Source: a virus
Reading direction: 5' to 3' (one strand)
DNA length: 21,297 bases
IMG/VR virus record: IMGVR_UViG_3300033273_000082
Coordinates: 1 to 21,297 of that record
Shown here piece after piece: positions 1 through 21,297 of this stretch; position 1 is the stretch's first letter, and every line of letters starts with the position of its first letter. A program made the position numbers and the translations under genes. Under the pieces are notes generated by a model. The model searched no databases, was not told where the DNA came from, and worked only from the letters and a program-made list of their open reading frames with translations.

Positions 1-17
1 CATGGGATGAACGCTCC
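1..17 (-). other. Possible start codon and RBS of a gene running out of the window
   Basis: On the minus strand an ATG occupies the last three bases before the window edge, preceded by AACGGAG with about 10 nt to the ATG. It lies just downstream of the stop of the small exported protein, where the next gene of a tightly packed phage operon would be expected. Only the start codon is inside the window, so the product cannot be judged. Confidence 0.3.
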
Positions 18-38
18 GTTCCGCGACTTACTTGCGTC

Positions 39-266
39 TCACACTAACATATCGTTACATTGACCTTCTACTTTCGATCTAAGATAACCTAGAAGATTAT
101 ACTTGGATCGTCTGTCCAGATTGTCATCCATAAGGATTTCAATCCGCTGTTGTAGGAACCTTTCACACGACATGTGCCACCCATAAGGTGAGTCGTCGGC
201 ATGATGGGCAAGGGTCAATGCCAGCAGGATGCTGAGCATAAGATGAACGTATAGGTAGTATAGCAC
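39..266 (-). CDS. Small exported or membrane-anchored hypothetical protein (75 aa)
   Basis: The product is not recognised. The first ~20 residues are hydrophobic (YLYVHLMLSILLALTLA) and look like a signal peptide or membrane anchor. They are followed by a polar, helical domain with two cysteines (CERFL near residue 34 and GQC near residue 70) that could form a disulfide after export. The ORF opens with GTG; an ATG nine codons later (position 239) is an alternative start, and neither has a convincing Shine-Dalgarno sequence. The gene follows the 154-aa protein gene after a gap of about 56 nt. A CTAAATA element at 275-281 lies 36 nt upstream of the internal ATG and might be a weak late promoter. 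A role at the host envelope is only suggested by the leader. Confidence 0.6.
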   Translation of the reverse strand: MLYYLYVHLMLSILLALTLAHHADDSPYGWHMSCERFLQQRIEILMDDNLDRRSKYNLLGYLRSKVEGQCNDMLV

Positions 267-322
267 TACGGGATTATTTAGGCAAGCACGACTGTATAGT
301 CTGCTACCGTTTTTTACCTTTC

Positions 323-787
323 TTAATCTTCCCTGTCGGTATGGAAGGTTTCGGGTTCCTCTTCAGGTCTCTCTTCAACGATCTCAGATAACGCAAGTGG
401 TCCCTGATACCAGGAGTTAGGGTCGTCTGATAACCAATCCCGTTCATTGAAGATGAAGTAGGGGGACTGGGCTCTGATGGTGTCGAGTCCTTCGACTTCG
501 GACGGTTCCGACGTGATGATCGGTTCTTCATAATACTTTGCGGCATCTTCTTCCCACTCCTTAAGGATGGACTCAGTTTGTTTGTCCACCTCTGCCATTG
601 TGTTTTCCACTTTATACTCGTAGTAAATCTTCTCTAACCATACAACAAACCCTTCCAAGAGAAAAGAAATGGGGAACGGTTGACGTTTCGCCCATCTCTC
701 CATCTTGGAAAGAAAATGTTCTTCGCCAAATGTCACATGAAACTTGTACTCAAAGTTGAAACCCTTTGAAGGTGTTTGCTTCGACAT
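323..787 (-). CDS. Hypothetical acidic protein (154 aa)
   Basis: No family is recognised. The N-terminal half (residues 1-55) mixes aromatic and charged residues and includes a hydrophobic helix, FPISFLLEGFVVWLEKIYYEY. The C-terminal half is strongly acidic and low in complexity, with many EE and SE pairs and an EERPEEEPE stretch near the end. The ORF is open to an ATG at 841, but the ATG at 787 is preferred because GGGGGGAT lies about 10 nt upstream, while the earlier starts lack a Shine-Dalgarno. With this start it overlaps the 3' end of nrdB by 38 nt in another frame, so it probably belongs to the nrd transcript. A single hydrophobic helix of about 20 residues could touch a membrane, but this is weak. 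Confidence 0.7.
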   Translation of the reverse strand: MSKQTPSKGFNFEYKFHVTFGEEHFLSKMERWAKRQPFPISFLLEGFVVWLEKIYYEYKVENTMAEVDKQTESILKEWEEDAAKYYEEPIITSEPSEVEGLDTIRAQSPYFIFNERDWLSDDPNSWYQGPLALSEIVEERPEEEPETFHTDRED

Positions 788-1886
788 CTTGTTTGATCCC
801 CCCAACGACATAAGATTCAATCTCAGTTTCTTGGGGTGCATTTTGCTGCCCTTTGCTATTTAGCCAGTGCTCAGTCCAGGGAAGTGGATTGTTCTTGGCA
901 GGGATATCAAAAAGAGGTTCAAGACCAACTGCCTTCATGCGGCGGTTAGCAATCCACTCAACATACTGAGACAGCAGACGCTCGTTCAGACCAATCATGC
1001 TGCCTTGAGAGAACAGATAGGTTGCCCACTCTTTCTCTTGCTCCACTGCCTCAGCGAACATCTCGCGGACGTTCTCCTTCTCTTCTTCAGCGATGACAAC
1101 CATGTCAGGGTCATCACCCTCTGCCCACTTCTTCAGAATCTTTTGAGTAAGGACAAGATGCTGACTTTCGTCTCGTGCGATGAGAGAGATAATCTTAGCG
1201 GATCCCTCCATAACTTTAAGCTCTCCAAAAGCGAAGGAACAAGCGAACGAGACGTAGAATCTGATGCCTTCCAGGATGTTGACATTGGCAACTGCGAGGT
1301 AGAGTTTACGTTTGAGATCTTTCAGAGTCCAATCCCGTGAGGGAGAACCCTTGCATTCCTGCTCCCACATTGTACTCTGTGCCCAGTCTGTTGCAGCATC
1401 AATGTAGTCATTGTAAGCACTCGTAACAGAGCGTGCTCGGGCAAGAATCTTTTCGTCGTCTAGGACGGTATCGAATACCTCAGAAGGATCGGGATAGACG
1501 TTCTTGATGATGTGGGTATAGGAACGAGAGTGAATCTGTTCCATGAACTCCCATACACCCATGGCACCTTCCAACTCAGGCAGAGAGCAATAGGGTTTGA
1601 ATGCCATGCCAGGTGCACGACCCTGAACAGAGTCAAGCATGATCTGATACTTCAGGTTGGAAGTATAGATGTGCTTCTGCTGCTCGTTTAGTGTTTTGTA
1701 GTCTGATCTATCTTTTTGAAGGGAGACTTCTTCAGGTCTCCAGAAATAACCCAGTTGTGTCTGGGTCAGTTTGTCAAAGTCTGGGTACTTGTATTCATCG
1801 TACCTCTGCATTCCCAAAGGTGCACCGAAGAACATCGGTTGCTTCTTGGTGTCAACTTTCTTCTCGTTGAATACTGTTACTCCCAT
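750..1886 (-). CDS. nrdB: Ribonucleoside-diphosphate reductase, beta subunit (class Ia)
   Basis: This is the small subunit of aerobic ribonucleotide reductase. It carries the di-iron centre and tyrosyl radical used by NrdA to reduce ribonucleoside diphosphates to dNTP precursors in the cytoplasm. All expected ligands are visible: Asp85 (LDSVQGR), Glu116 and His119 with the radical Tyr123 (EQIHSRSY), Glu206 (LEGIRFY), and Glu240 and His243 (RDESQH). The length of 378 aa is close to T4 NrdB. The reading frame is open further upstream (to 1982, with an ATG at 1928). The ATG at 1886 is chosen because AGAAAGGAG precedes it by about 8 nt and because the resulting N-terminus (MGVTVFNEKKVDTKKQPMFFG) matches the family start. 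It follows nrdA, separated by a short ORF. Confidence 0.98.
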   Translation of the reverse strand: MGVTVFNEKKVDTKKQPMFFGAPLGMQRYDEYKYPDFDKLTQTQLGYFWRPEEVSLQKDRSDYKTLNEQQKHIYTSNLKYQIMLDSVQGRAPGMAFKPYCSLPELEGAMGVWEFMEQIHSRSYTHIIKNVYPDPSEVFDTVLDDEKILARARSVTSAYNDYIDAATDWAQSTMWEQECKGSPSRDWTLKDLKRKLYLAVANVNILEGIRFYVSFACSFAFGELKVMEGSAKIISLIARDESQHLVLTQKILKKWAEGDDPDMVVIAEEEKENVREMFAEAVEQEKEWATYLFSQGSMIGLNERLLSQYVEWIANRRMKAVGLEPLFDIPAKNNPLPWTEHWLNSKGQQNAPQETEIESYVVGGIKQDVEANTFKGFQL

Positions 1887-2043
1887 CCGTGCTCCTTTCT
1901 GATTGGTAGGTTCCAAAGTTACTGACATAATATAAAAAACTATTGATGCGTGGTGCAATACCCAACGATTCACAGACTGCAAGGAAGGACTCGAAGTCCT
2001 CCTGCAGATCTGGTCCTAGTTCAATCTCAACTTTCCTAGACAT
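1852..2043 (-). CDS. Small hypothetical ORF between nrdA and nrdB (63 aa)
   Basis: The ATG at 2043 overlaps the nrdA stop codon by 8 nt, the coupling seen throughout this operon. The reading frame fills the ~150-nt gap before nrdB and overlaps its start by 35 nt. The first ~40 residues look protein-like, with an acidic amphipathic helix (LQEDFESFLAVCESLGI). The C-terminal ~20 residues are Ser-rich and may be a chance extension caused by the overlap. No family is recognised and no clear Shine-Dalgarno is present, so it may depend on translational coupling or may not be expressed. Confidence 0.5.
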   Translation of the reverse strand: MSRKVEIELGPDLQEDFESFLAVCESLGIAPRINSFLYYVSNFGTYQSERSTDGSNSIQREES

Positions 2044-4336
2044 TGCAAGCGTCGCAGTCTGCTTCGTTGCCCTCTAGGATCTCGTCAATAAGATTGGCGA
2101 GGTTTGTAGATTTCTCATCTACATCAGGATCCTTTTTGTTGTCGTATGTGTTGTGGTAATAAGAAGTCTTCCATCCATACTTGTATGTAGTCAGAAAATC
2201 ATTTGCCATGACAGATACTGGCACCTCATTGTTGTCATAGTTCTCTGGGTTGTAACTCCAGTTACCACTGATCGCCTGATCAAAGAACTTTTGCATTACA
2301 GCAATGACCTTGATGTATCCTTCGTTGGAAGGCATGTCCCAGAGCAGAGTGTAGTTGTTCTTCAGGGTAGCATATTGCGGAACAATCTGCTTAAGGGGTC
2401 CTTTCTTAGACTTCTTAACGGACAGGAAGTCACGGGGAGGTTCGATTCCGTTTGTAGCATTTGACACAATGGAACTGCTCTCCGATGGCATCTGTGCGGA
2501 CAGTGTTGAGTTCCTAAGACCGTACCGAATGATATCATCCCTAAGAGATTCCCAATCATAGAAGTATGCAGGTGCAACGATTTCGTCTATATCCTTCTTA
2601 TATGTGTCGATCGGTAGGATACCGTCAGCATACTTGGTGCGAGAGAACCCTTCACAAGCACCAACCTCTTTGGCAAGTTCGTTGGATGCCTTGAGGAGGA
2701 AGTATTGGAATGCTTCAGTCAGTTTGTGTACCTCAGTATATGCTGCGGCGTCACTGTACTTGTAACCCTTCCTGGCGAGGTAGTGTGCCAGACCGATGTA
2801 TCCGATGCCTAGGGAGCGACGGAAGAGGGTTGAACGCCTCGCTGCAGCAACAGGGTACCCCTGGTAATCAATAAGTGCATCCAAACCACGCACTGCAAGG
2901 TCTGCCAGGTTTTCCATCTCATCGATTGCTTTGATCTTGCCCACGTTAATAGCGGACAGAATACACAGAGCAATCTCACCTGCCTCATCATCAATATGCT
3001 TGATGGGATCTGTGGGGAGAGTGATCTCCTGACACAGGTTGGACATGTTCACCTTGTCCTTGAAGGAAGAGTGCGAGTTGCAGTGGTCGATGTTCATGAT
3101 GTAAACACGACCAGTCTCAGCACGCTCCTTCAGGAGATCCAGGATGAGGTTCTGTGCATTGACGATTGAACGGGGGATACGTTTGTCCTGTTCGTAGCGA
3201 ATATACATGCTATCGAAACTGTCAGTGCCGAAAGCGTCATAAAGACCAGGGACATCATGAGGACTGAAGAGTGAAATGTCCTCGTTGCGGATGAATCGCT
3301 CATAGAAAAGTTTGCTGATCTGAATAGAGTAATCTAGTTTACGAACTCGGTTGTCCTCAGTGCCTTTGTTGTTCTTGAGGACTAGGATGTCTTCGATTTC
3401 TTGGTGCCAGATTGGGAAGTGGACAGTCGCGCTTCCGCCTCGTATGCCATTTTGAGTGCAGCATCTGACAGTGCTCTCAAACTTTTTGAGGAATGGTACA
3501 ACACCCGTGTGCTGAACTTCTCCGCCTCTGATCTTACTGTTGATGCCACGGATTCTACCTGCGTTGATACCGATTCCTGCGCGTTGAGCAACATAATAGC
3601 CAATAGCCATGTCACTGCTAAAGATGCTATCGAGGGTGTCATCAACATCAACAAGAACACAGCTCGCAAACTGTCGAAGTGGAGTTCTAACCCCTGCCAT
3701 GATAGGTGTGGGAATGTTGATTTTGTGCTTGCTGATTGCGTTGTAGTATCGTCGGACATAGTTGAGTCTCGTCTCTTTAGGATACATTGCGAACAGAGTA
3801 GCAGCAATCAGAATATACATGTACTGAGGTGTCTCGTACACTTGACCGCTACTACGGTCCTGTACAAGATATTTATCTACGACCTGTCGCAGACCAGCAT
3901 ATGTAAACAAATAGTCACGGTCATGATCAATGAACCCATTGATCTCATTCCACTCTTCCTCACTGTATACGTTGAGAAGTTCTGCATCATAGGCACCCCA
4001 CTCAATACCACGAACCACCTGATTATAGAGGGGGATGTGGTTGTCTGGGTGATCCCAGTACACAGACTTACGAAGAGAGAACAGCAGCAGACGTGCTGCC
4101 ACATACTGATAGTTGGGTGCTTCCAAACTAATCAGATCATTTGCAGAACGAATCAAGATCTCTTGAATGTCCTTGGTCTCAATGCCGTCAAAGAACTGGA
4201 GGTTAGCACTCATCTCCACCTGACTCTCAGACACACCTGCAAGACCTTTGCAAGCGTGCTCTACCATAATGTGAATCTTGTCCAAGTTTAGTTCTTCAGA
4301 AGAACCATCACGCTTGACAACTGTGATCTGACTCAT
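2036..4336 (-). CDS. nrdA: Ribonucleoside-diphosphate reductase, alpha subunit (class Ia)
   Basis: This is the large catalytic subunit of aerobic ribonucleotide reductase and the partner of NrdB. Residues ~1-90 form an ATP-cone (VVKRDGSSEELNLDKI...), so allosteric activity control is probably retained. The redox pair is visible as Cys226 (FASCVL) and Cys458 (ALCILSAIN). The active-site trio Asn433, Cys435 and Glu437 lies in NLCQEITLP. The C-terminal YY pair in TSYYHNTYD fits the radical-transfer tyrosines, and the tail ends in CDAC, the cysteines that re-reduce the active site. At 766 aa it is full length, with no intein or intron interruption. The ATG at 4336 overlaps the primase stop (ATGA) and has GGAAAAAGG just upstream. 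A TTG start four codons earlier is less likely. Confidence 0.98.
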   Translation of the reverse strand: MSQITVVKRDGSSEELNLDKIHIMVEHACKGLAGVSESQVEMSANLQFFDGIETKDIQEILIRSANDLISLEAPNYQYVAARLLLFSLRKSVYWDHPDNHIPLYNQVVRGIEWGAYDAELLNVYSEEEWNEINGFIDHDRDYLFTYAGLRQVVDKYLVQDRSSGQVYETPQYMYILIAATLFAMYPKETRLNYVRRYYNAISKHKINIPTPIMAGVRTPLRQFASCVLVDVDDTLDSIFSSDMAIGYYVAQRAGIGINAGRIRGINSKIRGGEVQHTGVVPFLKKFESTVRCCTQNGIRGGSATVHFPIWHQEIEDILVLKNNKGTEDNRVRKLDYSIQISKLFYERFIRNEDISLFSPHDVPGLYDAFGTDSFDSMYIRYEQDKRIPRSIVNAQNLILDLLKERAETGRVYIMNIDHCNSHSSFKDKVNMSNLCQEITLPTDPIKHIDDEAGEIALCILSAINVGKIKAIDEMENLADLAVRGLDALIDYQGYPVAAARRSTLFRRSLGIGYIGLAHYLARKGYKYSDAAAYTEVHKLTEAFQYFLLKASNELAKEVGACEGFSRTKYADGILPIDTYKKDIDEIVAPAYFYDWESLRDDIIRYGLRNSTLSAQMPSESSSIVSNATNGIEPPRDFLSVKKSKKGPLKQIVPQYATLKNNYTLLWDMPSNEGYIKVIAVMQKFFDQAISGNWSYNPENYDNNEVPVSVMANDFLTTYKYGWKTSYYHNTYDNKKDPDVDEKSTNLANLIDEILEGNEADCDACNV

Positions 4337-5328
4337 ACCTTTTTCCAATCAGTAAACTTAAGTTTTGCTTCTAAACCCTGGTAGGTATTACATTCTACCA
4401 TGTGCTGCACGTCACGTCCAGCGAGTACCATATCATTTAGGTCTTTTTCCTTCACCTCTTTGGGGAAGATTACCACCTTGTATCCCTTTGCGATGGTCTC
4501 AGATATCTTAGATACGATTTCCCTGTTCCTTGGTTCGTTGTCGTAGACGAATACAGTTCCACTATCGAAACTGCTACTGTTAACATCGCTACCACACATA
4601 GCAATAGCGTTCCTAAGGAAATAAGAGTCGATGGGTCCCTCTGTGACATAGATAGTCTCCTCACGATTGACACGTTCTAGACCAAAGAGTTTGGTCTTAT
4701 CCTCATCAAAAAGGATTGTGATGTACCTGAGTTTTGCCTTGGGTGCAAGTGATCGCCCCTGTACGCCAAACCATGTACCATCTGGATCAATAAGAGGCAA
4801 GATGATTCTGGGTTGATCGTTCTGCAAGTTAGCAAACGTCCCAGGTTTCTTACTATTGATCCATCTCTTGAACTTGTCGGTATAAAAAATGGAAGAGAGT
4901 TTGTCCTGAGGGATCTTCCTTTCTTCCAGATAGACGCGAGCGGGGTGTGTGTTATTTAGCTCTGAAATGGATGTTAGGTCTGATACTTCTTGAGCAAACG
5001 AAGGTTTACCGCTAGTCCATTTAGGTCTAGCAGTACGTCTTCCCTTACCAGTAGCACCGTGCCGATACTTCTCCATGATGTATTCGTCATGGAGATCATA
5101 TGCATTATCTTTAAGAAAGTTTGCAACTGTTCTACCGACACCACAGTTGTGACACTTAAAGATAAACTCCGATCCCTTCAGAAAGAAATACCCCCGTGCC
5201 TTATTCTTGTGCTTCGCTGAGTCACCACAATAAGGACAACGGAAGTTGTACAGTCCAGACTTTACTGACTTGAACTTCTCTAACCGACCACCAACGAATC
5301 GGATGTACTTGTCGTCGATGAAGTCCAT
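4333..5328 (-). CDS. 61: DNA primase, T4 gp61-like
   Basis: The primase makes RNA primers for lagging-strand synthesis together with the gp41 helicase, which is encoded in the same window. The N-terminus has a zinc-ribbon with Cys31 and Cys34 (CPYCGDS) and Cys59 and Cys62 (CHNCG). A TOPRIM-like core follows: Glu230 in VTEGPID, the acidic DNE at 263-265, and KDLND near 295. The length of 331 aa fits T4-type primases. The ATG at 5328 has AGGTGG upstream and lies inside the last 49 nt of the preceding coiled-coil protein gene. The stop overlaps the nrdA start (ATGA), so priming and dNTP synthesis are on one transcript. Confidence 0.95.
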   Translation of the reverse strand: MDFIDDKYIRFVGGRLEKFKSVKSGLYNFRCPYCGDSAKHKNKARGYFFLKGSEFIFKCHNCGVGRTVANFLKDNAYDLHDEYIMEKYRHGATGKGRRTARPKWTSGKPSFAQEVSDLTSISELNNTHPARVYLEERKIPQDKLSSIFYTDKFKRWINSKKPGTFANLQNDQPRIILPLIDPDGTWFGVQGRSLAPKAKLRYITILFDEDKTKLFGLERVNREETIYVTEGPIDSYFLRNAIAMCGSDVNSSSFDSGTVFVYDNEPRNREIVSKISETIAKGYKVVIFPKEVKEKDLNDMVLAGRDVQHMVECNTYQGLEAKLKFTDWKKV

Positions 5329-5747
5329 GCCACCTGCTCTGCTACAGGTATCCTACTCGTGCTTGGGGATACTGTCAAGACTTTGATAATGGGTGGGACC
5401 ACTTGTAACACTGCCACAAGGGTAGCGAGAACAGCACCAGCACCGATCACAAACTTAGCATTGGTGTCTACTTTCTTCTGGAGAGCAGTAACCCTATTGT
5501 GGATGGTTTCGTTATCTTTTTCATGACGTTCTTTCATCTCCTCAAGCATCTTGAGGATCAACTGGTCGGAACGTTCGCTTTCATCCAGTCTATTCTCATG
5601 GCGCTCCAAGATAATAGCAACCCTATTGCTATTTTCCGAGATAGTCCCGACTGCTTTTTCAAGTTTGTCAAGCATCTCTTTAGAGAGGTCTTCATAAATA
5701 CCAAGTTTGCTTTCAAGGACCGCTAGTTTATTAAGACCGAATGCCAT
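5280..5747 (-). CDS. Coiled-coil protein with C-terminal membrane segment (155 aa)
   Basis: No family is assigned with certainty. Residues ~10-95 are a long charged, heptad-like coiled coil. They are followed by one hydrophobic segment at about 97-123 (FVIGAGAVLATLVAVLQVVPP) and a Ser/Thr-rich tail of ~30 residues. This order, coiled coil then C-terminal transmembrane helix, resembles XhlA-type haemolysin or holin accessory proteins and some phage membrane-tethered proteins, but that is an analogy from layout only. The ATG at 5747 lies 5 nt after the stop of the 131-aa protein gene. The last 49 nt overlap the primase start. The Ser/Thr tail (STTSTSDS) is encoded largely in that overlap, so its composition may reflect constraint from primase. 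Confidence 0.8.
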   Translation of the reverse strand: MAFGLNKLAVLESKLGIYEDLSKEMLDKLEKAVGTISENSNRVAIILERHENRLDESERSDQLILKMLEEMKERHEKDNETIHNRVTALQKKVDTNAKFVIGAGAVLATLVAVLQVVPPIIKVLTVSPSTSRIPVAEQVAWTSSTTSTSDSLVVG

Positions 5748-5752
5748 GACCG

Positions 5753-6148
5753 TTAGTGTGCAGGTGTATTACCCTTAATCACATCCATACGCTTGTCATA
5801 GAAATACTTAATGACTTCGTTGGGATACAGTCTCTGAACAGTAATCTTCTTCATCATCTCTGGTCTGTATGCTTTGCGGAGCATGATCTTTGCTTCGCCT
5901 TCAGACTTCGCGTAGATTATGAAATCAGTTTGACCATCATAAACTACCTTATAGGGGAGGTATCTTCCTTGCCCATGCTCTTCACCGAGATCGGTAGAAA
6001 TCATGTCACGCATGGAAGCAACATACTTACGCTTCTTCTTAGGACCCTTGCGTGTCAGACGAGTCAGACCAGGGGGCTCATGTGCAGGAGGCAGTGCTGT
6101 CTCTGCTCCCGTACCTACTGAGTTAGTTGGTGCTTCTTCGTTAATCAC
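5753..6148 (-). CDS. Hypothetical basic protein (131 aa)
   Basis: The product is not recognised. Residues 1-30 are Pro/Thr/Glu-rich and look disordered. A very basic patch follows (RKGPKKKRKYV, about 33-43), then a compact domain with alternating beta-like and helical segments (PYKVVYDGQTDFIIYAKSEG, then EAKIMLRKAY). The basic patch could bind nucleic acid or the membrane surface. The start is GTG at 6148, which overlaps the stop of the upstream gene as GTGA. No earlier ATG gives a better start. It lies in a run of four tightly spaced genes leading to primase, so expression with the replication genes is likely. Confidence 0.75.
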   Translation of the reverse strand: MINEEAPTNSVGTGAETALPPAHEPPGLTRLTRKGPKKKRKYVASMRDMISTDLGEEHGQGRYLPYKVVYDGQTDFIIYAKSEGEAKIMLRKAYRPEMMKKITVQRLYPNEVIKYFYDKRMDVIKGNTPAH

Positions 6149-6516
6149 AATGCGTCCAGGATTGCCTTTACGTTTTTATCAATGCTTACATGATGTAAAA
6201 CCCCGTTACCTGTTTCGGGATACCGATTGAGGTATACGAGGAATGTTTTCAAGATGGACCAGTATTCTTTCTCAAGTTTATACATGAGTAGAGGAATGGT
6301 CGCGTCACCGAAAACATTAAAAAGGATAATAAGATGGTTGAGAATCAAGTTAACCCTTAACACTTCGGAGTTCAAGTACCTTTTGAAAAGTCTCTTAAGG
6401 TACTTGAACTTCTTCATGTCTTCCATAAAGTCATCCACTGTCACAGACAGTGGATTTTCATAATGCTTTATGGCGAATAGTAAGTGGTTGTTCTCATTTA
6501 GTTCTTCAAAATACAT
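6145..6516 (-). CDS. Hypothetical helical protein (123 aa)
   Basis: No family is recognised from the sequence. It is predicted all-helical: amphipathic segments such as VTVDDFMEDMKKFKYLKRLFKRYL, then a hydrophobic region at about 54-75 (VNLILNHLIILFNVFG) that looks like a buried helix rather than a clear transmembrane segment. The ATG at 6516 lies 21 nt after the stop of the Ig-like virion protein gene. No good Shine-Dalgarno is seen, so it may rely on read-through translation or an unrecognised signal. It is the first gene of the set leading to primase and nrd. Confidence 0.78.
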   Translation of the reverse strand: MYFEELNENNHLLFAIKHYENPLSVTVDDFMEDMKKFKYLKRLFKRYLNSEVLRVNLILNHLIILFNVFGDATIPLLMYKLEKEYWSILKTFLVYLNRYPETGNGVLHHVSIDKNVKAILDAL

Positions 6517-6537
6517 ACATTACGAGAACATTGTTTA

Positions 6538-7122
6538 TCAGGTGCCGAATGTCAGAGCAACAGCAGTAGAGATTACCTCAGGTGCACCAACGTCAGCATT
6601 CAACTTGACGCGATACTGGTCACCATCGTTGCTTGCAGTCTGACCTGCGAGAACCAGGGATGCAGAAGTTTCACCACTGACGTTGGTCCAGCGGCTGCCA
6701 CCAGATGCCTTCTTCTGCCACTGATAGGTAACAGTGCCGCTGTTGTCACAGGTAGCAGTAACGCTGAAGGTTGCTGCGCCAGATGCAGTGGTCTGTGCGG
6801 TGGGTTGTGCAGAGATGGTGATGGTTGCCTGTACGTCTGCTGCGATTGTGTCATCGCTCAGGGTCTCGTCTGCGTTCGCTTCAGGGTTGCTAATGAATGC
6901 GAGCATTTCTGCCTTGTGACGGGTGTCACCATTAGCAGTTGTGTAGGTGCGATATGCCCACCAACCAGGGGAGGACAGACCACGCTCTTTGTTTGCTGCA
7001 AGACCTGCTTCGGTCTCGTCAACGAAGACGATCGTTTCGGTTACAGAGCCCGCACCATTGCCTCGGGCGAGTCCTGCTTGTGTTTGATTTTCTACTGAGT
7101 CAGTTCTCCCGTAAAGAGACAT
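6538..7122 (-). CDS. Probable virion protein with C-terminal Ig-like domain (194 aa)
   Basis: The N-terminal ~75 residues (MSLYGRTDS..., FVDETEAGLAANKERGL, PGWWAYRTYTTANG) resemble a cyanophage structural-protein module with a WW-aromatic core. The C-terminal ~95 residues (about 100-194) form a Thr/Ser/Ala-rich Ig-like beta domain with TVTYQWQKK and a DGDQYRVKL strand in place of the usual DxGxYxC. Ig-like domains on tailed phages often decorate the capsid or fibres and bind carbohydrate weakly. The ATG at 7122 has TTTGGAG 8 nt upstream. A TATAAATA late promoter lies 28 nt upstream of the ATG, consistent with late structural expression. The exact virion position is unknown. Confidence 0.8.
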   Translation of the reverse strand: MSLYGRTDSVENQTQAGLARGNGAGSVTETIVFVDETEAGLAANKERGLSSPGWWAYRTYTTANGDTRHKAEMLAFISNPEANADETLSDDTIAADVQATITISAQPTAQTTASGAATFSVTATCDNSGTVTYQWQKKASGGSRWTNVSGETSASLVLAGQTASNDGDQYRVKLNADVGAPEVISTAVALTFGT

Positions 7123-7150
7123 GTTGCTTACTCCAAAGTTCCAGTATAGT

Positions 7151-7158
7151 TATTTATA
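7151..7158 (-). promoter_or_regulatory. T4-type late promoter TATAAATA
   Basis: This is an exact match to the T4 late-promoter octamer on the minus strand, in intergenic DNA and 28 nt from the ATG of the Ig-like virion protein gene. The same spacing is seen for the CATAAATA element before the plus-strand gene at 21069. T4-type late promoters need only this -10 element, read by the phage sigma factor gp55. Confidence 0.8.
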
Positions 7159-7159
7159 C

Positions 7160-7179
7160 AAAGGGGGGATTGTCCCCCC
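7160..7179 (-). terminator. Hairpin, probable rho-independent terminator
   Basis: A perfect 7-bp stem, GGGGGGA paired with TCCCCCC, with a 3-nt loop occupies 7163-7179. On the minus strand it is followed by TTTG. It lies 8 nt after the stop of the 59-aa protein gene and just before the late promoter at 7151-7158. It therefore separates the 13008-7187 block from the Ig-like protein gene. The short T-run makes termination efficiency uncertain. Confidence 0.6.
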
Positions 7180-7186
7180 CTAGGTA

Positions 7187-7366
7187 TCATTCCTCATCTT
7201 TCTTGAAGAGAAGTGCTTCAACTACATCGACAGCACCGTCGTCTAGTTTATTATCCGTGGACTCTGCAAGAGAGCGGAGAACGGTAACAAGATAGCGGCG
7301 GACTTCTTCACGGTAAATCAGATGACCGAGTGTTTTCTTAGCAAGAGGAAGTAGAAGTGCCCACAT
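7187..7366 (-). CDS. Small hypothetical protein (59 aa)
   Basis: A complete short reading frame runs from ATG at 7366 to TGA at 7187. It is preceded by GGAG about 8 nt upstream and sits in otherwise empty space between the 128-aa protein gene and the terminator. The peptide begins MWALLLPLAKKTLGHLIYRE and then forms a helical region (EEVRRYLVTVLRSLAEST) ending in an acidic, hydrophobic segment (DDGAVDVVEALLF). It looks like a compact amphipathic helical protein rather than a membrane protein. Placement at the end of the putative late block suggests a small structural or accessory role. No family is recognised. Confidence 0.72.
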   Translation of the reverse strand: MWALLLPLAKKTLGHLIYREEVRRYLVTVLRSLAESTDNKLDDGAVDVVEALLFKKDEE

Positions 7367-7404
7367 GAGATTAGCTCCAACTTAGGACTAATCTATATAG
7401 GTGA

Positions 7405-7791
7405 TCAGTTGATTCCGAAACGCTTTCTATCGTGCTCGATAGTCTGTTGCATCAGGTTCATTCTCTCCATCATGCGACGGGAGATCTCTTCTTCCTGTGC
7501 TTTCAGTGCTTCTTGAAGTTCAGCATCAGTGTGAGTTGTTTCCTCGTTCTTCTTGCTGAACTTGCCATTAACCTCGCCCTTCTCGTAACCAACGCCGTCG
7601 CCGTCGTCGTCCCACCAACGATTCGCTTTCTTGCAAGCGTCTTTGGACTTCTTCTTGGCTGCTTCCTTGAGTCCCTCAAGTTGACCGTTGATTTTTCTTC
7701 TAAGAGATTCCTTCATGAGATCTTCCTTTTTGGGATTGATGATAACGTTGCCCTTCTTTTTACTAGGGGTAGAGTTTGATTCGGATGTCAT
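7405..7791 (-). CDS. Hypothetical protein with EF-hand-like acidic loop (128 aa)
   Basis: The protein is highly charged and Lys/Glu-rich. Residues 1-55 are basic (PSKKKGN, KEAAKKKSKDACKKA). A striking WWDDDGDGVGYEKGE motif follows at about 59-73, resembling an EF-hand or dockerin calcium loop (DxDxDG) with Gly where the last ligand Glu is expected. The C-terminal ~40 residues are a charged amphipathic helix rich in Glu, Met and Arg. Motifs of the type WWDDDGDG recur in cyanophage virion-associated proteins (recollection, not tested here). The start overlaps the stop of the 507-aa gene as ATGA, so it is translated with that gene. A structural or head-associated role is inferred from context. 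Confidence 0.78.
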   Translation of the reverse strand: MTSESNSTPSKKKGNVIINPKKEDLMKESLRRKINGQLEGLKEAAKKKSKDACKKANRWWDDDGDGVGYEKGEVNGKFSKKNEETTHTDAELQEALKAQEEEISRRMMERMNLMQQTIEHDRKRFGIN

Positions 7792-9311
7792 TCTTGTTCT
7801 CCAGAGGTCTCGTCCTGCTGGGTAGTATATCCCAGGGCGTCGCGCCAGCTGTAGGACTCGCCCATTCTACGTGCTACGTTACGAGCACCGCGAGAAACTG
7901 AGCGGGCGGCGGAACCGATCGCTCTCTTAAGACCTGCTTTGATGCGGTCGCGGAGGCGAGGACGATTGGATTGTTGTGTGCTAGAGGAGGAGTCAGAGGA
8001 GGACTTGCTAGCAGTAGAGGACTGGGTGCTTGCACTACCAGTTCTTTTAGCACGAGCAGCAGCATAACCAGATGCAAATCCACCTGCAGCAGCACCAGCA
8101 ACCTCGCCAGCACCCCTAGCAACCTTCTTCACACCACTGCCTGCTGCCTTAGCGGCACCGCCGACTGCTTTAGCACCCGACTTAGCAGCGGATCCCACCT
8201 TGCTTGCACCTGCCTTGACTGCATCCTTTGCAGCACCAGCAGCGTTCACTGCTTTACCAGCAGCAGAACCAACAGCGGAACCTGCCTTCTCTGCACCTTT
8301 CTTGATTTTACTAGCGGCAGACTTAACTGCTGCTTTCATCTTCTCCTTACGGAGGTTACGACGACCTGCTCTAGCTGCAGGAGTCTTTGCTGCAGCCTTG
8401 GATGCTGCAACTGCCGAGTCATAATAACCCTCAGAGAGAAGAGTCATATCATCGATGATCCCAAGTGCCTCAGCGAGCAGACCTTCTTCCTGGTCCAGTT
8501 CCAGAAGTGTTTCTTCTGCAATCAGTTCCAGTTCTTCAAAGGTCAGAAGATCGAACTCGTCATCATCAAAATCGATGAATGATTCAAGATCAAAACCTTC
8601 TTTCTTGGTCTTTGCCTTATTTGCTGCTTCAATCTCTTTGTTCTGTCTCATGATATCTGCGATGCTACCAGAGATACCAGTGAAACCTGCCTTAGAGGGA
8701 TCAGTTTGCTTCTTAGAATCGTCCTTATATCCACCAGCGGCACGGGCGGCACGACGATTCTCGTCTAACTCAACCTCTTCCTTCTTGCAATCGGGAACTT
8801 CCTTGCCACCCTTCATCTTGGTTCCCTTTGCCTTGTAACCCTTCCAGCAGGAGGGTTTGTTGGGATCCATACCGATGTTCTTGCGTGCCTGCTTCAGACC
8901 CTCATGGATCTCATCAGCATCGACACCTACAACCGACTCCTTGGTGACGACACCGAGGTCCGCAGGATCCTTAGCAGTCTTAGTGCCGTCCTTGGTGACG
9001 ACTTGATAACGACCATCCGACTTGCGACCAGTGATCAGGAGTTGTGTACCACCCATCTGGATGACACGACCGACGTTACGGTCCTGACCCTTCTTGGAAT
9101 CGATTTTTGCCTTGTCCACAGGGAACCCAGCGTATCCTTCAACCACGGGGGGTTCTGCTTCCTCAGAGAGGATAGTGGATACTACATCGAAACCTTTCTG
9201 GAAACGAGTTCCAGTTGGGGTCTTGCCTTCCTTAACACAGGAGAGAATGTATTGCTGATCGGCAAAGGTGTACCCCATTAGGGCTGCCGATACTCGGATA
9301 TCAGTTGTCAT
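7788..9311 (-). CDS. Basic Ala/Lys-rich protein, candidate internal head protein (507 aa)
   Basis: Three zones are visible. Residues 1-~235 are polar with a conserved-looking segment (GMDPNKPSCWKGYKAKG). Residues ~237-300 are very acidic and contain several (I/L)xE sites followed by a small or acidic residue: LIAE, LLAE|A at 281/282 and LLSE|G at 294/295. Residues ~301-507 are Ala/Lys/Gly/Ser-rich and strongly basic, like a histone H1 tail, with near-repeats of the GAKAVGGAAKAAGSG type. The T4 prohead protease gp21 cuts after (I/L)xE, and T4 internal proteins are small and basic after processing. The layout therefore fits a precursor whose basic part is packed with DNA. The start has TAGGAA just upstream, 3 nt after the previous stop. 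No catalytic domain is seen. Confidence 0.8.
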   Translation of the reverse strand: MTTDIRVSAALMGYTFADQQYILSCVKEGKTPTGTRFQKGFDVVSTILSEEAEPPVVEGYAGFPVDKAKIDSKKGQDRNVGRVIQMGGTQLLITGRKSDGRYQVVTKDGTKTAKDPADLGVVTKESVVGVDADEIHEGLKQARKNIGMDPNKPSCWKGYKAKGTKMKGGKEVPDCKKEEVELDENRRAARAAGGYKDDSKKQTDPSKAGFTGISGSIADIMRQNKEIEAANKAKTKKEGFDLESFIDFDDDEFDLLTFEELELIAEETLLELDQEEGLLAEALGIIDDMTLLSEGYYDSAVAASKAAAKTPAARAGRRNLRKEKMKAAVKSAASKIKKGAEKAGSAVGSAAGKAVNAAGAAKDAVKAGASKVGSAAKSGAKAVGGAAKAAGSGVKKVARGAGEVAGAAAGGFASGYAAARAKRTGSASTQSSTASKSSSDSSSSTQQSNRPRLRDRIKAGLKRAIGSAARSVSRGARNVARRMGESYSWRDALGYTTQQDETSGEQE

Positions 9312-9314
9312 TTC

Positions 9315-10388
9315 CTATACTTTTGCGGTCGGTCTTTTATTATTTAGTCTTCTTTTGAAGTCTGAAAACTTGATTACCCCCTGACCAGGGGTCATGGCTT
9401 GGACTTGTTGTCGGTAAACATCGCTACCTACGGTCCATTGATTACCACTGTCACCTTCACAATCTGCAGAATAGTTTGATTGATCATTCACTTCAGTAAT
9501 GTGTTGCAACCATGAGCGGAACTCATCGCCGTGCTCATCCTTAAAGATTGCATAGTTGGGACCACGATGAACGATGGTTCCTCTAATGCCTGTATCATCA
9601 TGCTCCACAAGTGTTCCCACTTGGAAGATTTGATTGATGACATACTCTTCACGGAAGGCACCGAAGTCTAGTTTCGGAGCATACTCCCAGAGGTGCATCT
9701 CTTTAACTGCCTTCTTCTTAGCAGGTTTCTTCTTATCCTCAGGCGGAGGAGTCATACCTGCCTTCACTGCTTGCATGAGTGCCATGCTGTCCTTCGGTTT
9801 CATATGCTTGGTCATGCCAGCATGGAAGGATTCATGGTCATCATTCTGAGTGTGAGCACGCATCTTACTGGCGCTCAGGTTCTCAATGGGATCTTCAGAG
9901 TCATCGGCACGTTTGCCAGCGGACTTGATATTTATAGACTTAAAGTCGTAGTGCTTACCGTTGTATTTGTGCAGAAGGTTTTCAAACTCCTTCACACGGT
10001 CGTCACCCACAACCATGGTTACATGCTCATGTCCTTCGTCATGTAGATCACGAAGGATGTCAAAGATATTACGGTGCGCTTCGTTGTTCTGGATCGCCTT
10101 ATCGTGATCGGGGAACATCTTACGCATGAATCCTACCTTCTCGTGTGCTCCGAGGGGATTCTTTTTATGGTCCTGGCTTCTGGAGGGATAGATGCGGTAG
10201 TTACCACTGTCCCCAGCATGTGCACGAACAGTATCAAGAAGCTTGCCATGACCAGCGTGCGGAGGATTAAACCTACCAAATGTAATAGCAACATGAGTAT
10301 CAATAGGTCCCTCTTGCTTTTTCTTGTCAGTCGGTTTCTTGGTGGCGGCAGTAGCAGTCGCCTCTGAAATGAACTGTTGGTACTTCAT
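9315..10388 (-). CDS. HxGH nucleotidyltransferase with capsid-targeting-like N-terminus (357 aa)
   Basis: Residues ~31-180 form a cytidylyltransferase/NMNAT-like Rossmann domain: FGRFNPPHAGH (38-47, nucleotide-binding HxGH), VVGDD (126-130) and LSASKMR (171-177, the ISxxxIR-type motif). Such enzymes transfer a nucleotidyl group from an NTP to a small phosphorylated substrate; the substrate here is unknown. A Lys/Pro-rich linker (~213-230) leads to a small beta-rich C-terminal domain (~250-300, VGTLVEHDDTGIRG). The first ten residues, MKYQQFISEA, resemble the capsid-targeting peptide of T4 internal proteins and contain an (I/L)xE cleavage site (ISE|A). The start at 10388 overlaps the ligase-like gene's stop as TGATG; an ORF extension three codons upstream is less likely. 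Confidence 0.88.
   Translation of the reverse strand: MKYQQFISEATATAATKKPTDKKKQEGPIDTHVAITFGRFNPPHAGHGKLLDTVRAHAGDSGNYRIYPSRSQDHKKNPLGAHEKVGFMRKMFPDHDKAIQNNEAHRNIFDILRDLHDEGHEHVTMVVGDDRVKEFENLLHKYNGKHYDFKSINIKSAGKRADDSEDPIENLSASKMRAHTQNDDHESFHAGMTKHMKPKDSMALMQAVKAGMTPPPEDKKKPAKKKAVKEMHLWEYAPKLDFGAFREEYVINQIFQVGTLVEHDDTGIRGTIVHRGPNYAIFKDEHGDEFRSWLQHITEVNDQSNYSADCEGDSGNQWTVGSDVYRQQVQAMTPGQGVIKFSDFKRRLNNKRPTAKV
9341..9348 (-). promoter_or_regulatory. Weak late-promoter-like ACTAAATA
   Basis: On the minus strand ACTAAATA lies 30 nt before the ATG of the 507-aa protein gene, the same spacing as the clear late promoters in this window. It matches six of the eight TATAAATA positions. It sits inside the end of the nucleotidyltransferase gene, so it may simply be coding sequence. 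Confidence 0.22.
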
Positions 10389-11581
10389 CAACCCCAATCT
10401 TTCGCAACGGTAAAGTTTGCCCTTGAAAACTCAAGTCTATCGACAAGTTTCATGGCGGTGCCATCTTTGATGGCGACAAATCCCTCAGGAGATGTCACAC
10501 GGTATCCATTCTCATCCTCAAGAAAGGTGCCCACACCCTCAATCTTCTTCAATCGTTCGATGATCTGCTGTTTAGCAGTCATAAGATTTTTGAATCCTGA
10601 GAGCGAAGCATAAATGGTATTCTTATTAGTATTTAGGTATTTTATAGCGTCCGCTTTCTTCTTCTCCCAGTCCTTCTTCGACTTCTCTGTCTTCTTCTTT
10701 GTGATCTCTTTGTCATATCGCGTTGCAAGGAACGCAACGAACCCTGTAGCCATCGCTTGAGCGTTTGTAGGAATGACACCACGGCGGATAACATCGTTGA
10801 AATAAATCTTAAAGACTGCCGCGTAGTCAAACGTCTTGGTACCACCACCGATAGCATCGAGGAAGTTCTTACCCTGTCCCAGGTTACGTTCTGCAACGCG
10901 GATACTGTTGTTGAGTTTAGTCAACTCAGTCTTGCTGAGGTTTGCCTTGCCACCAATGTTCTCAAACGTGGCAGAGAAGACAGCAACCTCAGTAACACCC
11001 TGCAGACCAGACACATCCACACCAAAACCAGCGTTCATCTCAGGAAGAGAAGCACCCCTGTAGTGGGTGTGGAACACGATGCCGAGGTTAGCAGCGCCGA
11101 CCTTGCGACCCAGTTCAGTGTCTGCCTCTACACAGTATGTGATGGTGTTAGGACGGAACTTATAGCACTTCTTACCACCCATGACGACCTTAGGAGGAGT
11201 AGAAGTGAAGAGGAGATCACCCTGCAGCACACCCTTAATGGGAAGTTTCTTGAGGGAACGATAGCACTGCTTCAGTTTGTCCTTGATGGGGTGATCGCCA
11301 TAGTAATAGTCGATCTGTTCTTCAGAGAAACATGCTTTGGATTCTGTCTTAGCGAAGACAGACTTGGTACCCACGAAAAACAACCCTGTCTGAGGATCTG
11401 TGCCGCAAAAGATTGCAGGGGCACCGTCCCACTTAACAGTGACCTTGGTGTTAGTACCACCGTGACCTGTGGTCAGCATGTCACGCAACGACTTGAGGAA
11501 AGACAGAGCGTTCTGTGCCCCCTTGTATCCGTTGTTGAAGATGTCGTCTTCGAGGTGTTCTAGGTGTGTGTTCTTTGCCAT
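10388..11581 (-). CDS. Ligase-like covalent nucleotidyltransferase family protein (397 aa)
   Basis: The protein carries motifs of the DNA/RNA ligase and capping-enzyme superfamily. Motif I is KWDGAPA (KxDG, with candidate nucleophile Lys50). A motif III-like GVLQGDLLF lies at 117-125. A motif IV-like PEGFVAI (EGxV) is at 365-371, and a motif V-like AMKLVDR is at 376-382. Members of the superfamily form a lysine-AMP or lysine-GMP intermediate and join or cap nucleic acid ends; the substrate here cannot be told. About 240 residues separate motifs III and IV, including a Lys-rich helix (~291-312), more than in minimal ligases. It may correspond to a family held in databases as a domain of unknown function. 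ATG at 11581 overlaps the 475-aa gene's stop (TAATG), and its own stop overlaps the HxGH enzyme's start. Confidence 0.82.
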   Translation of the reverse strand: MAKNTHLEHLEDDIFNNGYKGAQNALSFLKSLRDMLTTGHGGTNTKVTVKWDGAPAIFCGTDPQTGLFFVGTKSVFAKTESKACFSEEQIDYYYGDHPIKDKLKQCYRSLKKLPIKGVLQGDLLFTSTPPKVVMGGKKCYKFRPNTITYCVEADTELGRKVGAANLGIVFHTHYRGASLPEMNAGFGVDVSGLQGVTEVAVFSATFENIGGKANLSKTELTKLNNSIRVAERNLGQGKNFLDAIGGGTKTFDYAAVFKIYFNDVIRRGVIPTNAQAMATGFVAFLATRYDKEITKKKTEKSKKDWEKKKADAIKYLNTNKNTIYASLSGFKNLMTAKQQIIERLKKIEGVGTFLEDENGYRVTSPEGFVAIKDGTAMKLVDRLEFSRANFTVAKDWG

Positions 11582-13008
11582 TAGGGTTGCATTCCAATCA
11601 TGTCTTGAAAACCATTGAACGAGTTCTTAGAACGTAGTTCGACGGTCTGGTTGGGGTCAATGCTGTGGTAAGTCATCACATTACATGATGGGATACCGCT
11701 GGTTGCATTGATATCCATCTTTACATAGATAACTTTCTTAAGGACATACTCACGAAACATCTTGTTGAAGTTGAGTAGTCCGTCACTGTTTGCTTGGATG
11801 ATGATCTGCTCACACACATAGGCAAGGTTCTGAAGGGTGTAGTCTGTCTGTCCTGCGTATGTACTCAGTCTACTACGGCTGGCACAATATGTGGAGATGA
11901 GTGTGCGGAGTTGTGACTGGACCACCCCTGTCCCAAATGCCTGGGTCAAAGTGGTTCTGACTGTACCCTGTGCCCTAAACGCCAGTCCAGAGATCTGTCC
12001 AGGATCGGAGACGGATGACATGTACCGACGACCGAACGAGGGATCATCCTTTGCCAACTTCATCGCTGCACCGATCATTGCTTTGTATCCTGTAGGTGCA
12101 AATGCCAGGGTTTTATACAGGTTATACGCTGCTTTCTCAGGTCTTGCTGTAAGTGTGATCTCATACTTACCCCTGGTGCCATACGCCTCAATGACATCCA
12201 TGAAGGGTCCAGGTTTGATGGTGTTAGTAGCAGCAGATCTCTGTGCTTTAACACTAAATCCAACCTGACCATGGGGATCTTCAATAAGATAGAAGTCCAC
12301 CAGTGGTTCGTTACCTCTGGCAGGAAGAATGATCTTGGGATTATTGTAGAGATATGGTTCTCTCTTGGATATATCATCATGTAAGAAGCACATCGGTGCC
12401 AAGACCTCACCGAAGTTCACAACCATATCATCATGCTTGGGGATGTAAGGTTTCGCTGTCTGATATACCTCACGCACCTCACTAGCGGGACAGTTACCCT
12501 CAAAGTATTCTGCTAAGCACTTCAGGTATGCCTTAAGTGGAAGAGAGAAATCAGATCTTAGATCAATAGAAGTCTTCACCTGATCAATAAACTGCCTCTT
12601 GGTGTACTGCTTCGTATCACTTGCGAGGTTTGCAAAGTCTTGTGGTTTGAAACTAACCGAAGCAATCTGTGATCTGTTTCGTGTGCCTCTACCAATACTA
12701 ATGATTCGTCTATGTTCCTCCAGATCTGGGTGGTGCTCTATGACTGCTCTGAGGATTGCAGTCTCACCCCTCTCCTGAGTAAACCCCAGATATTGCCCCA
12801 CGTTAGGGGCAATCTTAAATATCATTTGACCCGTATCAACAGAGATGTTGATCGGTTCATTAGCAAATGGCAACTGCGAAGCAGGCTCAAGCATCCTCAT
12901 GATGTAGTCGTAGCAAGTCACGACATCATCTGTGTTGGGAGAGTCATTTGCATCACCAAGAGTCTGGATTTCATCCGAATCTCTTGGCACAAAAAGATAC
13001 TGTGCCAT
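11581..13008 (-). CDS. Hypothetical protein, possible PD-(D/E)XK-like core (475 aa)
   Basis: No confident family. One region looks like a restriction-endonuclease-like core: a helix with FGEVLAP (Glu201), then VDFYLIEDPHG (Asp238), then GFSVKAQ (SxK, Lys254) and a conserved-looking TNTIKPG. This E...D...SxK order fits a PD-(D/E)XK variant, but the call is by eye only. The rest has Arg/Lys patches (GRGTRNRSQ at ~107-115) and a C-terminal domain with mixed helices and strands. The ATG at 13008 directly follows a terminator T-run and has no Shine-Dalgarno except GAGGG in the hairpin. A late-promoter-like octamer lies 23 nt upstream of the ATG. It is the first gene of a coupled block with the ligase-like and HxGH enzymes. 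A virion-protein role is an alternative. Confidence 0.72.
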   Translation of the reverse strand: MAQYLFVPRDSDEIQTLGDANDSPNTDDVVTCYDYIMRMLEPASQLPFANEPINISVDTGQMIFKIAPNVGQYLGFTQERGETAILRAVIEHHPDLEEHRRIISIGRGTRNRSQIASVSFKPQDFANLASDTKQYTKRQFIDQVKTSIDLRSDFSLPLKAYLKCLAEYFEGNCPASEVREVYQTAKPYIPKHDDMVVNFGEVLAPMCFLHDDISKREPYLYNNPKIILPARGNEPLVDFYLIEDPHGQVGFSVKAQRSAATNTIKPGPFMDVIEAYGTRGKYEITLTARPEKAAYNLYKTLAFAPTGYKAMIGAAMKLAKDDPSFGRRYMSSVSDPGQISGLAFRAQGTVRTTLTQAFGTGVVQSQLRTLISTYCASRSRLSTYAGQTDYTLQNLAYVCEQIIIQANSDGLLNFNKMFREYVLKKVIYVKMDINATSGIPSCNVMTYHSIDPNQTVELRSKNSFNGFQDMIGMQP

Positions 13009-13009
13009 G

Positions 13010-13032
13010 AAAAAAGAGGGTGCTACCCTCTT
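13010..13032 (-). terminator. Rho-independent terminator directly before the 475-aa gene
   Basis: On the minus strand AAGAGGGT and ACCCTCTT form a perfect 8-bp stem with a 3-nt loop, followed by a TTTTTT run that ends one base before the ATG at 13008. It lies just after the stop of the 93-aa protein gene and would end transcripts coming from the replication operon. Confidence 0.85.
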
Positions 13033-13039
13033 ATTTATT
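13032..13039 (-). promoter_or_regulatory. T4-type late promoter-like AATAAATA overlapping a terminator
   Basis: AATAAATA on the minus strand differs from the T4 late octamer only at its first base. It abuts and slightly overlaps the 5' arm of the terminator at 13010-13032. It also covers part of the TAA stop of the 93-aa gene, so part of the match comes from the stop codon. A start 6-8 nt downstream would fall inside the hairpin. Confidence 0.55.
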
Positions 13040-13319
13040 ATTCAGTTGGCGGTTGCGATGGCACAACGGGGTCCCGAGACCTATTCTTAATCACAATAAA
13101 GGCATCCTTATTATACTTACGAGTGCCTTTGAGTGGTGCCCACTTAGTGCCAGCACCATCAATACCATAGACTGATGTACCGCCAATCTCTACGGCAACA
13201 TCATCATAACAATCCCATCCAAGTTCTGCAATAGTGTCTTTGACTTTATCATGTATTGACTTCATCACAGCAGCAGATTTACGCTTTGCAGTCAACTCAG
13301 TCAGATATTCTTGTGTCAT
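13038..13319 (-). CDS. Hypothetical protein (93 aa)
   Basis: No family is recognised. Residues 1-35 form a charged amphipathic helix (LTAKRKSAAVMKSIHDKVKD). A beta-rich part follows (DDVAVEIGGTSVYGIDGAG, DAFIVIKNRS), then a Pro-rich tail (VVPSQPPTE). The ATG at 13319 overlaps the mazG stop as TGATG, so it is translated with MazG. It is the last gene before the terminator that closes the replication operon. Confidence 0.78.
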   Translation of the reverse strand: MTQEYLTELTAKRKSAAVMKSIHDKVKDTIAELGWDCYDDVAVEIGGTSVYGIDGAGTKWAPLKGTRKYNKDAFIVIKNRSRDPVVPSQPPTE

Positions 13320-13981
13320 CAGATGTCTCCTTGCTTACGGTGTTCAGAGTGCTCAACAGTGAACTCACCAGTCGGATAGCGAGCAGCAAGTTTGAGGGTA
13401 TTCAGGTAGATAACCTCATCCAGACGAACGTCGAGAGCGATACATGCCTGAGCAACGTACCACATGATATCACCCAGTTCTTTCTTCAGGTGTTCCTGGT
13501 TTGCATCGTCCCATGGTTTGCCTTGGAACTTGATCTTCTTGACAATCTCCATGAACTCACCAGATTCCGCAACAAGACCACTTGCAGCCGTATCAAGTCG
13601 GGCAACATTACAACCAGCAGCGACCAACTCCGCCAGGCGTTCCTTGTAATCTGCTGTAGTTTGCGAAGCAAGCGAAGTGGTTTGGTCAACGAACGCGATG
13701 TACTTGTCGAGGTCCATCTCGATCTTCTCCGTTGATGCATCCCCCTTTTTACTACGAGCGGCAGCAGTACGCTCTTTGATCTTTTGTTTCGTCTGAAACG
13801 CATTGACCTTGGGATCATTAGCAACATCCTCAGCAGATTTCCAAGTATTTTCAGCAATGTTCTCAGCAGTATCTTGCAGATCTTCCACCCGATCTTTTGC
13901 TTTGGAGTTCATTTCCTCTGCTGCCTTGGCGGCACCAGAAGCCGAGTCCATTCCGTCTTCGTTAATAAAGTTGTTGCTCAT
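13319..13981 (-). CDS. mazG: MazG-like nucleotide pyrophosphohydrolase with N-terminal extension
   Basis: MazG-type enzymes hydrolyse NTPs or dNTPs to the monophosphate and pyrophosphate; cyanophage versions are thought to adjust host nucleotide pools. The ExxE...ExxD metal site is visible as Glu139 and Glu142 (VAESGEF) and Glu168 and Asp171 (KKELGDIMW). The conserved C-terminus follows (LDEVIYLNTLKLAARYPTGEF). The MazG core starts near residue 89 (MDLDKYIAFVD). The first ~88 residues are an Ala/Lys/Glu-rich helical extension not needed for the fold. An internal ATG at 13717 has GGAGAAG about 9 nt upstream, so a shorter ~132-aa MazG could also be made. The long start at 13981 overlaps the gp41 stop (ATGA). 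Confidence 0.93.
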   Translation of the reverse strand: MSNNFINEDGMDSASGAAKAAEEMNSKAKDRVEDLQDTAENIAENTWKSAEDVANDPKVNAFQTKQKIKERTAAARSKKGDASTEKIEMDLDKYIAFVDQTTSLASQTTADYKERLAELVAAGCNVARLDTAASGLVAESGEFMEIVKKIKFQGKPWDDANQEHLKKELGDIMWYVAQACIALDVRLDEVIYLNTLKLAARYPTGEFTVEHSEHRKQGDI

Positions 13982-15345
13982 ACTTTTAGTTCAGCGAATG
14001 TTTTGTTACGAGTGGGCAGTTCTACAATCTCATCTTGACCTGCATCGACCAAGTTTTGCTGAGATTGCTCACAATCATACAACCTCATCTTCGCTCTGTC
14101 AATACCCAGGACAAAGCGTTTGTTTACTGTTGGATCGTTATATCTATTCTTCAACTGCTTGACCATAATCTGACCCAAGTTCTCCATCTCTTCTGTGGAA
14201 ATGAGAGCAACCATCAGATCAGCGGTAGCAGGGAGACCAAACGATTCACTGGTGTCGGTCAGTTCAACGTCGGAGTTGCCGTAACCAGAGCGTGTAGTTT
14301 GAGTAGCACTAACGATAGGCACGTTGAACTCACCAGCAAGACCACGGAGTTCTTCAGCGATTGACTTAACATAGGTGTACGAGTTAACGATAGTCCCCTT
14401 GTACCTAGAGGATGCACAAATATTAAGATAATCTATAAAGATAATATGAGGTTTGAAACCTTTCTTAAGACTCAGTTCATTGAGCAATGCCTTGAAGTGA
14501 TTGACGTGAGCAGACGCAGTGGGATATTCCTTGATGACAAGTTTACCCTGAGTCTTCTTATTCAGTGCATCAATCTTATTCTGGTATTTCTGCTTGGTGA
14601 ACAGAGGATCACTCAGCGTTTGGATGTTAACGTCGAGGAGGTTTGCGTCAACTCGTTCAGCAATCTTCTCCTCTGCCATTTCAAGTGTAATGTAGAGTAC
14701 GTTGAACCCCTGCAAGAGGCAGGAACTAGCCACGTGGCACATGAATAGAGACTTGCCGACGCCCGTGCCAGCAAGAGCGATGTTGAGAGTCTTGTTAGGG
14801 AGACCACCTTTTGTAATCTTGTTGAAAAACTCAAGGTCGAATGGGATCTTTTCTTCCTTGCGGTGATAGTAGTCATAACGGGATGCGGCGTCTAGTAAGT
14901 AATCGTGTCCGACATGCTCATCAAAACAAACACTAAGGGCATCCGACATGATCGATGGGATAGCATCCTTAGTGCGTGTCTTGTCTTGTCCATCTGCAAT
15001 CTTGATGGACTCCATGAGTGCCAGGTAAATGGCACGTTCCTTGCACCACTTCTCAGTGGAATCCAACAACCAATCAGCATTGTACTGATCAGTGTCAAGG
15101 TCATTCAAGAACGAGCAGATATCTTGGAATGATTGCTCGGAGACATCTTTCCTATCCTCTACTTCGATCTGAATAGCAGAGGGTTCGGGCAGACCAGAGT
15201 ATTTATCAATGTAGTTTCTGATCTCGTCGAAGACGACTCGGAGTGTGTGCTCCTCAAAATATTCATCCTTGATGAACGGCAGCACCTTTCGGCAGTACAC
15301 TTCATCAAGGATGAGTTTACTCAGAATAATGGTCTCAATCTTCAT
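13978..15345 (-). CDS. 41: Replicative DNA helicase, T4 gp41-like (DnaB family)
   Basis: This is the hexameric 5'-3' helicase that unwinds DNA at the fork and partners with the gp61 primase encoded at 4333-5328. Residues ~1-150 form the N-terminal helical domain. The RecA-like motor has Walker A GTGVGKS (193-199), the catalytic Glu in ITLEMA (~222) and Walker B IIFIDYLN (301-308). A later segment, VSATQTTRSG, fits the DnaB motif with a sensor Gln. The length of 455 aa is close to T4 gp41 (about 475). The ATG at 15345 overlaps the oxygenase stop (TAATG). Confidence 0.97.
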   Translation of the reverse strand: MKIETIILSKLILDEVYCRKVLPFIKDEYFEEHTLRVVFDEIRNYIDKYSGLPEPSAIQIEVEDRKDVSEQSFQDICSFLNDLDTDQYNADWLLDSTEKWCKERAIYLALMESIKIADGQDKTRTKDAIPSIMSDALSVCFDEHVGHDYLLDAASRYDYYHRKEEKIPFDLEFFNKITKGGLPNKTLNIALAGTGVGKSLFMCHVASSCLLQGFNVLYITLEMAEEKIAERVDANLLDVNIQTLSDPLFTKQKYQNKIDALNKKTQGKLVIKEYPTASAHVNHFKALLNELSLKKGFKPHIIFIDYLNICASSRYKGTIVNSYTYVKSIAEELRGLAGEFNVPIVSATQTTRSGYGNSDVELTDTSESFGLPATADLMVALISTEEMENLGQIMVKQLKNRYNDPTVNKRFVLGIDRAKMRLYDCEQSQQNLVDAGQDEIVELPTRNKTFAELKV

Positions 15346-15914
15346 TACTTGTAGTGCAGATAAGTTCCAATAATGTACTTGTCATTGCTCACAGGTTTGA
15401 GACCTGCGTGGGGATACATCCAAGTGGGAGGGAATACCAATGCGGACCCTTCCTTCGGTTTGATACTGTGATCTAGATCTGGGAAATGTGTCTCCCCTCC
15501 TTCCTCAACGTCATTCAGGTAGAAGAATAGCACAAGGAAGCGTCGAGCGGAGTCATGGTCACCAACATCGACATGATAATCAAACCTGTCGTGGTCGTTT
15601 GCCCTGTAATGCTTGAGACGAATCTGCTCCAGGGTATTTGAGGGTGGCCAGTGTTTCCTGCAGTTAACATCATCCATGTACTGTTCGGAGACGGATCGGA
15701 TTGCAGTGATCAACTCATTGTGAATCACCATCCAATCATGATCCTGCGTCTCCTCTGCTTCCTTGGTGATGTTCACCATGTTGAAGGATGGTCGTCCTTC
15801 ATTGTCCCAGAGTTCTGCTATCCCTTCTTGGTCCTTGTAGAGACGGATGATATTCCGACAGATGTTTTTGTCGAGAGCACCATCATATACGCGGATGTAA
15901 TCCTTAAGATCCAT
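15345..15914 (-). CDS. 2OG-Fe(II) oxygenase, prolyl-4-hydroxylase-like (189 aa)
   Basis: The protein has the double-stranded beta-helix signature. His114 and Asp116 (YHVDVGDH) and His169 (YPHAGLKPV) would bind iron, and Lys179, ten residues after the second His, is placed to bind 2-oxoglutarate as in prolyl 4-hydroxylases. EEGGETHFP and GSALVFPP are also typical. Such enzymes are common in cyanophages and their substrate is not known; protein hydroxylation, nucleic-acid repair or metabolic roles are possible. The ATG at 15914 is chosen over upstream starts because AAAGGAG lies 7 nt before it. The gene overlaps the uvsX end by 11 nt. Confidence 0.92.
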
Positions 15915-16917
15915 ACCCATACTCCTTTGCTGCACACTCATCAAGTGCCTGCATTACTTCTGGCGTGAAATACTTCTCAGGATCGGCAAGAATAACAGAA
16001 GGATAAACGGAAGATTCCCCAACAACAACGCGATTCCCGCGCCGCTCGAAGACTCCGTACTTCTCACCCAGTTCCAATAAGCCATAATACCTGTCCAATC
16101 CACGTTCGTCGTAGTAAAGACGTGTTTCAACAAGTGAGTTCTCCTTGGTTAGACGTGACTTTTGTGCTCGGCACTTGATGATATTACCAACAACTTCTTT
16201 GCCGTCTTTCTCCTTGGATTTGGAGAGGAAGATGATAGTAGAAGCAGCATACTTCAGACCACTGCCACCACCCATCTCTTTGGTAGGAACGTAAGCACCC
16301 ACCACATCATATGTATGGTTGGTAACCAGCATGGGGATGTTTGCTTTACCCAACTTAAGGGTCAGCACACGGAAGATAGACTTAGTAACCTGTGCACGAG
16401 TCATGTCACGGGTCTCTTTACCTGCCTCAGCATCCTCAACCTCCTTGGTAGTGGAGAGCATACCAAGGGAGTCCAGCACAAACATCAGAGGTTTACGATC
16501 TTCTGCCTTCTGCTGCAGATATTTGTCAACCACCTTCAAAGACTGAGTGCGGAACTCTTGAACAGTGGTTACGGGAACAATGATCATCCGTTTGGAGTCG
16601 ATGTTCCGCTCCTCAATCATTGACTTAGAAATGGCGGACTCACTCTCAAAATAAATGACACCTGCATCTGGATCAGTATCAAGGAAATGACGAACAATGC
16701 TAAGAGCAAAAAAAGTTTTGCCAGTGCTGCTTTCTCCTGCAAGAGCGGTGATCTTGTTTGAAGGCAAACCTCCATAAATCGAACCACTAAGTAGGGCGTT
16801 AAACATATAGCTGCCAGTGTCAACGAAGTTATTGACATCACCTGCAGCAACGCCATCAGCAACAACTGAAGCGTACTCATTTTCTAGGTCTTTGACAACA
16901 TCTGTCAGAAATGACAT
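15904..16917 (-). CDS. uvsX: UvsX RecA-like recombinase
   Basis: UvsX coats single-stranded DNA and drives strand exchange for recombination-dependent replication and repair. Walker A is GESSTGKT (61-68), the catalytic-position Glu lies in YFESES (~91) and Walker B is LMFVLDS (144-150). [13 protein letters not shown] near residue 215 fits the DNA-binding loop region. At 337 aa it is shorter than T4 UvsX (about 390). The ATG at 16917 follows the gp43 stop by 6 nt, with GGAG overlapping the end of gp43. Confidence 0.97.
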
Positions 16918-16923
16918 AGGTAT

Positions 16924-19428
16924 TTATTCTCCAAATAAAAAGTCGAGGGTTGCTTGGGGTTCGGGGGACCACCCCATAGTGTCAAGGATGACTTTGAGAG
17001 GGTCCAGGAAACTCTTTTCAAACTGTAGGTCATAGTCGATCTGTTTGTCAAGTCCAAACTCCTTCGGCAAAGTCTGGAAGAACGAGATGACGTTCTCATT
17101 GATCTTGTTTGGTTTCTTGAGGAAGATAAACTTGACCTTCTCCCCCTCCTGAATCAGGGGATACTTGTGTGTCAGTTTGTGCTTCTTGACGTAGTGGTTG
17201 TAGAGCAGGGCACCACGTACATGGATGGGACAGGACTTACCATAGATGGAATGAGGAGAACTATTCTTTGCAATGTTATTACATCCACGAGGGAATGCAA
17301 TCTCTTCCACAGGCATACGTTCAAACTCACTACGGAAGGTTGATACGAATGACTGCAGTTCATCTTCATCGCCACTCATCATAATCTTGAGGGCGTCCTT
17401 AATCTTGGCACGGCAAGGACCAGGGGTCGAAGACTTAACTGCTTCGATGCCCATGATCTTGAGTTTGGGTTGTTCAAATCGGACACCTTCGATGTCCCAT
17501 GCGTTGAGAATGTATCGCTTCTTGGCAGTCCAGATGCCTTTGTCAGCGATAGTCTCACGCTTCATCTGCATCTTCTGATCGTACGCATTAACTTGAGATG
17601 CCAACTCTTGATACGACGTTTCGATGTACTCCTCAATCTTGCCTTCGCAAGCTTTATCGATAAAGTCAACGATCTGCCCTTTATCGCATACTCGCTGACC
17701 AAATATATGATCAACAAGTGGACCAAGATGTAGATAGATAGAATCGGTATCAGATGCGATAACATAGTCCACATCCTCAGTTTTGAGTACCTTATTTAGG
17801 TACTGATTCATCTTGTTTTCGATCCAACGAATCGAGACTTGACCCGAGAGAGTGATCGCCTCAGCATTTGCCAGATTGTAGTATCGGAAGTATTGGTTTC
17901 CGATGGCACCATAGGCAGAGTTGAGTTGAATCTTCCTTGCCATCTGGATGTTGTTGAATCTGGACACATCCTTTTGAAGTGCCAAGGTCTCAGATGGTGT
18001 CTTGGCGTTTTCAAGATCTTGCTTAGCGGCAAGCATTCGTTTCTTGTAAATCTTCCGTTCATCGTAGATACGTTGCATGATTTCTGGCAGGAACCCATGG
18101 ATATCTTTGCGATACTGGGCACCATTTGCACACAAACAATAGTCACTGTTGGCAGTTACCTCTTTGTTGAGGAGTTTGTCAACGGTGACACCTGGGAACC
18201 TCTCATCCACCAACGTCTCTGGCGAGATGTTGTACTGCATAATGAGGTGAGGGTATAGGGAGTTGAGGTCAAAAGAGACCACCCAATCATAAACGCCTGG
18301 GATCGGTTCTTTAACATACGCACCAGCATACTTTTCATCTTTCTGTGATGTAGTTTTGGGGGGTACAACAATGTTCCTCTTAGTTAGATCATTGTAGATA
18401 AGAGTGTCCCACATGCGTACCTGGGAGTACACATCACTAAGATTGACCTTCGCGTCATACGCTAGAGTGAGCGCCAACTCCAGTAGACGCATCTTGTCTT
18501 CAAGACGATCAACAAGGTTAACATCTTGGATGTTGTATTCCACGAACCTTTGCCAGTCAGAAGTATAGAAGTCCTTGAAGTTCTCAAACTGACTGTGATC
18601 GAGCTTGTTTTGACCCAACTCAACATAGGCGATATGGTCCAGGCGATAAGATTCCTGGTTAGTATACGTGAACTTTTGGTATAAATCCAAATAGTCAAGA
18701 ATCGTAACACCTGCTACCTCATAAGCGAGGTTGGTGCGACCCTTGATAACCAGTTCACGCATATCCACTTTGTTCCAAGGTGAGAGGGATTTCATCCACT
18801 TCTCACCAAGGATACGTTCAATACGCCTGCAGATGTACGGGATGTCGTACAGGTTGCAGTTCCATCCAGTGATCACATCAGGCGTATTGTTTGTCCACCA
18901 CTTATGGAAGTCAGCGAGCATTTCCTGCTCGGTCCAGAAGACACGGTACTCGGTATCTTTGGGTGCGAACTCCCTGGTACCCCAGGTGATTGTTTTCTTG
19001 GTTGTGACATCCTTCATTGTGATGCACAACATCTCCTCTTGACATGCTTGCACGTCAGGGAAACCGTTCTCACATGCAACCTCAATGTCAATCGTGTAGA
19101 TCTTCATTGCGGACATGTCGAACTCAATCTCACCAGGATTGTTTTCAGCAATCCATTGATAAACGAATCGCTCGTACCCGTGTACCTCAATACCGTCAAC
19201 GTGGGTGTACTGATCGATGAACTCGCGTGCCTCACGGGCACCGTCGAAACGTTTTGGATGGGCATAACGCCCATCTAGCGTGCGGAACTTCGATTCCTTG
19301 CGTTGATCAGATGGCACCAGAAACAGCGTGGGGCGAATCCGCTCACGATACTGCACAGGTTCCTTGCCCTCATACCCACGGTAGAGGATGTTGTCACCTA
19401 GCAGCAAAACGTTTGTATAGAACTTCAT
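16924..19428 (-). CDS. 43: DNA polymerase, T4 gp43-like (family B)
   Basis: This is the replicative polymerase with 3'-5' proofreading. Exonuclease motifs are Exo I DIE (Asp114, Glu116), Exo II GWNCNLYDIP (Asn190, Asp195) and Exo III YNIQD (Tyr298, Asp302). Polymerase motifs are Pol A SFDLNSLYPH (Asp387), Pol B KIQLNSAYG (Lys499, Asn503) and Pol C ASDTDSIY (Asp560, Asp562), followed by KKRYIL near 680. All catalytic residues are present. At 834 aa it is slightly shorter than T4 gp43 (898), with no intron or intein interruption. The ATG at 19428 overlaps the preceding stop (ATGA). Confidence 0.98.
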   Translation of the reverse strand: MKFYTNVLLLGDNILYRGYEGKEPVQYRERIRPTLFLVPSDQRKESKFRTLDGRYAHPKRFDGAREAREFIDQYTHVDGIEVHGYERFVYQWIAENNPGEIEFDMSAMKIYTIDIEVACENGFPDVQACQEEMLCITMKDVTTKKTITWGTREFAPKDTEYRVFWTEQEMLADFHKWWTNNTPDVITGWNCNLYDIPYICRRIERILGEKWMKSLSPWNKVDMRELVIKGRTNLAYEVAGVTILDYLDLYQKFTYTNQESYRLDHIAYVELGQNKLDHSQFENFKDFYTSDWQRFVEYNIQDVNLVDRLEDKMRLLELALTLAYDAKVNLSDVYSQVRMWDTLIYNDLTKRNIVVPPKTTSQKDEKYAGAYVKEPIPGVYDWVVSFDLNSLYPHLIMQYNISPETLVDERFPGVTVDKLLNKEVTANSDYCLCANGAQYRKDIHGFLPEIMQRIYDERKIYKKRMLAAKQDLENAKTPSETLALQKDVSRFNNIQMARKIQLNSAYGAIGNQYFRYYNLANAEAITLSGQVSIRWIENKMNQYLNKVLKTEDVDYVIASDTDSIYLHLGPLVDHIFGQRVCDKGQIVDFIDKACEGKIEEYIETSYQELASQVNAYDQKMQMKRETIADKGIWTAKKRYILNAWDIEGVRFEQPKLKIMGIEAVKSSTPGPCRAKIKDALKIMMSGDEDELQSFVSTFRSEFERMPVEEIAFPRGCNNIAKNSSPHSIYGKSCPIHVRGALLYNHYVKKHKLTHKYPLIQEGEKVKFIFLKKPNKINENVISFFQTLPKEFGLDKQIDYDLQFEKSFLDPLKVILDTMGWSPEPQATLDFLFGE

Positions 19429-19676
19429 TCAGTAGTTGACTTCTCTTGGTATTGTTTGACCACAGCGGTGGACGGATCCACTATAGAGAAAATGTGGTCG
19501 CTTGTCAAGAACAGATACCGCTGGTCAGTATGGAGTGGGTACTGACTAAGAGTACCATCCTCACTAACCTTCATCACCTCTTCAATCAGGATCGACGGCT
19601 CCTCCTCCATCTCCGTCACCTTCCCCACTAGGTACAGGTGGTTGGTGAGAATAATCAACTTCAAAGTTTCGTTCAT
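19425..19676 (-). CDS. Small hypothetical protein, possibly Sm-like beta-barrel (83 aa)
   Basis: No assigned family. The pattern of short beta strands (LKLIILTNHLYLVGKVTEM, PSILIEEVMKV, RYLFLTSDHIFSIVD) suggests a small barrel and resembles an Sm/LSm fold, the same impression given by its neighbour. This is inference. The frame is open to a GTG at 19706, but the ATG at 19676 is chosen because GGAG lies 8 nt upstream. It overlaps the end of the 145-aa gene by 95 nt in another frame and overlaps the gp43 start by 4 nt, so it should be translated with the polymerase. Confidence 0.82.
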   Translation of the reverse strand: MNETLKLIILTNHLYLVGKVTEMEEEPSILIEEVMKVSEDGTLSQYPLHTDQRYLFLTSDHIFSIVDPSTAVVKQYQEKSTTE

Positions 19677-20019
19677 TGTCGTTCTCCATTGCGACGATAA
19701 GTTCACGGTATTTGTCCATCACCTTGGGGTGTGGATCATAAATCAAGACCACATTAGGAACTGAACAAACCACACTGTCCCTTACCGATAGGGGGACATA
19801 GGGATAGAACTTGAGGTCCAGGTCGTTGATCTTCTTAGGTTGAGTATCAGCGGTTGGTGCCTCAAACAACATCTCTGTGGTGTTCTCAATGATCTGAACA
19901 GTGTAAGGTTTGTCAAAGACATAGGCAACTGCACCAGGGGTCTCTTCATCCTTACGGATTTCCTTGATGTCAGCGATTACGTCCTCGCCGTTGATTAGTC
20001 TTACGATTTTTACGGTCAT
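19582..20019 (-). CDS. Hypothetical protein, possibly Sm-like, with disordered tail (145 aa)
   Basis: Residues 1-~105 show beta-strand-rich segments (VKIVRLINGEDVIADIKEI, AYVFDKPYTVQII, VPNVVLIYDPH) that fit a small barrel in which the INGEDVIADI part resembles an Sm1 motif. The C-terminal ~35 residues are a Pro/Gly/Asp-rich tail (PSGEGDGDGGG) encoded in the 95-nt overlap with the next gene. The ATG at 20019 lies inside the last 50 nt of the 80-aa gene and has only a weak Shine-Dalgarno, so coupling is likely. Its place just before gp43 suggests a replication or RNA-related accessory role. Function is unproven. Confidence 0.82.
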   Translation of the reverse strand: MTVKIVRLINGEDVIADIKEIRKDEETPGAVAYVFDKPYTVQIIENTTEMLFEAPTADTQPKKINDLDLKFYPYVPLSVRDSVVCSVPNVVLIYDPHPKVMDKYRELIVAMENDNERNFEVDYSHQPPVPSGEGDGDGGGAVDPD

Positions 20020-20212
20020 AATCTTTGCCCATTAGTTGTTCATAAGTATACTTTACCATATCGGTAAATGCACGGCGAGCAGAAATGTTCTTCTCGTCCG
20101 CAAGAATGTGGACGTACTCCATAAACTGATCCATCTCTTCAGGTGGTACGTCAATAGTCAGTGTTTCACTTTTTTCTGTGTACGGAGGACACAGATTCAC
20201 ATACATGTTCAT
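19970..20212 (-). CDS. Hypothetical protein (80 aa), first gene of the replication operon
   Basis: No family is recognised. A beta strand (SETLTIDVPPEEM) is followed by two helices (MDQFMEYVHILADEKN, SARRAFTDMVKYTYEQLMG) and a very basic tail (RKNRKTNQRRGRNR). The basic tail could bind nucleic acid, and the strand-helix-helix order is reminiscent of ribbon-helix-helix proteins, without firm support. The ATG at 20212 has GGAG 6 nt upstream; a TTG four codons earlier is rejected. The Shine-Dalgarno directly follows the T-run of a terminator (20223-20254). Confidence 0.75.
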   Translation of the reverse strand: MNMYVNLCPPYTEKSETLTIDVPPEEMDQFMEYVHILADEKNISARRAFTDMVKYTYEQLMGKDYDRKNRKTNQRRGRNR

Positions 20213-20222
20213 AGGTTTCTCC

Positions 20223-20254
20223 AAACAAAAAGAGACCCCCAGGCGGGTGGTCTC
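20223..20254 (-). terminator. Strong rho-independent terminator, possibly also an attenuator
   Basis: On the minus strand GAGACCACCC pairs with GGGGGTCTC (one bulged A, loop GCCT), followed by TTTTTGTTT. It lies 19 nt after the stop of the 64-aa gene, ending the hsp20 transcript. It also ends only about 10 nt before the ATG of the 80-aa gene. Confidence 0.88.
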
Positions 20255-20273
20255 TTCAGTTGCATACTATATA

Positions 20274-20468
20274 TCAGTTTCCTTCAACTATCATTTCACA
20301 GATGTCCATGTTCTTTCTACAAAATGTTGTGACATAACTGTCAACGTCCATGTCCATACGATGATGTCCATGAAGGTGGATGCTCTGTATGAGAATAAGG
20401 AACCCTACAGTGATCAAGTTGAAGTGAGTAACTGGGGATAGGATGATCTGTTTAAGCGCCGATTTCAT
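20274..20468 (-). CDS. Small membrane protein (64 aa)
   Basis: The peptide has one hydrophobic segment (about residues 14-31, VTHFNLITVGFLILIQSI), then a His-rich stretch (HLHGHHRMDMD) and a short domain with two cysteines (TTFCRKNMDICEM). A single-span membrane protein or signal anchor with a possible disulfide or metal-binding tail is likely. The ATG at 20468 overlaps the end of hsp20 by 17 nt, and the stop lies just before the terminator. The codon pattern and overlap support a real gene. Function unknown. Confidence 0.65.
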   Translation of the reverse strand: MKSALKQIILSPVTHFNLITVGFLILIQSIHLHGHHRMDMDVDSYVTTFCRKNMDICEMIVEGN

Positions 20469-20898
20469 AAACTCGTTTCTTCTGATGATCGGGGATAATC
20501 TTGTTCAGTGTAACAGATAAAAGACCATTGTTGAAGGTCACGTCAGAAACCTCAACATCATCAGAGAGATTGAAACCTCTAGCGAAAGTCCTGTTTGCGA
20601 CCCCACGGTGTATGTATTCACCTTCAACAGGACTTGCCGCTGTCTTGCTGGTGATCAAAAGAACATTGGATTCTGTGCTTACCTCAATGTCCTCTCTTGC
20701 CCAACCAGCCAGTGCTAGTTCGATCCTCCACTTAACATTGGATTCCTTCACAATGTTGTAAGGGGGATACTGACCTCCAGGATGATTCGCACCATACGAA
20801 TGCAGTCTGTAGAAAATGTCATCTAGTCCGACGCTGTACTTATTCACAGCATCAAAAATCTGGTCCATATCTTTGGACGTAAACTTTGTGAGTTTCAT
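20452..20898 (-). CDS. hsp20: Small heat-shock protein, Hsp20/alpha-crystallin family
   Basis: Hsp20 proteins are ATP-independent holdase chaperones. In cyanophages they are common and thought to help keep host photosynthesis proteins or virion proteins folded. The alpha-crystallin domain spans about 48-134 with WRIELALAGWAREDIEV, the NNGLLSVTL motif at 123-131 and a C-terminal IIP resembling the IxI anchor. The length of 148 aa is typical. The frame is open upstream, but the ATG at 20898 is chosen because AAGGAG lies 7 nt before it. The gene faces a plus-strand gene across a 170-bp divergent region containing hairpins. Confidence 0.95.
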   Translation of the reverse strand: MKLTKFTSKDMDQIFDAVNKYSVGLDDIFYRLHSYGANHPGGQYPPYNIVKESNVKWRIELALAGWAREDIEVSTESNVLLITSKTAASPVEGEYIHRGVANRTFARGFNLSDDVEVSDVTFNNGLLSVTLNKIIPDHQKKRVYEIGA

Positions 20899-20931
20899 GT
20901 ACTGTCTCCTTAAAAAGCGAGAGTAGATTGT

Positions 20932-20952
20932 GTGGTCCCCGAAGGCAACCAC
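20932..20952 (-). promoter_or_regulatory. 5' leader hairpin with UUCG loop before hsp20
   Basis: On the minus strand GTGGT and ACCAC close a hairpin whose inner part is CC-TTCG-GG, giving a stable UUCG-type loop. It lies about 34 nt upstream of the hsp20 ATG. It could stabilise the mRNA 5' end or take part in regulation. No terminator T-run follows. Confidence 0.5.
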
Positions 20953-20955
20953 ATC

Positions 20956-20962
20956 TATTTAG
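20956..20962 (-). promoter_or_regulatory. Weak late-promoter-like CTAAATA upstream of hsp20
   Basis: CTAAATA on the minus strand is intergenic, 57 nt before the hsp20 ATG and just upstream of the UUCG hairpin. It keeps the TAAATA half of the late octamer but lacks the first two consensus bases. No better promoter was found for hsp20. Confidence 0.3.
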
Positions 20963-20974
20963 CAAAAACGCCTC

Positions 20975-21008
20975 AAACTTTAATAAGGGAAACCCGTATT
21001 AAAAGTTT
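20975..21008. repeat. Imperfect inverted repeat in the divergent intergenic region
   Basis: AAACTTTAATA on the left pairs with TATTAAAAGTTT on the right (one bulged A), with an inner GGG-AAA-CCC, giving about 14 bp in all. It lies between divergent hsp20 and the plus-strand gene. It could be a bidirectional regulatory hairpin or a protein-binding site. No T-run follows on either strand. Confidence 0.6.
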
Positions 21009-21033
21009 CGGTTTTCCACAAACACTCTGGGAT

Positions 21034-21041
21034 CATAAATA
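21034..21041 (+). promoter_or_regulatory. T4-type late promoter CATAAATA
   Basis: CATAAATA matches seven of eight positions of the T4 late octamer, is intergenic, and ends 28 nt before the plus-strand ATG at 21069. The spacing equals that of the TATAAATA before the Ig-like protein gene. Confidence 0.7.
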
Positions 21042-21068
21042 GCTAGAGACCTAAAACTAGAGGATGAA

Positions 21069-21297
21069 ATGAAAAGACTTCTACCTCTCGTAATGATTTT
21101 GATGGCAACACCAGCATATGCAGGTGGTTTGGTTACTAAACATGCTTCTAGCGTACAACTTACTGTTGATGCTGCTCGCTCCACTGCAACCAGAGTTGGC
21201 AACTCCTACGCCATTTCTGGTGTTGGTGTTGATACTATGTCTGGCACTGATGCAGATGTTATCTCTACTGGTTCTATCAGCAGTGGTATCTATTCTC
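21069..21297 (+). CDS. Secreted protein with signal peptide, 3' end outside the window (partial)
   Basis: The reading frame opens with ATG at 21069 after AGAGGATGAA and stays open to the window edge (76 codons). The N-terminus is a clear Sec signal peptide: KR, a hydrophobic core (LLPLVMILMA) and an AYA|GG cleavage site. The mature part is Ser/Thr/Val/Gly-rich with alternating residues (SVQLTVDAARSTATRVG, VISTGSISSG), suggesting a beta-rich surface or periplasmic protein. It is the only plus-strand gene here and has its own late promoter. Export from a cyanobacterial host late in infection is implied; the function is not known. Confidence 0.85.
   Translation, partial: MKRLLPLVMILMATPAYAGGLVTKHASSVQLTVDAARSTATRVGNSYAISGVGVDTMSGTDADVISTGSISSGIYS

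Follow-up and report, generated by a model that had tools for sequence, protein, structure and literature searches.

Six consecutive open reading frames on the minus strand of a marine T4-like cyanophage, situated between mazG and a head-protein gene in a window of 21,297 nt (the whole stretch of DNA that was analysed), raise the question of whether this phage brings a set of nucleic-acid enzymes into its host together with its DNA. The initial annotation had described them as one tightly spaced block and suggested that its products may be loaded into the head and act at entry in repair or counter-defence. The ORFs, their coordinates and their spacing proved to be as described (Table 1): genes 1 and 2 as well as genes 2 and 3 share one base each, genes 3 and 4 are 3 nt apart, and genes 4 and 5 overlap by 4 nt. 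Gene 6 follows consecutively on the same strand, but with a gap of 38 nt it is only loosely attached to the block. The neighbourhood is made up of replication genes (uvsX, g41, mazG, g61, nrdAB). Comparison with relatives showed that the gene order is kept in ~80 related loci, with gene 1 immediately upstream of gene 2 in 44/60, gene 3 immediately downstream of gene 2 in 68/72, gene 4 following gene 3 in 49/56 and gene 5 present in 43/50 loci. The Kyanoviridae S-SZBM1 (the nearest isolate) and S-WAM1 have the identical order of genes 1–5. Natural fusions also occur, e.g. of genes 2 and 3 (S-PM2p139, phrog_455) and of genes 3 and 4 (relatives L104 and L114).

Table 1. Features of the block and its flanks in the window (an arrow marks the predicted cut)
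Feature	Position	Strand	Remark
Late-promoter-like element AATAAATA before gene 1	13032-13039	minus	TATAAATA-type match
Bidirectional terminator-like hairpin before gene 1	13014-13032	.	hairpin scan
Gene 1	13008-11581	minus	475 aa
Gene 2	11581-10388	minus	397 aa; DUF6267, nucleotidyltransferase/ligase-like motifs
Gene 3	10388-9315	minus	357 aa; HxGH nucleotidyltransferase
Capsid targeting sequence of gene 3	10359..10388	minus	MKYQQFISE↓A; residue 9 precedes the predicted prohead-protease cut
Gene 4	9311-7788	minus	507 aa; acidic middle, basic C-terminus
Gene 5	7791-7405	minus	128 aa; DxDxDG loop
Gene 6	7366-7187	minus	59 aa; small protein conserved among cyanophages
Terminator-like hairpin after gene 6	7164-7180	minus	hairpin scan
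TATAAATA before adjoining head-protein gene	7151-7158	minus	TATAAATA-type match
Head protein adjoining block	6538..7122	minus	phrog_613; orthologue S-SZBM1_136 found in virions

The strongest hint at head loading comes from the N-terminus of gene 3, which resembles the capsid targeting sequence of the T4 internal proteins (MKTYQEFIAE↓A). T4 uses this type of short tag on injected defence proteins. T4 ipII and ipIII both start with MKTYQEFIAEA, and 8/10 residues of the gene 3 tag are identical to them, with one gap. The pattern M(K/R/N)(F/Y)xxF(I/L)xEA is found in 93/93 close gene 3 orthologues, also in S-SZBM1 and S-WAM1; gene 3 of S-RSM4 and of HTVC008M has no clear tag. The tag ends in a (L/I)xE prohead-protease site (I-S-E↓A), of which E9 and A10 are invariant and position 7 is either I or L. 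A homologue of the prohead protease is encoded by S-SZBM1 itself, in whose capsid protein an ILTE↓AA site is present as in T4 gp23. When the strict pattern was scanned over 5365 start codons (S-SZBM1 and part of T4), it marked only ipII, ipIII, gene 3, S-SZBM1_191, S-SZBM1_192 and one internal start. In ~95% of the S-CREM2 genome it occurs at the annotated starts of only a cytidylyltransferase, a SAM hydrolase and a kinase, and all three of these non-structural enzymes have been found in the virions of that phage. A looser pattern gave too many random matches in S-CREM2; therefore, the strict pattern alone was used. The T4 tag is able to load foreign proteins into the head (PMC3012670).

The enzyme behind the tag is an HxGH nucleotidyltransferase (phrog_395) with a CTP_transf_like domain, intact PHAGH and SASKMR motifs and a PF01467 score of 30.0 bits (cut-off 21). 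It belongs to the T4-GC190 'cytidylyltransferase' family, which is NMNAT-like; its best curated match is the NMNAT model TIGR00482 (E=6e-6), with a score below that family's cut-off (26.4 vs 112.45 bits). A PDB sequence search with gene 3 gave nothing useful. Gene 3 is an orthologue of the cyanophage core cytidylyltransferase/NMNAT-like virion protein (T4-GC190; S-SM1, S-SCSM1, S-SZBM1, S-CREM2), and a virion-borne cyanophage 'cytidylyltransferase/NMNAT' is already on record. Published proteomes report gene 3 orthologues in purified virions of four cyanophages (S-SZBM1, S-SM1, S-SCSM1, S-CREM2), and all four of these orthologues carry the tag. S-PM2p139, in which gene 3 is fused to half of DUF6267, is without tag and was not detected in S-PM2 virions. 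The published proteome of purified S-SZBM1 virions (PMC9146016 Table 1) includes the orthologues of gene 3 (S-SZBM1_140, by only 2 peptides) and gene 4 (S-SZBM1_139), and those of genes 1, 2, 5 and 6 (S-SZBM1_142, _141, _138, _137) are not among the 30 virion proteins (PMC9146016). S-SCSM1 annotates five consecutive products of the corresponding locus as virion proteins. Hence the idea that all six products travel in the head is supported for gene 3 (tag and virion detection) and gene 4 (virion detection), but not for genes 1, 2, 5 and 6 of this lineage, which lack the tag and whose orthologues are missing from the S-SZBM1 virion proteome. Delivery in the head is well supported for two products rather than for all six.

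Like T4 IPI, IPII and IPIII, gene 3 combines the MK(T)(Y/F)xxF(I/L)xE↓A tag and its prohead-protease site after IxE with a lysine-rich stretch after the tag and presence in virions (here of orthologues). The cargo differs: in T4 it consists of small DNA-binding or inhibitor proteins, mature IPI being a nuclease inhibitor, whereas here it is a nucleotidyltransferase of 350 aa encoded in a multi-gene block. As judged from its sequence, the tag gives a candidate loading mechanism for the cyanophage virion nucleotidyltransferase. The T4-GC190 virion-protein reports that we examined mention neither the tag nor a linked block of DUF6267, gene 1 and gene 4, and our search of openly accessible literature found no paper linking cyanophages or this enzyme to a capsid targeting sequence.

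Gene 2 clearly belongs to DUF6267 (PF19782, E=8e-128, 427 bits vs a gathering cut-off of 27). Its motifs K50xDG, Q120GD, F170HTxYxG, E366G(F/Y)V and K378xVxR are candidate ligase motifs I, III, IIIa, IV and V; they appear in order and are (nearly) invariant in 43 diverse homologues. DUF6267 thus has KxDG, EG(F/Y)V and KxVxR in the ligase order of the covalent nucleotidyltransferases (DNA/RNA ligases, capping enzymes), but, unlike in these enzymes, its motifs III and IV are set apart by a long helical insertion, and it has no significant sequence or fold match to them. With 33 close sequences as input, AF2 gave a model of low quality (pLDDT 71.9, pTM 0.59) for which Foldseek returned no significant match; the NAD-ligase adenylation domains that ranked 11th and 16th (E ~1.7) are no evidence and were rejected as a basis for naming the family. 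A single-sequence HHalign comparison of DUF6267 with T4 Rnl2 gave no match, and a PDB sequence search yielded nothing useful. The ligase-like label is therefore a reading of motifs that structure searches did not confirm. In the distant relatives L104, L114 and L166, DUF6267 has its own capsid targeting tag. The single bacterial match of DUF6267 lies on a 188-kb contig (L190) that is apparently a cyanophage contaminant.

Gene 1 has homologues in 66 loci and no match in Pfam, PHROG, NCBIfam or PADLOC; compared with gene 1 of S-SZBM1 and S-WAM1 it is ~25% identical, with a different N-terminal part. Its invariant residues E201, N233, D238 and S252-x-K254 resemble a PD-(D/E)xK nuclease core, and in a good AF2 model (mean pLDDT 85.8) the helices and strands that carry E201, D238 and S252xK254 follow one another as expected. 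The model has no fold match in the PDB, and its BFVD matches are uncharacterised phage proteins only; therefore, 'nuclease' stays a reading of motifs, as structure searches gave the earlier assignment no confirmation beyond the signature. For gene 1, MARTIKE↓A in relatives was considered as a tag but rejected for lack of conservation (MSSKLKDVW, MAGRKLEEV). With PADLOC, genes 1–4 gave no match to known anti-phage defence, which says little on counter-defence because PADLOC models defence systems.

Gene 4 (phrog_27523) has an acidic middle, a basic C-terminus rich in Ala, Lys, Ser and Gly, and (L/I)xE sites at 271, 281 and 294. The DxDxDG loop of gene 5 (phrog_24377), DDDGDGVGYEKGE, had been called an EF-hand loop; it is indeed near the canonical form, yet is not one. 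Gene 6 is phrog_402. Flanking terminators had also been proposed, and terminator-like hairpins are present on both sides of the block, in a region with 18 terminator-like sites (6.9 expected). For the proposed late promoters the window alone does not help, since TATAAATA-type elements are not above chance there (14 vs 10.5 expected). In relatives, by contrast, the 90 nt preceding gene 1 contain NATAAATA in 20 of ~48 distinct sequences and those preceding gene 4 in 27 of 56, compared with 1/74 before gene 2 and 0/31 before gene 3. It is because of this comparative enrichment, and not of the count in the window, that we find the late-promoter-like elements credible. These conserved elements are the one line of evidence that points to late expression of the block.

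Taken together, gene order, tag and the published virion detection of gene 3 and gene 4 orthologues can be regarded as established, and the viral DNA is probably accompanied into the host by at least some products of the block, because gene 3 carries the tag and relatives of two products are found in virus particles. We consider it likely that the block is a head-cargo operon. Gene 3 would enter the prohead via its internal-protein-type targeting sequence, the prohead protease would remove the tag by cutting behind I-S-E, and the enzyme so matured would leave the virion together with the DNA. Gene 4 may be another internal protein with a DNA-condensing or scaffold-like role, which would likewise be cut at its (L/I)xE sites. 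DUF6267 and the nuclease-like gene 1, which this block also encodes, may act jointly with gene 3, and the delivered enzymes would most likely be engaged at entry in processing ends or nicks of nucleic acids.

A different division of labour is a serious possibility, although we would not expect it to hold: genes 1 and 2 may form a replication-associated repair set whose substrate in the infected cell is replicating or packaging DNA and which is never loaded, so that only genes 3 and 4 reach the head. The location among replication genes and the missing gene 1 and gene 2 orthologues in S-SZBM1 virions fit this well; the late-promoter-like elements upstream of gene 1, the head tag on DUF6267 in several relatives and the one-base overlap of genes 2 and 3, which suggests coupled synthesis, speak against it. 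Somewhat unlikely, in our judgement, is that gene 3 is an injected NMNAT restoring NAD early in infection (NAD supply or anti-NADase), with the other genes being separate. The authors of the S-SCSM1 and S-CREM2 studies propose NAD-related roles, TIGR00482 is the best curated match and the HxGH and SASKMR motifs are intact. Yet the score is far under the NMNAT cut-off (26 vs 112 bits), fusions or tight linkage connect gene 3 with ligase-like proteins and with basic proteins of nucleic-acid type, and the block has no other recognisable NAD-pathway gene.

The virion detections might also reflect contaminating abundant late proteins, with the N-terminal motif being chance or an unrelated helix. 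The proteome authors themselves caution that abundant enzymes may co-purify with virions, and the 2 peptides in S-SZBM1 are few. We nevertheless hold this to be very improbable, given that gene 3 orthologues were detected in four phages by separate studies and that the tag is fixed in all 93 orthologues, sits outside the one-base overlap with gene 2 and seldom occurs at other places in the genomes.

The head-cargo reading can be extended, speculatively and with rather low expectation on our part, to a head that carries a complete set for processing nucleic-acid ends, made up of a nuclease of a new family, a ligase-type enzyme (DUF6267) and the tagged nucleotidyltransferase. At entry this set would act on the genome being injected or on nucleic acid of the host, and the tag would mark a wider group of injected enzymes, so far unrecognised, among the T4-like phages of the sea. 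For the virion-borne enzymes reported in several cyanophage proteomes no loading signal has been known, and contamination has been a worry; the tag would supply both a mechanism and a simple sequence test. DUF6267 and the unannotated gene 1 family gain a physical context. If the tag proves to work in this way, the injected effectors of abundant marine phages would be readable from their genomes, and deletion of the tag could reveal the role of each enzyme at entry.

The window (a 21.3-kb virus record whose source is a T4-like cyanophage) carries on its minus strand hsp20, g43, uvsX, a 2OG oxygenase gene, g41, mazG, the block, a head protein gene, g61, nrdA and nrdB, and S-SZBM1 and S-WAM1 have the same gene order. 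The six genes lie at 7187-13008 as described in the initial annotation, and their order is conserved among ~80 distinct DUF6267 loci: gene 1 lies immediately 5' of DUF6267 (gene 2) in 44/60 that have enough flank, gene 3 immediately 3' in 68/72, gene 4 follows gene 3 in 49/56, and gene 5 was found in 43/50. We regard the block and its conservation as established. More distant viruses (L114, L122, L166, L169-171) retain the set of genes 1, 2 and 3, and fusions of genes 2+3 or 3+4 occur (S-PM2p139, phrog_455, L104, L114); in S-PM2 (L004:5749-7528) DUF6267 is split, its C-terminal half being joined to the cytidylyltransferase. A DUF6267 gene with 65% identity to that of the window was also seen on a 188-kb contig of a Nonlabens xiamenensis assembly (L190), which looks like a cyanophage genome left behind in a bacterial assembly. 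Late-promoter-like NATAAATA precedes gene 1 in 20 of ~48 distinct upstream regions, gene 4 in 27 of 56, and genes 2 and 3 in 1 of 105. Directly 5' of gene 1 in loci L123-L125, the sequence resembles a tRNA gene end followed by an ATAAATA element.

Junctions of the block and the element preceding gene 1
Feature	Position (window)	Detail
Late-promoter-like element before gene 1, AATAAATA	13032-13039	overlaps terminator-like hairpin
Gene 1/gene 2		1-base overlap
Gene 2/gene 3		1-base overlap
Gene 3/gene 4		3-nt gap
Gene 4/gene 5		4-nt overlap
Gene 5/gene 6		38-nt gap

The gene 3 product begins with MKYQQFISEA, which the one-base overlap with gene 2 does not reach and which resembles the N-termini of the T4 internal proteins ipII and ipIII (MKTYQEFIAEA) and IPI (MKTFKEF...ITE|A). 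Among the close orthologues, the 93 whose N-terminus is complete all fit M(K/R/N)(F/Y)xxF(I/L)xEA, F6, E9 and A10 being invariant, and a variable Ala/Lys/Ser/Thr/Pro linker separates this tag from the HxGH domain. Foreign proteins can be loaded into T4 heads by a tag of this kind (PMC3012670). In purified virions of the nearest isolate, S-SZBM1 (gene 2 identity 76%), mass spectrometry found S-SZBM1_139 (gene 4; 4 peptides), _140 (gene 3; 2 peptides) and the adjacent head protein _136, and did not detect _137, _138, _141 and _142 (PMC9146016, Table 1); virion loading, initially suggested for the whole block, is supported for genes 3 and 4 and, in this lineage, not supported for genes 1, 2, 5 and 6. 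Gene 3 orthologues are likewise present in virions of S-SM1 (T4-GC190; PMC3037559) and S-SCSM1 (NMNAT-like; PMC9602691), and the S-SCSM1 GenBank record labels five consecutive products at the block locus as virion proteins. The tag is present in 4/4 virion-detected gene 3 orthologues checked. S-PM2p139, fused to half of DUF6267, has no tag and was not detected in S-PM2 virions (PMC3037559), which fits the tag as a loading signal and is suggestive only, because that study missed several true virion proteins.

The tag is also specific. We scanned all possible starts of ORFs of about 50 codons or longer with a stringent pattern, in which M is followed by 0-3 residues, F/Y, 2 residues, F/Y, I/L/V, x and E. 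Across S-SZBM1 and part of T4 (5365 starts) it matched ipII, ipIII, gene 3, S-SZBM1_191 and S-SZBM1_192, plus one start inside an annotated gene. The latter two are small tagged genes of the structural region (L107; MKSFKSFLSES, MKTFKQYITEA), absent from the published S-SZBM1 virion list. In ~95% of S-CREM2 (3651 starts) three annotated gene starts matched, namely ORF154 (cytidylyltransferase), ORF14 (kinase) and ORF6 (SAM hydrolase), with two further starts within other genes; all three proteins were found in S-CREM2 virions (PMC10665884, Table 3), a 3/3 outcome expected by chance in ~1% (52/219 proteins detected). Among 26,518 distinct starts of the comparison loci there was a handful of unlabelled matches, partly tagged neighbours in L104 and L114, and DUF6267 bears its own N-terminal tag in the distant relatives L104, L114 and L166. 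Tag-like N-termini in S-CREM2 (L186, OR473000, 3837-12846) belong to the SAM hydrolase (MKDFDSFLEE), the kinase (MKRFDAFLTE) and ORF13 (MKDLHSFLTE), all virion-detected; the Cas9-like ORF12 has LRFASFMAEA, the first codon of which is CTG, at residues 17-26. In L114 (6621-8160, uncultured virus) three consecutive genes with head-targeting-like N-termini lie between gene 1 and DUF6267.

Across 43 diverse DUF6267 homologues KxDG, QGD, FHTxYxG, EG(F/Y)V and KxVxR are invariant or near-invariant, and we assign them, in this order, to ligase motifs I, III, IIIa, IV and V; structure and profile comparisons gave no confirmation of the ligase reading. Gene 1 matches none of the families of Pfam, PHROGs, NCBIfam and PADLOC, and its structural matches are uncharacterised phage proteins only. 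Its invariant residues fall, in a good AF2 model, on helix 192-210 (E201), at the start of strand 239-243 (D238) and on strand 247-255 (SxK 252-254). Other families occupy its position at some loci (phrog_1462 in S-SCSM1, phrog_22045 in S-SM1), and different nuclease-like families seem to swap there. The phrog_1462 virion protein S-SCSM1_90 (L181:5459-6793) has a PADIY...GVSLKK stretch reminiscent, by eye only, of a PD-(D/E)xK core. The N-terminal part of gene 4 is close to neutral, and its C-terminal part is basic (net +29) and of low complexity. Between them, residues 241-300 form an acidic stretch (net -22) with (L/I)xE sites at positions 271, 281 and 294; about half of 63 homologues also have these sites. 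A short Cys-bounded motif, CWKGYxxxGTKxKxGKxVPxC, is shared by gene 4 (window 8755-8860) and the L114 gene 3-4 fusion, recurring in phage proteins that otherwise differ.

A virion-borne cytidylyltransferase was previously known; the literature searched gives no description of the tag as its loading signal, of the tag's predictive value for other virion enzymes, or of the link to the DUF6267 block. The prohead protease would cleave the tagged protein, which may then be ejected from the virion. As to location, the main rival is that genes 1 and 2 act in the cell only; as to substrate, it is NAD supply. In the reading that we propose, genes 1-3 would act jointly, and their substrate would be nucleic acid.

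What the first reader, a model, noticed from the sequence alone, without database searches (positions are those of the whole stretch)
13010..13039. Late-promoter octamer overlapping a terminator, placed so that late transcripts would lose the hairpin
AATAAATA directly precedes a perfect 8-bp terminator whose T-run ends one base before the ATG. Transcripts from the upstream replication operon would end here. A late transcript starting 6-8 nt after the octamer would begin inside the hairpin and so could not form it. T4 gene e and similar genes use late starts inside a hairpin to switch translation on; this would be a transcription version of the same trick.
Basis: partly seen in the sequence, partly recalled or inferred. 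Interest (0 to 1): 0.6.

Follow-up and report, generated by a model that had tools for sequence, protein, structure and literature searches.

The report
Late promoter built into a terminator
At the end of its DNA-replication genes this ocean cyanobacterial virus carries a stop signal for RNA synthesis into which the start signal for the next, late gene is built, so that late RNA should begin inside the stop signal and escape it; near-identical cassettes recur before head, baseplate and other genes in many related viruses.

Summary
On the minus strand AATAAATA (13039-13032) shares its last A with a perfect 8-bp hairpin (13032-13014); six T end one base before the ATG of the 475-aa gene. No composite of this kind arose in 2000 Markov copies of the window. 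It is not a one-off. In ten Kyanoviridae genomes [AC]TAAATA is strongly enriched 20-25 nt before genes, and every genome examined has one within 1 kb after mazG. In relatives the octamer and its 20-26 nt spacing persist with or without the hairpin; where the hairpin exists its stem begins at the octamer's last A, and its arms covary. Near-identical cassettes precede major-head/PA14, gp25 and other genes, often after psbA, psbD, purM, pstS or mazG. Scrambled octamers never show the full cassette (0 of 190, against 44 of 246). Most likely: an intrinsic terminator for incoming early/middle transcription, with a late promoter whose predicted start (13026) lies in the 5' arm, so late RNA cannot form the hairpin. 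That is a transcriptional variant of the T4 gene e/soc/49/I-TevI trick; the hairpin does not hide a Shine-Dalgarno next to the AUG. Start site and termination are inferred from sequence, not measured.

The parts
13032..13039 (-). Late-promoter-like octamer AATAAATA
   Evidence: [AC]TAAATA enrichment and spacing in ten Kyanoviridae genomes; conserved at orthologous junctions
13014..13032 (-). 8-bp hairpin AAGAGGGT-AGC-ACCCTCTT; its first base is the last A of the octamer
   Evidence: covariation in relatives
13010..13015 (-). Run of six T, the terminator's U-tract; predicted 3' ends of incoming transcripts lie here
13024..13026 (-). Predicted late start: 13026 (G, sixth base after the octamer) most likely, up to 13024
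   Evidence: inferred; the sixth base after the octamer is depleted of C (3%) in 308 genomic sites; folds of RNAs starting at 13026 or 13024 lack the hairpin
13038..13319 (-). 93-aa gene (phrog_475), last gene of the replication cluster; its stop codon overlaps the octamer
13319..13981 (-). mazG (phrog_22758)
11581..13008 (-). 475-aa gene controlled by the cassette; unknown function, no PHROG, Pfam, NCBIfam or PDB relative

Best explanation
A start-in-terminator cassette at the boundary between an early/middle operon (gp43-uvsX-gp41-mazG-93aa) and the next gene. RNA polymerase arriving from upstream makes the whole hairpin and U-tract and stops at 13015-13010. Late in infection the phage's gp55-type late polymerase binds AATAAATA and starts at about 13026, in the last bases of the 5' arm; this RNA has only the 3' arm and U-run, forms no hairpin, is not terminated, and gives an 18-nt unstructured leader before the AUG. 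Shown: the sequence layout, its conservation, register and covariation, and its recurrence at early/middle-to-late boundaries. Inferred: termination, the start site, and the timing.
For: Octamer: TAAATA lies 15-35 nt before a gene start at 18.7% of its sites (236/1259), against 2.1-5.3% for non-overlapping permutations of the same letters; A or C precedes it; spacing peaks at 20-25 nt (here 23). NATAAATA is the published cyanophage late motif (PMC2984593). All 12 Kyanoviridae sequences examined have [AC]TAAATA within 1 kb after mazG, 4 of them with the hairpin. At the orthologous junction the octamer-to-ATG distance is 23-26 nt with and 20-24 nt without the hairpin, and the stem starts at the octamer's last A in every hairpin case. 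Stem: 7 of 7 pairs kept, 3 with changes on both sides. Cassette with start codon: 44 of 246 sites, against 0 of 190 for two scrambled octamers. Downstream genes include major head (phrog_773), gp25 (phrog_261), phrog_1462 and phrog_3060; upstream genes include mazG, purM, psbA, psbD and pstS.
Against: The bases just after the octamer are G-rich, whereas T4 late promoters (PMC2988020) and most Kyanoviridae octamer sites are AT-rich there, which may weaken opening. The predicted late leader has no Shine-Dalgarno. Outside this junction the cassette is rare in the ten sequenced genomes. Cassettes also follow late tail-fibre genes (S-B05, L367), where an early/late switch is not the point. No RNA data.
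Confidence: 0.63

Rival explanations
1. The hairpin acts mainly on translation, as in T4 e, soc, 49 and I-TevI: early read-through RNA carries a stem ending 5-6 nt before the AUG that keeps ribosomes off, and late RNA lacks it. Termination is minor.
For: Same geometry of late promoter and hairpin; the stem lies in the ribosome footprint and its 5' arm is SD-like (AGAGGG, GGAGGG). T4 gene 49 has the same octamer-stem-ATG layout, and T4 late genes are so regulated (PMC2988022).
Against: The 3' arm is pyrimidine-rich and no SD lies between stem and AUG, so no RBS is hidden beside the AUG; late RNA gains no SD by losing the hairpin. A run of T follows the stem at every site of this junction, as a terminator needs and a translational hairpin does not.
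Confidence: 0.2
2. An ordinary terminator for the replication operon; the octamer is an A/T-rich accident from the overlapping stop codon, with no promoter.
For: The octamer overlaps the TAA stop; a second AATAAATA in the window lies uselessly 3 nt before uvsX.
Against: The octamer is kept at orthologous junctions without hairpin and where it does not overlap the stop (TAATCTAAATAG), at modal promoter spacing; scrambled octamers lack the cassette.
Confidence: 0.06
3. The palindrome is a DNA operator next to the late promoter, bound by a dimeric repressor, as I-TevI binds over its own late promoter.
For: Near-perfect palindrome at the start site; I-TevI precedent (PMC2988022).
Against: Loop length varies from 3 to 8 nt and the arms change in compensated fashion, and a T-run follows on one side only: signs of an RNA hairpin, not of a fixed-spacing protein site.
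Confidence: 0.04
4. The hairpin carries a distant Shine-Dalgarno closer to the AUG, as the hairpin of T4 gene 25 does.
For: SD-like purines lie about 17 nt before the AUG.
Against: Those purines are inside the stem, so folding hides them; nothing SD-like precedes the stem.
Confidence: 0.02

Closest known systems
T4 late genes with a promoter inside a hairpin (e, soc, 49) and I-TevI, I-TevII, I-TevIII, segB, mobE
   Same: A late promoter is placed so that late RNA lacks the 5' arm of a hairpin which RNA from upstream promoters carries; T4 gene 49 shows the same octamer-stem-ATG layout.
   Different: There the hairpin hides the ribosome-binding site (PMC2988022); here the 3' arm is pyrimidine-rich, a U-run follows, and no SD is hidden beside the AUG, so the block should be transcriptional.
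T4-type late promoter (TATAAATA; NATAAATA in cyanophages)
   Same: Octamer, sense strand, 23 nt before the gene.
   Different: G-rich rather than AT-rich bases after the octamer; overlaps a terminator.
Tandem terminator-then-promoter junctions of cyanophages
   Same: Both elements at an operon boundary; 32 of 119 ordinary intergenic terminators have TAAATA 4-39 nt downstream, and the window has one at 7180-7151.
   Different: Here the order is reversed and merged: octamer first, start site inside the hairpin, T-run against the ATG.

Membership tests
T4-type (gp55-dependent) late promoter | Octamer TATAAATA or close variant | tested here: met
   AATAAATA; A at -13 is a known T4 variant (PMC2988020); family consensus [AC]TAAATA
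T4-type (gp55-dependent) late promoter | Usual spacing to the gene | tested here: met
   23 nt; genomic mode 20-25 nt
T4-type (gp55-dependent) late promoter | AT-rich segment just after the octamer (usual, not absolute) | tested here: not met
   AGAGGG follows; PMC2988020
T4-type (gp55-dependent) late promoter | Phage encodes gp55; a mapped late 5' end | not testable with these tools
   the window is a 21-kb fragment; no RNA data
Intrinsic terminator | Stable G+C-containing stem followed directly by a T-run | tested here: met
   8 bp, 4 G-C, six T, z -4.1
Intrinsic terminator | Conserved as a stem | tested here: met
   100% of cells paired, 3 pairs with two-sided changes
Intrinsic terminator | RNA 3' ends in the T-run | not testable with these tools
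   no RNA data
T4 hairpin-regulated late genes (e, soc, 49, I-TevI) | Late start removes the hairpin's 5' arm | tested here: met
   predicted +1 at 13026-13024; folds from there lack the hairpin; start site inferred
[quoted passage not shown]
   3' arm ACCCTCTT and TTTTC precede the AUG; no SD there
T4 hairpin-regulated late genes (e, soc, 49, I-TevI) | Gene lies downstream of early/middle genes on the same strand | tested here: met
   gp43-uvsX-gp41-mazG-93aa upstream, all on the minus strand

The most novel reading that the evidence does not exclude
Kyanoviridae use a general class of merged terminator-promoters as one-way transcription insulators: late type, with the start in the 5' arm (this finding); a sigma70 type with TATAAT abutting the same hairpin; and a type with the -35 box TTGACA inside the hairpin and the T-run in the spacer. 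Near-identical cassettes before unrelated genes suggest that they are swapped as modules at early/middle-to-late boundaries.
Probability: 0.45. Interest if true: 0.7.

Novelty: new variant of a known kind. Interest (0 to 1): 0.57.

Why it matters
It would be a very compact switch: one ~35-bp element that stops early/middle transcription, starts late transcription and sits against the start codon. It explains how tightly packed T4-like cyanophages, which lack the MotA/AsiA middle system, could keep head and baseplate genes silent behind photosynthesis, purine and replication genes. It is readily testable, since cultured phages (S-SM1, Syn30, P-RSM4, S-CAM9, P-SSM7) carry it. It also offers a ready-made insulated promoter design.

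Tried and rejected
An SD-carrying hairpin of the T4 gene 25 type: rejected, the SD-like bases are inside the stem. Chance: rejected. A known Rfam element: none at the site, only sub-threshold chance matches. Unbiased genome-wide enrichment of octamer-abutting terminators outside this junction in the sequenced genomes: only a few cases, not convincing alone; the support comes from the orthologous junction, the pattern-versus-scramble test and named phages. Function of the 475-aa protein: no family or PDB match; an AlphaFold model (pLDDT 81) matches only uncharacterised phage proteins such as S-PM2 GC:841. Homology of three other cassette-borne proteins to the 475-aa family: none seen. Papers: no held paper found describes such a cassette. 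The Syn9 transcriptome (Doron et al. 2016, known from memory and as a citation) did not turn up in the library searches, so a prior report cannot be excluded. The original gene 49 paper (Barth et al. 1988) is not held.

Full report
What is there. The window is a 21.3-kb IMG/VR fragment of a T4-like cyanophage (Kyanoviridae). The relevant genes are on the minus strand: gp43, uvsX, a 2OG-Fe oxygenase, gp41, mazG, a 93-aa gene (phrog_475), then the 475-aa gene. The junction reads GAATAATAAATAAGAGGGTAGCACCCTCTTTTTTCATGG. AATAAATA occupies 13039-13032, the stem 13032-13025 and 13021-13014, the T-run 13015-13010, and the ATG starts at 13008. The hairpin folds at -10.4 kcal/mol with z -4.1, and RNAs beginning at 13026 or 13024 do not form it. 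No such composite appeared in 2000 Markov copies of the strand.

Is the octamer a late promoter? In ten Kyanoviridae genomes TAAATA lies 15-35 nt before a called start at 236 of 1259 sites (18.7%). Non-overlapping permutations of the same letters give 2.1-5.3%, and ATAAAT, which overlaps the motif, 10.9%. The base before it is mostly A or C, the spacing peaks at 20-25 nt, and the sixth base after the octamer is almost never C (3%), as expected for a purine-preferring +1. The motif is strongly biased to the coding strand (Syn9 37:1, S-WAM1 41:5, S-SZBM1 30:3) and agrees with the NATAAATA published for S-PM2 and Syn9 (PMC2984593). The window's octamer is 23 nt from its ATG. Every one of 12 Kyanoviridae sequences has [AC]TAAATA on the sense strand within 1 kb after mazG; the window, G001, P-RSM6 and S-CAM9 have the hairpin as well.

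Is the hairpin part of it? Forty-eight IMG/VR loci encode relatives of the 475-aa protein. Their junctions fall into two groups. In one, the octamer is followed 20-24 nt later by the start codon without a hairpin (S-SZBM1, S-WAM1, L009, L014, L020 and others). In the other, a hairpin plus T-run fills the 23-26 nt between octamer and start codon. In every hairpin case the stem begins at the octamer's last A and ends 5-7 nt before the start codon. Arms differ between lineages (AAGAGGG, AGGAGGG, AGAGGGG) with full compensation: 7 of 7 pairs are always formed and 3 change on both sides. Loop length varies from 3 to 8 nt. These are marks of an RNA hairpin fitted into a pre-existing promoter-to-gene spacer. 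A few of the junctions (P-RSM6, S-CAM9, L366, L411) were included by position or cassette; I did not test whether their downstream proteins belong to the 475-aa family.

How far does it spread? Scanning IMG/VR for TAAATA plus three stem arms gave 246 unique sites; 44 carry the complete cassette (complementary arm, T-run, start codon of a long ORF 3-13 nt later). Two scrambled hexamers with the same arm gave 0 of 190. Downstream genes include major head protein phrog_773, baseplate gp25 phrog_261, phrog_1462, phrog_19894, phrog_3060 and phrog_2496. Upstream genes include mazG in three loci, purM in two, psbA in two, and tail fibres or structural proteins in two or three. Using the element itself as a BLAST query found it in cultured cyanophages: P-RSM4 (psbA, small ORF, cassette, gp220 head), S-SM1 (psbD, ORF, cassette, PA14 protein), Syn30 (psbD, cassette, head), ACG-2014b (purM, cassette, PA14 protein), S-SSM4 (after pstS), P-SSM7, S-H35 and S-B05. 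Nucleic-acid metabolism genes are middle and capsid genes late in cyanomyoviruses (PMC7238727), so most, not all, cassettes sit where an early/middle unit meets a late gene. At the Syn9 head gene gp220 there is an octamer (TCTAAATA) and an SD-like sequence but no hairpin.

Mechanism. Incoming polymerase transcribes both arms and the U-tract and should terminate. Late polymerase starting six bases after the octamer begins at the last base pairs of the 5' arm, so its RNA cannot fold the hairpin and is not terminated. The layout, conservation and register are shown; termination, start site and timing are inferred. Two observations weigh against an efficient simple promoter: the G-rich segment after the octamer, where T4 and most cyanophage late promoters are AT-rich, and the lack of a Shine-Dalgarno in the late leader. 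The main rival is a translational role of the same hairpin on read-through RNA; both effects may coexist.

Compared with known systems. T4 e, soc, 49 and the I-Tev endonucleases use a late promoter placed so that late RNA lacks a hairpin that hides the RBS (PMC2988022). T4 gene 49 has the same octamer-stem-ATG layout. The present cassette works like these but fails one defining feature: no RBS beside the AUG is hidden. Its pyrimidine 3' arm and T-run make it a terminator. I therefore call it a new transcriptional variant of a known kind. Ordinary cyanophage junctions often have the terminator first and the octamer after it (32 of 119 terminators), as the window itself shows at 7180-7151.

Wider lead. 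The scrambled control ATAATA instead hit sigma70 promoters (TTGACA-17-TATAAT) abutting the same GAGGGG hairpin; TATAAT also abuts terminators in P-SSM4 and, after psbD, in Syn9 and (as TATACT) S-PM2. Separately, 14 of 172 Kyanoviridae terminators contain TTGAC in the hairpin (mean 1.3 for permutations), 11 of them with a -10-like box at 15-19 nt. Merged terminator-promoters may thus be a general design in this family. Whether this has been reported before cannot be excluded, because the key Syn9 transcriptome paper was not found in the library searched.

Noticed in passing
L724:1293-1492, L029:3588-3783, L374:2745-2937, L376:8394-8585, L243:5121-4933, L206:5216-5411: Rfam manA RNA (RF01745, filed as cis-regulatory) ends within about 25 nt before the cassette's octamer. 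It also often has a TTGACA/TATAAT-like promoter just upstream (P-HM1, P-SSM4, P-RSM6, P-SSM2, L374). In these loci it looks like a separately transcribed RNA closed by the cassette's terminator, and it would be absent from the late mRNA.
   Followed up: partly
terminators in ten Kyanoviridae genomes, e.g. P-HM1 112702, P-TIM40 169029, P-RSM6 178201 (reverse-strand offset): The -35 box TTGAC(A) lies inside the terminator hairpin, the T-run is in the spacer and a -10-like box follows: 14 of 172 terminators against a mean of 1.3 for permuted 5-mers.
   Followed up: partly
S-PM2 115176-115200 (L477) and T4 46884-46855 (L474): Two Holliday-junction resolvases of different families, S-PM2 RusA-like and T4 gp49, both have an octamer directly followed by a hairpin and the ATG: possible convergent late control.
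   Followed up: partly
L605, L619, L621, L625, L640, L693, L707, L709: Consensus sigma70 promoters (TTGACA-17-TATAAT) directly abut a GAGGGG terminator hairpin, so the start would lie in its 5' arm.
   Followed up: partly
window 7180-7151 (minus): Ordinary order: hairpin GGGGGGGACAATCCCCC, then TATAAATA 28 nt before the 194-aa head protein gene.
   Followed up: yes
window 13006-12986 (minus): A second hairpin, GGCACAGTATCTTTTTGTGCC, lies in the first codons of the 475-aa gene and would remain in late RNA; it is not kept in the relative L008.
   Followed up: partly
window 11581-13008 (minus): 475-aa protein family of unknown function (invariant KPQDF-like motif, C-terminal G-x-QP). AlphaFold pLDDT 81; it matches only uncharacterised phage proteins such as S-PM2 GC:841.
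   Followed up: partly
window 16928-16921 (minus): A second AATAAATA overlaps the gp43 stop and ends 3 nt before uvsX; probably chance.
   Followed up: yes
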